A DNA stretch of 64,000 bases from Bordetella sp. BOR01 (lineage in GTDB: Bacteria > Pseudomonadota > Gammaproteobacteria > Burkholderiales > Burkholderiaceae_B): NCBI RefSeq assembly GCF_019218885.1, contig NZ_JAHUWT010000003.1:1116001-1180000 (forward strand). Reading direction: 5' to 3'. Of this stretch, positions 1-64,000 are shown piece after piece. Position 1 is the first letter of the stretch. Every line of letters starts with the position of its first letter. The notes under the pieces were generated by a model. It was not told the DNA's origin and searched no databases. It saw nothing but the letters and a program-made list of their open reading frames with translations. The position numbers and the translations under genes are program-made.

Positions 1-1
1 C

Positions 2-712
2 CGCGACGAAGTCACCCTGGTGCTGCGCAAGAACGGCGCGGGCACGGTGCTGGCCAGCGACATCGAACTGCCGCACGACGTCGAGATCATCAATCCCGAC
101 CATGTCATCTGCAACCTGACCGAAGCCGGCAAGGTGGAAATGCAGATCAAGGTCGAGAAGGGCCGTGGCTACGTGCCGGGCAACGTGCGTGCGCTGTCTG
201 AAGACCGCACCCATACCATCGGCCGTATCGTGCTGGACGCCTCGTTCAGCCCGGTGCGCCGTGTCAGCTACGCCGTCGAGAGCGCTCGTGTCGAACAGCG
301 CACCGACCTGGACAAGCTGGTGCTGGACATTGAAACCAACGGCGTGATCTCGCCCGAAGAAGCGGTACGCCAATCAGCCCGCATCCTGATGGACCAGATC
401 TCGGTGTTTGCCGCCCTGGAAGGCGCTGGCGATTCGTACGAAGCCCCGGTTCGCGGTACGCCGCAGATCGACCCCGTGCTGCTGCGCCCGGTCGACGACC
501 TGGAGCTGACCGTGCGTTCGGCCAACTGCCTGAAGGCCGAGAACATCTACTACATCGGCGACCTGATCCAACGTACCGAGAACGAACTGCTCAAGACCCC
601 GAACCTGGGTCGCAAGTCGCTCAACGAGATCAAGGAAGTGCTGGCTGCACGTGGCCTGACCCTGGGCATGAAGCTCGAGAATTGGCCGCCCCTGGGCCTG
701 GAACGTCCTTAA
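2..712 (+). CDS. rpoA: RNA polymerase alpha subunit, C-terminal part (5' end outside window)
   Basis: This is the alpha subunit of RNA polymerase, which seeds core assembly through its N-terminal domain and contacts UP elements and activators through its C-terminal domain. The reading frame is open from base 2, so the true start lies upstream of the window. The last ~75 residues form the alpha-CTD, with the helix-hairpin-helix segments around [10 protein letters not shown] and [12 protein letters not shown], and the protein ends in a KLENWPP tail typical of the family. rplQ follows after about 100 bases, the standard end of the alpha operon. The identification is secure; only the 5' portion is missing. 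Confidence 0.98.
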
Positions 713-818
713 TTATTTACCCCGTCTTCCACCGGACCGCGGCCTGGCAGCAGGCCGATAGAAGATCCGGATAACCTGGCGGCGCACGCGCCGTCTTTAG
801 ATTCGTAAGGAACTTATC

Positions 819-1214
819 ATGCGTCACGGTAATGGTTTGCGTAAGCTCAATCGTACTAGCAGCCACCGTCTTGCCATGTTTCGCAACATGGCCGTTTCGT
901 TGATTACCCACGAAGCGATCAAGACCACGCTGCCCAAGGCGAAAGAACTGCGCCGCGTCGTTGAACCCCTTATTACCCTGGGCAAGGAACCCACCCTGGC
1001 GAACAAGCGCCTGGCGTTTGCCCGCCTGCGCGATCGCGATGCCGTGGTAAAGCTGTTTGCCGAAATCGGCCCGCGCTACGCGGCCCGCAACGGCGGCTAC
1101 ACCCGCGTGCTGAAGATGGGTTTCCGTCAGGGCGACAATGCTCCCATGGCCTACATGGAGCTGGTTGATCGTCCTGAAGTCGAGGAAACCGAGGCCGACA
1201 ACGCTGCCGAATAA
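819..1214 (+). CDS. rplQ: 50S ribosomal protein L17
   Basis: L17 is a large-subunit ribosomal protein near the exit tunnel. The 131-residue product begins [17 protein letters not shown], the diagnostic L17 start, and contains the LFRNM-type helix ([10 protein letters not shown]) and the [12 protein letters not shown] segment. The C-terminus is acidic ([12 protein letters not shown]), an extension common in betaproteobacteria. The ATG has a GGA-type ribosome binding site in the sequence taaggaacttatc just upstream. It closes the rpoA operon and is followed within 20 bases by a strong intrinsic terminator. Confidence 0.98.
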
Positions 1215-1233
1215 TCCGGCCAGTGGATAAGCG

Positions 1234-1267
1234 CAAGGGCGGACCCACGGGTCCGCCCTTGTTTTTT
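1234..1267 (+). terminator. Rho-independent terminator after rplQ
   Basis: An 11-bp perfect stem (CAAGGGCGGAC at 1234-1244 paired with GTCCGCCCTTG at 1251-1261) has a six-base loop and is followed directly by six T residues at 1262-1267. It lies 19 bases after the rplQ stop and ends the ribosomal operon before the convergent HIT gene. Confidence 0.93.
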
Positions 1268-1301
1268 GGCGGCCGGGGCCCCGCCCCAGGGCGAAAGCAA
1301 A

Positions 1302-1736
1302 TCAGGGCGCCAGCGCCTGACGCAACTGCGCTGCCGTGTCCGCCAACTGGTCGGGGGGGCATTGCGGCGGCATCACGAACTGCAGGTCCTGCTGGGCGAT
1401 GTACTGTGTGGATGTGACGTCTTGCGGGTGATGCATGGGGATCAGGTGCGCATGGGCATGGGCCACATGGATGCCCGTGAATACGAATCCCACGCGTTCG
1501 ACCTGGTACAACGCCTTCATGGCGCGCGCCAGTTGCTGGCCGAGCGCCAGGATGCGGTTGCCCACCGCGGCAGGCATGTCTTCGAAGTACGCGTAATGCT
1601 GCTTGGGTATGACCAGCACGTGGCCGGGGCGTACCGGCTGGATGTCCAGGAATGCCAGGATCTGGTCGTCTTCGTGGATGATGTGGGCGGGAATCTGGTG
1701 CTGGGCAATGCGGCAGAACAGGCAGTTGTCTGACAT
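1302..1736 (-). CDS. HIT family protein (histidine triad hydrolase)
   Basis: This is a small nucleotide-binding hydrolase of the histidine triad superfamily; such proteins usually cleave nucleoside phosphoramidates or dinucleoside polyphosphates. The 144-residue protein starts MSDNCLFCRIAQHQIPAHII, with the typical CxFC-like N-terminus, and carries the triad motif as HAHAHLIPMHH. The segment GHVLVIPKQHYAYFED is the characteristic strand before the catalytic helix. It is read toward rplQ and lies divergent from cutA across a 100-base gap. The substrate cannot be deduced from the sequence. Confidence 0.93.
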   Translation of the reverse strand: MSDNCLFCRIAQHQIPAHIIHEDDQILAFLDIQPVRPGHVLVIPKQHYAYFEDMPAAVGNRILALGQQLARAMKALYQVERVGFVFTGIHVAHAHAHLIPMHHPQDVTSTQYIAQQDLQFVMPPQCPPDQLADTAAQLRQALAP

Positions 1737-1836
1737 GGCAACAGGGTCTCGGCTAGGGTGGGCGCGCGGCGCCTCGGGCAGTCCCGATAAAATACCTCAT
1801 TGACCGGGCGGTATAGGCCGTTTCCAAGGAGCAACC

Positions 1837-2172
1837 ATGTTGCGCGACGACGATATCGTATTGGTGATCAGCAACGCGCCCGATCTTCTGTTGGCCAAAC
1901 GCATGGCCCATGTGCTGGTCGAGGACGGCCTGGCGGCTTGTGTGAACCTTGGCGCGCCCATTTTGTCCATCTATCGCTGGGAGGGCGAAATCGAAGGGGC
2001 GGACGAGATTCCCATGTGGATCAAGACCACCGCAGGCCGCCAGCAGGCCGTGATACAGACGCTGGCCAAGCTGCACCCCTACGACGTGCCCGAGATCATC
2101 GTCGTGCCGGTCATAGGCGGCAGCGCGCCGTACCTGGATTGGGTGCGGGCGCAGGTAAACGGCGCACAGTAG
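1837..2172 (+). CDS. cutA: Divalent-cation tolerance protein CutA
   Basis: This is a trimeric ferredoxin-like protein of the CutA1 family, linked in E. coli to copper tolerance, with a still uncertain biochemical role. The 111-residue product has the family core: EDGLAACVNLG, the aromatic SIYRWEGEIE strand and the KLHPYDVPEIIVVPV segment. It lies just upstream of dsbD, as in E. coli, where cutA and dsbD are adjacent. The gap to dsbD is 65 bases, so co-transcription is likely. The ATG is preceded by an aaggagc ribosome binding site, which supports the start. Confidence 0.95.
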   Translation: MLRDDDIVLVISNAPDLLLAKRMAHVLVEDGLAACVNLGAPILSIYRWEGEIEGADEIPMWIKTTAGRQQAVIQTLAKLHPYDVPEIIVVPVIGGSAPYLDWVRAQVNGAQ

Positions 2173-2237
2173 TGTCCACAGACTTCGCGGCCGGTTCGCG
2201 TTCAGGCGGCGGGGCCGCAAGCAACAAAGAGAATTCG

Positions 2238-4118
2238 ATGCATCAGTACATGGTTCGTGCGCGGCCCGCCTGGCGCGGGTGGTTGGTGGGCTGCCTGGCC
2301 CTGCTGGCGGCATGGGCCCTGCTTGCCTGGCGCCCGGCTGCCGCTCTGACCGAAGCCGATTTCTTGCCGCCCGAGCAAGCCTTCGTATTCAGCGCCGCCA
2401 TGGCCGGCCCCGATACCCTGGAATTGCGCTATCGCATCGCGCCCGGCTATTACATGTATCGCGAGCGCTTCGGGCTGTCGATCAGCCCGCAGGGGGCGGC
2501 CACTTTGGGCACGCCCACGTATCCGCCGGGCGATGTCAAGTATGACCCGACCTTCGAGAAGAACATGGAGGTCTACCACCAGCAGGTGTCGATTGCCGTG
2601 CCGGTGGCCGGTGAACAGGCTTTCACCCTGACCGTTACCAGCCAGGGCTGCGCCGATGCGGGCTTGTGCTACCCGCCCGCCGACCATACCGTGAAGCTGG
2701 TGCCCGTGGCGGGCGGCTATGCGGTGGACGGCGCGGGTGCCGCGCAGGCCGATGGCGGCGCCGCGCCGGGTGCCTCGGGCGGGCTGGGTTCGCTGCTGGC
2801 CGCGGGCGATTTGAGCCTGGCCGACGCAATCGGAGGCCTGGGCTGGCTCAAGACCGCGGGCGTGTTCTGGGTGCTGGGGCTGTTGCTGGCATTCACGCCT
2901 TGTGTGCTACCCATGATTCCCATTCTGTCGTCCATCGTGGTGGGCGGTACCGGTGACGCGCGTCCCGGCCGCTGGCGCGGCCTGGGCCTGGCGGCGGCCT
3001 ATGTGCTGGGCATGTCGGTGGTGTACACCGCGCTGGGCGTGGCTGCCGGCCTGAGCGGCGCCGGGCTGGCCGCCTGGTTGCAGACGCCGTGGGTGCTGGC
3101 GATTTTTGCGGCCATCCTGGTGGTGCTGGCGCTGGCCACGTTCGGTGCTTTCGATTTCCAGATGCCGGGCTCGGTGCAAAGCTGGCTGTCAGCCCGCTCG
3201 GCGCGCATACCCGGCGGGCGGGCCGCCGGGGCCTTGGCCATGGGCGCGATTTCGGCGCTGATCGTGGGGCCTTGCGTGGCGGCGCCGCTGGCTGGCGCCT
3301 TGCTGTATATATCGCAGACCGGCGACGTGGTGCTGGGCGGCGCCGCGCTGTTCGCCATGGCGTGGGGCATGGGCGTGCCGCTGCTGATCGTGGGGGCCTC
3401 GTCGGGTGCCTTGCTGCCCAAGGCCGGGGCCTGGATGGATGGCGTCAAGCGCGTGTTCGGCATGTTGCTGCTGGCGACCGCCTGGTGGATGCTGATTCCC
3501 ATCCTGCCGACCTGGCTGCAAATGATGGGTTGGGCATTCCTGGCCATCGTGGCCGCGGTAATGTTGCGTGCCTTCGATGCCCTGCCCGCCGGAGCCGGCG
3601 CGCCGCGCATGTTCGCCAAGGGCCTGGGCTTGCTGCTGGCGCTGGCTGGCGTGGCCTGGCTGGTGGGAGCGGCCAGCGGTGGGCGCGATGTGCTGCAGCC
3701 CCTGTCGCATCTGGCGCAACGCGCCGACGGGCCGGCGCCTGCGGTGGTGGCCGGGGGGCCGGTCGAGTTCGTGCGGGTACGCAACAATGCCGAGCTGGAT
3801 GCCCTGCTGGCACAGAGCAACCAGCCCGTCATGCTGGATTTTTATGCCGATTGGTGTGTGTCGTGCCGCGAAATGGAGCGCTTCACGTTTTCCGATCCGG
3901 CCGTGGCCAGCCGCATGTCGCGCATGCTGCTGGTGCAAGCCGACGTTACCGAAAACAACGCCGCTGATCGCGCGCTGCTCAAGCGCTTCCGGCTGTTCGG
4001 CCCCCCGGGCATTCTGTTCTTCGCGCCGGGCGGGGCGGCCATCGCCGATGCGCGCGTCATCGGCTTCCAGGATGCACCGCGCTTTGCCGCGGTACTCGAT
4101 CGCGTACTGGCGCGTTAG
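2238..4118 (+). CDS. dsbD: Thiol:disulfide interchange protein DsbD
   Basis: DsbD carries electrons from cytoplasmic thioredoxin across the inner membrane to periplasmic partners such as DsbC and cytochrome c maturation factors. The start chosen is MHQYMVRARP, preceded by an aaagagaa site. A signal segment is followed by the periplasmic alpha domain, with cysteines near residues 138 and 144 (CADAGLC). The membrane core has the paired cysteines in TPCVLPM (about 222) and GPCVAAPL (about 346), and the C-terminal thioredoxin domain has WCVSC (540-543). All three redox pairs are present, so a complete enzyme of 626 residues is expected. The downstream cytochrome c genes make a supporting role plausible. 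Confidence 0.96.
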   Translation: MHQYMVRARPAWRGWLVGCLALLAAWALLAWRPAAALTEADFLPPEQAFVFSAAMAGPDTLELRYRIAPGYYMYRERFGLSISPQGAATLGTPTYPPGDVKYDPTFEKNMEVYHQQVSIAVPVAGEQAFTLTVTSQGCADAGLCYPPADHTVKLVPVAGGYAVDGAGAAQADGGAAPGASGGLGSLLAAGDLSLADAIGGLGWLKTAGVFWVLGLLLAFTPCVLPMIPILSSIVVGGTGDARPGRWRGLGLAAAYVLGMSVVYTALGVAAGLSGAGLAAWLQTPWVLAIFAAILVVLALATFGAFDFQMPGSVQSWLSARSARIPGGRAAGALAMGAISALIVGPCVAAPLAGALLYISQTGDVVLGGAALFAMAWGMGVPLLIVGASSGALLPKAGAWMDGVKRVFGMLLLATAWWMLIPILPTWLQMMGWAFLAIVAAVMLRAFDALPAGAGAPRMFAKGLGLLLALAGVAWLVGAASGGRDVLQPLSHLAQRADGPAPAVVAGGPVEFVRVRNNAELDALLAQSNQPVMLDFYADWCVSCREMERFTFSDPAVASRMSRMLLVQADVTENNAADRALLKRFRLFGPPGILFFAPGGAAIADARVIGFQDAPRFAAVLDRVLAR

Positions 4119-4134
4119 GTCGCATTAGGACGCC

Positions 4135-6671
<2,537 letters not shown>

Positions 6672-6754
6672 ACGCCGGCCTGATCCACGCGCGGCCGGCC
6701 CGCGCAGCAATACTCGCGTCCACCCGGAACCGGATTCCGGTGGGCGCTGTCAAT

Positions 6755-6791
6755 AAGGGGGGAAGCCGGTAGTGCGGCCCCCCTTTTTTTT
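6755..6791 (+). terminator. Terminator-like hairpin with C/T homopolymer run at the resB start
   Basis: AAGGGGGG at 6755-6762 can pair with CCCCCCTT at 6778-6785, with a short inner CCG/CGG pairing, and a run of eight T residues spans 6784-6791. It looks like an intrinsic terminator for the cytochrome c4 transcript, but it ends two bases before the ATG chosen for resB. It may therefore control entry of transcription or ribosomes into resB. Confidence 0.6.
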
Positions 6792-6792
6792 C

Positions 6793-8877
6793 ATGAATAC
6801 GACCTCCCAGCCCTCCCGCCCCCTGCGCAGCCTGCCCAGCGACCTTTTCGAGTTGCTTGGCTCGATGCGGTTTGCCGTGAGCCTGCTGATGTTCATCTGC
6901 GTGGCCAGCGTGCTGGGCACGGTGCTGGTGCAGAATCGGTCGTCCAACACCTATATCGATCAGTTCGGGCCGTTCTGGTTCGAAGTGTTCGACAAGTTCT
7001 CGATCTGGCACGTCTACAACAGTTGGTGGTTCCTGGCGATCATGGGCTTCCTGGTGGTGTCCACCTCTCTGTGCCTGATCCGCAATACCCCGAAGATGCT
7101 GCACGAGGCCCGGTCGTTTCGCGAACATGTACGCGCCAGCAGCCTGCGCGCTTTCCCGCATCGGGTCGAACTCACCGAAGCGGCGCCTGTCGATGAGGCG
7201 GTGAGCGGCGTCAGGGGGCTGCTGACCAAGCTGGGCTATGCGGTGCGCGAGCGCCGCGATGGCGATGGCGTGATGCTGGCCGCCAAGAAAGGCAGCGCCA
7301 ACCGCCTGGGTTACATCTGCGCCCATTCGGCCATGGTGATCATCTGCCTGGGCGGCCTGCTCGACAGCGAACTGGCGGTGCGCCTGCAGGTGCTGCTGGC
7401 CGGCAAGCAGCCCATCGTGGAAAACATGCTGATTTCGCAGGTACCGACCAGCGGCCGCTTGTCGATGGCGAACCCCAGCTTCCGTGCCAGCGTGCTGGTT
7501 CCCGAGGGCGGGCAGGCCAGTACGGCGGTGGTCATGGTGGGCGATGGCGCCCTGGTGCAGCCTTTGCCGTTCACCCTGAAACTGAAGAAATTCCTGATCG
7601 ACTACTACTCTACGGGCATGCCCAGCCGATTTGCCAGCGAAGTAGAAGTCACCGACCCCGATACCGGCAAGACCTTCGAGTCGACCATCGAGGTCAACGA
7701 ACCGCTGCGCTACAAGGGCGTAACGGTCTATCAGTCCAGCTTCGACGATGGCGGCAGCAGCGTCAGCCTGAAGGGTTATCCGCTGGTGGGCGCTACCGCC
7801 GCTGCCTTCGACGTCGACGGCACGGTGGGCAAGCCCGCGGAAATCACCGCGCGCGGGGCCGACGGCGGCGCCCGCAGCATGCAGGTCGAGATCACGGCGC
7901 TGCGGCCCATCAACGTCGAAGACCTGACCGGCGGTACGCCGCGCGGCAATCAATTGACCCTGGGCGAGCACGTGGCCTCGGTATCCGGTAGCGCTGCCGG
8001 CAAAAAGAACGAGAACTTGCGCAATGTGGGCCCCAGTGTCGAATACCGGCTGGTCGACCAGGCCGGCCAGGCGCACGAGTTCATGAACTATATGCTGCCC
8101 GTCGAACTGGATGGCGCCGCGGTGTTCCTGGCCGGCGTGCGCGACAATGCTTCCGAGAACTTCCGTTATCTGCGCATTCCCGCCGATGCCGACAGCTCGC
8201 TGGGGGAATTCATGCAATTGCGCGCCGCGCTGGCCGACCCGGCCGCGCGCCGCGAAGCCGCGCGACGTTTTGCCGAGCGCAACAGCTCGGCGCAGGCCGA
8301 ACGCCAGTCACTGCAGACGGCGGCCGAGCGGGCCTTGGACACCTTCGCCACGGGCGGGCTGCAGGCCATTGCCAATTTCCTGCAGGCCAATACTCCGCCC
8401 GCCGACCTGGAGCGCGCGGCCGATGTGGTCATCCGCCTGATCGGCGTTTCGATGACCGAACTGCGCGAAGTGGCGCGGGAACGCGCCGGCATGCCGCGCC
8501 TGCCCGACGACGGCCCCGAGGCCGAGCGCGCGGCGCAGTGGTCGCGCCTGGCGGTGGCGGCGCTGTCCGACCTGAATGTCTATCCGGCTCCGGTCTTCCT
8601 GGCGCTCTCCAATTTCAACCACGTGCAGGCCAGCGTATTCCAGGTCAGCCGCACGCCCGGCAAGACGGCGGTATACATCGGCTGCCTGCTGCTGGTGCTG
8701 GGCGTGTTCTCGATGTTCTATATCCGTGACCGGCGTGTCTGGGTCTGGATCAAGCCGGCCGCCGATGGCGCGGGCAGCGACATCCAGGCCGCAATGACTT
8801 CGCAGAAGCGTACACTGGACTTCAACCACGAGTTCGACCGCTTCAAACAGGCGTTGCTGCGCCGAAACAGGTCCTGA
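6793..8877 (+). CDS. resB: Cytochrome c biogenesis protein ResB (CcsB/Ccs1 type)
   Basis: ResB is one half of the System II haem lyase that attaches haem to apocytochrome c at the periplasmic face. The protein has the N-terminal motif FELLGSMRFAVSLLMF (first membrane segment), a second segment before NTPKMLHEARSF, a third after KKGSANRLGYICAHSAMV, a large periplasmic domain, and a last segment YIGCLLLVLGVFSMFY near the C-terminus. The ATG at 6793 (694 residues) has no visible ribosome binding site. A GTG at 6772 has AAGGGGGG nine bases upstream and would add MRPPFFF. The start is thus open. The partner gene follows after eight bases. Confidence 0.93.
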   Translation: MNTTSQPSRPLRSLPSDLFELLGSMRFAVSLLMFICVASVLGTVLVQNRSSNTYIDQFGPFWFEVFDKFSIWHVYNSWWFLAIMGFLVVSTSLCLIRNTPKMLHEARSFREHVRASSLRAFPHRVELTEAAPVDEAVSGVRGLLTKLGYAVRERRDGDGVMLAAKKGSANRLGYICAHSAMVIICLGGLLDSELAVRLQVLLAGKQPIVENMLISQVPTSGRLSMANPSFRASVLVPEGGQASTAVVMVGDGALVQPLPFTLKLKKFLIDYYSTGMPSRFASEVEVTDPDTGKTFESTIEVNEPLRYKGVTVYQSSFDDGGSSVSLKGYPLVGATAAAFDVDGTVGKPAEITARGADGGARSMQVEITALRPINVEDLTGGTPRGNQLTLGEHVASVSGSAAGKKNENLRNVGPSVEYRLVDQAGQAHEFMNYMLPVELDGAAVFLAGVRDNASENFRYLRIPADADSSLGEFMQLRAALADPAARREAARRFAERNSSAQAERQSLQTAAERALDTFATGGLQAIANFLQANTPPADLERAADVVIRLIGVSMTELREVARERAGMPRLPDDGPEAERAAQWSRLAVAALSDLNVYPAPVFLALSNFNHVQASVFQVSRTPGKTAVYIGCLLLVLGVFSMFYIRDRRVWVWIKPAADGAGSDIQAAMTSQKRTLDFNHEFDRFKQALLRRNRS

Positions 8878-8885
8878 GGTTTTCC

Positions 8886-10226
8886 ATGTCTGTGAGCACT
8901 TCCTCCCATTCTTCCGACGTCCTGTGGCGTCCGGATCTGTCGCCTACCGGCGACGCGCGCGCGCAGCGCGGCAGGCCCGACTGGACCGACCTGGTTTTCT
9001 TCCTGCTGCTGGCCGTGGGCGCCGGCTATGCGCTGACCGGCTACGGCAGCGCCATGGACTACTACGAAAAAATCATCCTGTGCGGCACGGTGTTCGCGCT
9101 GACCTGGATGGGCTGGCTGTGGCGCCCGCTGCGGCGCCTGATGATCGCCTGCGCCCTGGCCGCCGGCCTGGCGCTGGTGCTGTACCAGAGCGACCTGGGG
9201 CGTGCCGAGCAGGTGTTCTTCCTGAAGTACCTGTTTTCGTCGCAGTCGGCCATTTTGTGGATGTGCGCGCTGTTCATCCTGGCCACGGCCTGCTACTGGA
9301 TCGGCATTTTCAGCCCGACCGCCGCCTGGCTGGGCACGGCCCTGACCTGGGGCGCGGTGTTCGCCGGCGTGACGGGCATGCTGGTGCGTTGGCGCGAAGG
9401 GCACCTGATGGGGCCCGACCTGGGCCATATCCCGGTCAGCAACCTGTATGAAGTGTTCGTGCTGTTTTCGCTGATTACGGCGCTGTTCTACCTGTACTAC
9501 GAACGCAAATACGCCACCCGCGCGCTGGGGGGGTTCGTGCTGCTGGTGATCTCGTCGGCCACGGTGTTCCTGCTGTGGTACGCATTCACGCGCGATGCGG
9601 CCCAGATCCAGCCGCTGGTACCGGCCCTGAAAAGCTGGTGGATGAAGCTGCACGTACCGGCCAATTTCATTGGCTACGGCACATTCTCGCTGGCGGCCAT
9701 GGTGGGCTTTGCCTACCTGGTCAAGCAGCATGGTACGACGACTTCATGGGCCAAGCTGGCGCCGCTGTTCGTGCTGGGCGTGCTGCTGTGCGTGGAACCC
9801 ATGGTGTTCCGCACCGATGGCTTGTCGGCCACCTGGATGATCTACTTCGGCGTGGGCGTGGTCATCGTGGGCGCCATCCTGCTGGGCCGGCGCCGTATCG
9901 CCCAGGCACTGCCGTCGCTGGAAGTGCTGGACGACATCATGTACCGGGCCATCGCCGTCGGCTTCGCGTTTTTCACGGTGGCAACCATCCTGGGCGCGCT
10001 GTGGGCCGCCGATGCCTGGGGTGCCTATTGGCAGTGGGACCCCAAGGAAACCTGGGCCCTGATCGTGTGGCTGAACTACGCCGCATGGCTGCACATGCGC
10101 TTGATGAAGGGCCTGCGCGGCCACCTGGCAGCCTACTGGGCCCTGGTGGGGCTGCTGATCACCGGCTTCGCCTTCCTGGGCGTGAACATGTTCCTGTCGG
10201 GGCTGCACTCGTACGGGGAACTGTAG
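8886..10226 (+). CDS. ccsB: Cytochrome c biogenesis protein CcsA/CcsB (ResC)
   Basis: This is the haem-handling partner of ResB in System II cytochrome c assembly. The 446-residue polytopic membrane protein carries the tryptophan-rich WWD motif as WGAYWQWDPKETWALIVWL near residues 379-397, flanked by conserved histidines (KLHVPANFIGYG upstream, AAWLHMR downstream) that bind haem. It is coupled to resB by an eight-base gap. With cytochrome c4 upstream, the region forms a compact cytochrome c module; no System I ccm genes are present in the window. Confidence 0.95.
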   Translation: MSVSTSSHSSDVLWRPDLSPTGDARAQRGRPDWTDLVFFLLLAVGAGYALTGYGSAMDYYEKIILCGTVFALTWMGWLWRPLRRLMIACALAAGLALVLYQSDLGRAEQVFFLKYLFSSQSAILWMCALFILATACYWIGIFSPTAAWLGTALTWGAVFAGVTGMLVRWREGHLMGPDLGHIPVSNLYEVFVLFSLITALFYLYYERKYATRALGGFVLLVISSATVFLLWYAFTRDAAQIQPLVPALKSWWMKLHVPANFIGYGTFSLAAMVGFAYLVKQHGTTTSWAKLAPLFVLGVLLCVEPMVFRTDGLSATWMIYFGVGVVIVGAILLGRRRIAQALPSLEVLDDIMYRAIAVGFAFFTVATILGALWAADAWGAYWQWDPKETWALIVWLNYAAWLHMRLMKGLRGHLAAYWALVGLLITGFAFLGVNMFLSGLHSYGEL

Positions 10227-10248
10227 GCGCGGGTGCCCCCGCGCGGCT

Positions 10249-11541
10249 TCAGGGTAGCGTGGCTTCGCCGCGCAGCAGGTCGTCGAGGGTTTCGCGCTGG
10301 CGCACGATATAGTGGCGGCTGCCATCGACCATGACTTCGGCCGCGCGCGCCCGGGTGTTGTAGTTGCTGGCCATGACCATGGCGTAGGCGCCGGCCGATT
10401 CCAGCGCCAGCACGTCGCCGGCCTGCAGCGACAGTTTGCGCTGGCGGGCCAGCCAATCGGCGCTTTCGCACACCGGACCGACGATATCGTACTCAGTGGC
10501 CGTGCCATCGCGTGGCGCCACCGGCTGCACCCCATGGTAGGCGTCATACAGCGCCGGGCGCAGCAGATCGTTCATGGCGGCATCGACAATGGCGAAATTG
10601 CGGGCTTGCGCGTGCTTCAGGTACTGCACCGTGGTCAGCAGCACGCCGGCATTGCCCACCAGCGATCGGCCCGGTTCCAGCACCAGGTGCAGCCGCGCCA
10701 GGCCGCGTGCCTGCAGGCGTTCGAATACCTGGTCAAGCAGCGCCTTGGGCGAAGGCGGCACTTCGTCGGTATAGCGGATGCCCAGGCCGCCGCCCAGGTC
10801 CAGGTGCTGGATGGCAATACCTGCGGCGTCGAGTTGCTGGATCAGGTCCAGCAGCTTTTCCAGTGCGTCGAAGTAAGGGCTGATATCGGTAAGCTGCGAG
10901 CCGATATGGCAGTCGACGCCCACGACTTCCAGCCCCGGCAACGAGGCGGCCGTACGATAGGCCTCGAGCGCCGATTCGATGGCGATGCCGAACTTGTTTT
11001 CCTTGAGGCCGGTGGAAATATACGGGTGGGTTTGCGCATCGACATCGGGGTTGACGCGCAGCGACACGCGCGCGCGCCGTCCCACGGACTGCGCCACGTC
11101 GGACAGGCATTGCAGTTCGGCCTGGGATTCGACGTTGAAGCATTTCACATCGGCTTGCAAGGCGGCGCGCATTTCCCAGACTTGCTTGCCCACGCCCGAA
11201 AATACGATCTTGGCCGGATCGCCGCCGGCAGCCAGCACACGCTTGAGCTCACCGCCCGAAACAATGTCGAAACCGGCACCCAGGCGGGCGAATTCTTTCA
11301 GCACGGCCAAGTTGGAATTGGCCTTCATGCCATAGCAAACCAGCACGGGGCGTTCGCCGATGGCGCTGCTATACGAGTGCCAGGCCTGGGCCAGCGCCGC
11401 GCGCGAATATACGTACAGCGGGGTGCCAAGTTGGCTGGCCAGGGCGTCGAGCGCCACGCCTTCGGCGTGCAGGACACCGTTCTGGTAATGGAAATGCGGA
11501 TGGCCGACCAGGCCGGGCCGCATGGAATTCGGGGATGTCAT
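10249..11541 (-). CDS. lysA: Diaminopimelate decarboxylase
   Basis: LysA is a PLP enzyme that converts meso-diaminopimelate to L-lysine, the last step of the pathway. The 430-residue protein has the lysine-bearing YGMKANSNLAVL motif for the PLP Schiff base, the HIGSQ segment, the glycine-rich GGGLGIRY phosphate loop, the EPGRSLVGNAG motif and the C-terminal CESADWLA segment with the catalytic cysteine. The start MTSPNSMRPG overlaps the lptM stop by four bases. An inner ATG (MRPGLVG) is an alternative start. Confidence 0.97.
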   Translation of the reverse strand: MTSPNSMRPGLVGHPHFHYQNGVLHAEGVALDALASQLGTPLYVYSRAALAQAWHSYSSAIGERPVLVCYGMKANSNLAVLKEFARLGAGFDIVSGGELKRVLAAGGDPAKIVFSGVGKQVWEMRAALQADVKCFNVESQAELQCLSDVAQSVGRRARVSLRVNPDVDAQTHPYISTGLKENKFGIAIESALEAYRTAASLPGLEVVGVDCHIGSQLTDISPYFDALEKLLDLIQQLDAAGIAIQHLDLGGGLGIRYTDEVPPSPKALLDQVFERLQARGLARLHLVLEPGRSLVGNAGVLLTTVQYLKHAQARNFAIVDAAMNDLLRPALYDAYHGVQPVAPRDGTATEYDIVGPVCESADWLARQRKLSLQAGDVLALESAGAYAMVMASNYNTRARAAEVMVDGSRHYIVRQRETLDDLLRGEATLP

Positions 11542-11690
11542 GGAAGCGAGTCGGGGGCGGGGATGTGGGGCGGCTCGGATTGCTCGGGTTCGGGCTGGCC
11601 GGGCTGCGGCGGCAGGTACAGCGGGCCCTTGAAGCCGCAGGCGGCGACCAGGCCGGTCGCGGCAAGCGTGGCTACAATGCGTAAAACCAT
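11538..11690 (-). CDS. lptM: Small lipoprotein LptM (YifL family)
   Basis: This is a 50-residue lipoprotein starting MVLRIVATLAATGLVAACGFKGPLYLPP. The signal ends in a lipobox VAAC, and the mature N-terminus CGFKGPLYLP is the signature of the LptM/YifL family, which assists oxidative maturation of the LptD translocon in E. coli. A proline-rich tail follows. It is encoded directly upstream of lysA with a four-base overlap, the same arrangement as in E. coli and many proteobacteria, and is divergent from cyaY. Confidence 0.88.
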   Translation of the reverse strand: MVLRIVATLAATGLVAACGFKGPLYLPPQPGQPEPEQSEPPHIPAPDSLP

Positions 11691-11745
11691 GCGGCTGCGT
11701 GCCAAATGGAACACTCGAAACTCCGTAATTCTTGCAGGCTCGATT

Positions 11746-12075
11746 ATGACTGAAACCGAATTCCTTGCGTTGGTCGACCAAATACTGGACAGCATCGAGA
11801 GCCAGGCCGACGATTGGGCGGCCTCGCTGGATGTCGATGTCGAGGCCAGCCGCAGCGGCAACGTGCTGACGCTGGTGTTCGAAGACGGCACCCACGTGGT
11901 CGTGAACAGCCAGGCCGCCATGCAGGAGATCTGGGTCGCCGCCCGCAGCGGCGGTTTCCACTACCGCTACGACGGCCAGCACTGGAACGATACCCGGGGC
12001 GGCCCGCCGCTGCACGACGCGCTGTCGCAGATCTGCTCCGAAGCCGCCGGCGTGCCGGTGACCGTGCGGCTGTAA
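11746..12075 (+). CDS. cyaY: Iron donor protein CyaY (frataxin)
   Basis: This is a bacterial frataxin, an iron-binding regulator of Fe-S cluster assembly. The 109-residue product has the family order: acidic first helix (TETEFLALVDQILDSIESQADDW), VEASRSGNVLTLVFEDG, VVVNSQAAMQEIWVA and the conserved GGFHYRYDGQHWNDTR strand. It is divergent from lptM-lysA and convergent with ponA. The final codons and stop form one arm of a long inverted repeat shared with the end of ponA. Confidence 0.95.
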   Translation: MTETEFLALVDQILDSIESQADDWAASLDVDVEASRSGNVLTLVFEDGTHVVVNSQAAMQEIWVAARSGGFHYRYDGQHWNDTRGGPPLHDALSQICSEAAGVPVTVRL

Positions 12076-12122
12076 CGCCGGCCGCTACTGCGCTACCGAC
12101 CGGCGTTACAGCCGCACGGTCA
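12059..12122. repeat. 23-bp perfect inverted repeat spanning the stops of cyaY and ponA
   Basis: Bases 12059-12081 are the exact reverse complement of 12100-12122, separated by 18 bases. The left arm contains the last five cyaY codons and its TAA; the right arm begins at the ponA stop codon (TGA on the minus strand). Either transcript would fold a very stable hairpin. No T-run follows in either direction. It probably acts as a bidirectional terminator or 3'-end stabiliser. Confidence 0.9.
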
Positions 12123-14576
12123 GAACGGTATTTTCTGCGACCAGGGCGTCTGTTTCTGGGGGTTCAGGTCGGGCGACACACGGATGCTGTTGTCGCCGCC
12201 ACCCGTCAGGCCGTTCAGGAACTCGCCCAACTGGTCGGTTTCGGGGGCGGTGGGTTCAGACAGCCCCAACCGTGCCACCGCCTGCCCAGGCGGGAATTCC
12301 GAGAAATAGAACTCGCCGCGCTCGACCAGCAGGCCGTCGGGACGCGGCCGTTCTTTTTGCTCGGGCACGCCCTTGAGCATATCCGCCATGTAGTCCAGCC
12401 AGATCGGCATGGCCACGCCGCCGCCTGTTTCGCGCGAACCCAGCGACTTGGGCTGGTCGAATCCCATCCAGGCGGTAGCCACCAGGCTGGGCGTATAGCC
12501 CGAGAACCAGGCGTCGACCGATTCGTTGGTGGTGCCCGTCTTGCCGGCGATGTCCGAACGCTTGAGCGTGGCGCGTGCGCGCGCCGCGGTACCGCTGGTG
12601 GCTACGCCGCGCAGCATGTCGTCCATGACGTAGGCCGTGCGCGGGTCGATGGCGCGGGCCGTGGCATCGCCCGCCACGATGGGCTTGGACTGCATCAGCA
12701 CTTTGCCGCTGCTGTCGGTGACGCGTTCGATGAGGAAGGGCGCGATGCGGTAGCCACCGTTGGCAAACACCGAGAAAGCACCTGCCAGCTGCAACGGGGT
12801 GACCGAGCCTGCCCCCAATGCCAGCGGCAGTACCGCGGGCTGGCGTGCCTTGTCGAAGCCGAAACGCGTCAGGTAGTCTTGCGCGTACTGCGGGCCGATG
12901 GCCTGCAGGATGCGGATCGACACCATGTTCTTGGATTTGTACAGGCCCTGGCGCATTGTCAGCATGGGCTCGTAGACGTTGCCGTAGTTCTTGGGATGCC
13001 AGGCCTTGGAACCGGTCTGCCCGGCGGTAAGCTCGAACGGCTGGTCGGATATCTGCGTGGCCGGCGTCAGGCCGCGTTCGAGCGAGGCGGCGTAGATGAA
13101 CGGCTTGATGTTCGAGCCGGGCTGGCGCCAGGCCTGTGTGACGCGGTTGAACTTGCCGCGGTAGAAGTCGAAGCCGCCCACCATGGCGCGAATTGCGCCA
13201 TCTTGCGGCGACAGCGATACGAACGCGGCTTGCACCGCCGGCATGTTGATGACTTCCCAGCCGTCGCCGTACTTATGGATGTACACCACCGAGCCGCGCT
13301 GCAGGCGTCGTTCGGCCGAGGCCTTGCTGCCCAGCGAGCGCGCCACCACCGCCAAGACCTTCTTGTCGTTGATGACGATGATTTCATTGGCGCTGCGCGC
13401 CACCTTGATTTCAGTGGGGGACGCCGACAGCACCACACCGGTCAGCAGGTCGTCGCTGTCGGGGTATTTTTCGAATACGCCGTCCAGGTAGTCGTCCAGT
13501 GCCTGGGGGTTGTTCTCGATGCCCTCGGGCATGTCGAGCTGTTCTTCCGGGCCGGGGTAGATGGAGCGGCGCGTGTACTGCAGCACGCCATCGCGCACCG
13601 CGTGGTAGGCAGATTCCTGGTCTTTCGAGTGCACCGTGGTGTAGATATTGATGCCGCGCGAATACAGATCGTCTTGGTAGATGCCGTAGAGCAACTGGCG
13701 CGCCAGTTCGGCCACGTATTCGCCATGGATGGCATAGCCTCCGGCCGGCGTGCCCTGGGCGGCCTTCATCACGATGGGCTGCGCCTTGGCTTGCTGGTAT
13801 TCGGTGTCGGTCAGGTAACCCAGCGAATGCATGCGGCCCAGCACGTAGTTCTGACGCAGTTCGGCGCGCGGGCGGTTGGCAATGGGGTTAAAGCGCGAGG
13901 GCGCCTTGGGAATGCCCGCCAGCATGGCGGCCTCGGCCGCCGTGACTTCCGATACGGGTTTGCCGAAATAGGTGCGCGACGCCGCCGCGAAGCCATAGGC
14001 GCGGTGCCCCAGGTAGATCTGGTTCATGTAGAGCTCAAGGATCTGGTCCTTGGTGAGCTCGGATTCGATCTTGAAGGTCAGCAGCAGTTCGTAGAACTTG
14101 CGCGAATAGGTCTTCTCGGACGACAGATAGAAATTGCGCGCCACCTGCATGGTGATGGTGCTGGCGCCCTGCGACTTCGACATGCTGAGCAGGTTGGCCA
14201 GGCCGGCGCGCACCACGCCTGCCCAGTCGATGCCGCCGTGCTGGTAGAAGCGGTCGTCTTCGGCGGCCAGCACGGCCGATTTCATGACGTCGGGAAATTC
14301 ATTGAAGCGCAGCACGTTGCGTCGTTCTTCGCCGAACTCGCCGATCAGGACGTGATCGCTGGTATAGACGCGCAGCGGCACCCGCGGCCGGTAGTCGGTC
14401 ATGGCGTGCAGGTCTGGCAGGTTGGGCCAGGCCAACGCCAGTGCCATGCCGCCCAGCAAGATGCCACACAGCGCCAGGCCGCCAAAGAAAATGCCCATCT
14501 TCACGAAAAACCGCAAAATGGGCGATCCGTTCTTGGGAGATGGGGCTTTTTTGGAAGAATTCTGCGACTTGCTCAT
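12120..14576 (-). CDS. mrcA: Class A penicillin-binding protein 1A (transglycosylase/transpeptidase)
   Basis: This is a bifunctional peptidoglycan synthase anchored in the inner membrane. The start MSKSQNSSKKAP gives a short basic cytoplasmic tail and one membrane segment (ILRFFVKMGIFFGGLALCGILLGG). The glycosyltransferase domain shows AAEDDRFYQHGGIDW, GASTITMQVARNFYLS and KFYELLLTFKIE. An OB-like insertion is followed by the transpeptidase domain with the serine motif RQPGSNIKPFIY, the SKN-type KSKNMVS and the KTGTTN box. The length of 818 residues fits PBP1A/PonA. The usual pilMNOPQ block is not found beyond its start; aroK follows divergently after 114 bases. Confidence 0.96.
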   Translation of the reverse strand: MSKSQNSSKKAPSPKNGSPILRFFVKMGIFFGGLALCGILLGGMALALAWPNLPDLHAMTDYRPRVPLRVYTSDHVLIGEFGEERRNVLRFNEFPDVMKSAVLAAEDDRFYQHGGIDWAGVVRAGLANLLSMSKSQGASTITMQVARNFYLSSEKTYSRKFYELLLTFKIESELTKDQILELYMNQIYLGHRAYGFAAASRTYFGKPVSEVTAAEAAMLAGIPKAPSRFNPIANRPRAELRQNYVLGRMHSLGYLTDTEYQQAKAQPIVMKAAQGTPAGGYAIHGEYVAELARQLLYGIYQDDLYSRGINIYTTVHSKDQESAYHAVRDGVLQYTRRSIYPGPEEQLDMPEGIENNPQALDDYLDGVFEKYPDSDDLLTGVVLSASPTEIKVARSANEIIVINDKKVLAVVARSLGSKASAERRLQRGSVVYIHKYGDGWEVINMPAVQAAFVSLSPQDGAIRAMVGGFDFYRGKFNRVTQAWRQPGSNIKPFIYAASLERGLTPATQISDQPFELTAGQTGSKAWHPKNYGNVYEPMLTMRQGLYKSKNMVSIRILQAIGPQYAQDYLTRFGFDKARQPAVLPLALGAGSVTPLQLAGAFSVFANGGYRIAPFLIERVTDSSGKVLMQSKPIVAGDATARAIDPRTAYVMDDMLRGVATSGTAARARATLKRSDIAGKTGTTNESVDAWFSGYTPSLVATAWMGFDQPKSLGSRETGGGVAMPIWLDYMADMLKGVPEQKERPRPDGLLVERGEFYFSEFPPGQAVARLGLSEPTAPETDQLGEFLNGLTGGGDNSIRVSPDLNPQKQTPWSQKIPF

Positions 14577-14690
14577 CGCGGCGATTTTACGGGCATCTGC
14601 AGGCACGCTTGGCCGCCGCTACCGGGTTTCTGTAACAAATTCGTTCAGTGTGGTAAGCGGGCAACTGGCTGGCGATGGGATAATGCGGGC

Positions 14691-15311
14691 ATGAATGTAT
14701 TGGCCAATACAGATCCTGCCGCCAACGCGGGTCCTTGCGAGAGCCCCGGCACGGCGGCCGAAGCGAGTCCGCGCGCGCACTTGCCGCACGACCTGCCCAT
14801 TTTCCTGGTGGGCATGATGGGGGCGGGCAAAACCACCATCGGGCGCGGGCTGGCACGCGCGCTGGGGCGCGAATTCATCGACCTGGACCACGAACTGGAA
14901 GCGCGCTGCGGCGTGCGGGTGCCGGTCATCTTTGAAATCGAAGGCGAAGGCGGCTTTCGCAAACGCGAGGCCGCCGCGCTGGACCACTGCACCCAGCGGT
15001 GCGGCATCGTGCTGGCTACGGGCGGCGGGGCCGTGCTGGCGCCCGAGAACCGCCGGCTGTTACGCGAACGCGGCGTGGTGGTGTACCTGCGCGCCAGCCT
15101 CGATGAACTGGTCCGGCGCACCAGCCGCGACCGCAATCGTCCGCTGCTGGCCAACCCCGATCCGCGCGGCACGCTGTGCGACTTGATGAGCAAGCGCGAA
15201 CCCCTGTATGAAGAAGTCGCCGATTTGGTGGTGGAAACCGGCACCATGCCGGTCTCGCACCTGGTGAAATCGCTGCTGCCGCTGTTGCAAGCCTACGAGA
15301 AGAATCCATGA
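14691..15311 (+). CDS. aroK: Shikimate kinase
   Basis: Shikimate kinase phosphorylates shikimate to shikimate 3-phosphate. The P-loop GMMGAGKTTIG and the DxD segment FIDLDHELEARCG are clear, followed by GGFRKRE, the ATGGGAVL motif and the LID arginines in RRTSRDRNRPLL. At 206 residues it is about 30 residues longer than E. coli AroK because of an N-terminal Ala/Pro-rich extension (MNVLANTDPAANAG...). No nearer in-frame ATG restores the short form, so the extension is probably real. It overlaps aroB by four bases. Confidence 0.96.
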   Translation: MNVLANTDPAANAGPCESPGTAAEASPRAHLPHDLPIFLVGMMGAGKTTIGRGLARALGREFIDLDHELEARCGVRVPVIFEIEGEGGFRKREAAALDHCTQRCGIVLATGGGAVLAPENRRLLRERGVVVYLRASLDELVRRTSRDRNRPLLANPDPRGTLCDLMSKREPLYEEVADLVVETGTMPVSHLVKSLLPLLQAYEKNP

Positions 15312-16384
15312 CCGTTGTTGAAGTCGACACCCCCGGCGGCCGCTATCCCATCCATATCGGCCCAGGCCGCCTGGATGCGCTGGACCAATCCATTCCGGCC
15401 GATGCCACGGCCATTGCGGTGGTCACCAATCCCACCGTGGCGGCCCTGTACGGCGAGCGCGTCGAGGCGGCCCTGGCGCGCACCGGCCGCCGCGTGCTGC
15501 GCATCGAACTGCCCGACGGCGAGTCTCATAAAGACTGGCAGACCCTGAACCTGATCTTCGACGCATTGCTTACCCACCGCCTGGACCGCCGCGCCGTGCT
15601 GGTGGCGCTGGGCGGCGGCGTGATCGGCGACATGACCGGCTTCGCCGCGGCGGTCTACATGCGCGGCATCCGTTTCGTGCAGGTGCCCACCACGCTGCTG
15701 GCGCAGGTGGATTCTTCAGTGGGCGGCAAGACGGCGGTGAATCACCCGCTGGGCAAGAACATGGTCGGCGCCTTCTACCAGCCGGTGGCCGTCGAGATCG
15801 ACACCGATGTGCTGGGCACCCTGCCGGCGCGCGAAGTGTCGGCTGGCCTGGCCGAGGTGATCAAATATGGCCTGATCCTGGATGCCGAGTTCTGGGGGTG
15901 GTGCGAAACCAATGCCGCCGCCCTGCGCGCCCTGGATCCCGCCGCGCTGGCCCATGCCATTCGCCGTTCGTGCGAACTGAAGGCGCAAGTGGTGGGCAAG
16001 GACGAACGCGAATCCGGCCTGCGCGCCATCCTGAACCTGGGCCACACCTTCGGCCATGCCATCGAATCGGGCCTGGGCTACGGCGAATGGCTGCACGGCG
16101 AGGCCGTGGGTTGCGGCATGGTGCAGGCGGCTGAATTGTCGGCCCAGGTGGCGGGTTTTCCGCGTGCCGACGTGGCGCGCGTGCGTGACCTGGTGCATGC
16201 CATCGGCTGCCCCACGGTGGCCCCCGACCTGGGGGCCGACCGCTGGCTGGCACTGATGCAGGTAGACAAGAAAACCGAGGGTGGTGAGATCCGCTTTGTG
16301 TTGATGCCGCGTATCGGCCAGGCGGTGACGCGGGCCGCGCCGCTGGACGCCGTGCGCGACGTCCTGGCCCGCACGGTGCAATGA
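15308..16384 (+). CDS. aroB: 3-dehydroquinate synthase
   Basis: AroB is a zinc- and NAD-dependent enzyme forming 3-dehydroquinate from DAHP, the second step of the shikimate pathway. The 358-residue protein carries [33 protein letters not shown] and [13 protein letters not shown], the EVIKYG motif, and the zinc histidines in [10 protein letters not shown] and LHGEAVG. Translation is coupled to aroK (ATGA overlap), and dgt follows after 13 bases, the usual aroK-aroB-dgt order. Confidence 0.98.
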
Positions 16385-16397
16385 CCCAAGAGGGACG

Positions 16398-17525
16398 ATG
16401 CCAATGACCGAACTGGCCTGCTACGCATCCGATCCCTCTGTCACACGCGGACGCCGGCATGCCGAACCCGCTCCGCAGAACCGCACCGAATTCCAGCGCG
16501 ATCGCGACCGCATCATCCATTGCACGGCCTTCCGGCGGCTGGAATACAAGACGCAGGTGTTCGTCAACCACGAAGGCGACCTGTTTCGCACGCGCCTGAC
16601 GCACAGCCTGGAAGTTGCACAGATTGCCCGCACGCTGGCCCGCAGCCTGCACCTGTCGGAAGACCTGACCGAAGCCATTGCCCTGGCGCACGACCTGGGC
16701 CACACGCCTTTTGGCCATGCCGGACAAGACGAACTGAACGCCTGCATGCGCGAACTGGCGCCGCAGGCAGGCGGCTTCGAGCACAACCTGCAAAGCCTGC
16801 GCGTGGTCGACGAGCTGGAAGAGCGCTACGCCGAGTTCAGCGGCCTGAATCTGTGCTTCGAGACGCGCGAAGGCATCTTGAAGCACTGCTCGGTCGCGCA
16901 TGCACGCCAGTTGGGCGATGTGGGCGAACGCTTCCTGAACCGTACCCAGCCGTCGCTGGAGGCCCAGCTGGCCAACCTGGCCGACGAGATCGCCTACAAC
17001 AACCACGATATCGACGACGGCCTGCGTTCGGGCCTGATCACGCTGGAACAGATGCAGGATGTGGCCATCTTCGCGCGCCATTACGCCGACGTGGCCGAAC
17101 GCTATCCGCAACTGGCGGCGCGCCGCGCCATCGCCGAAACCGTGCGGCGCATGATCAACACGCTGATCACGGACCTGACCGCGACCTCATTGGCGCGCAT
17201 TGCCGATACGGCCCCGGCCGATGCCAATGCGGTGCGCCGCGCACCGCCGCTGGCGGGCTTTTCGGACAGCGTGCGCCGCGAAGCCGATGAACTCAAGCGT
17301 TTCCTGTTCGACAACCTGTATCGGCACTATCGTGTGGTGCGCATGACCAGCAAGGCGCGCCGCATCGTGCGCGAATTGTTCCAGGCATTCCTGGCCGATC
17401 CCCGGCTGCTGCCGCCGGATCACCAGCGGCCGGAACCCGAGCAGGCGCGCGCCATCGCCGATTACATCGCCGGCATGACTGACCGCTACGCGATTCGCGA
17501 GCATCGGCGGTTGTTCGACATGTAA
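16398..17525 (+). CDS. dgt: Deoxyguanosinetriphosphate triphosphohydrolase-like protein (HD dNTPase)
   Basis: This is an HD-domain hydrolase that splits dNTPs to deoxynucleoside and tripolyphosphate, controlling nucleotide pools. The metal-binding residues appear in order: [14 protein letters not shown] (His), [14 protein letters not shown] (HD) and the later Asp in [15 protein letters not shown]. The N-terminal [27 protein letters not shown] segment is typical of the dGTPase type 2 subfamily. The 375-residue protein starts at [11 protein letters not shown]; a second ATG six bases on is an alternative. It ends the aro operon and is convergent with a LysR gene. Confidence 0.94.
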
Positions 17526-17537
17526 GGGCATTGCCCG

Positions 17538-18452
17538 TCATGCCAGCGGCTGCAGCTTGCCCGCCGTCATTTCGTGGGCGACTTCTCGCAGCGTTTGCGT
17601 AAACATGCGCACCACCAAGGGGCGCGGGCGCTCGCGTTGAAAGAGGAAGCGCGGGCGGATATCGATGGTGGGGGCAAAGCGGCGCTGCACCAGGTCGGGC
17701 CAGGCATTGGACATCAATGTGAATGGGTCCACCAGCGCGACCGCCCGCAGCGGTTCAACCATGGCATACGTGGTGACCGTGCTGTTGGACACCAGGCGCG
17801 TTGCGTAGTCGACACTAGTCTGCCGGAAGGCCTCGCGTAGCCGCCAGCCCGTCAGGGTGTCGTCTGCAAATGAAATCAGCGGCTGGCCGCGCAGCAGCTT
17901 CGGGGTCAGGGTCGCATGCCGGGCCAGGGGATGCGAGCGGTGCAATATTGCCGCCAATTCGCTGCTGCAGAATTCTTCGATCTCGAGCGTACCGGTGGGG
18001 GCGGAGACGTCCAGGATGCCCATGTCGACCTGGCTGTTGTTGACATATTCCACCACATGGCGCGTGGGCAGCGCGCGCACATCAAACGAGACTTCCGGGT
18101 GGGCCTGCGCATAGCGACCCACCGCGCGCGCCACCATTGACATCGCCAGCGTGGAGACCGCGGCCACGGTAATGCGTCCGCGGATCCCCTGGCGAATTTC
18201 CGAGGCGGCGTGCTGCACCGACGCCACGCTGCCGAACAGGCGTTCTACCTCGGGCATCAGCGCGTCGGCCTCGGGGGTGCAAACCAGGCGCCCGCGTACC
18301 CGCAGGAACAGGGTCAGGCCCAGTTCTGCCTCGAGCAGGCGCAGCGTTTTGGTGACTGCGGGCTGCGAGACATAGAGCATGCGTCCCGCGGCCGAGACCG
18401 AGCCGGTCTTGACCACGGTGCGAAACACTTCGAGATGTCGGACGTTGATCAT
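17538..18452 (-). CDS. LysR-family transcriptional regulator
   Basis: The 304-residue protein starts MINVRHLEVFRTVVKTGSVS and has the LysR winged helix-turn-helix (AAGRMLYVSQPAVTKTLRLL) followed by the effector domain with the RITVAAVSTLAMSM strand. It is divergent from the aldehyde dehydrogenase-ABC operon across 147 bases that contain a 25-bp dyad, so it most likely controls that operon, perhaps with the transported compound as inducer. An upstream in-frame ATG at 18533 would run into the dyad region and is less likely. The effector is unknown. Confidence 0.9.
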   Translation of the reverse strand: MINVRHLEVFRTVVKTGSVSAAGRMLYVSQPAVTKTLRLLEAELGLTLFLRVRGRLVCTPEADALMPEVERLFGSVASVQHAASEIRQGIRGRITVAAVSTLAMSMVARAVGRYAQAHPEVSFDVRALPTRHVVEYVNNSQVDMGILDVSAPTGTLEIEEFCSSELAAILHRSHPLARHATLTPKLLRGQPLISFADDTLTGWRLREAFRQTSVDYATRLVSNSTVTTYAMVEPLRAVALVDPFTLMSNAWPDLVQRRFAPTIDIRPRFLFQRERPRPLVVRMFTQTLREVAHEMTAGKLQPLA

Positions 18453-18483
18453 GGCGGCCTCGTGGATAATGAAACCCATAACT

Positions 18484-18508
18484 TTTTGGCAGGAAGAAGC
18501 TGCCAAAA
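18484..18508. promoter_or_regulatory. 25-bp dyad, probable LysR operator
   Basis: TTTTGGCAG at 18484-18492 is mirrored exactly by CTGCCAAAA at 18500-18508 around a seven-base spacer. The dyad lies 31 bases before the LysR start and about 90 bases before the aldehyde dehydrogenase start, the expected position of a LysR recognition site. The TGGCA/TGCCA core recurs in the leader hairpin at 18543-18580. Confidence 0.65.
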
Positions 18509-18513
18509 TTCTA

Positions 18514-18543
18514 TTGGATTTTATAGGATGCACTTCCTACACT
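18514..18543 (+). promoter_or_regulatory. Putative promoter of the aldehyde dehydrogenase-ABC operon
   Basis: A -35-like TTGGAT at 18514-18519 and a -10-like TACACT at 18538-18543 are spaced by 18 bases, immediately downstream of the LysR dyad. The placement is what an activator site near -50 would give. The match to consensus is moderate. Confidence 0.4.
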
Positions 18544-18580
18544 GCCAGGCATCAGGACCCGGAGCTACCCCGGCCTGGCA
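18543..18580 (+). repeat. Leader inverted repeat before the aldehyde dehydrogenase gene
   Basis: TGCCAGGC (18543-18550) is exactly complementary to GCCTGGCA (18573-18580), with a 22-base interval. It would form a stem in the mRNA leader about ten bases before the ribosome binding site AAGGAGG at 18588-18594, or act as a second pair of half-sites for the LysR protein. Confidence 0.5.
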
Positions 18581-18599
18581 ATCTTCAAGGAGGAAAGCG

Positions 18600-20093
18600 G
18601 TGAGCATTCCGGCAAAGGAAGAATGGGCCTCGATGGCGGCGACGCTGCGCCCTGAATGGCGTGCCTTCATTGACGGGCAGTATCGGCCGGCGCTGTCGGG
18701 CAAGACGCTGGCCACGATCAACCCGGCTACCGGCCAGGTGATCGCCGAGGTGGCGGCCTGCGGCGCCGAGGATGTGGACGCTGCCGTGGCATCCGCGCGC
18801 AAGGCCTTCGAATCCGGGGTGTGGTCGCGCCGCGCGCCCACAGAGCGCAAGCAGGTGCTGCTGGCATTTGCCCAGGCATTGATGACGCATCGCGAGGAAC
18901 TGGCGTTGCTGGAGTCCCTGGATGTCGGCAAACCCATCACCAATGCCTATAACGGCGATATTGTGAGCGCGGCCACTTGCATCCAGTGGTACGCCGAGGC
19001 CATCGACAAGTTGTACGGGGAAATGGCGCCGGCACCGGCGGGCATGACGACCATGGTCGTGCGTGAACCGATCGGCGTGGTGGCGGCCGTGGTGCCCTGG
19101 AACTACCCGCTGTCCATGGCTGCCTGGAAGCTGGGCCCCGCGTTGGCAGCCGGCAACTCCGTCATTCTGAAGCCCGCTGAACAGTCGCCGCTGACGGCCA
19201 TCCGCATCGCGCAATTGGCCGTGGATGCCGGCTTGCCGCCCGGCGTGCTCAACGTCTTGCCGGGTTACGGCGAAACAGCCGGGCAGGCCCTGGGCCTGCA
19301 CATGGATGTCGACGGCGTGGGTTTCACGGGTTCGACCGAGGTGGGCAAGCTGTTCATGCAGTATTCGGGCCGTTCGAACATCAAGCGGGTGGGGCTGGAA
19401 TGCGGCGGCAAGAGCCCGCATATCGTGCTGGCCGATTGCCCCGACCTGGACGCGGCGGCACGAGCCGTGGCAATGGGCATCTTTGCCAACTCGGGTCAGG
19501 TCTGCAATGCCGGTTCGCGACTGATCGTCGAGGCGCCGGTGCGGGATGCGCTGCTGGACAAAGTCCTGCAGATTGCCGCTGAAATGCGTCCGGGCGATCC
19601 CCTCGACCCGGCCACCCGGTTGGGGCCGGTGGTCAGCCAGTCCCAGTACGACCGCGTACTGTCCTACATCGACGCCGGACGCGCCGACGGCGCGCAAGTG
19701 CTGGCGGGCGGGGGGCCCGCCCTGCCGGACAGCGGCGGCTTCTACATCGAGCCTACCGTGTTCGGCAAGGTATCGAACGGCATGCGCATTGCCCAAGAGG
19801 AGATATTCGGGCCCGTGCTGGCGGCCATCACTGTGGAAAGCGTGGAGCAGGCACTGCAGGTGGCCAACGATACGATCTACGGGTTGGCGGCGGCAGTATG
19901 GACGCGCGATATCGGCAAGGCGCATCGAGCCGCCCAAGGGTTGAAGGCCGGTGTGGTCTGGATCAATTGTTTCGACCGCGGCAGCATGTCGGCGCCGTTT
20001 GGCGGCTTCAAGCAGTCGGGCTTTGGCCGCGATAAATCCATGCACGCCTTTGACAAGTACATGGATTGGAAGGCCATCTGGGTGGCAACCTGA
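18600..20093 (+). CDS. NAD(P)-dependent aldehyde dehydrogenase
   Basis: This enzyme oxidises an aldehyde to the carboxylic acid. The GTG at 18600 is preceded by a near-perfect AAGGAGG site six bases away and gives 497 residues, starting MSIPAKEEWAS. The catalytic Glu267 lies in LECGGKSPHIV and the nucleophile Cys302 in NSGQVCNAGSR, at the classical positions. The cofactor segment VPWNYPLSMAAWK and the C-terminal FGGFKQSGFGRD are also present. It resembles betaine-aldehyde and gamma-aminobutyraldehyde dehydrogenases. As first gene of an operon with a polyamine-type importer, an amine-derived aldehyde is a reasonable guess for its substrate. Confidence 0.92.
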   Translation: MSIPAKEEWASMAATLRPEWRAFIDGQYRPALSGKTLATINPATGQVIAEVAACGAEDVDAAVASARKAFESGVWSRRAPTERKQVLLAFAQALMTHREELALLESLDVGKPITNAYNGDIVSAATCIQWYAEAIDKLYGEMAPAPAGMTTMVVREPIGVVAAVVPWNYPLSMAAWKLGPALAAGNSVILKPAEQSPLTAIRIAQLAVDAGLPPGVLNVLPGYGETAGQALGLHMDVDGVGFTGSTEVGKLFMQYSGRSNIKRVGLECGGKSPHIVLADCPDLDAAARAVAMGIFANSGQVCNAGSRLIVEAPVRDALLDKVLQIAAEMRPGDPLDPATRLGPVVSQSQYDRVLSYIDAGRADGAQVLAGGGPALPDSGGFYIEPTVFGKVSNGMRIAQEEIFGPVLAAITVESVEQALQVANDTIYGLAAAVWTRDIGKAHRAAQGLKAGVVWINCFDRGSMSAPFGGFKQSGFGRDKSMHAFDKYMDWKAIWVAT

Positions 20094-20133
20094 TCCGTCG
20101 ACGACGGGTCGATTACACAGCAAGGGGACAGGC

Positions 20134-21219
20134 ATGAAAAAGCATGACGCGCAGCATCATTCCAGGACCGCTGGCAGCGACCAGCAGGCAGGCGTGCCGC
20201 GACGCACGGTGCTGAAGGCCGTCGCCGCGGCAGGGCTGGCTGGCTGGGCGCCATTCGTTCGCGCCCAGTCCAGGACATTGACCGTGACGTGTTGGGGAGG
20301 AAGCTACGAGGCCGCGGTGCGCAGCGCATTCGTGGAGCCTTTCGCCAAAGAGAAGGGCGTGACGGTTACCCTGGTCAACAGCGCCGACCTGACTCGCATG
20401 AAGGTGCAGGTGCAAAGCAAGAACGTCAGTTGGGATGTCTTCGACAGCATCGGGCCGCAGATTATGGCGGGATCGCGGGAAGGCCTGTGGGAAGCCGTCG
20501 ATACCTCGCGCATCGACGGCGGTGGCCTGGTGCAAAAACCAGGCAAGGACCATGTCTCGACCTATTTCTATGCCGGCGGCATCGGTTTCGATCCGAAGCG
20601 ATTCCCGGACGGAAAGCACCCCACAACGTTCAAGGAACTGTGGGACGTCCAGAAGTTTCCGGGGCGGCGCGGGCTGCGGTCGCGCGTTAGCGAAAACCTG
20701 GAAATGGCCCTGCTGGCCGACGGGGTCGCGCCCGACGCGCTTTATCCCCTGGATATCGAGCGTGCCTTCAAGTCGATGGACCGCATCAAGGATGCCGTGC
20801 GCAAGTGGATAGAGACCACGCCAGAGACGGTCACGCTGCTGGCCAATAACGAAGTGGATTTCTCTTATACCTATCTGAGCCGGGTGCTGCCCGCGCAGCG
20901 CAATGGGCAGTCGGTGCAGATGTCGCTTGCCCAGACCCTCAACAGCTTCGAATACCTGGCCGTTCCCAAGCATGGGCGCAATACGCAATTGGCGATGGAC
21001 TACATTGCCTTCTGCCTGCGCCCGGACCGCCAGGCCGCGTTCTGCGAAATGGTCGAGTTCTCGCCCAATGCCCTGGCCGCACTGGACAGCCTGAGCCCCG
21101 CCGCGCGGGCCCGGATTCCCGATATGAAAGATCCCAACAGCATCATCGTCGATGATGCCTGGTGGGGCGAGCACTACGAGGCGCTACAGCGGCGCTTCAC
21201 CGAATGGATGCTGATGTAG
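20134..21219 (+). CDS. ABC transporter substrate-binding protein (spermidine/putrescine-like)
   Basis: This is a periplasmic binding protein of the PotD/PotF class (COG0687 type). The 361-residue precursor begins with a long basic leader containing PRRTVLKAVAAAGLAGWAPFVRAQ, a twin-arginine style signal, so export through Tat is likely. The mature part opens TLTVTCWGGSYEAAVRSAFVEPFAKEKG, the standard strand-helix of this family. Two permeases and an ATPase gene follow in the same operon. Ligand specificity cannot be read from the sequence. Confidence 0.9.
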   Translation: MKKHDAQHHSRTAGSDQQAGVPRRTVLKAVAAAGLAGWAPFVRAQSRTLTVTCWGGSYEAAVRSAFVEPFAKEKGVTVTLVNSADLTRMKVQVQSKNVSWDVFDSIGPQIMAGSREGLWEAVDTSRIDGGGLVQKPGKDHVSTYFYAGGIGFDPKRFPDGKHPTTFKELWDVQKFPGRRGLRSRVSENLEMALLADGVAPDALYPLDIERAFKSMDRIKDAVRKWIETTPETVTLLANNEVDFSYTYLSRVLPAQRNGQSVQMSLAQTLNSFEYLAVPKHGRNTQLAMDYIAFCLRPDRQAAFCEMVEFSPNALAALDSLSPAARARIPDMKDPNSIIVDDAWWGEHYEALQRRFTEWMLM

Positions 21220-21229
21220 GCCCGCCGGG

Positions 21230-22063
21230 ATGACGCACTCGCTCAGTCCGCGCACGGTTATCACGCTTCTGGTGCCGTTGGGTGCATTACTGGCCGTGTT
21301 CTTTCTTTGGCCGCTGGCAATGGTGGGCTGGTCCAGCATCCATGACCAGCAGTTCACGCTCAAGGGCTATGCGCAGGTGTTGACCGGTACCCTGATTCAC
21401 CGGGTGCTGTGGAATACCTTGCAGATCAGTGTGCTGGCCACACTGACCAGTCTGTTGCTGGGCTATGCGATCGCGCTGCACCTGGCGTCCATGTCGCCCG
21501 CGCGGCGTGCGCCCTATCTGATCATGGTCATGCTGCCGTTCTGGACCAGCATCCTGGTCAAGAGCTTCGCGTTCACGGTGGTGCTGGGCGATGCCGGCAT
21601 CGTGAACCAACTGCTGGGATGGCTGAGCGGCGGTACCTGGCATGTGGAGATGATGTTCAATCGCGTGGGGGTAATTGTCGGCATGACCAACTACCTGCTG
21701 CCCTTCATGGTGCTGCCCATCATGGCCAGCCTGCTCAACCAGAACCGCAGCCTGTATCTTGCCGCCGAGATCATGGGTGCAGGGCCGCTGCGCGTGTTCT
21801 GGCGCATCACGTTGCCGTTGAGTTTGCCTGGCGTATATGCCGGCGTGCTGATGTGCATGACGCTTTCCATGGGCATGTACATCACGCCGGCCCTGCTGGG
21901 CGGACGGCGCGACATGATGCTGGCCAACCTGATCGATTTCTACACGCGCCAGACACTGGATTGGAATCTGGCCTCGGCTATTGCCATGCTGCTGCTGTTG
22001 CTGTCGGGGCTGCTGTTATGGGTGCTGGGCCGTGTGCAGCGCGACGACCGGGAGGCGGCATGA
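21230..22063 (+). CDS. ABC transporter permease (PotB-like)
   Basis: This is an inner-membrane subunit of the spermidine/putrescine-type importer. The 277-residue protein has six predicted membrane segments, the first being VITLLVPLGALLAVFFLWPLAMV. It carries the coupling-helix EAA-like loop AAEIMGAGPLRVFWRITLPLSLPG, which contacts the ATPase. Its stop overlaps the start of the second permease (ATGA), indicating coupled synthesis of a heterodimeric channel. Confidence 0.93.
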   Translation: MTHSLSPRTVITLLVPLGALLAVFFLWPLAMVGWSSIHDQQFTLKGYAQVLTGTLIHRVLWNTLQISVLATLTSLLLGYAIALHLASMSPARRAPYLIMVMLPFWTSILVKSFAFTVVLGDAGIVNQLLGWLSGGTWHVEMMFNRVGVIVGMTNYLLPFMVLPIMASLLNQNRSLYLAAEIMGAGPLRVFWRITLPLSLPGVYAGVLMCMTLSMGMYITPALLGGRRDMMLANLIDFYTRQTLDWNLASAIAMLLLLLSGLLLWVLGRVQRDDREAA

Positions 22064-22881
22064 CGCCCAGCTCGCCCTATCCGGCCCGCGGCATGCGCCG
22101 CACCTGGAACCGCTGTATCACCGTGCTGGCCTGGATCGGCTATTTCTTCCTGCTGCTGCCCAGCCTGGTGATCGTGCCCATTTCATTCGGGGGCGGACAG
22201 GAACTGAGGTTTCCGCCCGATTCTTTCTCGCTGGACTTGTTCCGCCGGTTTTTCGCCGAGCCCGCCTGGTGGCAGGCGGCCGTCAAGAGCCTGATCGTGG
22301 CCAGCGCCACCACCGTCATGGCGCTGGCCGTGGCGCTACCGGGCGCCTATGCCTTGGCGCGCACGCGTTTTCGGGGACGGCGCCTGCTCGAGGTGCTGGC
22401 CATCGCGCCCATGCTGGTGCCGGTGGTCGTACTGGGACTGGGCATGTACATGCACTTGTCCGCGTTGGCATTGGTGGACACCCTGGCTGGCGTGGCCCTG
22501 GCGCACACCGTGGTAGTGCTGCCCTTCATGATGGTGGCGGTGGGCTCTGGATTGCGCCAGGCCGATCCCGCGCTGGAGACGGTGGCCACCTTGATGGGAG
22601 CGGGTCCGCTGCGCATTTTTGTAGAGGTGGTATTGCCGCAAATCCGGCCCTCTGTACTGGTGGGGGTGTTGTTCGCGTTCCTGATTTCGTTCGACGAGGT
22701 CGTCTTGTCGTACTTCATCACGGGACCCGCATCCACCACGCTGCCGGTCAAGATGTACAGCGCCATCCGCTGGGAAGTATCGCCCGTACTTGCGGCTGTC
22801 TCGACGCTGCTGACAGGGCTTAGCCTGGCGGTGTGCCTGATGATCATCCGCTTGCAGCCGCCGACGCCGCGCGCCGATTGA
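22060..22881 (+). CDS. ABC transporter permease (PotC-like)
   Basis: This is the second membrane subunit of the importer, 273 residues, with a first segment CITVLAWIGYFFLLLPSLVIVPISF and the coupling loop TVATLMGAGPLRIFVEVVLPQIRP. It starts at the ATG overlapping the previous stop, with GGAGGC nine bases upstream. The ATPase gene is separated from it by the FAD oxidoreductase gene, an unusual order that ties the oxidoreductase closely to the transport system. Confidence 0.93.
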   Translation: MTPSSPYPARGMRRTWNRCITVLAWIGYFFLLLPSLVIVPISFGGGQELRFPPDSFSLDLFRRFFAEPAWWQAAVKSLIVASATTVMALAVALPGAYALARTRFRGRRLLEVLAIAPMLVPVVVLGLGMYMHLSALALVDTLAGVALAHTVVVLPFMMVAVGSGLRQADPALETVATLMGAGPLRIFVEVVLPQIRPSVLVGVLFAFLISFDEVVLSYFITGPASTTLPVKMYSAIRWEVSPVLAAVSTLLTGLSLAVCLMIIRLQPPTPRAD

Positions 22882-22900
22882 CGATCTGGGAGACGCTTGT

Positions 22901-24487
22901 TTGAACGCCGAAAAATATGACGCCGTGATCATCGGCGGCGGCCACAATGGCCTGGTGTGCGGCGCGTATCTGGCCCGTGCCGGCCGGCGCGTGTGCGTGC
23001 TGGAACGGCGCGACCTGATCGGCGGCGCCGCGGTCAGTGAAGCCGTATGGCCGGGCTACCGAGTCTCCACCGCATCCTACACGATGGCGCTTCTGCAGCC
23101 TCGCATCATGCTGGATCTGGAGTTGGCCCGCCATGGGTTGGAGGTCGTCCCGCCACCGCCCATGATCCACCTGTTCGAGCCCGGCAAGTACCTGGTGCTG
23201 GACGGCGACGATTCCGTGGCGAGGCAACTGGCCCGCTATAGCGAGGAAGATGCACGCGCGTACCCCGCCTACCGGGCGCACATGGCGGCGCTGGGGGCCA
23301 TCGTGTCGCGGCTGCTTTGGGAGATCCCACCCGATCCGGCAGCGACATCGCTGTCCGCGCGCCTGGCGCTGCTGCGCTTTGCCTGGCGTTATCGCGGCCT
23401 GGGCGACCGCCTTCACGACATCTACGAGGTGCTGACACTGAGCGCGGCCGACTTCCTGCGCCGTTGGTTCCGGTCTGACGAAGCCTTGTGTGCACTGGGT
23501 TTCTACGTGGGTTGTGGCGGCGCCACTACCACCCTGTCGGCGCCAGGGTCGGCCTATGTGCTGTTGCGTGGCTACATTCGCGACCACACGACCGAGGCGG
23601 GCCCGGCGGGGTTCATCCGCGGCGGGATGGGCAGCATCTCGGAAGCGATTGCGCGCGCGGGCCAGGAACACGGCATGGTGATCCGCACCCAGGCGCCGGT
23701 GCGCCGGGTGGTGCTGAGCAAAGGAAGGGCATGCGGCGTGGAACTCGAAAACGGCGAGCAGATCCAGGCCGGTGCCGTCATATCCAACGCACCGGCCAAG
23801 CTGCTGTTTCGCAAGCTGGTGCCGCAGGATGCCCTGCCGGCTGCTTTTCTGGCGCGCGTCGATGCGATCCGCGACCATTCGCACGCGTTCAAGGTTCATA
23901 TCGCACTTTCGCGCTTGCCACGCTTTGCCGGGCTGAATGCTGGCGACGTGGCTGGCGGCTACCCGGTGCAGGCTCGGCTGGCAGCCAGTACGGATGTGCT
24001 GGAGCAGGCCTATGACGACGCCAAGTACGGGCGCATCGCGGCACAACCCGCCCTGGTGGTGCTGACGCCCAGCGTCGTCGATGCCACCGTGGCGCCCGAG
24101 GGGCGGCACCTGATGACGATTTTCGGCCAGCATGCTCCATATCGCCTGCGGGGGCGGAACTGGGACGAGCACGCGCGCAACGAACTGCGCGAGGCAGTGC
24201 TGCGCACACTGGAACGCCACGCCCCGGATATCCGCGACTGCATAGAGCACATCCAGGTGCTTGGCCCGGCCGACATCGAGGCGCGATTCAGCTTGCCCGG
24301 AGGGCATGTCCATCATGGAGAGCTCAGTGCCGACCAGATATTCTTTCGCCGCCCAGTTCCTGGCGCAGCCGACTATCGCACCCCCGTGGCGGGACTTTAT
24401 CAGTGTGGCGCCTCGGTGCATCCCGGGGGCGGCGTGACAGGCGTGCCCGGTTACAACGCGGCCCGAGTCATATTGTTGGGGAAATAA
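22901..24487 (+). CDS. FAD-dependent oxidoreductase (phytoene dehydrogenase/PYROXD2-like)
   Basis: This is a flavoprotein of the phytoene desaturase/amine oxidase superfamily. The dinucleotide fold is at the N-terminus: VIIGGGHNGLVCGAYLARAG, then VCVLERRDLIGGAA. The C-terminus has the FAD-closing motif GASVHPGGGVTGVPGYNAA. The 528-residue reading frame begins with TTG at 22901, behind CTGGGAG. It sits inside the ABC importer operon between permease and ATPase genes, so it probably oxidises the imported compound, feeding the aldehyde dehydrogenase. Carotenoid synthesis is unlikely because no partner genes are present. Confidence 0.85.
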   Translation: MNAEKYDAVIIGGGHNGLVCGAYLARAGRRVCVLERRDLIGGAAVSEAVWPGYRVSTASYTMALLQPRIMLDLELARHGLEVVPPPPMIHLFEPGKYLVLDGDDSVARQLARYSEEDARAYPAYRAHMAALGAIVSRLLWEIPPDPAATSLSARLALLRFAWRYRGLGDRLHDIYEVLTLSAADFLRRWFRSDEALCALGFYVGCGGATTTLSAPGSAYVLLRGYIRDHTTEAGPAGFIRGGMGSISEAIARAGQEHGMVIRTQAPVRRVVLSKGRACGVELENGEQIQAGAVISNAPAKLLFRKLVPQDALPAAFLARVDAIRDHSHAFKVHIALSRLPRFAGLNAGDVAGGYPVQARLAASTDVLEQAYDDAKYGRIAAQPALVVLTPSVVDATVAPEGRHLMTIFGQHAPYRLRGRNWDEHARNELREAVLRTLERHAPDIRDCIEHIQVLGPADIEARFSLPGGHVHHGELSADQIFFRRPVPGAADYRTPVAGLYQCGASVHPGGGVTGVPGYNAARVILLGK

Positions 24488-24491
24488 GCAA

Positions 24492-25571
24492 ATGATCATG
24501 GTGGAATTGCAGCAGGTGTCGCGGCGCTACGGCGCGGTGCAGGCGCTGGCGCCAATCGACCTGCAGGTCAGGAAGGGCGAGTTCGTGACCCTGCTGGGCC
24601 CCAGCGGATCGGGCAAGACCACGCTGCTCAACCTGATCGCCGGCACGGTGGCGCCGTCGACAGGACGCGTCCTGATACGCGGCGAGGACGTCACGCACAG
24701 TCCGCCCAGCCGGCGGGAACTGGGCATGGTGTTCCAGAACTATGCCCTGATGCCGCACATGACGGTCTTCGAAAACATTGCTTTCCCACTGCGCGTGCGG
24801 CGGCTACCCAAACCGGAAATCGAGCGCAAGGTGCGCGAGGTCCTGGAACTGATCCGCTTGCCCGACGTCGCCCAGCGCCGGCCGCGCGAACTGTCCGGCG
24901 GCCAGCAGCAGCGCGTGTCGTTGGCGCGCTGCATCGTCTACAACCCCGCGCTGATCCTGCTGGATGAACCACTGGGCGCCCTGGACAAAAAACTGCGCGA
25001 GCACATGCAGCTGGAGATACGCAGCCTGCACGCCGAACTCGGCGTGACCATGCTCAACGTGACGCACGACCAGGACGAGGCCTTGACGATGTCTGATCGG
25101 ATCGTGCTGATGAACGAAGGGCGCATTGAGCAACAAGCGACACCGGCGCAACTTTACTCGGCGCCGGTGAGCGTGTTCGCCGCCGACTTCCTGGGCACGG
25201 CCAATCTGATTGCCGGTGAAGTGTCCGAGCAGTCGGACGGGTGGGTGACATTGGCCACCCAGGTGGGCCCGTTGCGTGCCCGCGTGCCTGCTGCGGGCGC
25301 TTCGCCCGGCACGCGCGCCACGCTGGTGGTGCGGCCCGAGGCGATCGACGTCGTAAGGGGCGATACGCTGCCGCTGGCCGACCAGGTGGCGGTGGAGGGC
25401 ACGTTGCGGGACCTGATCGTGCTGGGCAGCGTGTTGCGCTACCACGTGCGCACAGCGGGTGGCCAGGACTTCGTGGCGCAACAGCAGAATCATCGCCGGC
25501 ACGCGGACATGCAGCGCGGCATGCCTGTGCGCCTGATTTGGGCGGCCGAGGATGGACAGTTGCTGGCCTAG
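24492..25571 (+). CDS. ABC transporter ATP-binding protein (PotA-like)
   Basis: This is the ATPase of the polyamine-type importer, 359 residues. In order: Walker A LGPSGSGKTTL, Q-loop VFQNYALMPHM, signature LSGGQQQRVSLARC, Walker B LILLDEPLGALD and the switch histidine VTHDQDEA. A C-terminal TOBE regulatory domain follows (LVVRPEAIDVVRG). The gene begins four bases after the oxidoreductase stop. A second in-frame ATG six bases downstream (MVELQQV) could be the real start. Confidence 0.94.
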   Translation: MIMVELQQVSRRYGAVQALAPIDLQVRKGEFVTLLGPSGSGKTTLLNLIAGTVAPSTGRVLIRGEDVTHSPPSRRELGMVFQNYALMPHMTVFENIAFPLRVRRLPKPEIERKVREVLELIRLPDVAQRRPRELSGGQQQRVSLARCIVYNPALILLDEPLGALDKKLREHMQLEIRSLHAELGVTMLNVTHDQDEALTMSDRIVLMNEGRIEQQATPAQLYSAPVSVFAADFLGTANLIAGEVSEQSDGWVTLATQVGPLRARVPAAGASPGTRATLVVRPEAIDVVRGDTLPLADQVAVEGTLRDLIVLGSVLRYHVRTAGGQDFVAQQQNHRRHADMQRGMPVRLIWAAEDGQLLA

Positions 25572-25659
25572 GGCCTGTCCGCTGGGCGGGTAGGGCCGGT
25601 AAGCCCCGGCTTCATGATGGAAATGGGAACGTGGGCCGGCAGGCCCGTTGGAGGCATAC

Positions 25660-27306
25660 GTGAATAGTTCGGCAGGGACCGTGCAAGCGGAAGCGGAAAT
25701 GGCGCGCAGGCGGCGCGAGGAAAGCCTGGAGTTGCCAGAGACGCTCGGGGAATTCGTGCGCGAGCGCGCCGCGTTGATGGGCGAGCGCGTGGCGGCAGTG
25801 TGGTTCGATCAGCAGCGCAGCCTGACCTATCGCGAACTGGATGTCCAGGCCAACCGCCTGGCCGACAGCCTGATGGCATTGGGCGTGCGCAAGGGTTCGC
25901 ATGTGGCGCTGATGCTGGGCAATTCGCCGGCGTTTCCGTTGAGCTGGGTGGCGCTTGGGCGCCTGGGCGCGGTGATGGTGCCGGTCAATACGGCCTATAC
26001 CGAAGAAGAGATCCAATTCGTACTGAGCGATTCCGATGCCCAGTATCTCATCGTGGATGCGGCCTTCCTGCCACGCATCCAGGCCATGCGCGAATTGCCG
26101 CCGCTGCTCGATGCCGGCCGCATCATCGTGCATGGCGCCGCCCACGACGGCCCGCGCTGGGAGGACCTGGTGGAACAGGGGCGCGCCGATTTCGTATCCA
26201 CGACGCCGGTCGCCCGCACCGACTTGCTGAACCTGCAATACACCTCGGGGACCACCGGATTTCCCAAGGGGTGCATGCTTAGCCATGACTACTGGATGAT
26301 CCACGCCAACAATTCCGCGCGGCATCGGCGCTCTGCCGAAGGCGGTATCGAGAATGTGCTGATCTGGGCGCCATTTTTCTATATGGATCCGATGTGGCAG
26401 TTTCTCATGACGCTCAAGCTGGGCGGCACGGCCTACATCGCCGATCGCATGAGCTTGACGCGCTTCATGGACTGGCTGGTTTCCTACCGTATCCATTACT
26501 GCATCTTCCCCGAGCCTGCCTTGTCGCAGCATCCCGCCTCGGAACGCGATGCGCAGGTGCAACTGAGGTACGTCAGCATCTATGGCTGGACCGAGAGCGC
26601 GCGCAGGGAAGTGCGACGCCGCTTCAACGTCGTGGCTCGCGAAGGCTACGGCATGACTGAAATCGGTACCGGGTCGCTGGTGCCCGCCTGGGCCGACGAC
26701 AAAGCCATACTGCGGACTTGCGGCCTGCCGATGGTCTTTCGCGAGTTCCAGATCTGCGACGAGGCGGGCCAACCGGTTTCCGACGGCGAAGCGGGGGAAT
26801 TATGCGTGGCGGGCCGGGGAATATTCTGGGGCTACTACAAGCGTCCGCAAGCCAATGCCGAGAGCTTTCGCGGCAGGTGGTTCCGCACGGGCGACATTTT
26901 TCGCCGCGATGACGACGGGTTCTATTACCTGGTTGGCCGCATCAAGGAAATGATCAAGCGCGCTGGCGAGAATATCGCCGCCAACGAGGTCGAGGCGGTG
27001 CTGCGCTCGCTGGATGGCATCGAGGAGGCCGCCGTCGTGCCGGTTCCCGATCCGTTGCGACGCGAAGAGGTCAAGGCATACCTGAAGCTGCGCCAGGGGC
27101 TGACTCGGGATGACCTGCCGCCGGAGCGGGTGTTCGAACATTGCACGCGGCATCTGGCGGCTTTCAAGGTGCCGCGCTACCTGCAGTACATGGTGGACGA
27201 TTTCCCGCGTACACCATCGCGCAAGATCGCCAAGAAAACCTTGATCGCCCAGGTGCAGGATCCCCTTGCCGGTGTGTATGACCGGCAGGAAGCGCGCTGG
27301 CGTTGA
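25660..27306 (+). CDS. Acyl-CoA ligase / AMP-binding enzyme (CaiC/FadD-like)
   Basis: This is an ANL-superfamily enzyme that activates a carboxylic acid to its acyl-CoA through an acyl-adenylate. The P-loop LQYTSGTTGFPKGCMLSH, the YGWTES and EGYGMTEIG motifs, the RTGDIF segment and the hinge GRIKEMIKRAGENIAANE are all present. The GTG at 25660 follows GGAGG by six bases and gives 548 residues. It closes the pathway suggested by the neighbours: import, oxidation to aldehyde, oxidation to acid, CoA activation. It resembles carnitine/crotonobetaine CoA ligases, but the acid is unknown. Confidence 0.9.
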   Translation: MNSSAGTVQAEAEMARRRREESLELPETLGEFVRERAALMGERVAAVWFDQQRSLTYRELDVQANRLADSLMALGVRKGSHVALMLGNSPAFPLSWVALGRLGAVMVPVNTAYTEEEIQFVLSDSDAQYLIVDAAFLPRIQAMRELPPLLDAGRIIVHGAAHDGPRWEDLVEQGRADFVSTTPVARTDLLNLQYTSGTTGFPKGCMLSHDYWMIHANNSARHRRSAEGGIENVLIWAPFFYMDPMWQFLMTLKLGGTAYIADRMSLTRFMDWLVSYRIHYCIFPEPALSQHPASERDAQVQLRYVSIYGWTESARREVRRRFNVVAREGYGMTEIGTGSLVPAWADDKAILRTCGLPMVFREFQICDEAGQPVSDGEAGELCVAGRGIFWGYYKRPQANAESFRGRWFRTGDIFRRDDDGFYYLVGRIKEMIKRAGENIAANEVEAVLRSLDGIEEAAVVPVPDPLRREEVKAYLKLRQGLTRDDLPPERVFEHCTRHLAAFKVPRYLQYMVDDFPRTPSRKIAKKTLIAQVQDPLAGVYDRQEARWR

Positions 27307-27333
27307 TTTTTCACCCGAACAACAGAGGCCAGG

Positions 27334-28185
27334 ATGCTTATCGATTTCTCGAGCCGCCCGCCGGTTCCCGAGCTGACGCTGCAGGCTTCCCATTTATCCA
27401 ACTACCGGCGTGTCTACCAGGCCAGCGAGGCCCAGGTGCAACAGTCCGGCGGCGAGGATACGCTGGCGGAGTACCTGGCGACCTACGAGCGCCTGAATGC
27501 GCGCGCCGTCGTGCTCAAGGCGCGCGACCTGGAATCGACCTTTGGCGCGAAGATCGCCAACGAGGATGTTGCGCGATTCTGCCAGCAACATGGGCCGCGC
27601 TACCTGGGGTTTGCCGGAGTCGATCCGCATAAAGGCATGGCGGCCGTGCGAGAACTGGAGTTCGCCGTACGCGAACTGGGCCTGAAAGGCCTGAACGTGC
27701 AGGGTTTCGAGCACAAGCTGGCCATCGACGATCCGCTGCTATATCCCCTTTACGCGAAATGCATCGAGCTGGATATCCCGGTGAACATACATTGCGGCGC
27801 CAATTTTTCCACGCACTGCCTTATGGAGTACGGTCATCCGCGCGGCCTGGACCGCGTCATGTGCCAGTTCCCCGAGTTGCGGGTGTGTGCATCGCCGCCG
27901 GGCTGGCCCTGGATCCAGGAGCTGATCGGCGTTGCGTGGCGGCACCCGAATGTCTGGATCGGCGTGCTGGCCGTGCGGCCGAAGCTGCTGGGCAAGGCGA
28001 ACTCGGGCTACGAGCCATTGTTGCAGTATGGCAAGAGCGTGCTCAAGCACAGGATGATCTGGGGCTCGGCGTTTCCCATGATGCCGGTCGAGCGCACGGT
28101 TGCCGAGCTGCAGGCGCTGCCCTTGAGCGACGCCGTGCGCGAAGCCTGGATGCTGCGCAACGCAGAAGCGTTCCTGCGCCTGTAG
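27334..28185 (+). CDS. Amidohydrolase-fold protein with lost metal ligands
   Basis: This is a 283-residue TIM-barrel protein of the amidohydrolase 2 (COG2159/ACMSD-like) family, judged by the segments LKGLNVQGFEHKL, VNIHCGANFS, GWPWIQELIGVAWRHPNVWIG and the C-terminal WGSAFPMMP. The usual N-terminal HxH metal motif is replaced by DFSSRPP, the later histidine before GWPW is Ser/Pro (CASPPGWPW), and the metal Asp of the WGSDFP-like motif is Ala. Only NIHCG keeps its histidine. Metal-dependent hydrolysis in the usual way is therefore doubtful. It ends the operon. Confidence 0.82.
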   Translation: MLIDFSSRPPVPELTLQASHLSNYRRVYQASEAQVQQSGGEDTLAEYLATYERLNARAVVLKARDLESTFGAKIANEDVARFCQQHGPRYLGFAGVDPHKGMAAVRELEFAVRELGLKGLNVQGFEHKLAIDDPLLYPLYAKCIELDIPVNIHCGANFSTHCLMEYGHPRGLDRVMCQFPELRVCASPPGWPWIQELIGVAWRHPNVWIGVLAVRPKLLGKANSGYEPLLQYGKSVLKHRMIWGSAFPMMPVERTVAELQALPLSDAVREAWMLRNAEAFLRL

Positions 28186-28189
28186 TGCG

Positions 28190-28849
28190 CTAGCGATGCG
28201 TGCGATACGGCTCGTCATCTGGCACGAACGTGCCTTCCGCGCGCGCGTCGCGTGTCCATTCTTGCATGGCGGGCAGGGCCAGCACGGCATCCATGTATGC
28301 GCGCACCGTGCCGGCTGCCGCCACCCCGTAGGTGGTGAAGCGCGACACCACCGGCGCGTAGAACGCGTCCGCGATCGAGAACTGGCCGAACAGGAACGGG
28401 CCGCCCTGGCCGAATTCGGCGCGCGTATCGTGCCAGATGGCCTGTACGCGCGATATATCGCCTTGCGCCGCTGAAATATCGATGCCCGGCAGGTGCGCCT
28501 CGATGTTCATGGGCATGGCCTGGCGTAGTTGGCCGAAGCCGCTGTGCATTTGCGCGGCCAATGATCGTGCCCGCGCGCGGGCCTGCGGGTCGGCCGGCCA
28601 CAGGCCGGCCTGGGGATGGCGTTCGGCGGCGTACTCGCAGATGGCCAGCGAATCCCAGATGGCGAATTCGCCGTCCAGCAGCACCGGTACCAGGCCTGCC
28701 GGCGTCAGGGTTCCCAGGCGCTGGGCGAACTCGGGGGTGAACAGGGCCAGCTTCTGTTCCTGGAATGCGATGCCGCAGGCGCGCAGGGCCAGCCAGGGGC
28801 GCAGGGACCAGGACGAGTAGTTCTTGTTGCCGATGATGAGGGTGTACAT
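28190..28849 (-). CDS. Glutathione S-transferase family protein
   Basis: This is a 219-residue cytosolic GST-like protein. The thioredoxin-fold N-terminus MYTLIIGNKNYSSWSLRPWL with serines in the SSWS loop, the LDGEFAIWDSLAICEYAAE segment (glutathione contact) and an all-helical C-terminal domain are visible. The start chosen is the MYTL methionine; the frame extends 17 codons upstream, but without family similarity. It lies between the convergent ABC operon and uvrA in the same orientation as uvrA. The substrate is unknown. Confidence 0.9.
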   Translation of the reverse strand: MYTLIIGNKNYSSWSLRPWLALRACGIAFQEQKLALFTPEFAQRLGTLTPAGLVPVLLDGEFAIWDSLAICEYAAERHPQAGLWPADPQARARARSLAAQMHSGFGQLRQAMPMNIEAHLPGIDISAAQGDISRVQAIWHDTRAEFGQGGPFLFGQFSIADAFYAPVVSRFTTYGVAAAGTVRAYMDAVLALPAMQEWTRDARAEGTFVPDDEPYRTHR

Positions 28850-28938
28850 GGCGGTAGCGGGCGGCGTCAGGGGGTGGAAAGGCGGCCGGGGCGGGAACAC
28901 GGGGTGGCCCCGGTTCCGGCGGCGGTTCCAGTCTACCG

Positions 28939-31791
<2,853 letters not shown>

Positions 31792-31809
31792 CGGGCTTCA
31801 GTGTGAACA

Positions 31810-31833
31810 GGCCTTTAAGCGATTTCAAAGGCC
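31810..31833. promoter_or_regulatory. 24-bp dyad in the uvrA/MFS gap
   Basis: GGCCTTT (31810-31816) and AAAGGCC (31827-31833) are exact reverse complements with a ten-base spacer. A TACTAT hexamer at 31841-31846 lies next to it. The dyad sits 18 bases before the uvrA start and could be an operator for either divergent gene. The spacing does not match a LexA box. Confidence 0.45.
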
Positions 31834-31896
31834 AACTTGGTACTATAGCGCGCCGAGTCCTTTCCCGTATAAGGCCTCTGACCTGACCTCTTCTGC

Positions 31897-33078
31897 ATGC
31901 CGGCTGATACAAAACTGAAATTGACTCCGTCCGAACGGCGTGCCAGCGTCGCGCTGGCCGGCCTGTTTGCCTGCCGGATGCTGGGCCTGTTCCTGCTGTT
32001 GCCGGTGTTTGCCGTGGCAGCAAGCGGGCTGCCCGGGGGCAACGACCCGGTGCGGGTCGGCCTGGCCCTGGGCATGTACGGGTTGACCCAGGCTTTCATG
32101 CAGATCCCCTTCGGCCTGGCGTCCGACCGCTGGGGGCGCCGCCCCGTAGTGATCGCCGGCCTGCTGCTGTTCATTGTTGGCAGCGTGGTGTGCGCCCTGG
32201 CGCAAGACGTCTTCTGGATCACCATTGGTCGCGCCATCCAGGGGGCGGGCGCGATTTCGGCGGCCGTGACGGCCTGGCTGGCCGACGCCACCCGCGACGC
32301 CGTGCGCACCCGTGCCATGGCCATGGTGGGGGCCTCGATCGGGCTGTCGTTCGCCGTGTCGCTGGTGCTGGCGCCCGTATTGGTGGGCTGGTGGGGGTTG
32401 TCGGGCCTGTTCTGGACCATTGCCTGCCTGGGCGTGGCCAGCCTGGCGGTGGCCCGCTGGGTGGTACCCGTGGTGCCCCGTAGCGACGCGCGCAGCATGA
32501 ATGTAAGGCCCCGGCAGGTGTTGGCGCACGCCGACCTGCTGCGCCTGAATTTCGGCGTGTTCGTCCTGCACTGCACGCAGGTGGCGCTGTTCGTGGTGGT
32601 GCCGGCCCTGCTGGCGCACGCGGGCGACCTGGCTGCGAAAGACCTGTGGAAGGTCTACCTGCCGATCATCGTTGTGTCGTTCGTGCTGATGGTGCCGGTG
32701 ATCTTCGTGGCCGAGCGGCATCGCGCCCATCGCGGCGCCCTGCGCGCCTCGGTGGCCGGCCTGGCCGTGGTGTGTGCGCTGCTGCCGGCTGCCAGCCACG
32801 GTTTCACCACCCTGGCCATCGCCATGACGGCCTTTTTCGTGGTGTTCAATATCCTGGAAGCCCTGCAGCCCTCGCTGGTGTCGCGCGTGGCGCCGGCCCA
32901 GTACAAGGGGTTGGCCCTGGGCTTCTACAACACCGCCCAGGCCGCCGGCCTGTTCTGCGGGGGCGCGCTGGGCGGCTGGCTGGCCGCCTATGCCGGTGCC
33001 AACGCGGTGTTCCTGGGGGCGGCCGGCCTGGCCGTGGTCTGGCTGGCGGTGACCTGGGCGTTGAAGCCGCTGTCGTAG
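31897..33078 (+). CDS. MFS transporter (YajR/arabinose-efflux type)
   Basis: This is a 12-helix major facilitator protein of 393 residues. The first helices contain [19 protein letters not shown] and the loop 2-3 signature [17 protein letters not shown] follows in the central part. Members next to uvrA are usually annotated as drug or sugar efflux pumps without known substrate. It is divergent from uvrA. In related species ssb often follows closely, but here about 9 kb of catabolic genes intervene. Confidence 0.9.
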
Positions 33079-33118
33079 GGGCCAATGGGCCGTTGCATGC
33101 GGCCGGCCCGGCACCGGC

Positions 33119-34537
33119 CTACAGGGCCGGGCGCAAGCGATGAAACGCAGTCGCTCGCTGGAATGCCGTTCCCAGCCGCAGCAGAATGCCTTCGCGCCAG
33201 GGCGCAGCCACCAGTTGCACGGACATCGGCAGGCCGTCCGGGGTCAGCCCGCAGGGCAAGGCAATTGCGCAAAGCCCGTAGTAGCCGACGAAGCGGGTCA
33301 ACCTGCTGGGCGCAAGATCATTTTCATCGAGCGTTGCCACCGGCTGGGCCTGGACTGGCAAGGTGGGCAGCACCAGCACATCGGTGGCCTCGAAGAGCTC
33401 GCGGAATTCGCGCTTGCGCTGACTGCGCTGTTCCAGCGCCGCCGCATAGCGCGGCGCGTCCCAGTCGCGGCCTCGCAGCACGCGTGCCCGCGAGGCCGCA
33501 TCGCCCGTATCTAGCGCGGCGAGAATATGCTCGCCATGCCCGGCGTACGCTTCTGCGGCAATGATGCCGCCGGTTTCCTGCTGGTCTGCCGCGAAATCGA
33601 CCCTCTGGCATGCCGCGTCGTGTTTCAGGCAGCCCAGGCCGGACAGGATCTCGGCTGCCTGCCGTACCCCTTCCTGGATGGCCGGCTGCACATCGCCCAG
33701 CGCATCTTGGCCGATCACGGTGTAGCGCAGCCCCTGCACGGGCCTGGCCAATTGGCCGATGAAGTCCTCGGGCGGCGCCTGCCAGGTGGCCGGATCGTGG
33801 GCGTCCGGACCATGGATTGCCTGCAGCAGCAGGGCGGCGTCCTCGGCTGTCCATGCCATTGGCCCCACCGTATCCAGCGTGTGGCTGACCAGGTCGAAGC
33901 CATGATTGCTGATGCGGCCCTGGGTCGTCTTGAGCCCGGTCAGCCCGCAGAAGGCGGACGGGATCCGGACCGAGCCCCCGGTATCGGTGCCGATCGCACC
34001 GGCCGCCAGCCCCGCCGCTACCGCGACCGCCGATCCGCTGCTGGAACCGCCGGGTGAACGATGCGTCGCCAGGTCCCAGGGATTGCGCGGGGTGCCCAGA
34101 GCCTGGTTGGTGCCCCAGCCGCCGAAGGCGAACTCCACCAGATGGGTCTTGCCCAGCAAGACCGCGCCGGCCGCCAGCAGCCGCTGCACGACCGTTGCGG
34201 TCTGCGTGGCCGGCTGGCGCTGACGGTACACGCTGGAACCTGCCATGGTCCGATAGCCCTCGACAGCCGCCAGGTCTTTGACCGCGATCGGCACACCCTC
34301 GAGTATGCCCACCGGCAGGCCCGAGGCCAGGCGCAGGTCGCTGGCCCGTGCCGCTGCCAGCGCCTGGCTGGCGAATACTTCGGCGTAGGCGTGGAATTCA
34401 TTCCCGCGCGCGGCGATGCGCTCGAGATAGGCGGCGGTCAGCGCTTCCGAGCTCAGCGTGCGCGCCCGCAACGCGCGTGCAAGGTCGCCCAGCGGCTGGT
34501 TCCAGGGCGGCTGGCTGGCGGTATCGTGTGGCTTCAT
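33119..34537 (-). CDS. Amidase signature family enzyme
   Basis: This is a Ser-cisSer-Lys hydrolase of 472 residues, related to GatA and other amidases. The catalytic lysine is in PIAVKDLAAVEGY, the cis-serine in SPGGSSSGSAVAVAAG and the nucleophile serine in GTDTGGSVRIP. Absence of gatB/gatC neighbours argues against a tRNA amidotransferase. It is the last gene of the TRAP operon, 28 bases after dctM, so the natural substrate is probably an amide or a carbamoylated acid taken up by that transporter. Confidence 0.9.
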   Translation of the reverse strand: MKPHDTASQPPWNQPLGDLARALRARTLSSEALTAAYLERIAARGNEFHAYAEVFASQALAAARASDLRLASGLPVGILEGVPIAVKDLAAVEGYRTMAGSSVYRQRQPATQTATVVQRLLAAGAVLLGKTHLVEFAFGGWGTNQALGTPRNPWDLATHRSPGGSSSGSAVAVAAGLAAGAIGTDTGGSVRIPSAFCGLTGLKTTQGRISNHGFDLVSHTLDTVGPMAWTAEDAALLLQAIHGPDAHDPATWQAPPEDFIGQLARPVQGLRYTVIGQDALGDVQPAIQEGVRQAAEILSGLGCLKHDAACQRVDFAADQQETGGIIAAEAYAGHGEHILAALDTGDAASRARVLRGRDWDAPRYAAALEQRSQRKREFRELFEATDVLVLPTLPVQAQPVATLDENDLAPSRLTRFVGYYGLCAIALPCGLTPDGLPMSVQLVAAPWREGILLRLGTAFQRATAFHRLRPAL

Positions 34538-34565
34538 TGTTGTTCTCCCAAAGGCACGGGGCCGC

Positions 34566-35864
34566 TTAACGCAAGACCACCGTGACGATGGAGGGGAAGA
34601 AAATCATCAAGACGATCAATAGCAGTTCCATGAAGATGAACGGCACCACCCCGCGGTAGATTTCGCCCAGTTTCAGTCCCGGCACGGAACCCTGGACAAC
34701 GAAGGCATTGATTCCCACGGGCGGTGTGACGGCACCGATTTCGATGAGCTTGGTCACGATGATGCCGAATAGCACGGGGTTGATGCCGGCTTGCTCGATG
34801 ATGGGAAATACTACCGGCATCGTGATGAAGATCATCGAGATACCGTCGATGAAGCAACCCAGCAGGATGTACGGCACGATCAGCAGCAGCAACAGCGTGA
34901 CCGGCGACAGGTTCAGCCCTGCGACAGTGCTTGCCAGCAAGGCGGGCAATTGCGTCGTGCCCAGGGCCACGCTGAACACCGCCGAGCCTATCATCAACAT
35001 GAAGATGGATGCCGAGCTCGAACCCGTCTCCAGCAGGCCGCGCCAGATGGCGCCCTTTTCCCTGTCCTTGCGGAACAGGGCGAAGGCCAGCGCCAGGCAG
35101 GCGCCGATACCAGCCGCTTCAGTGGCGGTTGCCAGCCCGGAATAAATGGAGCCGATCACCACAATGAACAGCACCACGACTTCCCAGGCAGCCAGGGTCG
35201 CGTTGGCGCGTTCTTTCCAGGATGCTTTGGGCAAGCGCGTGCGCCGCACCAGGTCCGGGTCCCTGCGCACCATGAAGTAAAGGCCCAGGGCATAGACCAG
35301 CGCGGTCAGGAAACCGGGGATCAGGGCGCCGATGAACAGGTCGGCGATCGACACGTTGGTGGCGATGGAATAGATGATCAGGATGCCGCTGGGCGGAATC
35401 AGGATGCCCAGCGCACCGGCAATCGCCACCGGCCCGGCCGCCAGGCGCTGTGGGTAGCCCATGCGCAGCATTTCCGGCACGGTCACCTTCGAGATGGTTG
35501 CCGCCGTTGCCACGCTGGAGCCGCAAACCGTGGAAAACCCGGCGCAGGCGAACACTGTGGCGATCGGCAGGCCGCCGGCGATATGCCCCACCCAGCTCTT
35601 CGCGCTGCGATAGGCCTTTTCCGACAGGCCGGCTGAAAACGCCAGGTGGCCCATCAACAGGAACAGGGGTATGACAATCAGCGCCAGGTTCGCCACGCTG
35701 GTGTATGGCAGGCTTTCCATCAGGAACGCCGTGCCTCGTACGCCGCGGATGGCAAACAGCCCCGCCGCGCCGACGGCCATCAAAGTGAGCGCTACCGGGA
35801 TTCCCGCCAGCAGCAGCACGATGACGCCGCCTATCATCAAATATCCGATCTCGGTCGGGCTCAT
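34566..35864 (-). CDS. TRAP transporter large permease subunit DctM
   Basis: This is the large membrane subunit of a tripartite ATP-independent periplasmic transporter, which takes up organic acids with the sodium gradient. The 432-residue protein has about 12 hydrophobic segments and conserved stretches such as GLIPPSG-like GILIPPSGILIIYS and AGFSTVCGSSVATAATISKV. The start overlaps the dctQ stop by four bases. The long open frame continues upstream only as a shadow of dctQ. Confidence 0.94.
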   Translation of the reverse strand: MSPTEIGYLMIGGVIVLLLAGIPVALTLMAVGAAGLFAIRGVRGTAFLMESLPYTSVANLALIVIPLFLLMGHLAFSAGLSEKAYRSAKSWVGHIAGGLPIATVFACAGFSTVCGSSVATAATISKVTVPEMLRMGYPQRLAAGPVAIAGALGILIPPSGILIIYSIATNVSIADLFIGALIPGFLTALVYALGLYFMVRRDPDLVRRTRLPKASWKERANATLAAWEVVVLFIVVIGSIYSGLATATEAAGIGACLALAFALFRKDREKGAIWRGLLETGSSSASIFMLMIGSAVFSVALGTTQLPALLASTVAGLNLSPVTLLLLLIVPYILLGCFIDGISMIFITMPVVFPIIEQAGINPVLFGIIVTKLIEIGAVTPPVGINAFVVQGSVPGLKLGEIYRGVVPFIFMELLLIVLMIFFPSIVTVVLR

Positions 35865-36391
35865 TCTTTTTCTCCGGCCACAGGGTTGACAGGCGCGGCG
35901 GCATCGCCGTCGCCGCGGCACGCATCCAGCGTGTCCAGCAGGAACACGACGGCCAACAGCGCCAGCCCCAGCGCCGCCAGGATCTTCGCCGGCCACACCG
36001 GGAAGGCCACGACGGCATACGACTGCTCGAGGCGCTGCGTGGAAGCAATCGCCCCACGGATGGCGTACCAGGCGAAGCCGCCGCTGATGAGCGTGCAGGC
36101 CAGGTAGCGGATTGCCTGCACCCAGCGTATGGCGGGCGCCGGCAGCAAGGCATCGAGCACCGTGACCTGGAAATGCTCGCGCTTGACCTGCGCCACGGGC
36201 ATGGCCAGGAAGACGATCAGGACCAACAGCATGATGCCCGCTTCAGCCATGCCGTAGACGGCCTCGCCGAACAGGCTGCGCGCCAGGATATCTGGCACCA
36301 CGGACAGCATCAGCAGCACGGTCGCAATGCCGGAGAGCATTCCCAGCCTGACGCAGAAGCGGCGGATGCAATGATTCAATCGGATATACAT
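35861..36391 (-). CDS. TRAP transporter small permease subunit DctQ
   Basis: This is the small membrane subunit of the TRAP system, 176 residues with four hydrophobic segments (for example MLSGIATVLLMLSVVPDIL and AEAGIMLLVLIVFLAMPVAQVKREH). The motif QVKREHFQVTVL matches the conserved cytoplasmic loop of DctQ proteins. It lies between dctP and dctM and is coupled to dctM. Confidence 0.92.
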   Translation of the reverse strand: MYIRLNHCIRRFCVRLGMLSGIATVLLMLSVVPDILARSLFGEAVYGMAEAGIMLLVLIVFLAMPVAQVKREHFQVTVLDALLPAPAIRWVQAIRYLACTLISGGFAWYAIRGAIASTQRLEQSYAVVAFPVWPAKILAALGLALLAVVFLLDTLDACRGDGDAAAPVNPVAGEKE

Positions 36392-36448
36392 GGCATGCCT
36401 GAAAACAGGAAAGAAGCAGGCGGCTGCCGCCGCCCGCGATGTGGAACG

Positions 36449-37540
36449 TTACTTGCCGGCGGCCAACTGATCGAAGCCGGTCGTATAGGGGGTTTGGGCC
36501 TCGTGCTCGCGCGTCAGGGCGATGAAATCGTCCAGGAACTTCTGCGGGTCATCGACCCGGCCTCGCACGGTGTCCATCCATTTCTGGTTCACGGCCGGTT
36601 GCGCCGTCGCCTTCCAGCGCGCGGCTTCTTCCTCGTCCATGCGCACGTAGTCCATGCGCGGCGTCGCGCGCGCCAACTCGACCGCCCGGGCCACTTCTTT
36701 GCGATATCCGTCGAAGTACACCTTGGGCGTTTCGGCGGCCACTTCCGTGATCACCTTCTGCGCCTCGGGGTCCAGCGACTTCCACGTGTCCTGGTTGATG
36801 GCCCAGGTCACCAGCGTGTAGACCCCCATGCGGCCCGCATTCGAGGCATGGGGCGCCATGTCATAAACCTTGGTGATGATCGCCTGGTTGAACGGCGTGC
36901 CGCTGACGCCTTCGGCCCCGCCACGCTGCACCAGCTCCAGCGCCTCGACCCAGGGAATACTGATGGGCGTGCCGCCGAGCGCGCGGATGGCGTCGGCCAC
37001 GCCGGTGATGGCGCGCACGCGCGCGCCCTTGAGATCTTCGGCGGTGTGGATGGGCTTGTTGGTCCATAGCGTGTTCTCGCCCGAGCCCAATGCCCACAGC
37101 AGCCGCTGGTTGTTGTCCAGGTACTCTTGCTGCAGTGCCGGCGTACGCTGGTACAGGTCGGAGAATGCCTGCGTGACGGCGGGCGGGTTCTCCGAGATGA
37201 AAGGCAGCACCACGCCGGTCAGCGGGAACTCGCGCGGGTTGAATGCGGCGGGAACGGCCGAGGCGATATCGGCGGCGCCCGAAGCCAGGCCGGAACTCAT
37301 CTCGGCCGTCTTCAGCAGGCTGCCGCCGTAATAGGGCTCGAACGTGATGCGGCCGTTGGTGCGCTTAGTTACCTCGTCCATGAAGTACTTCGCCGACGTC
37401 TCGTAGAAGTCGTTGGATCCGTAGAATGTGGCGTAGGTCAGTTTCTGGGGCTTCGGCGTCTGCGCGCCGGCCTGGCAGGCGCCCAGGCCCAGGATCGCCG
37501 CGCAGGCGACTTTCAGGGTGGCAATGGCATAGCGATTCAC
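36449..37540 (-). CDS. TRAP transporter substrate-binding protein DctP
   Basis: This is the periplasmic solute receptor of the TRAP system, 363 residues. The GTG start is behind AGAGGAGAG, giving a signal MNRYAIATLKVACAAILGLG. The signal region contains LGACQAGAQ, which could be either a lipobox or a plain Sec cleavage site. The conserved arginine that binds carboxylates is likely in GARVRAITGVADAIRALGGTP. A stem-loop lies between this gene and the preceding aldolase gene. Its ligand is presumably the organic acid handled by the enzymes encoded upstream. Confidence 0.9.
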   Translation of the reverse strand: MNRYAIATLKVACAAILGLGACQAGAQTPKPQKLTYATFYGSNDFYETSAKYFMDEVTKRTNGRITFEPYYGGSLLKTAEMSSGLASGAADIASAVPAAFNPREFPLTGVVLPFISENPPAVTQAFSDLYQRTPALQQEYLDNNQRLLWALGSGENTLWTNKPIHTAEDLKGARVRAITGVADAIRALGGTPISIPWVEALELVQRGGAEGVSGTPFNQAIITKVYDMAPHASNAGRMGVYTLVTWAINQDTWKSLDPEAQKVITEVAAETPKVYFDGYRKEVARAVELARATPRMDYVRMDEEEAARWKATAQPAVNQKWMDTVRGRVDDPQKFLDDFIALTREHEAQTPYTTGFDQLAAGK

Positions 37541-37577
37541 TCGGACTCTCCTCTTTCTCGATAGAACGGAATGCAAC

Positions 37578-37595
37578 GGCCTGATCGGACAGGCC
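37578..37595 (-). repeat. Intercistronic stem-loop between aldolase and dctP genes
   Basis: GGCCTG (37578-37583) and CAGGCC (37590-37595) form a six-bp stem with a six-base loop inside the 63-base gap. Such a hairpin could set different transcript levels for the enzyme and transporter halves of the operon. There is no T-run. Confidence 0.4.
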
Positions 37596-37603
37596 TGGAT
37601 TTA

Positions 37604-38326
37604 TTACCGCGCACGGTTCCCTGGCGGACGGGCGCGAAGTTCCGCAGGCAGGCCCGCCAACGTATTCCATTGCCGCAGGCCCATCTGGATGAAGTCATTG
37701 ACGTGGGTATAGAGCATGGTGGCGCCGCGCGCCTGCCAGTACTGCAGGTCGTGGTCCTTGACCAGGAACCCGGCGGCGCGTCCCTGCGCGCGAATACGCT
37801 GCAGCACCTGCGTCATGGTGTCCATGACCGCCGGCTGGCGGTAGTCGCCGGCAAACCCCATGCTTTTCGCCAGGTCGACCGCGCCGATGAAGAAGCAGTC
37901 CACTTCGGGCAGGGCCAGGAACTCGTCGAGTTCGGCCACTGCCTGGGCGGATTCGATCTGCACGATGATGGTCTTGGCCTCGATCTCGCGCGGCACCACA
38001 TAGCGGATGTCGGCCAGCGCGGTTTTCACCTGCTGCGCGCTGTTCAATCGGGGAATGACCAGGCCGTCGATGTCGCGCATCAGGTAGCGCTCGATGGTCC
38101 ATGGCTCGACCGAGGGGATGCGCACCAGGGCGCTGACGCCATGCAGGCGCGCCGCGCGGGCCATGTCCTCGATGTCTTCGAAACTGGGGTTGCCTTGCTC
38201 GGCGTCGAGCATGATGGCGTCGATGCCGAGCCGGCAGACGAAAGCCGCCAAGCCGGCGCACGCGTGGTCCGCATTGACCAGGCCCACGGTCTGGCCGCTG
38301 CGCAAGCGTTGCTTGAAGTCCGTCAT
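37604..38326 (-). CDS. HpcH/HpaI-family aldolase
   Basis: This is a class II pyruvate-dependent aldolase fold, 240 residues; family members cleave 2-keto-3-deoxy or hydroxy-oxo acids. Visible are the arginine of ALVRIPS, the metal-binding glutamate of IVQIESAQAV and the aspartate of FIGAVDLAKSMG. The catalytic His of the usual DxEH motif is replaced by Gln (LDAEQGN), so the chemistry may differ. It overlaps the dehydrogenase gene by four bases. A link to tartronate semialdehyde or a related oxo acid is inferred only from its neighbours. Confidence 0.86.
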   Translation of the reverse strand: MTDFKQRLRSGQTVGLVNADHACAGLAAFVCRLGIDAIMLDAEQGNPSFEDIEDMARAARLHGVSALVRIPSVEPWTIERYLMRDIDGLVIPRLNSAQQVKTALADIRYVVPREIEAKTIIVQIESAQAVAELDEFLALPEVDCFFIGAVDLAKSMGFAGDYRQPAVMDTMTQVLQRIRAQGRAAGFLVKDHDLQYWQARGATMLYTHVNDFIQMGLRQWNTLAGLPAELRARPPGNRAR

Positions 38327-39264
38327 GACGATGCTCCTTCGGAAGGCTGCACGGCCTTCAACTGCCGATAAATATCGAACAATCGCGTATCGCTGGCCGC
38401 TGCCAGCCCCTGTGCCTGCGCCGACGCGAATACGTGGCGAGCGGCCCGGGCCATGGGCATTGCCTGCGCGACTGCCCCGGCTTCGTGCAAGGCGATGTCG
38501 AGATCCTTGAGAAATATTCCTACCGTTGCCTGGGGCTCGTGATCCCCGTTCACCATGCGCAATGCACGCTTGTCGAACATGACGGAATTGCCGGAGCTAT
38601 CCCGCACTGCCCGGACCAGTTGTTGCAGGTCCACGCCTGTGCGCTGTCCCAGCGCCAGCGCTTCGGCGGCAAGCGCGATATGCGAGGCGACCAGCACCTG
38701 GTTGATCATCTTCACGGCGGAACCGGTGCCCGCCTCGCCGACGTGGTGCACGCGCATCGCGCACGTGCTCATCAGCGGGCCGAGCGCGGCCGCTGCCTCG
38801 TTGCTGCCACCGGCAAGCACCGACAGCGTGCCGGTGCGGGCGCCGGCGACCCCGCCGCTGACCGGGCCGTCCAGCATCAATATGCCGCGCTGGTCCAGGG
38901 TCCGGGCCAGCGCACGCGCATAATCCGGCCCGACAGTGCACGCCAGCCAGACCGCCGCGCCGGGCTGCAGGGTGGCCAGCAAGCCCTCGGGCCCCGACAG
39001 GACCGCGTCCGCCTGCTCGGCGTTATGCACGACGATGACCGCGAAACGGGCGCCGCGCGCTGCCTGTGCCGGCGTGCCGGCCGCGTGCCCGCCGCTTGCA
39101 ACGAGTCGGTCCAGGGCGTCGGGCCGCAGGTCCACGCCATGCACGGCATAGCCGTTGGCCGCCATGCGGGCAGCCATCGGCCCGCCCATCATGCCCAGGC
39201 CGATGCACGCCACACGGTCGCCGCAGGCGGCTGGCGCCGCGCCGCTCACTGCCGCACTACGCAA
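38323..39264 (-). CDS. NAD(P)-dependent 3-hydroxyisobutyrate dehydrogenase-family protein
   Basis: This is a beta-hydroxyacid dehydrogenase, 313 residues. The Rossmann motif CIGLGMMGGPMAARM, the substrate segment DGPVSGGVAGA and the catalytic lysine in GTGSAVKMINQVL fit the family that includes tartronate semialdehyde reductase (GarR) and 3-hydroxyisobutyrate dehydrogenase. It overlaps the TPP enzyme stop by eight bases and the aldolase start by four. The immediate pairing with a TPP carboligase-like enzyme favours a tartronate semialdehyde-like substrate, but that remains inference. Confidence 0.88.
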   Translation of the reverse strand: MRSAAVSGAAPAACGDRVACIGLGMMGGPMAARMAANGYAVHGVDLRPDALDRLVASGGHAAGTPAQAARGARFAVIVVHNAEQADAVLSGPEGLLATLQPGAAVWLACTVGPDYARALARTLDQRGILMLDGPVSGGVAGARTGTLSVLAGGSNEAAAALGPLMSTCAMRVHHVGEAGTGSAVKMINQVLVASHIALAAEALALGQRTGVDLQQLVRAVRDSSGNSVMFDKRALRMVNGDHEPQATVGIFLKDLDIALHEAGAVAQAMPMARAARHVFASAQAQGLAAASDTRLFDIYRQLKAVQPSEGASS

Positions 39265-41014
39265 TTCGATCCCCCTTGCGGATCACGGCGGCGCGATTGT
39301 CCACGCCGGGCAGCATGCGGGACGGATCGCGCGTCACCACCACATCCACCACCACCGGCCCACGGGTTGCCAGCGCCTGGCGCAGCGAGGACTCGAGCTG
39401 TTCGGGATCTTCGACGCGGATACCGGTGCAGCCCATCGCCTGGGCGACGCGGGCGAAGTCCACTTCTTCCAGGTCCGACGACAGGTAGCTGTCTGCCCCA
39501 TACATCAGGTGCTGCAATGCCTTCACGTAGCCTGACGCGGCGTTGTTGACCACCACGATGACGATGTCCAGCGCCAGGCGCCTGGCCGTTTCCAGGTCGC
39601 CCAGCACCATGCAGAAGCCGCTGTCGCCGGTCAGGCTGAGCACCGGCTTGCCCGGCTGGCCAAGCGCCACGCCCATGGCTCCCGGCAGGCCGTAGCCGAT
39701 GGACGCAAAGCCGCGGTCCGGAATGAAATGACGGCCGGCCGCCTTGGTGTCGAACAGCAGGCCGCCCCAGTGGGCCGCAAAGCCGCCATCGGCCACCAGG
39801 TAGCCGTCGGCGGGCAGCACTTTCTGGATTTCCGTCAGCAGGCGGGCCACGTTGATCGGTTTTTCTCCGGACAACAGCCTGTCGGCCACTGATTCGCGCC
39901 AGGCATGCATGCGCACCGACACATCATCGGCATAGGCCTGCTGCCGCGCGTGGATGGTCTCGGCCTGCCCGCGCAGGGCGTCGTGCAGGTCCTGGATGCC
40001 CAGCCTGGCATCGCCCCACAACAGGATTTCCGGCGCCAGGGTCCTGCCGAATTCCTCGGCCACGATATCCAGATGGATGATGCGCTTGCCGGGGCCCGGC
40101 ACGGTGTAGCGCTTGGTGGCGATTTCCCCCAGCTTGCAGCCGACCACCAGCAGCACGTCGGCTTCTTCGATCAGCTTGTTGGCGATACGGTCGTAGCGGC
40201 CGAACAGCCCCGCGTTAAGGGGGGTGTCGCACGCAATGGCGCCCTTGCCGGTCAGGGTGTGCGCCACGGGCAGGTTCAGCGCGTTCGATAATGCGGTCAG
40301 CGCCTCGGCGGCGCCCGACAGGTGCACGCCACCGCCTGCCAGCACGAGCGGGCGCCGGGCCTGCGCCAGCAATGCCGCTGCCTGCGCGAGTTCTTCCGCA
40401 GCGGGGCGCGTGCGCAATGCCGGGGCGGCCTCATACCGGGCATCGACGACGAATTCGGACGCCAGGTATTCGTACGTATCGTGCATGATGTCTTCGGGGA
40501 CATCCACCACGACGGGGCCGGGACGGCCGGTGGTGGCGACCGCGAATGCGCGGCGCATCAACTCGGGGATGCGCGACACCATTTCCACTCGGATGATTTC
40601 CTTGCAAGCCGGTCGCAGGATTTCAACCTGGCGGCTTTCCTGCGTCATGTTTTTCCAGGCATGGTCGCGATGGGTATCGCCCACGACGCAGACCACCGGG
40701 CTGCCGGCGTTCAAGGCTTCGGTCAGCGCCGTCACCATATTGGTCGCGCCGGGCCCGACAGTGGCGTCGGCCAGGCCGACGCGGCCTGTGGCCTTGGCGT
40801 AGGCGTCGGCAAGGAACACGGCGTTTCGTTCGTCGTGGATGAGGTGATGCTGCATACCCAGGCGGCGCGCCGCATCGTACAGCGGCAGCAACTGGAATCC
40901 GCCCATGCCGAACATCGGGCCGCCATTGAATGCCTGGATGATGCGCACAATGGCTTCGCCTCCCGACATGGAAAGGGTGGGCGGATGGTCAGAAGTTGTC
41001 TGGCTGCTATGCAT
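39257..41014 (-). CDS. Thiamine diphosphate-dependent enzyme (acetolactate synthase-like)
   Basis: This is a large three-domain TPP enzyme of 585 residues. The catalytic glutamate lies in LIHDERNAVFLADAYAKATG, the central domain has PLVLAGGGVHLSGA, and the cofactor motif is TGDSGF...VNN, a GDS variant of the usual GDG. Relatives include acetolactate synthase, glyoxylate carboligase and sulfoacetaldehyde acetyltransferase. No small regulatory subunit gene is adjacent. The start MHSSQTTSDHPP is chosen because upstream sequence lacks family features. It leads the TRAP operon, divergent from the IclR gene. Confidence 0.87.
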   Translation of the reverse strand: MHSSQTTSDHPPTLSMSGGEAIVRIIQAFNGGPMFGMGGFQLLPLYDAARRLGMQHHLIHDERNAVFLADAYAKATGRVGLADATVGPGATNMVTALTEALNAGSPVVCVVGDTHRDHAWKNMTQESRQVEILRPACKEIIRVEMVSRIPELMRRAFAVATTGRPGPVVVDVPEDIMHDTYEYLASEFVVDARYEAAPALRTRPAAEELAQAAALLAQARRPLVLAGGGVHLSGAAEALTALSNALNLPVAHTLTGKGAIACDTPLNAGLFGRYDRIANKLIEEADVLLVVGCKLGEIATKRYTVPGPGKRIIHLDIVAEEFGRTLAPEILLWGDARLGIQDLHDALRGQAETIHARQQAYADDVSVRMHAWRESVADRLLSGEKPINVARLLTEIQKVLPADGYLVADGGFAAHWGGLLFDTKAAGRHFIPDRGFASIGYGLPGAMGVALGQPGKPVLSLTGDSGFCMVLGDLETARRLALDIVIVVVNNAASGYVKALQHLMYGADSYLSSDLEEVDFARVAQAMGCTGIRVEDPEQLESSLRQALATRGPVVVDVVVTRDPSRMLPGVDNRAAVIRKGDRIA

Positions 41015-41195
41015 GGTGCGGATCCTGTATCTGATTTCTGGTGGCGCAAAGCCGTCACTTTGCCACTCGACCCGCATGCTATCTCTGTTATCGAGACAAA
41101 GAAACGGAATAGATGCCAATTTCAGGGAAAATACCCATGAAATGAGATCGGATATATCATCTAATGAGATGCAAGCTCTTCGGAAAAGGAAACCC

Positions 41196-42041
41196 ATGCC
41201 AACCCACACCACGCCCACGCAAGACAACCTGGCTGCCGCGTTTGCCGACGGCGCCGATGCACGTGGCGGGGGGTCGGTCACCCAGAGCCTGGATCGCGCC
41301 CTGGTCTTGCTGGACATCGTGGTCAAGCATGCGCGCGCGGGCATCGCCCTGGGCGAGGCCGCCCAGCATGCCGGCCTGAAACGGCCCACCGCCCACCGGT
41401 TGCTTACCGGCCTGCGCAATGCCGGCGTGATCGATTATGACGTCAAGGCCCGGCTGTTCTCGCCTTCTTTCCGCTTCTACCAGATGGGGCTGGCGGCGGG
41501 CGCTCGCTTCGACATCCTGCGCATCGCGCTGCCCAGCCTGGAAAGGCTGGCGCAGGAAACCAGCGACACGGTGCATCTCTCGACGCGCAACGGCGACCAC
41601 AGTATTTGCGTCGCGCGCCGCATTGGCGACTTTCCCATCCGCACCCTGACGCTGAAGGTGGGCGATTTCCGCCCGTTGGGCCTGGGGGCGGGCAGCCTGG
41701 CGCTGCTGGCGGCCCTGGACGACGAGGAATGCAAGGCGAGCATCGCGCGCAACCGGGGCGACCTGGAGGCCAATCCCAACTATTGCCCGGACGCCCTGTG
41801 GCAGCAGGTACTGCAAACCCGGCATCAGGGATACGCCCTCAATGACGGGCTGATGCTGCCGGAAATGGCGGGATTGGCCGTCGTCATCCGGGAACCGGGT
41901 AGCCAGGTCTGTGGCGCACTCTCGATCGCCGCCATACGCAGCCGGATGCAACCGCCCCGGCGCGAAGAGGTGCTGGCCCTGATGCAGGCCGAAGCCCGCA
42001 ACATCGAGCAACGGTTGCGCGACGAGCTGGCCCGGCCATGA
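41196..42041 (+). CDS. IclR-family transcriptional regulator (TRAP operon)
   Basis: This is a 281-residue regulator with an N-terminal winged helix (SLDRALVLLDIVVKHARAGIALGEAAQHAGLKRPTAHRLL, residues about 30-70) and the IclR effector domain ending in GLAVVIREPG and CGALSIAA. The ATG at 41196 has GGAAAAGGAAA upstream; earlier in-frame ATGs at 41142 and 41169 lack such a site. It diverges from the TPP-led operon, and the 181-base gap holds a repeated ATGAGAT (41142 and 41164), so it probably controls that operon. Confidence 0.9.
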   Translation: MPTHTTPTQDNLAAAFADGADARGGGSVTQSLDRALVLLDIVVKHARAGIALGEAAQHAGLKRPTAHRLLTGLRNAGVIDYDVKARLFSPSFRFYQMGLAAGARFDILRIALPSLERLAQETSDTVHLSTRNGDHSICVARRIGDFPIRTLTLKVGDFRPLGLGAGSLALLAALDDEECKASIARNRGDLEANPNYCPDALWQQVLQTRHQGYALNDGLMLPEMAGLAVVIREPGSQVCGALSIAAIRSRMQPPRREEVLALMQAEARNIEQRLRDELARP

Positions 42042-42091
42042 GCCGGCCTGCCATCGCGCGTGCGACGAGCTGTTTCTGTCGCGCTGCCGGC

Positions 42092-42120
42092 TTGGGCGGC
42101 AGGCGATTTTCGCGGATAAT
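42092..42120 (+). promoter_or_regulatory. Putative sigma-70 promoter of ssb
   Basis: TTGGGC at 42092-42097 and GATAAT at 42115-42120 are spaced exactly 17 bases, about 155 bases before the ssb start. The 235-base gap between the IclR gene and ssb contains nothing else recognisable. Confidence 0.5.
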
Positions 42121-42276
42121 AGACCCCAATCCACTCGGTTTTTACCGCCCGCCGGTCCATGCCCACGCTGACCGGCGTGTTTGTTCAAACCGGTCTTGAA
42201 TCATCGTTTTTAGGGTGCTTGCCTGCGCGGCCGTCTTTGCGCGGACGGGCGGGCCCGCCACCAGAGGAAAATCGCC

Positions 42277-42792
42277 ATGGCATCGGTCAATAAAGTCATA
42301 CTCGTCGGCAACCTGGGGCGCGACCCCGAAGTGCGCTATAGCCCCGATGGTGCGGCGATCTGCAACGTTTCCATCGCCACTACCTCGCAATGGAAGGACA
42401 AGGCCAGCGGCGAACGCCGCGAAGAAACCGAATGGCACCGGGTCGTCATGTACAACCGCCTGGCCGAGATCGCGGGCGAATACCTGAAAAAGGGCCGTTC
42501 GATCTACATCGAAGGCCGCCTGAAGACGCGCAAGTGGCAAGACAAGGACACCGGCGCCGACCGCTACAGCACCGAAATCGTGGCTGACCAGATGCAGATG
42601 CTGGGTGGCCGCGAAGGCGGCGGTGAAGGCAGCTACGGCGGCGGTGGCGGCGGCAGCTACGACGACGCGCCGCGCCAGCAGCGCGCCCCGGCCCAGCGTC
42701 CGCCGGCGCAGCGCCCGGCACCGGCTGCGGCCGCGCCGGCCGCAGGTGGCGCAGCCAATCTGGCGGATATGGACGACGATATTCCGTTCTAA
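42277..42792 (+). CDS. ssb: Single-stranded DNA-binding protein
   Basis: SSB protects single-stranded DNA in replication and repair. The 171-residue protein has the OB fold ([52 protein letters not shown]), a glycine-rich then proline/alanine-rich flexible linker from about residue 110, and the acidic tip MDDDIPF used to recruit partners. The ATG is preceded by gaggaaaatcgcc. A strong terminator follows 40 bases after the stop. Confidence 0.98.
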
Positions 42793-42832
42793 CCGTTTTG
42801 ACGCGCACGTTTCATAGCGGTGTCCACAAACG

Positions 42833-42863
42833 AAGCGGAGCCATGGATTTGGCTCCGCTTTTT
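42833..42863 (+). terminator. Rho-independent terminator after ssb
   Basis: An 11-bp perfect stem (AAGCGGAGCCA at 42833-42843 with TGGCTCCGCTT at 42850-42860), a six-base loop and a T-run to 42863 mark the end of the ssb transcript. Confidence 0.93.
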
Positions 42864-42923
42864 GTGTTCCCCCTACACAGTACAATCGGCCCGTTTTCCT
42901 GCTTGATGTGCCAGCAATAGAAA

Positions 42924-43709
42924 ATGCCAACCTCAGGCCCACAATCAGTACACCGTATTCTCGATATCTTTCACGCCTTGGCTACGCGCGACAAGGGGAT
43001 GACGCTAACGGCTATCGCTCAAGAGCTGGGCGCCCCGAAAACCAGTCTGGTCGGCCTGTTGAACGGCCTGGTGGATAGAGGGCATCTAGATCGAGAGGAA
43101 GGCACCTACCATATCGGCCAAGAGATGTTCGTGCTTGCCACGCAAATCGTGGCGAATATGCAGTTGCCAGCGCTGGTTGCGCCATCGCTGCGCCGACTGA
43201 TGGAAGCCACCGGCGAAACGGCGCTTGCGGGCCAAGTGGCGCGCGATGACCAGACCCTTATCTATTTCGCCAAAGAAGAAAGCACGCATCCCGTCCGCTA
43301 CACGGCGCCCGTCGGCAAGCGGGAAGAGCTATACAGCACGGCCATGGGGAAATTGCTGCTTGCCCATATGGAGCCTGGCAAGCAAAAGCTCTACCTCAAA
43401 AGCAAGACCTTGCATGCCTACACGCCCCGCACGATATTGAATAAAGCCGACCTGCTGCGCCAACTGCAGATGATCCGGGAAACCGGCATTTCCCAATCCA
43501 TAGACGAGCGCGTCGTCGGCTCGAGCGGCATTGCCGTCGCGGTGACCGGTAAAGACGGCTCGCTGCTCTTCGGGCTTGGCCTGGCAGGCCCCACGGAACG
43601 CATGGTTGCTGCGAGTGCCAGCCATATTGAAGCCCTGAAGCACGAGGCGACAGCCATCAAGCGCCTGACCGGCAATGTGCCGCGGAAGATGCTCAGCTCC
43701 ATCATCTGA
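42924..43709 (+). CDS. IclR-family transcriptional regulator
   Basis: This 261-residue regulator has helix-turn-helix QSVHRILDIFHALATRDKGMTLTAIAQELGAPKTSLVGLL at the N-terminus, followed by the effector domain with SSGIAVAVTGKDGSLLFGLGLAG. It stands upstream of the MaoC-CoA transferase-Bug-thiolase genes in the same direction, separated by 189 bases with their own promoter and an AT-rich dyad, so it is a likely regulator of that operon. Confidence 0.9.
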   Translation: MPTSGPQSVHRILDIFHALATRDKGMTLTAIAQELGAPKTSLVGLLNGLVDRGHLDREEGTYHIGQEMFVLATQIVANMQLPALVAPSLRRLMEATGETALAGQVARDDQTLIYFAKEESTHPVRYTAPVGKREELYSTAMGKLLLAHMEPGKQKLYLKSKTLHAYTPRTILNKADLLRQLQMIRETGISQSIDERVVGSSGIAVAVTGKDGSLLFGLGLAGPTERMVAASASHIEALKHEATAIKRLTGNVPRKMLSSII

Positions 43710-43806
43710 AGTTCCTGCCCTCTGGTTGCCCGCCGCCTGGCGGGCAAAGCCGTTCCCGAACCCGGGTTTTCCCTTTTCCACACGCCATCAAGCGCGCCAG
43801 GGCTTA

Positions 43807-43866
43807 TTGACAGCCGAGGGTTGTGCACCTACTCTTTGTACTTATATACATATCTAGTACGTATAT
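43807..43866 (+). promoter_or_regulatory. Promoter and overlapping AT-rich dyad before the MaoC-thiolase operon
   Basis: A consensus TTGACA at 43807-43812 and TACTCT at 43830-43835 are spaced by 17 bases. Just downstream, ATATAC (43844-43849) mirrors GTATAT (43861-43866) around 11 bases, overlapping the expected transcription start. The AT-rich patch stands out in this GC-rich DNA. A repressor bound there would block the promoter; the adjacent IclR product is the candidate. Confidence 0.6.
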
Positions 43867-43898
43867 TCGTATAACAGTCACGACAACGGAGTGGAGCA

Positions 43899-44345
43899 AT
43901 GGCCCAGAAAACCTATGACGAATATTCAGTCGGTGAAGTGTTTGAAAGCTACGGGCGCACGATCACCGAGGCAGACATCGTCAATTACACATGCTTTGCC
44001 GGCCTGAAATTGCCGATGTTCATCGATGAAGAGTTTTCCCAAAAGCACAGCCTATTCAAGACGCGCGTCGCCCCTGGGCTGATGACCGCTTCCATCGCAG
44101 CGGGCATGCTGGAAGACATTCTGGGCAAGTACACGCTGGCTGCCCTGGGCCTGGATCGTTTCAAGTTCTCGGCTCCGGTCAAGGCAGGCGATACCTTGCA
44201 TACCCGCATCACGGTAGAAGGGCTGAAAGACACCTCTACCGCGGATCGCGGCGTCATCAACGTGAAGATCGAGGTGGTCAATCAGGAAGGCGCCGTGCCG
44301 TGCGTTTTTCACGGTGCATTCATGATGCGCAAGGGAAATCTCTGA
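43899..44345 (+). CDS. MaoC-like hotdog-fold protein
   Basis: This is a 148-residue single-hotdog protein resembling MaoC enoyl-CoA hydratases (SVGEVFESYGRTITEADIVNYTCFAG at the N-terminus; PGLMTASIAAGMLED; APVKAGDTLHTRITVE). In active hydratases an Asp and a His lie in GDxNPIH; here the segment is GLKLPMFIDEEF, so both are missing. It may bind CoA thioesters without hydratase activity or use other residues. The CoA transferase gene follows after two bases. Confidence 0.85.
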   Translation: MAQKTYDEYSVGEVFESYGRTITEADIVNYTCFAGLKLPMFIDEEFSQKHSLFKTRVAPGLMTASIAAGMLEDILGKYTLAALGLDRFKFSAPVKAGDTLHTRITVEGLKDTSTADRGVINVKIEVVNQEGAVPCVFHGAFMMRKGNL

Positions 44346-44347
44346 CC

Positions 44348-45526
44348 ATGCCTGTCCTGACCGCAATTCGAGTGCTGGATTTTGGGCAAGGGGTAGCGGG
44401 GCCTTATTGCGGACAGTTTCTCGCCGATCATGGGGCGGATGTCATCAAGATCGAACCCCCCCGGGGCGACTGGTCGCGCACCATGGGGACGGGGGCAGGG
44501 GTTTTTCTCAGTGTCAACCGCAACAAGCGCGGCGTATGCCTGGATCTGCGGGACGATGAAATTCAAGGCCTGGTACGCGCCGCGGCACTGAAGGCGGATG
44601 TGATCGTCGAAAGTTTCAGGCCGGGCGTGATGCGCAAGTTCGGGCTGGATTACGCGACCCTGCGCAAGCACAACCCCAAGCTCGTGTACTGCTCGGTGAC
44701 AGGGTTCGGGGCTTCCGGCCCCAACGCTCATCTGCCCGCCGGAGACTCGATCATGCAGGCCTATGCCGGCCTGATGAGCATAAACGGCGAGCGTGGTGGC
44801 GTTCCATTGCGACTGGGCAACGTCATTTCCGACATGTTGGCAGGCATGAATGCCTTTTCCGGTGTGTTGCTGGCCCTGATGGCCAGGGCCAGCAGCGGTG
44901 CCGGACAGCATGTGCAGACATCCCTGCTCGATTCTCTGGTCGCCTTTCAAGCGCCACCTTTGATGGAGTTCCTGAAGACCGGCGTTGCCCCGGAAAGAAT
45001 GGGAAACGACCATCCTTTGATTGCCCCGTCGGGAGCCATCGCCACCCAGGACGGCAGTATCACCTTCACCGTATTCGACCACCAATGGCAGACGTTCTGC
45101 GATGGGTTGGGCTTGCCAGAACTGAAACACGATCCTGATTACGTCTCGTCGCAGGCGCGGCAGAAACATCGCGACGCATTGAATGCGATTCTGGCGCCGG
45201 TCTTCAAAGCGAAGACGTCGGCGCAGTGGATAGAAAGGCTCAGGGCCATGGATATCCTGTGCGCACCCGTGAACAGCTATCCGGACCTGATCAACGACCC
45301 ACAAGTTGTTCATAACAAGCTGATCCACACACTGCCGGCAGCTTCGGGCGATGGAATGCCGAATATCGCCAACCCTCTGAAAACGGCAGACCCGCTGCAC
45401 GAGCCCCATGCAGCGCCGCAATTGGGAGAGCACACAGAGCAGGTGCTTTGCACCGGCTGGGGCGTATCGCAGCAGACCATGCAGAGACTGCATGACAAGG
45501 GAGTCATCACCTGTGCAGGAGCTTGA
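44348..45526 (+). CDS. CaiB/BaiF family CoA transferase (class III)
   Basis: This enzyme moves CoA between acyl-CoA and a free acid through an aspartyl-CoA intermediate. The 392-residue protein has N-terminal LDFGQGVAGPYCGQFLADHGADVIKIEPP, the catalytic aspartate in GNVISDMLAGMNAF and the KTSAQWIERL region. The start MPVLTAIRVLDFG lies two bases after the maoC stop. It probably activates the organic acid brought in by the Bug-type receptor system encoded next. Confidence 0.92.
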   Translation: MPVLTAIRVLDFGQGVAGPYCGQFLADHGADVIKIEPPRGDWSRTMGTGAGVFLSVNRNKRGVCLDLRDDEIQGLVRAAALKADVIVESFRPGVMRKFGLDYATLRKHNPKLVYCSVTGFGASGPNAHLPAGDSIMQAYAGLMSINGERGGVPLRLGNVISDMLAGMNAFSGVLLALMARASSGAGQHVQTSLLDSLVAFQAPPLMEFLKTGVAPERMGNDHPLIAPSGAIATQDGSITFTVFDHQWQTFCDGLGLPELKHDPDYVSSQARQKHRDALNAILAPVFKAKTSAQWIERLRAMDILCAPVNSYPDLINDPQVVHNKLIHTLPAASGDGMPNIANPLKTADPLHEPHAAPQLGEHTEQVLCTGWGVSQQTMQRLHDKGVITCAGA

Positions 45527-45606
45527 ACGACGCAACGAACCTAGAGCAACTTAGCGGACAACACGACACCACTGCTGATGCAGACGCTGGAGAAAAGGAG
45601 ACAACC

Positions 45607-46581
45607 ATGAAATACGCAAAAGGGTTGGCGAATAGTGCCTTGATAGGACTGACCATCCTGGCCGGAACACACTCTGCAGCGGCCGCATACCCGGACCGCC
45701 CGGTGAAAATCATCGTGGCGTATGGGGCCGGTAGTGGAGCCGATACGGTCGCTCGAATCCTGGGCGACCAGCTTGCCGTGAAACTCAAGCAATCGATCGT
45801 CATCGACAACATGCCTGGCGCCGGAGGCGAGCTTGGAACCGTGGCCGCAGCGTCTGCCGCGCCGGATGGCTATACCTTGCTGTTTGCCCCGACGACCCTG
45901 ACGGTCAGCCCCCATATGGACGTGAAACCCAAATACGACGCAACAAAGGATTTCGCTCCGATAATGCGGGTTGCGACCTTGCCGATGCTGCTGGTGTCCG
46001 GTACCAAGGCGCCGTTCTCGACCTGGGAAGGGCTATTGAAAGAAGCCGAGCAGCACCCCGATGCTTTGAACTATGCGACGTCAGGCAAAGGCTCGCCCAG
46101 CCACCTTGAAGCAGCCATGCTGGCGAAACTCAAGGGCATACAGATTCGAGACGTGCCTTATCGCACCGGTTCCCAAGCGCTGACCGACGTCATCAGCGGC
46201 GAGGTATCGTTCTATTTTCCCGTTCTTCCGGCCGCGGCCCAGCAGGTTCAAAAGGGACGGCTCAATGCGCTGGCCGTTGGAACCCGGGAACGGTCCAGCG
46301 TACTGCCGAATGTGCCCACCCTTGCAGAGCTGTTGGGAAAGCCCGATTACGAAGCCACGGTGTGGTACGGCCTGCTGGCACCGGCGGGAACCCCGTCGTC
46401 CATCATCAAGGCATTGGCTGAGGCCACCGCCACCGTGCTGTCCATGCCGGAAACCCGGCAGAAGATCGTGGGTTCGGGATCTGAAGTTTCGCCCATGGAT
46501 ACGGCCGAATTCACGGCATTCATCGCAGCAGAGGACAAGAAATGGGGCGATCTGGTGCGCGAACTCAACCTGCAAAAGTAG
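45607..46581 (+). CDS. Bug-family tripartite tricarboxylate transporter substrate-binding protein
   Basis: This is a periplasmic receptor of the Bug (TctC-like) family, greatly expanded in Bordetella. The 324-residue precursor starts MKYAKGLANSALIGLTILAGTHSAAAAYPDRP, with a Sec signal cut after AAA. The family core PDRPVKIIVAYGAGSGADTVAR and the PGAGGELGTVAAASAAPDGYTLL strand-loop that clasps carboxylates are present. No TctA/TctB membrane genes are in the window, as is usual for orphan Bug proteins. It sits between CoA transferase and thiolase genes. Confidence 0.93.
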   Translation: MKYAKGLANSALIGLTILAGTHSAAAAYPDRPVKIIVAYGAGSGADTVARILGDQLAVKLKQSIVIDNMPGAGGELGTVAAASAAPDGYTLLFAPTTLTVSPHMDVKPKYDATKDFAPIMRVATLPMLLVSGTKAPFSTWEGLLKEAEQHPDALNYATSGKGSPSHLEAAMLAKLKGIQIRDVPYRTGSQALTDVISGEVSFYFPVLPAAAQQVQKGRLNALAVGTRERSSVLPNVPTLAELLGKPDYEATVWYGLLAPAGTPSSIIKALAEATATVLSMPETRQKIVGSGSEVSPMDTAEFTAFIAAEDKKWGDLVRELNLQK

Positions 46582-46622
46582 CCGGCCTGACGCCCCCTGC
46601 CTGGATACGTGGAGCCATGGAA

Positions 46623-47792
46623 ATGAACACCCCCGTCATTATCGATGCAGTGCGAAGCCCGTTTGGAAAGCGCGGCGGAGTATTTGCCGGCCTTCGGCCG
46701 GACGCCTTGCTGGCGCAAGTATTGGCGGCACTTGTTGCCAGAAGCGGCGTCACTACCGAGGCGGTCGACGATGTCATCGTGGGCTGTGTCAGCCAGGCGG
46801 CAGAACAAGGCGGGAATGTCGCACGCCAGGCCTCATTGCTGGCCGGATTGCCGATTCGTACGCCTGGCGTCACCTTGAATCGCATGTGCAGCTCGGGCCA
46901 GACCGCCGTGCATTTCGCGGCCCAATCCATTGCCGCGGGGGATGCGAGTTACGCCATTGGCGCAGGGGTAGAGCATATGAGCCGCGTCCCCATGTTTATC
47001 GATGTCACGCTGGGGCCTGCGTTCGTAGACTGGAGCAACCTGAATCCCGACCTGCTCGAGCAGTATGAAATGCCCCATCAAGGCATTAGCGCAGAGTTCT
47101 TGGCCCGGCACTGGAATATCAACAGGTCGGAACTGGACGCGTACGCCATGCAAAGCCACCAACGCGCCAGTGTAGCCATGGCGGCCGGCAAGAACACGGA
47201 AATCGTACCTGTCTTGTTGCCAGCGGGAGAAGGAGCGGGGTCCCAGGTCATGCACGACGAGGGCATTCGCCATAAGCTGGACCCTGAACGGATCGCGGCG
47301 CTGAGCCCGCTTTTCGATCCCGAGAAAGGCGTGATCACTGCAGCCAATTCCAGCCAGATGACAGATGGCGCGGCGGCTGTATTGATAGGCAATGCCGAGC
47401 GTGCACGATCGGATGGATTGCAGCCCAAGGCGCGTTTCCTGGCAAGAGTCGCCATCGGTTCAGACCCGAAAATGCAACTGGATGGCGTTTACGCATCCAC
47501 TCGGGAAGCCTTGCGCCGCGCGAGGTTAACAATGAAAGATATCGACTGGATCGAAATCAACGAGGCTTTCGCCAGCGTACCGCTGGCCTGGTCGCGTGAA
47601 TTCAATACCAGCCAGGACGATTTCAACCTGTGGGGAGGTGCGATTGCCCACGGCCACCCGCTGGGCGCAACCGGTGCGGGGCTGATCGCCAAAGCCCTTG
47701 CCGGCCTGCAGGCAACGAATGGAGAGATAGGGCTTATCGTGTTCTGCGCGGGCCACGGCATGTCCACCGCGACCGTGATTCAAAGAGTCTGA
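46623..47792 (+). CDS. Acetyl-CoA acetyltransferase (thiolase)
   Basis: Thiolase cleaves 3-ketoacyl-CoA or condenses acetyl-CoA units. The 389-residue protein has the nucleophilic cysteine in LNRMCSSGQTAV, the WIEINEAFA segment, the GGAIAHGHPLGATGAG histidine motif, and a C-terminal FCAGHGMS in place of the common CxGGGxG. Start choice: ATG at 46623 is eight bases after GGAG; an in-frame ATG at 46617 is too close to it. It completes a short acyl-CoA pathway with the genes upstream. Confidence 0.92.
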   Translation: MNTPVIIDAVRSPFGKRGGVFAGLRPDALLAQVLAALVARSGVTTEAVDDVIVGCVSQAAEQGGNVARQASLLAGLPIRTPGVTLNRMCSSGQTAVHFAAQSIAAGDASYAIGAGVEHMSRVPMFIDVTLGPAFVDWSNLNPDLLEQYEMPHQGISAEFLARHWNINRSELDAYAMQSHQRASVAMAAGKNTEIVPVLLPAGEGAGSQVMHDEGIRHKLDPERIAALSPLFDPEKGVITAANSSQMTDGAAAVLIGNAERARSDGLQPKARFLARVAIGSDPKMQLDGVYASTREALRRARLTMKDIDWIEINEAFASVPLAWSREFNTSQDDFNLWGGAIAHGHPLGATGAGLIAKALAGLQATNGEIGLIVFCAGHGMSTATVIQRV

Positions 47793-47856
47793 CCACGCCC
47801 AGCCGGTTGTTGGCGTTGCCTGAAGAAAAATTCGTACGGGGCGGATGCGGGCGATA

Positions 47857-47879
47857 CGGCTACTATTGGCCAGTAGCCG
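47857..47879. repeat. Hairpin between thiolase and YagU-like genes
   Basis: CGGCTACT (47857-47864) and AGTAGCCG (47872-47879) form an eight-bp perfect stem with a seven-base loop, 24 bases before the next GTG start. A pyrimidine-rich stretch GATTCTTTCTC follows, so it could act as a weak terminator or operator. Confidence 0.5.
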
Positions 47880-47903
47880 GATTCTTTCTCAAAGGAATTT
47901 ATC

Positions 47904-48413
47904 GTGCAGGCATCTGACACGTTTCACCCCCACAAGAGCGCGCTGGGCACCCTGGTCAGCGTGGGCATCGTAGCCGGCTTCATTTCTGCCATGGTCAAGT
48001 CCGGAGTTGAAACCATTCTTCCTCCCCGGCCGCCCACCGCAGTGCCCCCGCCGATTGGCCTGCTCGACATGATGGGTTTTGACGGGGCAACGATGAACTA
48101 TGTCTTTAACCAGACTGCGGTGAATTGGGGCGGCAACGGGTTCCATATCCTGTTCTCCATGGTCATCGCCGTGGTCTATGTCTGGTTGGTCGAACGGTGC
48201 CCCAAGGCAGGCGCCTGGTGGGGGGTGCCATTCGGATGGCTTATCGCCTCGGTGGGGGCCCATTGCATCGTGCTTCCGTTGTTGGGAGTCGCGCCGCGTC
48301 CCTGGGACATTGGCACGGCCGGCGTCATTTCAGAGCTCGTGGGTACGGCTCTCTGGATCTGGACCATCGAATGCGTACGCCGTGTACTGCTGCGCCGGCC
48401 GGCCATTCGATAG
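47904..48413 (+). CDS. YagU-like inner membrane protein (DUF1440)
   Basis: This is a 169-residue membrane protein of the YagU family, linked in E. coli to acid resistance but without known mechanism. Hydrophobic segments include LGTLVSVGIVAGFISAMVKS, the FHILFSMVIAVVYVWLV helix and WWGVPFGWLIASVGAHCIVLPLLG. The conserved PPRPPTAVPPP loop follows the first helix. The start is GTG with AAAGGAA upstream. It is not obviously linked to either flanking acyl-CoA cluster. Confidence 0.82.
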   Translation: MQASDTFHPHKSALGTLVSVGIVAGFISAMVKSGVETILPPRPPTAVPPPIGLLDMMGFDGATMNYVFNQTAVNWGGNGFHILFSMVIAVVYVWLVERCPKAGAWWGVPFGWLIASVGAHCIVLPLLGVAPRPWDIGTAGVISELVGTALWIWTIECVRRVLLRRPAIR

Positions 48414-48446
48414 GCACGGCGCCCTGGAGTTGGCGGCAGGCGTGTA

Positions 48447-48767
48447 TCAATCATCCGCCACAGGCAGCCGCAAGAGCGCGTGCCCGAGCGACTTCCCTGT
48501 CTGGTCCAGTCGCAGCGTGCTGGTTGCGCCGCCGTCCAGCGCCGCATGCATCACGACGACCAGCGCGTGGATGTTGTCCATGGGATAGCAACATACCTGT
48601 CCCTGTACCCAGTCCCCGTACAGCGCCCGGACCTTCTCGGGCGTAACGCTCGCCAGCAGCGCGCGGTAGTCCGACGGCGCCTTGGCGATCAGCCCAGCGG
48701 TGCAGGTATTACCCTTGTCGCCGGAACGCACATGGCAGATATCGCTGAGCAGCCTGGCCATCTTCAT
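48447..48767 (-). CDS. AtuA C-terminal-like small protein (ferredoxin-fold partner)
   Basis: This 106-residue protein begins MKMARLLSDICHVRSGDKGNTCTAGLIA and includes VCCYPMDNIHALVVVMHAALDGGATSTLRLDQTGKSLGHALL, the pattern of the C-terminal domain of AtuA (acyclic terpene utilisation) proteins. Here it is a separate gene overlapping the larger AtuA-like gene by four bases, so the two should form one complex. The ATG at 48767 is chosen for the overlap; one at 48761 is also possible. Confidence 0.78.
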   Translation of the reverse strand: MKMARLLSDICHVRSGDKGNTCTAGLIAKAPSDYRALLASVTPEKVRALYGDWVQGQVCCYPMDNIHALVVVMHAALDGGATSTLRLDQTGKSLGHALLRLPVADD

Positions 48768-50155
48768 GCCTCCATAATCTCTATGGTTTGTCGTACCAGG
48801 TCCCGCGGAATCAGGGTGGGCCATAGCGATACCACCGGCCGGGGTTTCATGGGAGTGCCGAACGAGGTGCCGCCCGGGCCCATGATCCAGAGGTGAGAGC
48901 CGGCACGGCGCACCTTTTCGGCCTCTTCCGCGCTGCGGGTACGGACGGCGCAGCGCAGGCCGATCTCGTTGCATTCGGCCAGCCGCTCGTCATCGGGTAG
49001 CGGGGCCGCCGGGCCGTGCAGCACGTTCAGCCCGACGAAATCGAAATGGATCTGGTCGGCCGCCAGGCCCATGCGTTCGAAGCGTTCCAGCATGGTCTGC
49101 TGCGCCTTCAGCGCGCGCTGGTAGGCGTGCGGCCATGGGAAGAACGCCATGCTTTCGCCGATCCAGCCGTCCTGGTAGCCGATCACCAGCTTCAAGGTGT
49201 CGGGTTGCGGCAAGCCGCGCACGCCCGATACGCGCACGCGATCGGGACCTGTCTCGGTCAGCGCCAGGGTAGTGAAATCGGCAATGCCGTCGGGCATGAT
49301 GTAGCGGCGTGGATCGGCGATCTCGTAGACCAGGTGCTCTTTGACCGTGTGCGCGTCCAGGCGTCCGCCCGAGCCCGCCACTTTGGACAAATCGGCGGTG
49401 CCGTCCGCGTGGAAATCGACAATGGGGAAACCCACGCGGCCCATATGCGGCATCTCGGCAAAGCGCGAGGACATGCCCCCGGTGCAGGCCGATGCGCATT
49501 CCGCAATATGCCCCAGCGTAATGGCGGCGGCGATACGGTCCGCATGCGCCGCATCGTGCCGCCAGCCGAAGTGGTGCATGATGGGCCCTACATAGAGGGC
49601 ATTGTCGGACACCCGTCCGGTCAGCACCACATCGGCGCCGGCGGACAGGCTTTCCACGATGCCGCTGGCATCGGTGTAGACATTGGCGGCCACCACGCGA
49701 TCGCGCACCCGTGCAAAATCGCTGTCGCCGGTTTCCATGTTCACGAGCGGGATGCCGGCGGCCATCAGTTCGTCCAGCCGTGCAAGCAGGTCGTCGCCTT
49801 CGACCAGCGCCACGCGCGTGCCCTTCAGGCCGAGCACGCGCGCCTCTTCCACGATGCGCTGCGCGCCGCTCTTGGGATTGACGCCGCCGCCATTGGACAC
49901 GAGGCGCGTGCCGCGCTCGCGTGCGCCGGGCATGAGCGCCTTCATCGCGGCCACCGCGTCGGGGATATACCCCAGTGCGGGGTTCTTCTGCCGCTGGCGT
50001 TGAAGCAGCGCCATCGTCAGTTCGGCCAGGAAATCGAAGCAGAGATAGTCGACCTGCCCTTTTTCCAGCACTTCCACCGCGGGGTCCAGTGCATCGCCCC
50101 AGAACCCGCCGCCCGCGCCCAGGCGGACCGCACCCGTATCGCTGTAAGGCTTCAT
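48764..50155 (-). CDS. AtuA-like (DUF1446) acyclic terpene utilisation family protein
   Basis: This 463-residue protein has the DUF1446/AtuA signature: GAGGGFWGDALDPAVEVLEKGQVDYLCFDFLAELTMALL at the N-terminus, LVSNGGGVNPKSGAQR and DVVLTGRVSDNALYVGP. AtuA is needed for citronellol/geranyl-CoA degradation in Pseudomonas, but its reaction is unproven. Pseudomonas-type proteins carry the ferredoxin-like domain in one chain; here it is split. The cluster lacks the biotin carboxylase genes of the terpene pathway, so the substrate is probably different. Confidence 0.85.
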   Translation of the reverse strand: MKPYSDTGAVRLGAGGGFWGDALDPAVEVLEKGQVDYLCFDFLAELTMALLQRQRQKNPALGYIPDAVAAMKALMPGARERGTRLVSNGGGVNPKSGAQRIVEEARVLGLKGTRVALVEGDDLLARLDELMAAGIPLVNMETGDSDFARVRDRVVAANVYTDASGIVESLSAGADVVLTGRVSDNALYVGPIMHHFGWRHDAAHADRIAAAITLGHIAECASACTGGMSSRFAEMPHMGRVGFPIVDFHADGTADLSKVAGSGGRLDAHTVKEHLVYEIADPRRYIMPDGIADFTTLALTETGPDRVRVSGVRGLPQPDTLKLVIGYQDGWIGESMAFFPWPHAYQRALKAQQTMLERFERMGLAADQIHFDFVGLNVLHGPAAPLPDDERLAECNEIGLRCAVRTRSAEEAEKVRRAGSHLWIMGPGGTSFGTPMKPRPVVSLWPTLIPRDLVRQTIEIMEA

Positions 50156-50165
50156 GAATGCTCCT

Positions 50166-51146
50166 TCATTGCGGCTCGATACCGGCCGCCTTGGTCAGTT
50201 GTGCCCAGCGGGCGATCTCGCTTTTCTGGAACTGGGCAAGTTCCTGGCGGGTGCCCGCGATAGGCTTCCATGCGTTGTCGCCAAAATATTTGGCGGCTTC
50301 CGGCGACTTCATGATGGGCACGATGAGCGCGTTGAGCTGGTCGGCAACATCGTCCGGGATGCCTTTGGGCGCGAACACCGCCAGCCAGCCGCTTGCCTCG
50401 TAGCCCGGCACGCCTTGTTCCGCTATCGTGGGGATGTCTTCGTAGCCCGGCATGCGGGTGGGGGTGGACACGCCCAGCGCCTTGAGCTTGCCGGCGCGCA
50501 CATGCGGCATCACCGCCGGCGCGTCGCCGAACACCATGTCGATCTGCCCGCCCATCAGGTCGGTAACGGCCAGCGTCAACGTCTTGTACGGGACATGAAG
50601 GATGTCGATGCCGGCCAATTCCTTGAGCACTTCGCCGCCAGCCCGCGACGAGGAGTTGCCGGCGCCGAACGTCAGCTTGCCGGGATGTTTCTTGGCAACG
50701 GCGATGAGTTCCTGCACGTTGTTGTAGGGGGCGCCAGGCGCGACCGTCAGCACCACGCCGCCGACGATCATCGCCGTGATCGGTACGAAGTCGGCAACGG
50801 GGTCATAGGGAAGCTTCTTGAAGAGGCTGAGGTTCGCGGCATGCGTGGTGTTCGTGCCCACGACGATGGTGTATCCGTCTGCGGGCTGGCGCAGTACGTG
50901 TTGCAAGGCGATGGTGCCATTGGCGCCGGGCTTGTTGTCGACGATGACGGGCTGCTTGGTGGCGTCGGTAATATGCTTGCCGATGAACCGGGCGGCCAGA
51001 TCCGTGGTGGTTCCGGCGCCGAACGGCACGACGATGGTGATGGGCTTGCTGGGAAAATTTCCCACCTGGGCCTGGGCCTGGGGCGCCGCGATCAGCGCCA
51101 GCGATCCTGCCAGCAGCAGGGTTTGTAGTCTTCGGGCTATTTTCAT
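50166..51146 (-). CDS. Bug-family tripartite tricarboxylate transporter substrate-binding protein
   Basis: This 326-residue periplasmic receptor has signal MKIARRLQTLLLAGSLALIAAPQAQAQ and family core FPSKPITIVVPFGAGTTTDLAAR, with the ligand loop PGANGTIALQHVLRQPADGYT. It lies in the minus-strand acyl-CoA operon between MaoC and AtuA genes, ten bases from the latter. It should bring the operon's organic-acid substrate to an unlinked TctAB-type membrane part. Confidence 0.93.
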   Translation of the reverse strand: MKIARRLQTLLLAGSLALIAAPQAQAQVGNFPSKPITIVVPFGAGTTTDLAARFIGKHITDATKQPVIVDNKPGANGTIALQHVLRQPADGYTIVVGTNTTHAANLSLFKKLPYDPVADFVPITAMIVGGVVLTVAPGAPYNNVQELIAVAKKHPGKLTFGAGNSSSRAGGEVLKELAGIDILHVPYKTLTLAVTDLMGGQIDMVFGDAPAVMPHVRAGKLKALGVSTPTRMPGYEDIPTIAEQGVPGYEASGWLAVFAPKGIPDDVADQLNALIVPIMKSPEAAKYFGDNAWKPIAGTRQELAQFQKSEIARWAQLTKAAGIEPQ

Positions 51147-51177
51147 GTCTGTCTCCTTTGGTGGTTTGCGCGGTGGG

Positions 51178-51681
51178 TCAGGAGGGCCGGCCCTTGACCA
51201 TGCGCAACGGGTTGTACGTGGCCACCACCTCGCCCCGCTGGTTGACCACGTGGTTCATCGTGCGCATGAGTCCGCACCCAGGCTTGCTGGTGGCGCGGGC
51301 TTGCACCACTTCGGCGCGCACGTGCAGCGTGTCGCCCGCCAGCGTGGGTTTCAGGATCTTCAGGTCGCATTCGAGGAAGGCGATTCCCGTGCGCTGCATG
51401 GTCGATTGCATGAGCAGGCCTTCGGCGATGCAGTAGACCAGTGCGCCGGGAACGGGGCGCGCACCCATCCGGGACGCGCTCTTGATGTATTCGAGGTTGG
51501 TGAACATCTCTTCGACCATGCCGGTGGCAGCGACGAACATCGATATATCGGCCTCGGTCACGGTTCGGCCCAGCGTCTGGAAACGCTGGCCGACCCGCAC
51601 GTCGTCCCAGTACAGCCCCATGCCCATCACGGGTGCCTCGGGCCAGGCCATTTCCGCGCCGCGGTCTTCTTCGGGGTTCAT
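51178..51681 (-). CDS. MaoC-like hotdog-fold protein
   Basis: This 167-residue protein starts MNPEEDRGAEMAW and has the MaoC pattern YWDDVRVGQRFQTLGRTVTEADISMFVAATG, GALVYCIAEGLL and LKPTLAGDTLHVRAEVV. The catalytic GDxNPIH segment is replaced by GMVEEMFTN, so the Asp/His dyad is absent. Its start overlaps the CoA transferase stop by four bases. Together with the other MaoC-like genes it may form heterodimers, but no complete active site is seen in any of the three. Confidence 0.83.
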   Translation of the reverse strand: MNPEEDRGAEMAWPEAPVMGMGLYWDDVRVGQRFQTLGRTVTEADISMFVAATGMVEEMFTNLEYIKSASRMGARPVPGALVYCIAEGLLMQSTMQRTGIAFLECDLKILKPTLAGDTLHVRAEVVQARATSKPGCGLMRTMNHVVNQRGEVVATYNPLRMVKGRPS

Positions 51682-52937
51682 ATGAAGGTATCCTTGATCA
51701 CGCGTTCTTCGGCCAGGGCCGCGAGTTCTTCTTCCGATGTGCCCAGCAGGCGCCGCAGTACGCCGGCCGTGTGCTGGCCCAGTACCGGCGGCCCCGCCTC
51801 GTACCGCATCGGCGTGGCGGACATCCGTATCGGGTTGGCTACCGACGGCACGGTGCCGGCATGCGCATGCGCCAGCGTCAGCCTGGCGCCGCGCGAGGCT
51901 ACTTGCGGATCGGCGAATACGCGGTCTACCGTGTTGATCGGCCCGCAGGGCACGTCCACCGACGCCATGGCCGCCACCCATTCGTCGATGGTGCGCGAGG
52001 CAATGATTTCAGCCAGCATGGGAACCAGTTCATCCCGGTGCGCGACCCGCAGCGCGATGGTGCGAAAGCGCGCGTCCTCGCCGATGTCGGGCCGCCCCAT
52101 TGCCTGTGCCATCTTGCGGAATTGCGCGTCGTTGCCGACTGCCAGGATCAAGTGCCCGTCGGAAGCGCGAAACGCCTGGTACGGCACGATGTTGGGATGC
52201 CCGTTGCCCAGCCTGCCGGGTGCGATACCGGTGGTCAGGTAGTTCATCGCCTGGTTTGCCAGCACCGCGACCTGCACGTCCAGCATGCCGATATCGATAT
52301 GCTGCCCACCGCCCCCGCCATCGCGGTGCCGCAGCGCGGCAACGATGGCAAGCGCCGCATACATGCCGGACAGGATATCGGCCAGGGCCACGCCTGCGCG
52401 CTGCGGCCCGCCGCCAGGCGTGCCGTCTCGTTCGCCGGTCACGCTCATCAGCCCGCCCATGCCCTGGATCAGGTAGTCGTAGCCCGCGCGCTGGGCATAG
52501 GGCCCGGTCTGCCCGAAGCCGGTGATCGAGCAGTAGACGAGTTCCGGAAGTTCGGCATGCAGTGTTTCGTAATCCAGTCCGTACTTCACCAGGCTTCCAA
52601 CCTTGTAGTTCTCGACCAGCACATCGCATTGGGCCGCCAGCTGGCGCACCAGTGCGCGGCCGCGCGGGCTGGTGATGTCGACGGCCACCGACTGCTTGGC
52701 CCGGTTGCAGCACAGGAAGTACGCCGCATCGGTTTCTTCGCCCGTGCTGGTATTTCGCACGAACGGCGGCCCCATCTTGCGCGTGTCGTCGCCCCCTTCG
52801 GGGTTCTCGATCTTGATTACCTCGGCGCCCAGGTCGGCCAGGTTCTGCGTGGCCCAGGGCCCGGCCAGAATGCGCGTCATGTCGAGCACGCGTACACCCT
52901 GCAGCGGCAGCGCGGCGTTGTCGTGGTTGTTCTGCAT
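51678..52937 (-). CDS. CaiB/BaiF family CoA transferase (class III)
   Basis: This is a 419-residue CoA transferase with LDMTRILAGPWATQNLADLGAEVIKIENPEGGDDTR, the catalytic aspartate in VALADILSGMYAAL and conserved GYDYLIQGMGGLMSVTGE. The start MQNNHDNAALPLQG overlaps the dehydrogenase stop by one base (TGATG). It is the CoA-activating step of the minus-strand operon. It differs clearly from the other class III enzyme at 44.3 kb, so it is not a recent tandem copy. Confidence 0.92.
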   Translation of the reverse strand: MQNNHDNAALPLQGVRVLDMTRILAGPWATQNLADLGAEVIKIENPEGGDDTRKMGPPFVRNTSTGEETDAAYFLCCNRAKQSVAVDITSPRGRALVRQLAAQCDVLVENYKVGSLVKYGLDYETLHAELPELVYCSITGFGQTGPYAQRAGYDYLIQGMGGLMSVTGERDGTPGGGPQRAGVALADILSGMYAALAIVAALRHRDGGGGGQHIDIGMLDVQVAVLANQAMNYLTTGIAPGRLGNGHPNIVPYQAFRASDGHLILAVGNDAQFRKMAQAMGRPDIGEDARFRTIALRVAHRDELVPMLAEIIASRTIDEWVAAMASVDVPCGPINTVDRVFADPQVASRGARLTLAHAHAGTVPSVANPIRMSATPMRYEAGPPVLGQHTAGVLRRLLGTSEEELAALAEERVIKDTFI

Positions 52938-54076
52938 CACACGCGCATCGCCTTCGAGATGATGGTTCGCTGGATCTGCGAGGTGCCCCCGCCTATGGTC
53001 GACTGCATGCCTTCGCGGAAATAGCGTTCCATGTCGGACTCTGGCAGCATGCTGTGCCCGCCCAGTATCTGCATGCCCTGGCGCGACACGGTTTGCAGGG
53101 TTTCGGACGCCATCAGCTTGGCCATGCTGACTTCGCGCGAGCAAGGCACCCCGCGCGAGGCCAGGTCGGCGGCGCGGTAGACCAGCAGGCGCGAGGCGTC
53201 CACCGCGGTCTGCATGTCGGCCAGCATGTGCCGTATCACCTGGAAGTCGTAGATGGCCTGGTCGAACTGTATGCGTTCGTGCGCGTAGCGCAACGCGTCG
53301 GTGACCGCCTGCTGGGCGTTACCGACGTAGGCGGCGGACACCGCGATCCGTTCGAGTTCCAGATGGTCGGTGATGATGCGCCAACCCTTGCCGGCCTCGC
53401 CCAGCAGGTTGGCGTCAGAAACCCAGGCATCGTCGGCAAAGATCTCGGTGGTGCCGGTGGCGCGGCGTGCCATCGTGGGCAGGCGCCGGATGTCCAGCCC
53501 CGGCGTGTCGTTGGGCACCAACAGCACCGACAGGCCCGCGTGCTTCTTGGCTTCTTTGTCGGTGCGCACCAGCATGGCGATCACCACGTCCCGGGCCGCT
53601 GCGCCGGAGCACCACAGTTTTTGCCCCCTGATTGCCCAGCCATTGTCGCGGGGTTCGGCCCGCGTGCGCGTCGAGGCGGCGTCGGAACCGGCCTGGGGCT
53701 CGGATATGGAAATCGAGAAGCGCAGCTCGCCCCGCATGAAGGCCGGCAGATAGCGCTGCTGTTGTTCCGGCGTACCGAACTTGACGATGTTCATGCCGGT
53801 GAACGTCGACACCATGAACGCGGTCGCGAAATCGAAGCCGTAGCGCGCCAGGCCCTCGCACATGAGCGCATAGTCGAAGATCGTGCCGCCGTCGCCGCCC
53901 TGTTCTTCCGGGATCAACAGGCGCAGCCAGCCCAGCTTGGCCACCTTGTCGTAGGCGTCGTAGGGATAGGCGCGCTCGATGTCGCACTGGCGCACGTACT
54001 CGCGGCCGATCTCCTGTTCCATCACGCGCGCGACGGTGTCGCGCCACAGCATTTGCTCTTCGTTCAGAAAGTCCAT
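52937..54076 (-). CDS. Acyl-CoA dehydrogenase
   Basis: This FAD enzyme introduces the alpha-beta double bond into an acyl-CoA. The 379-residue protein has MDFLNEEQMLWRDTVARVMEQEI, the FAD-binding segment FSISISEPQAGSDAAS, LWCSGAAARDVVIAMLV and the C-terminal GGGTSQIQRTIISKAM. The usual catalytic Glu of YEGT is Gly here (IGGGTSQIQ), as in long-chain and isovaleryl-type enzymes that use a Glu in an inner helix, possibly in HLELERIAVS. It belongs to the eight-gene operon. Confidence 0.92.
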   Translation of the reverse strand: MDFLNEEQMLWRDTVARVMEQEIGREYVRQCDIERAYPYDAYDKVAKLGWLRLLIPEEQGGDGGTIFDYALMCEGLARYGFDFATAFMVSTFTGMNIVKFGTPEQQQRYLPAFMRGELRFSISISEPQAGSDAASTRTRAEPRDNGWAIRGQKLWCSGAAARDVVIAMLVRTDKEAKKHAGLSVLLVPNDTPGLDIRRLPTMARRATGTTEIFADDAWVSDANLLGEAGKGWRIITDHLELERIAVSAAYVGNAQQAVTDALRYAHERIQFDQAIYDFQVIRHMLADMQTAVDASRLLVYRAADLASRGVPCSREVSMAKLMASETLQTVSRQGMQILGGHSMLPESDMERYFREGMQSTIGGGTSQIQRTIISKAMRV

Positions 54077-54109
54077 TTCGTGCTCACGATTCCAGTGTGG
54101 GATTGGTGG

Positions 54110-54556
54110 TCATTGGGGCAGCAGGCGCCGGCGGCGTATAAGCAGGCTGAACTCGCAGCTCAGCACGGTGTCGCCGCGCTGGTTGACGGCGATGAGCCGC
54201 GTGGTGGCCACCCCGTGCCGTTCGCCCTTGTCGCGCAGATCGATGATCTCGCTCTCGGCATGCAAGGTGTCGCCGATGAACGTGGGCTTGAGAAAGCGCA
54301 GCTTGTCCACGCCATAGAAGGCTTCGACCACGCTGGCATCGAAACCGAGCAGCGCGTTGACGACCACGAATACCAGGCCGCCCTGTACGACTCGCTGGCC
54401 ATACAGCGAACGCTTGGAGAATTCTGCGTCCGAATGGATGGCCAGCCAGTTTCCGGTCAGGCCGCAGAAGTTGACGACGTCTGTCTCGGTCATGGTGCGG
54501 CCGCCTGACTGGCGGCGCTGGCCGAGCGAGAGTTCATCAAAAGGCATGTCGATCAT
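54110..54556 (-). CDS. MaoC-like hotdog-fold protein
   Basis: This 148-residue protein starts MIDMPFDELSLGQRRQSGGRTMTETDVVNFCGLTGNWLAIHSD. The His of the hydratase motif is kept (IHSD), but the Asp is Asn (TGNWLAIH against the usual TGDxNPIH). GGLVFVVVNALLGFD and LKPTFIGDTLHAESEI follow the family. An inner ATG (MPFDEL) is an alternative start. It may be the least degenerate of the three MaoC proteins in this region. Confidence 0.85.
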   Translation of the reverse strand: MIDMPFDELSLGQRRQSGGRTMTETDVVNFCGLTGNWLAIHSDAEFSKRSLYGQRVVQGGLVFVVVNALLGFDASVVEAFYGVDKLRFLKPTFIGDTLHAESEIIDLRDKGERHGVATTRLIAVNQRGDTVLSCEFSLLIRRRRLLPQ

Positions 54557-54593
54557 CGAATCCAGGGCTCCACAAGGTTGGAAAAAAAGGGAA

Positions 54594-55409
54594 TCAGCGC
54601 GCCTGCCAGCGGGGCGCCCGCTTCTCGGCGAACGCGCGCGGGCCTTCGACGGCGTCTTCGCTGGCATAGACCTCACGGTGCTGGGCCTTGGACAGCGCGT
54701 AGCCGGCATGCGCGCCCAGGTCCACGCTGGCCAGCAAGCCGGCCTTGGCCGCCGCGACGGAAAGCGGGGCATTGGCGGCGATGGCCCGGGCATAGTCGGC
54801 TGCTTTCTCGCGCACGGCCGCGGGTGTTGCCGCTAGCACATTGATGAAGCCCAGGGCGTGCAGTCGTTCCACTGGCAGGGGGTGTGCCGTGGTGGCCAGC
54901 TCCATCAGGACGGCGAGCGGCAGCATCGCAACCATGGGCGCGGCCCAGGGCGTTCCGCGGCCGACGCGGGCCTCGGTGATGCCGCCCGACGTGCCGGCCA
55001 GCGCCACGCGCAGGTCGGCATTGGCGGCCAGCACCATGCCCGCGGCAGTGAAATGCCCTGTCATCGCGGCGATGATCGGCACGCGTACCGTGCGCATGCG
55101 CTCGTAGAAGGGGTCTTGCAGCAATTGCAGGATGTCCTGGCCCGTGCGGGCACGCAGCTCGGCAGCCTCTTTCAGGTCCATGCCGGCGCAGAAAGTGCCG
55201 CAGTCGGCGCTGGTCAGGATCACGGCGCGGATGGTGGGATCGGCGTCGATTTCCTCCCACAGCGCATGCAGGCGTCGGTTCGCCGCGTAAGACAGCGCGT
55301 TGCGCCGCTCGGGGCGGTTCAGCGTGATCGTTGCGATCGCGCCTTCGCGCCGCAGCAGCACGTGTTCGGGGGTATTGGTCTCGAAGTCGATGGGATGGGT
55401 GGGTTCCAT
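54594..55409 (-). CDS. Enoyl-CoA hydratase/isomerase family protein
   Basis: This is a crotonase-fold enzyme of 271 residues. The oxyanion hole segments are ITLNRPERRNALSYA and DCGTFCAGMDLKEAAEL, followed by AANADLRVALAGTSGGITEARVGRGTPW, where Glu of ITEA matches the first catalytic glutamate; the second one is not obvious. It is the first gene of the minus-strand operon, divergent from the tandem IclR genes across 191 AT-rich bases. Confidence 0.9.
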   Translation of the reverse strand: MEPTHPIDFETNTPEHVLLRREGAIATITLNRPERRNALSYAANRRLHALWEEIDADPTIRAVILTSADCGTFCAGMDLKEAAELRARTGQDILQLLQDPFYERMRTVRVPIIAAMTGHFTAAGMVLAANADLRVALAGTSGGITEARVGRGTPWAAPMVAMLPLAVLMELATTAHPLPVERLHALGFINVLAATPAAVREKAADYARAIAANAPLSVAAAKAGLLASVDLGAHAGYALSKAQHREVYASEDAVEGPRAFAEKRAPRWQAR

Positions 55410-55521
55410 GGACTTGATTTTAGGTTCGAGATTTCGTTTTATGCGTACTAATTCCGTTTTGATTGCGATGATCTTGCCGATGCATATCTGCCGAACCGGC
55501 AAATTTCACATTCTTGGGAGA

Positions 55522-55536
55522 TCGTGAATTTCACGA
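55522..55536. promoter_or_regulatory. 15-bp palindrome, probable IclR operator
   Basis: TCGTGAA (55522-55528) and TTCACGA (55530-55536) are exact complements around one base. A smaller repeat TGCCG-AAC-CGGCA lies just upstream near 55489-55501. Both sit in the AT-rich gap between the divergent hydratase operon and the first IclR gene, the expected place for an autoregulatory operator. Confidence 0.55.
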
Positions 55537-55600
55537 AGTCATTGATATTGCGTGCGAATCCTGTAAGAATATTCCTTTCTATAGCCTCAAATTCCATTTT

Positions 55601-56431
55601 ATGAGCGAACCTTTAGGGATTTTCCCTAGGGCCGCGGACGATCCGGCGGCCGCAGCGGCACCCGGCGGCGAGGTCCGTGTCCTGGCTCGCGGGCTGGCGC
55701 TGATGAAAGCGTTTTTCCCGCGCAACACCGCGCGCTCGAATGGCGAACTGGCGCAAGAGACCGGCCTGCCCAAGGCCACGGTGTCGCGCCTTACCGCCAC
55801 CCTGACCCGTCTGGGCTATCTCGACTACCTGAGCGAGACGGCCCAATACCGGCTGGGCCACGCCGCCGTGGCGCTGGGCTTTGGCGCCTTGTCGACCCTG
55901 GACATCCGGGTGCGGGCCCGGGTGCACATGCAGCGTTTCGCGGATGACAACGATCTGGTGGTCGTGCTGGCGGTGCGCGAAGGCATGGCGATGGTCTGCC
56001 ACGAAGTCTGCCGCGGCCGGGGCGCGCTGACGATTCGCGTTGCCACCGGCTCGCGGCTGAAGCTGCCGCATTCGGCCATGGGCCGCGCGTGGATGGCTAC
56101 GCTGTCGCCGGCCTGCCACGCTGCCGTGCTGCGCGAGCTGGAAGTCGAATTTCCGTCAAGCGCGCTGCGTCCGGCGCTGGACGAGGCGGCGGCGGAAATT
56201 GCCAGGTCCCGGTTCTGTGTCACCGTCAGTTCGCTGGAGCCGGACGTCAACAGCGTTGCGACACCCGTCGATTTCGCGCAGTCGCCGGGCGAGTACATAC
56301 TCGGCTGTTCCGTGCCCGCGTTCCGGTATCCACGCGAACGCTGCGAAGCCGAGATCGGCCCGCTGCTGCTGGCGTTGCGCAGCCGGATCGAGGCCGACCT
56401 GGCGCCGGCCGGCGAAGAAGGTCGTTCCTGA
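55601..56431 (+). CDS. IclR-family transcriptional regulator (first of tandem pair)
   Basis: This 276-residue protein starts MSEPLGIFPRAADDP and has the helix-turn-helix RSNGELAQETGLPKATVSRLTATLTRLGYLDY near residues 45-80 and the IclR effector domain. The start is chosen at 55601; an in-frame ATG at 55514 would run through the palindrome. The stop shares a base with the next ATG (TGATG), so two regulators are made from one message. It likely controls the divergent acyl-CoA operon. Confidence 0.88.
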   Translation: MSEPLGIFPRAADDPAAAAAPGGEVRVLARGLALMKAFFPRNTARSNGELAQETGLPKATVSRLTATLTRLGYLDYLSETAQYRLGHAAVALGFGALSTLDIRVRARVHMQRFADDNDLVVVLAVREGMAMVCHEVCRGRGALTIRVATGSRLKLPHSAMGRAWMATLSPACHAAVLRELEVEFPSSALRPALDEAAAEIARSRFCVTVSSLEPDVNSVATPVDFAQSPGEYILGCSVPAFRYPRERCEAEIGPLLLALRSRIEADLAPAGEEGRS

Positions 56432-57219
56432 TGCGCAAGCGCAGCCAATCCACGGACACCCCTATCGGCGCGAGCGACGGCCACGGCGTCGATTCCCTGC
56501 AGCGGGGGCTGGAGATTCTTCGCTGCTTCCAGCCAGGCGAGAACGCGTTGACCGTGACCGAAATCGCCCGCAGGCTGGCGCTGCCGCGCACCACCACGCG
56601 ACGGCTTCTGGATACGCTGGCCATGCAGGGTTTCGTGTTTCGCGTGCCGGACCGCGATGCGTTTCGCCTGCACGTTGCCTGCTTCGTGCTGGGCCAGGCG
56701 GTGCTGGCCGGTTCGGCGCTGGTGCGAAAATCGACGCCGGTGCTGCAGCTGTTGGCGAACCAGCACGATATGCATTGCCTGCTGTGCGTGCGCGACCGCG
56801 AGGATATGCTGGTGCTTGTCCATCAGGCCGGCGCTGGCGCCGCCAATTGCGCGCTGGGTGCCGGCACGCGGCTGCCGATTGCCTGCACCGCACCGGGCCA
56901 TGCCTGGCTGTGGACTCAGCCCGCCGCGGTGCAGGGCGAATGGCTGGCCCGGATGCGCGCATCGACGACCCCCAGCGACAATGCGCGCGCAGCGGCCATC
57001 TACCAGGCATTCCACGACATTGCCCAGGGCGGCACGTGCACCTCGTTTGGCGGATGGCGGCCCGGCATGGGCTTTGTCGCCGCGCCGGTCGTCATGCTCG
57101 ACAGAAGCGGCGTGGTGATCGTTGGTGTGCAGTTGTCCGCCGACCTGCGTGAGCGGCGCCGCTTCGAACACGAATGCGCGGCCGGATTACTGCAGGCGGC
57201 CAGTGCCATTCGCGGCTAG
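56431..57219 (+). CDS. IclR-family transcriptional regulator (second of tandem pair)
   Basis: This 262-residue protein begins MRKRSQSTDTPIGASDGHGVDSLQRGLEILRCF. The DNA-binding part reads ENALTVTEIARRLALPRTTTRRLLDTLAMQGFVFR, and the effector domain ends in APVVMLDRSGVVIVGVQLSADL. It is translationally coupled to the first IclR gene but is not closely similar to it by eye, so the pair is not a simple recent duplication and may act as a heteromer or respond to different effectors. Confidence 0.88.
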   Translation: MRKRSQSTDTPIGASDGHGVDSLQRGLEILRCFQPGENALTVTEIARRLALPRTTTRRLLDTLAMQGFVFRVPDRDAFRLHVACFVLGQAVLAGSALVRKSTPVLQLLANQHDMHCLLCVRDREDMLVLVHQAGAGAANCALGAGTRLPIACTAPGHAWLWTQPAAVQGEWLARMRASTTPSDNARAAAIYQAFHDIAQGGTCTSFGGWRPGMGFVAAPVVMLDRSGVVIVGVQLSADLRERRRFEHECAAGLLQAASAIRG

Positions 57220-57266
57220 GCCCCGCATATTCACTTCGGCTGGATTTGGCTTGAGATGCGGCAGAA

Positions 57267-57290
57267 CCGGCGGCGCAGGTGCGCCGCCGG
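57267..57290. terminator. Bidirectional hairpin between IclR and OB-fold genes
   Basis: CCGGCGGCGCA (57267-57277) mirrors TGCGCCGCCGG (57280-57290). With a realistic loop of six bases this leaves a nine-bp all-GC stem located between two convergent stop codons. No clear T-run is present, so termination may depend on the stem alone. Confidence 0.55.
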
Positions 57291-57296
57291 CACCTT

Positions 57297-57668
57297 TCAA
57301 GGAAGCACGCGCACCGATTCGGCCTCGATCTCGGGCGGGCGGCGCAAGCCGGTGTCGACCTCGCCTACGACTTCGATCTTGGTCGTCTCCGAGACCGGCT
57401 GCTGGGGGAAGTCGTCGTCATCGATTTCCATGACGATCTCGCCCGTGCCGTCGGAAAAAATATAAGTTTCCGATTTGAGCTTGCGCAGCAAATGGCCCTG
57501 CACACGTACCATCTGCCCATCGACGGGCTTGGAAAGAATGTCCGCCACGGTGGGCGTGGCCACCTGGGCGCCCTGGCCGGTGAATTGCGCCCACGCCGGC
57601 ACGGCGGCCGCGGATATGAGAAGAGCCACGGCGCAATGCCATGGACGGACCCGGATGCTTGCAATCAT
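57297..57668 (-). CDS. YgiW/YdeI-type periplasmic OB-fold (BOF) protein
   Basis: This is a 123-residue exported protein with signal MIASIRVRPWHCAVALLISAAAVPAWAQ and a mature OB fold: TPTVADILSKPVDGQMVRVQGHLLRK, SETYIFSDGTGEIVMEIDDDDFP, TKIEVVGEVDTGL. E. coli relatives (YgiW/VisP, YdeI) respond to stress such as peroxide. It is downstream of the anti-sigma gene with a 95-base gap that contains a GGAATAA element, so it may share the ECF regulon. A GGGAGG ribosome site precedes the ATG. Confidence 0.86.
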   Translation of the reverse strand: MIASIRVRPWHCAVALLISAAAVPAWAQFTGQGAQVATPTVADILSKPVDGQMVRVQGHLLRKLKSETYIFSDGTGEIVMEIDDDDFPQQPVSETTKIEVVGEVDTGLRRPPEIEAESVRVLP

Positions 57669-57712
57669 GGAAACCTCCCGAATCAGGACGTGCCATCAAC
57701 TTAACAGATCCG

Positions 57713-57739
57713 GACATTCGCCACCAAGCGCTTTATTCC
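57713..57739 (-). promoter_or_regulatory. Possible ECF-type promoter before the OB-fold gene
   Basis: On the minus strand GGAATAA (57739-57733) is followed after 17 bases by GTC (57715-57713). The -35 element is identical to the two in the sigma/peroxidase gap; the -10 is weaker (GTCCGG instead of GTCTTAC). It lies 45 bases before the OB-fold gene start. Confidence 0.35.
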
Positions 57740-57763
57740 CATCCGGCAAACTGCCAGCCAGGG

Positions 57764-58513
57764 CTAGCTGCGCACCTGGGTGGACATGGGCAGGGGCTGA
57801 TCGGCCATGCCGTCGCCCGAACTGACCAGCGCATAGTTGTACCCCTGCCCCGACCAGTAGCGAGCCAGCAGGTCGCCATCGCGCCGGCTGCCTTGCGGCA
57901 GCATCAGCTTGCCGGGCCCGGGCGGACGAATGTAGAAGGTGGCTCGCTGCCCGGCGTTTTCGTAGATCACGATGGCGGCCGGCCCTTGGTCAGTGGCCAG
58001 CAAGCGTGCGGCAACCGGCTTGAAGCCGCTGGCGCTCAGGTCGGGCAAGCGCTGCGCATCGGCGAAATAATCGTCCAGCCAGCCCTGCAGGTCGCCCGCG
58101 TCGGCGCGCACATCGGGCCGCGGCGCTTGCGCCGAGGCAAACAGGCGATAGGCCTGAACCGCGTCTTGCATGGGCAGCACGCGGTGTGCCATGGCCGTAT
58201 CGCGCACACCCCAACCCGTGATGCCGCCGATGGCCAGCGCCGCGACCAGGCTGGCCGCCGTTGCCAGCCGGCGCCGGGTGCGGGCGCGCAACCGCGCCCG
58301 CACGGCGGCGGGATCCAGGGCGGGGTTGGGCGGCAGGGTATCCTGGCTTGCGATGAAGCGCAGCCGCTGCGCATCGCGCGACCAGGCACCGAGCTCTTTC
58401 GCCTGATCGGGATGTGCCTGCAGATAGGCTTCGATGTCTTGCCGCTGCGCGGCATCGAGCTTCCCATCCACAAACGCGTTGCGCGTGAGATCGTCCATCG
58501 AGCGCTCGTTCAT
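57764..58513 (-). CDS. Anti-sigma factor, membrane-anchored
   Basis: This is a 249-residue single-pass protein: a cytoplasmic N-terminal part (MNERSMDDLTRNAFVDGKLDAAQRQDIEAYLQAHPDQAKELGAW), a membrane helix near residues 83-101 (LATAASLVAALAIGGITGWG) and a periplasmic C-terminal domain. There is no HxxxCxxC zinc motif, so it is not a ZAS-type redox sensor. The gene overlaps the ECF sigma gene by four bases, the typical co-expressed pair. The periplasmic domain would sense the signal or a partner. Confidence 0.88.
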   Translation of the reverse strand: MNERSMDDLTRNAFVDGKLDAAQRQDIEAYLQAHPDQAKELGAWSRDAQRLRFIASQDTLPPNPALDPAAVRARLRARTRRRLATAASLVAALAIGGITGWGVRDTAMAHRVLPMQDAVQAYRLFASAQAPRPDVRADAGDLQGWLDDYFADAQRLPDLSASGFKPVAARLLATDQGPAAIVIYENAGQRATFYIRPPGPGKLMLPQGSRRDGDLLARYWSGQGYNYALVSSGDGMADQPLPMSTQVRS

Positions 58514-59070
58514 TTCAGTATCCTCAAATGGGGGGGCTGCCCCTCGCTCAAGTCCCGCAATGCGCGCCGCGCGCGCGACAGGCGCGACATCACGGTGCCC
58601 AGCGGAATGTCGAACAGATCGGCCACCACCTTATAGCTCAGGCCTTCCACACTGATCAGCCACAGCAATGTGCGCTGGGCTTCGGGCAGGCGCTCGAAGG
58701 CGTCCAGCGAAGATCGGGCCAGCGCCTGGCGTTCGGCCGACGGTGCTGTCGCATCGGTACCGGCGAACCAATCGAGCAGCCGGCCATAACGGCGCGCCCG
58801 GCGTTGGGAATCGAGAAACTGGCGGTACAGAATCATGAATAACCAGGCCCGGATGTTTCCTTCCGGGCGCCGGCCGGGCCATCGCGTCAAGGCTCTTTCC
58901 AGGGTTGACTGGACCAGGTCGTCGGCCGACGCCGGGTCGTGCGTCAGCCGCAAGGCAAACCGTCGCAGCCGCGGCAAGAGCAGGCGCAGCACGGCATCGG
59001 ACAGCTCATCGCCCTGGATGGCATCGTCAGATACGGGGTGGGGTAAAGAAGAGCGTGCCGGCCGGATCAT
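58510..59070 (-). CDS. RNA polymerase ECF-family sigma factor
   Basis: This 186-residue sigma-70 family factor has region 2 (LRRFALRLTHDPASADDLVQSTLERALTRWPGRRPEGNIRAWLFMILYRQFLDSQRR) and region 4 helix-turn-helix (GLSYKVVADLFDIPLGTVMSRLSRARRAL). It is encoded divergently from the peroxidase-cytochrome b561 pair. GGAATAA-type elements on both sides of the gap suggest that it drives itself and that pair. The neighbourhood resembles known ECF groups tied to catalase-like and cytochrome b561 genes. Confidence 0.92.
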   Translation of the reverse strand: MIRPARSSLPHPVSDDAIQGDELSDAVLRLLLPRLRRFALRLTHDPASADDLVQSTLERALTRWPGRRPEGNIRAWLFMILYRQFLDSQRRARRYGRLLDWFAGTDATAPSAERQALARSSLDAFERLPEAQRTLLWLISVEGLSYKVVADLFDIPLGTVMSRLSRARRALRDLSEGQPPHLRILK

Positions 59071-59128
59071 GTGGGGGGTTCCTGTTCAGACCAGCGCCCG
59101 CGGCGCTACAGACTTACAGGCCAATATA

Positions 59129-59192
59129 GTAAGACGCCGCTCGAATCGGTTTATTCCATCGGGGAATAATTTCCTTGGACGATGCGTCTTAC
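59129..59192. promoter_or_regulatory. Divergent ECF promoter pair built on one palindrome
   Basis: TTATTCC (59151-59157) and GGAATAA (59163-59169) form a mirror pair separated by five bases, giving a -35 element for each direction. Each is followed by CGTCTTAC: plus strand at 59185-59192 after 15 bases, minus strand at 59136-59129 after 14 bases. The plus copy points to the peroxidase gene, the minus copy to the sigma gene. Identical -35 and -10 sequences in both directions strongly suggest recognition by one ECF sigma factor. Confidence 0.75.
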
Positions 59193-59231
59193 AGGGTATT
59201 CGTCGCCCTCAGGGCCAAGGAGCTTTACCTG

Positions 59232-60335
59232 ATGCAGCAAGAACCCCAACGCGAAGCCCGGCCGCTCGATGCCCGGCAAATCTGCCTGCGCCTGGGCGCG
59301 ATCGGTGCCGTCGTGCTTGTGTCGGGTACCGCATTCGCGTTCGTGGGCGGTTGGCTGGACCCGCAGCGGCTGACTCCCGACCGGGTGGTCGATGCCCTGG
59401 AAGCAAATAGCGGCCGCCATGAAGGCTACCGCCGCAACCATGCAAAAGGCGTCTGTGTCGCGGGCCATTTCGAAAGCAACGGCGCGGCGCAAGCCCTGTC
59501 CACGGCAGCGGTCTTTGCGCCGGGCAACACCCCGGTCGTGGGGCGGCTGGCCGTGCCGGGCGGCAATCCGTACGCATCGGACTCCAGCGCGCCCATCCGC
59601 AGCTTTGCATTGCGCTTTACTTCTGCCAACGGCGAACAATGGCGTACCGGCATGAACAGCATGCCGGTATTCGTCGTGGCGACGCCACAGGCGTTCTACG
59701 AGCAGCAACTGGCCGCGCATCCCGATCCCAAGACAGGCAAGCCCGATCCGCAGCGCATGCAGGCCTTTTTTGCCGCGCATCCGGAAACCGCGGCCTTCCG
59801 GGCATGGGCCAAGACGGCCAAGCCATCGGCCAGCTACGCCACCGAGAGCTATCACGGCCTGAATGCCTTTTATTTCATCGATGCGCAAGGCAAGCGGCAG
59901 CCTGTACGCTGGCACTTGGCGCCCTTGGACGCAACACCGGCACCTGCTGCCCTGCCGCAGCACGATGCCGATTACTTGCAAGCCGACCTGCAGCAACGCC
60001 TTGCCCAAGGGCCTCTGCGCTGGCGCCTGCTGGTCACCCTGGGCGCGCCGGGCGACTCCACCAGCGACGCGACCCAGCAGTGGCCGGCGGACCGGCCCAC
60101 CGTCGATGCGGGCACCGTCGTCATCACGCGCAGCGCCTCGCAAGATGAAGGCCCCTGCCGCGACGTGAATTACGACCCGACCGTGCTGCCCCGCGGCATC
60201 GCCATCTCTGACGACCCGATACTGGCGGCCCGTTCGGCCGCCTATGCCGCATCTTACGAGCGCCGCACCAGCGAAGGGCCGCCGCCGGCTGCCCCGGCGC
60301 CATCCCATCCGACCCGCCAGGAGCACGCACAATGA
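59232..60335 (+). CDS. Catalase-related peroxidase (SrpA-like), exported
   Basis: This is a 367-residue haem protein of the catalase-related, SrpA-type subgroup. Near the start, residues 24-44 form a hydrophobic signal anchor (LGAIGAVVLVSGTAFAFVGGW), so it faces the periplasm. The distal histidine lies in GYRRNHAKGVCVAGHFESNG, and SFALRFTSANGEQWRTGMNSMPVF and GLNAFYFIDAQGKRQPVRWHLAP match the catalase core. The ATG at 59232 has AAGGAG nine bases upstream; an earlier TTG at 59175 would place the promoter -10 inside the gene. It overlaps the cytochrome b561 gene by four bases. Confidence 0.88.
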   Translation: MQQEPQREARPLDARQICLRLGAIGAVVLVSGTAFAFVGGWLDPQRLTPDRVVDALEANSGRHEGYRRNHAKGVCVAGHFESNGAAQALSTAAVFAPGNTPVVGRLAVPGGNPYASDSSAPIRSFALRFTSANGEQWRTGMNSMPVFVVATPQAFYEQQLAAHPDPKTGKPDPQRMQAFFAAHPETAAFRAWAKTAKPSASYATESYHGLNAFYFIDAQGKRQPVRWHLAPLDATPAPAALPQHDADYLQADLQQRLAQGPLRWRLLVTLGAPGDSTSDATQQWPADRPTVDAGTVVITRSASQDEGPCRDVNYDPTVLPRGIAISDDPILAARSAAYAASYERRTSEGPPPAAPAPSHPTRQEHAQ

Positions 60336-60877
60336 GCCCAGCACCCCAACGGTATCCGGCGGGATTCAGCCTGCTTGCGCGCCTGCTGCATTGGCTGATG
60401 GCGGCCGGCATTCTTGCCATGCTGTTCATCGGCGTGGGCATGGTCGCGTCGGTTTCCGAGCGGCATCAGTGGTTGATGCAGATCCACAAGCCCCTGGGCG
60501 TGGCATTGCTGGCGCTGGTCTGTATACGCCTGGCCACGCGCCTGTACAAGGGAACGCCGGCCTTGCCGTCCGCCATGCCGGCGTGGCAACGCCAGGCGGC
60601 CCATGCCTCGCATGTGCTGCTGTATGCGCTGATGTTCGCCATGCCGCTGATCGGGTGGGCGATGGTGTCGGCCGGGGGCTATCCGGTGGTGGTGGGAAAC
60701 TGGCTATTGCCGCCTATCGCGCCTGCCGACGCCGCGCTGTTCGCATGGCTGCGCGGCGCGCACCGGTATCTTGCCTTCCTGCTGTTTGCCACCGTGCTGC
60801 TGCATCTTGCCGCCGCGCTGTTCCATGGCTGGATACGGCGCGACGGCGTACTGCAGTCGATGACACGCGGGCGTTGA
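60332..60877 (+). CDS. Cytochrome b561 (CybB-like)
   Basis: This is a dihaem inner-membrane cytochrome of 181 residues with four helices. Candidate haem histidines are in LARLLHWLMAAGILAMLFIG, MQIHKPLGVALLALV, ASHVLLYALMFAMPLIGW and RYLAFLLFATVLLHLAAALFH. It is translationally coupled to the periplasmic peroxidase gene and probably supplies it with electrons from the quinol pool, a setting seen for other catalase-related peroxidases. Confidence 0.92.
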   Translation: MSPAPQRYPAGFSLLARLLHWLMAAGILAMLFIGVGMVASVSERHQWLMQIHKPLGVALLALVCIRLATRLYKGTPALPSAMPAWQRQAAHASHVLLYALMFAMPLIGWAMVSAGGYPVVVGNWLLPPIAPADAALFAWLRGAHRYLAFLLFATVLLHLAAALFHGWIRRDGVLQSMTRGR

Positions 60878-60904
60878 ACGCAGTCGAGCCCCGCCCGCCC
60901 TGCG

Positions 60905-63094
60905 TCAGCCTTGCCCCATTGCGGGATCGGAGACCGAGTCCTGGCCGTTTTCGACACGGCCGGCAAAGCGGCGCGACCAGGTTTTCACGTCGCCCGCCGC
61001 TACCGCGAAGTCGTACCAGTTGCCGCTGTCGCCCAGTTCCCAGGTCAGTTCGCCGCTCTGGCCTGCTTCGACTTGCCGGGTCCAGGGGCCGTCGCCGCGG
61101 TATGCCAGCGCGGTCACCGAGAAGGCAATCGTGCTGGCGCTGCGGTTGTACAGCTTGACCTGGACCTGCGGCGGTTCGCACGACTGGTAGCACACCTGTA
61201 CTTCCAGCCCTGTCGTGGCGGCGTCGCGCAAGTCGCCGACGAACTCGCGATGGTAGCCATTGGGGCCGATCACCCAGAAATGGTAGCGGCCTTGGTCCAT
61301 GCTTGCGTCGATCGTGTCGTCCAGCGTCTTGCCCGCCTCGACCATGTAGCGGCGCGGAATCTGGTCCAGGTGCAGCTTGTCGTACACATGGAAGACCGCG
61401 CCCGCCTGGCCGCTGTTGGCAAAGGCCAGTGTGACGGTGCTGGCGGCGGCATCGGCCCGCGCGGTCGTGTGCAGCTCGTATGGCAGCGCGCGCGAAGGGC
61501 GCGTACCGGCTTCCTGGCGCGGCAGCGCGGGATCGGTGGGCACTGGGATGGGCGCCGCGGCTTCCTGCTGGACAACCAGTTGATCGGCGGCGTCCTTGGT
61601 GGTGCGTCCCGCAAGCGTGGGCAGCACTTCGCCGTTCGGGTTGGTGAAATTGAGGGCGGTGGTCAGGTCGCCGCAAATGGCGCGGCGGTACGCGCTGATA
61701 TTGGGCTCTTTCACGCCGAAGCGCTTTTCCAGGAACAGCAGGGTCGAGGTGTGATCGAACACTTGCGAATTGACCCAGCCGCCCCGGCTCCACGGCGACA
61801 CCACCCACAGCGGCACGCGCGGGCCGGGGCCGTATGGCTTGCCATCCGGCGGCGTGTGCTTCGGCGAGGCGGGTGCATAGTCGTGGTATTCGAAAGCCAT
61901 CTCGGCCTCGCCCAGCGTCGTCTTGCCGGCCAGGGTGCCGTCGTCGCGCCGCGACGGTGCCGACGGCGGGGGCACATGATCGAAGAAGCCGTCGTTCTCG
62001 TCGTAGTTGATCAGCAGCACCGTGCTTGCCCAGACTTCCGGGTTCGAGGTCAGGGCGTCCAGTACTTCTTGCACGTACCAGCCCCCCTGGGCCGGGCTGG
62101 ATGGGCCGGGGTGCTCGCTGTAGGTGGAAGGCGGGATGATCCACGACACGGACGGCAGCGTGCCGTTCTTCACGTCGTCGCGCAGGCTTTGCAGAAAGCC
62201 GTCGGGCATGGTGTTGCCGAACCCCTTGGCCAGCGGGCTGAGCGGGTCGTCGATGGCCGGGTCGTAAGCAGGCGACACGGCCGGCAGCGCAAGCGGGCGG
62301 CGATCGGCCGGCATTGATTCCATGGCCGCGCGCCAGTGGCGAAACGACATCAGCTCATTGCAGCCGAAGTTGTCCGCCAGGCTCTGGTAAACCTTCCAGT
62401 TCACGCCGGCCTGCTGCAGGCGATCGACATACGTGGTCCAGGTCCAGCCTTCGGTCGAGGGGCCCACATCGTTGCCGCCGTTGTACTCATTCACGATGGC
62501 CGCGTAGTTGTCGCCCGACGGGCCGTTCGTGCCGGTCCAGTAGAACAGGCGGTTCGGGATGGTGCCAGTGTGCATGGAACAGTGGTAGGCGTCGCACACG
62601 GTGAAGGCTTCGGCCAGCGCGCGATGGAACGGCACTTCCGCTTCTTCCAGGTAGCCCATCGACAGCGGCTGCTTGGCCACGGGCCAGCGGTTCAGGCGGC
62701 CATGGTCCCAGGCGGCCTGCGCGTCGGCCCAGACGTGGGGCGTGCCGCCGGCGCGCTGGGCGTTGCCCTTGCTGCTGTCCAGGTGATAGGGCGTTTCAAT
62801 ATTGCCGTTGGCATCGGTTTGGTAGAACACATTGTTGCCGTTGGCCAGCGGGATCGGGTGGCGGTCGCCAAAGCCGCGCACGCCGGGCAAGGTGCCGAGG
62901 TAGCTGTCGAACGAGCGGTTTTCCAGCATCAGCAGCACCACGTGCTTGACGTCCTGCAGGGTGCCGGTGGCGTTATTGGCTTCGATGGCAAGGGCGCGGC
63001 GGATCGACAGCGGCAACGTGGAAAGCGCGGCCAGCGCGGCGGTGGTGCCCAGCGAGGCGCGCAGGAATCCGCGCTTGGAAGGATCAAAGGACAT
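60905..63094 (-). CDS. Phosphocholine-specific phospholipase C
   Basis: This is a secreted phosphoesterase of the acid phosphatase/phospholipase C family, 729 residues. The start MSFDPSKRGFLRASLGTTAALAAL is a Tat signal (KRGFL), as in Pseudomonas PlcH and PlcN. The active-site segment LMLENRSFDSYLGTLPGVRG has ENRSFD at residues 58-63, and NYDENDGFFDHVPPP carries further metal ligands. Two beta-sandwich C-terminal domains (DUF756 type) follow. A small lipoprotein gene lies 35 bases upstream. No PlcR-type chaperone gene is in the window. Confidence 0.93.
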   Translation of the reverse strand: MSFDPSKRGFLRASLGTTAALAALSTLPLSIRRALAIEANNATGTLQDVKHVVLLMLENRSFDSYLGTLPGVRGFGDRHPIPLANGNNVFYQTDANGNIETPYHLDSSKGNAQRAGGTPHVWADAQAAWDHGRLNRWPVAKQPLSMGYLEEAEVPFHRALAEAFTVCDAYHCSMHTGTIPNRLFYWTGTNGPSGDNYAAIVNEYNGGNDVGPSTEGWTWTTYVDRLQQAGVNWKVYQSLADNFGCNELMSFRHWRAAMESMPADRRPLALPAVSPAYDPAIDDPLSPLAKGFGNTMPDGFLQSLRDDVKNGTLPSVSWIIPPSTYSEHPGPSSPAQGGWYVQEVLDALTSNPEVWASTVLLINYDENDGFFDHVPPPSAPSRRDDGTLAGKTTLGEAEMAFEYHDYAPASPKHTPPDGKPYGPGPRVPLWVVSPWSRGGWVNSQVFDHTSTLLFLEKRFGVKEPNISAYRRAICGDLTTALNFTNPNGEVLPTLAGRTTKDAADQLVVQQEAAAPIPVPTDPALPRQEAGTRPSRALPYELHTTARADAAASTVTLAFANSGQAGAVFHVYDKLHLDQIPRRYMVEAGKTLDDTIDASMDQGRYHFWVIGPNGYHREFVGDLRDAATTGLEVQVCYQSCEPPQVQVKLYNRSASTIAFSVTALAYRGDGPWTRQVEAGQSGELTWELGDSGNWYDFAVAAGDVKTWSRRFAGRVENGQDSVSDPAMGQG

Positions 63095-63129
63095 GTCGGT
63101 TCGATGAAGTCGTGGGTTGGCGGGCGGGA

Positions 63130-63282
63130 TCAGGGCGCGGGTGCGCAATGGGCATCGGCGGCGCATTCGGTGCCGCCGCCGGGCGGCGGGGTGCCCGGAT
63201 CGTCGTCGTCGGAATCGCCGCTGCCGCAGCCCGCCACCAACACGGCCAACGACAGGCCCAGCGCCCATGCCAGCTTGCGCAT
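63130..63282 (-). CDS. Small lipoprotein, cysteine- and aspartate-rich
   Basis: This is a 50-residue predicted lipoprotein: MRKLAWALGLSLAVLVAGCGSG, with lipobox VAGC and then a run DSDDDDPGTPPPGGG and a short CAADAHC tail. The acidic DSDDDD run could bind calcium. It lies 35 bases upstream of the phospholipase gene in the same direction, probably on one message. No family is recognised; the role is unknown. A longer upstream start is possible, but the signal peptide favours this one. Confidence 0.6.
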   Translation of the reverse strand: MRKLAWALGLSLAVLVAGCGSGDSDDDDPGTPPPGGGTECAADAHCAPAP

Positions 63283-63778
63283 GGCGGGCCAACCCTCTAA
63301 GCTACTTCGCATCATCGTCTTATATCGCCTGGAAAATGCACGTGCCCGCGCCCGATGGGCAGCGTGCGCGCACGTTGATAAACCATGGAAAATGGTCCAG
63401 CGACTTACGCAAGAAAACCCCCTGCCGTCCGGAAATAGCCGGGCCGCGGTGTGCTTATCCAGAGATGGTCCCGAAACGGTCAAAAAATAGGGGCAGACTG
63501 CGGTTGTCAGGTGCGCAATCCTAGGCGTGAAAAAGTTCACTTTCTTGACAGCGATAGGCCGCCATGCACGGGTGCGCCGTCAATCGCGATGGGTGGTGTC
63601 TTGAGTTTGTCATGACCGACGGCGTTTCCCTGCGAAGACAGGATCCGCCGACCGGCCGGTGTGCATCTTCTATTAATGCTGGAAACCAAGTTTTACATAG
63701 CACAGCCTTGGCGGCGGCCGCGCAAGCGGCCTGATACGAACCGATGCGCGACACGCCGCATCCAACCGAGCACCGACC
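63283..63778. other. Intergenic region between the lipoprotein and acetoacetate decarboxylase genes
   Basis: About 500 bases without a convincing gene, serving two divergent transcripts. Seen are a perfect repeat GTGAA-AAAG-TTCAC around 63527-63540, a consensus TTGACA at 63545-63550 without a good -10, and a hairpin GGCCGC-GCAA-GCGGCC at 63716-63731 in the leader of the plus-strand gene. No promoter can be assigned with confidence. Confidence 0.5.
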
Positions 63779-64000
63779 ATGAAAAAAGAATACATTCGCA
63801 AGAACGCTTTTGCGATGCCGATACACAACCCGGCTTACCCGCGCCCGCCCTTTCGCTTCATCAACCGCGAATACTTCATCGTCTCGTACGAGACGGACAT
63901 GGACGCGGTCAGGGCCGTCGTTCCCGAACCCTTAAGGGTCGACAGCCCCATTGTCCATTACGAATTCATACGCATGCCCGATTCATCGGGCCTGGGTGCT
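63779..64000 (+). CDS. adc: Acetoacetate decarboxylase, N-terminal part (cut by window end)
   Basis: The first 74 codons read [52 protein letters not shown], the standard opening of acetoacetate decarboxylases, which convert acetoacetate to acetone and CO2 through a lysine Schiff base. The catalytic lysine would lie beyond the window. The gene is divergent from the phospholipase unit. Identity is firm; completeness cannot be judged. Confidence 0.9.

Follow-up and report, generated by a model that had tools for sequence, protein, structure and literature searches.

Divergent genes for an ECF sigma factor and a catalase-fold peroxidase in Bordetella sp. BOR01 raise the question of what the sequence between them is for: two promoters, one palindromic operator, or a switch between the two transcripts. 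We addressed this question in the window, by which we mean the whole 64,000-nucleotide stretch of DNA analyzed here, and in related loci from other genomes. The reading in which we have high confidence is that two ECF26-type promoters lie back to back, one serving autoregulation of the sigma factor and the other a peroxidase-cytochrome b561 operon. We favor it because the sites are conserved, are nearly restricted to loci with a neighboring sigma gene, and stand between operons whose genes overlap. Recognition of both promoters by the adjacent sigma factor is inferred from these comparisons.

Genes and promoter boxes of the divergent locus

The sigma factor (186 aa, 58510..59070, minus strand) consists of sigma regions 2 and 4 only, as expected of an ECF26 member (Pfam Sigma70_r2, 2.4e-13; Sigma70_r4_2, 3.1e-14); no region 3 was found among its Pfam matches. 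Among the 25 NCBIfam matches shown, it passed the general sigma70-ECF model and the named sigma families were below their cut-offs. Its stop codon is overlapped by the ATG of the next gene on the same strand (58513->58510), which encodes a putative anti-sigma factor of 249 aa (57764..58513) with one transmembrane-like segment from residue 83. In the ECF26 group, the downstream gene is expected to encode an anti-sigma factor with an N-terminal anti-sigma domain, a single transmembrane segment and a C-terminal domain in the periplasm. The protein of the window has no Pfam match, and two NCBIfam anti-sigma models match it weakly, below cut-off. Control through a thiol switch, as in zinc-anti-sigma factors, is unlikely here, since the putative anti-sigma factor is free of cysteine and the aligned anti-sigma stretches of 76 relatives (duplicates included) contain either none (31 sequences) or one (45 sequences).

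On the plus strand, the peroxidase gene (59232..60335) is preceded by AAGGAG at 59217-59222 and encodes a catalase-fold protein of 367 aa (Pfam Catalase, 1.7e-27) with an N-terminal transmembrane-like segment from residue 21, as judged by hydropathy. Residues H70, N142, R334 and Y338, which we take to be the catalase haem residues, are invariant in 13 of 13 aligned sequences, that of the window included. The peroxidase stop codon overlaps the ATG of a gene for a prokaryotic cytochrome b561 (181 aa, 60332..60877, plus strand; Pfam Ni_hydr_CYTB, 3.6e-30), for which hydropathy gives four transmembrane-like segments.

Direct reading of positions 59129-59192 confirmed two divergent copies of GGAATAA...CGTCTTAC with 5 bp between their -35 boxes, in agreement with the initial annotation. 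The predicted ECF promoter of the sigma/anti-sigma operon (59129..59157, minus strand) is composed of GGAATAA at 59157->59151, a 14-bp spacer and CGTCTTAC at 59136->59129, and that of the peroxidase-cytochrome b561 operon (59163..59192, plus strand) of GGAATAA at 59163-59169, a 15-bp spacer and CGTCTTAC at 59185-59192. The two promoters had been described as identical, which is accurate for the -35 and -10 boxes on both strands and not for the spacers. Likewise, the reported 19-bp mirror is a real 19-bp element, TTATTCC-ATCGG-GGAATAA at 59151..59169, made up of both -35 boxes and the 5-bp center ATCGG, and is correctly called an inverted repeat, of perfect 7-5-7 form and centrally placed in the divergent gap. 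From the positions of the boxes, transcription is predicted to start at about 59125-59123 on the sigma side and at about 59196-59198 on the peroxidase side. Beyond the promoter boxes, close relatives also conserve the sequence just 3' of each -10 box, GGGTATTC at 59193-59201 on the peroxidase side and ATTGGCCTGTAAG at 59113-59128 on the sigma side.

Both sites agree with the ECF26 consensus given in PMC6180224, namely GGAATA at -35 and GT at -10, and so do 71 of the 74 regions compared below, an agreement of sequence only. On a simple match scale with weights of our own making, scanned over spacers of 13-16 bp, each site scores 12.5. Dinucleotide shuffling of the 161-bp gap, repeated 3000 times, gave at most 11.5 for a single site and 10.0 for a two-strand pair. 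The genome search for GGAATAA-N14..17-CGTC that had been suggested with the initial annotation gave six matches in 6.18 Mb, two of them in the sigma/peroxidase gap, against one match for the reversed pattern. Since the shuffles never reached the score of either site and the motif is rare across the genome, a chance match was rejected. Two of the six GGAATAA sites (L005 and L006) have a spacer of 16 bp. A larger regulon defined by the relaxed pattern GGAAT-N16/17-CGTCT was also rejected; it gave 15 matches against six for the reversed control, and much of this is probably noise. Testing the relaxed matches for open frames was uninformative, as frames of at least 150 codons span every site, real ones included.

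Conservation of the pair and of its distances

A search of the family, covering 151 genomes, and one of the phylum, covering 398, each contributed their 30 best loci, and a contig scan contributed the best 80 of 592 relatives. Among the 80 divergent rows obtained, six repeated an intergenic sequence and were dropped, so that 74 distinct intergenic regions between a sigma gene and the peroxidase gene remained. Of these, 71 contain both sites; 65 passed on both sides at a threshold of 10.5, and six more, missed at first because the sigma protein alignment had overrun the promoter, passed on a wider scan. The pair is absent from the other three regions (L100, L104 and L107), in which the sigma factor is only about 40% identical. 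Three further promoter regions from the search of the genus (e.g., L225 of G549, with a gap of 5 bp) are outside the 71. As a control, we used peroxidase loci in which the examined flank (1.4-3 kb upstream) contains no such sigma gene; of the 43, 29 are at 58% or more identity to the window peroxidase and 14 at 31-46%. A peroxidase-side site scoring at least 10.5 was present in three (L080, L109 and L112), all from Pseudomonas. The contrast between 71/74 and 3/43, together with the ECF26 consensus, strongly supports the earlier proposal of ECF promoters for autoregulation and for the peroxidase-b561 output. The three regions lacking the pair and the three Pseudomonas loci count against it.

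Other arrangements were seen among the relatives. In Dyella and Rhodanobacter loci (L039 and L040 among them), the peroxidase and cytochrome b561 genes occur together without the promoter sites and without such a sigma gene in the examined flank. L021 and L079, whose intergenic regions are identical, have the peroxidase-side promoter in tandem duplicate, 42 bp apart.

The distances within the pair differ greatly in their constancy. The spacer is 14 bp on the sigma side in 70 of the 71 loci and on the peroxidase side in 69, the window being one of the two loci with 15 bp on the peroxidase side. L131, which has an adjacent sigma gene, has 15 bp on both sides, and the window is the only locus with unequal spacers. 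The distance between the two -35 boxes, on the other hand, varies widely: 25 loci have 3-9 bp, one has 13 bp, 41 have 23-35 bp and four have 63-157 bp (for L021, the 65 bp counted here reach to the outer of its tandem peroxidase promoters, whereas measuring to the inner one gives 23 bp). Since the spacer is nearly fixed while the gap runs from 3 to 157 bp, each -35 box is paired with its own -10 box and not with the other -35 box. A quickly built sigma tree, weak at many of its forks, places the window in a clade whose 12 rows all have a gap of 4-5 bp; on this tree the tight state requires a minimum of six changes, three of them forced by well-supported branches. L077, L079 and L081, from records named Bordetella or Achromobacter, fall in the wide-gap group.

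These distances bear on two other readings of the locus. The palindrome could be the operator of an unrelated DNA-binding regulator, for which its perfect 7-5-7 symmetry and its place in the center of a divergent gap speak. Yet the half-sites of relatives drift away from each other and not from their own CGTC boxes, their spacing is not conserved over the 71 loci, and single copies of the motif precede msrP and a second sigma operon (see below). With half-sites that separate so freely, a palindromic operator was rejected, and we consider it extremely unlikely; the palindrome is better seen as incidental, arising where two -35 boxes abut in the window's lineage. The "one palindrome" of the initial annotation thus does not stand as a unit, as 46 of the 71 loci have their -35 boxes more than 9 bp apart and keep both promoters. 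The annotation had further suggested that the two polymerases would compete at the 5-bp distance and that the arrangement could act as a switch; on this reading, they would exclude each other and the region would alternate between production of the sigma factor and of the peroxidase. The uniformly tight gap in the window's clade and the recurrence of tight gaps in several groups count in favor of such a switch, but the idea is not supported: the 46 wider loci, where both promoters are still present, speak against it, as does Burkholderia cenocepacia, where the likely equivalent gene pair is co-induced (PMC2830190), though the Burkholderia loci that we fetched are of the wide type. A switch is accordingly very improbable in our estimate. 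Competition between polymerases at a 5-bp gap is physically possible without being a conserved part of the design, and a local crowding effect in the window's clade is conceivable because all of its 12 rows share the 4-5 bp gap.

A paralogous sigma factor, msrP and the spacer split

The 15-bp spacer of the window's peroxidase promoter, unlike that of nearly all relatives, may mean that this promoter is weaker or that it is read by another sigma factor. Two further genomic copies of the motif have the same spacer. GGAATAA-N15-CGTC stands in promoter position before an operon (L002, G000:C22:1254168) in which a paralogous ECF gene comes after one encoding a secreted Lipoprotein_15 protein, and likewise before msrP (L001, G000:C11:681645; NCBIfam equivalog MsrP), the gene of a periplasmic methionine sulfoxide reductase, downstream of which a frame resembles msrQ by eye. 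Occurrence of the motif at both msrP and the Lipoprotein_15/ECF operon suggests a regulon responding to oxidants in the cell envelope.

A family search for the paralog listed 30 loci, and in 29 of them the operon promoter has a spacer of 15 bp; the thirtieth (L220) has no convincing site. Among the 30 best msrP loci, 15 have an upstream site scoring at least 10, with a spacer of 15 bp in 12 and of 14 bp in three. A score of 10 at msrP is within reach of chance, yet 14 of the 15 sites lie 62-87 nt before the start. The genus is represented by nine genomes, all of which were searched. The genome of the window has both sigma factors, with spacers of 15 bp at msrP and at the peroxidase gene and of 14 bp at the sigma gene, and G123, G141 and G081 have both sigma factors with 14 bp at msrP and at the peroxidase gene. 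G548 has the paralog only and a 15-bp msrP site, and G549 and G103 have the window-type sigma factor only, no msrP site and a 14-bp spacer at the peroxidase gene. G053 has a 66%-identical window-type sigma factor with a 14-bp promoter of its own, no close paralog and a 15-bp msrP site; G015 has neither sigma factor and no site. The msrP site thus tracks the paralog in eight of the nine genomes, being present in five of five with the paralog and absent from three of four without it. A different neighbor was observed at L129, where a sigma relative is divergent from the gene of a periplasmic protein that looks DUF305-like by eye, with no peroxidase; the site on the sigma side has a 14-bp spacer and the opposite one a 15-bp spacer.

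One possibility is that different sigma factors read the two halves of the pair, the adjacent one using the 14-bp site and the paralog (G000:C22:1254630) using, mainly or in addition, the 15-bp site together with msrP. The palindrome would then join two regulons, one of them under the lipoprotein-linked paralog. Such a division would agree with the 15-bp spacer of nearly all the listed paralog operons, with the distribution of 15 and 14 bp in the window's own genome, with the msrP sites that follow the paralog across the genus, and with the similar combination of a 14-bp and a divergent 15-bp site at L129. In G123, G141 and G081, msrP and the peroxidase gene again share one spacer length, here 14 bp, in the presence of both sigma factors. 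In Bacillus subtilis, moreover, spacer sequence affects ECF selectivity, as cited in PMC7083833. Several observations point the other way. The -10 box of the window's peroxidase promoter is CGTCTTAC, the same as that of its sigma partner, versus CGTCTGTAG at the paralog operon. With 15 bp on both sides beside its sigma gene, L131 indicates that a sigma factor of this kind can probably use the longer spacer, and overexpression of RpoE4 in Sinorhizobium meliloti is reported to raise both ecfR4 (15-bp spacer, log FC 4.1) and sorT (14-bp spacer, log FC 4.4). G053 combines a 15-bp msrP site with a window-type sigma factor that has a 14-bp promoter and no close paralog. Finally, a change of 1 bp in one genome could represent drift or a sequence error. 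As to the latter, the window and eight relatives align without a gap from the -35 box to a conserved GGTATTC, which indicates that the -10 box was shifted by one base in a fixed frame, something that a single sequencing indel would not produce. Sigma linker length showed by eye nothing clear in relation to the spacer split in an alignment of 17 window-type and nine paralog-type sequences. On balance, reading of the two halves by different sigma factors is unlikely. The more far-reaching proposal, that spacers of 14 and 15 bp form a code separating two ECF26-type paralogs whose -35 boxes are the same and whose -10 boxes nearly so, that the palindrome in this species combines one promoter of either type, and that a one-base change rewired the peroxidase to the paralog also controlling msrP and hence periplasmic methionine repair, is speculative and appears quite unlikely. 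The spacer split between the paralogs is nevertheless the part of these results most deserving of a bench test.

Proposed working and comparison with known systems

In the preferred reading, in which both back-to-back promoters depend on the adjacent sigma factor, we are most likely dealing with the usual ECF arrangement, that of autoregulation together with a divergent target; comparison of loci now supports it broadly. The membrane anti-sigma factor would release the sigma factor in response to a signal that is probably an oxidant outside the cytoplasm. Leftward initiation by the holoenzyme would yield more sigma and anti-sigma factor, and rightward initiation a membrane-anchored catalase-type peroxidase and cytochrome b561, the latter of which may pass electrons from the quinol pool to the peroxidase.

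The locus is a clear example, open to testing, of a compact promoter pair shared by an ECF sigma factor and its output, and the 71 loci show the distance from -35 to -10 to be constrained and that from -35 to -35 to be free. It also connects ECF26-type control with msrP and with an envelope module of peroxidase and cytochrome b561, and the 14/15-bp split supplies naturally occurring promoter variants with which to study how paralogous ECF factors separate their regulons. A search of titles and abstracts, with most subscription journals outside its coverage, returned no published description of a peroxidase-b561-ECF promoter pair.

Among characterized systems, the BcrS/AbcS pair of Brucella melitensis (PMC8315932) is similar in being an autoregulated ECF/anti-sigma pair that drives an operon of MsrP/MsrQ homologs on exposure to HOCl. 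It differs in its promoter boxes, TGTAAC and GCGAAT, and the main text of that paper mentions neither "catalase" nor "cytochrome b561". A closer gene arrangement is reported from biofilms of B. cenocepacia J2315, in which the sigma gene BCAL3478 is divergent from the putative catalase gene BCAL3477 and the two have highly similar expression after H2O2 treatment (PMC2830190). The qPCR values there, read as those at 15, 30 and 60 min after H2O2, are 1.7, 6.5 and 23.1 for BCAL3477 and not significant, 5.5 and 16.6 for BCAL3478; NaOCl altered neither gene. The authors took the late catalase peak as a sign of indirect induction, and we found no promoter described for the pair in PMC2830190. Judging from gene names and layout, BCAL3477 and BCAL3478 are likely orthologs of the peroxidase and sigma genes studied here. 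If so, the B. cenocepacia data would argue for co-induction and not for exclusion, with the limit that the fetched loci named Burkholderia in which the pair was found have their -35 boxes 25-26 bp apart (107 bp in one), versus 5 bp in the window.

The ECF26 sigma factors of S. meliloti (RpoE1, RpoE3, RpoE4 and RpoE6; PMC6180224) provide the closest parallel for the promoters themselves. The main text of that study does not contain the word "catalase", and a sulfite oxidase operon is the top RpoE4 target; we found no back-to-back palindromic promoter pair named there. In other respects the likeness is extensive. The S. meliloti promoters, which have been mapped, are of the form GGAATA...CGTC, and rpoE4 is preceded by GGAATAA-N15-CGTCTC. 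The sigma factors are encoded in operons with anti-sigma factors, several are self-activated, and paralogs cross-activate each other, which we count as a likeness (PMC6180224). The same source includes a cytochrome b-like target (SMc01022), an rpoE6 gene divergent from a target, and a putative lipoprotein gene upstream of rpoE1, resembling the paralog locus in the genome of the window.
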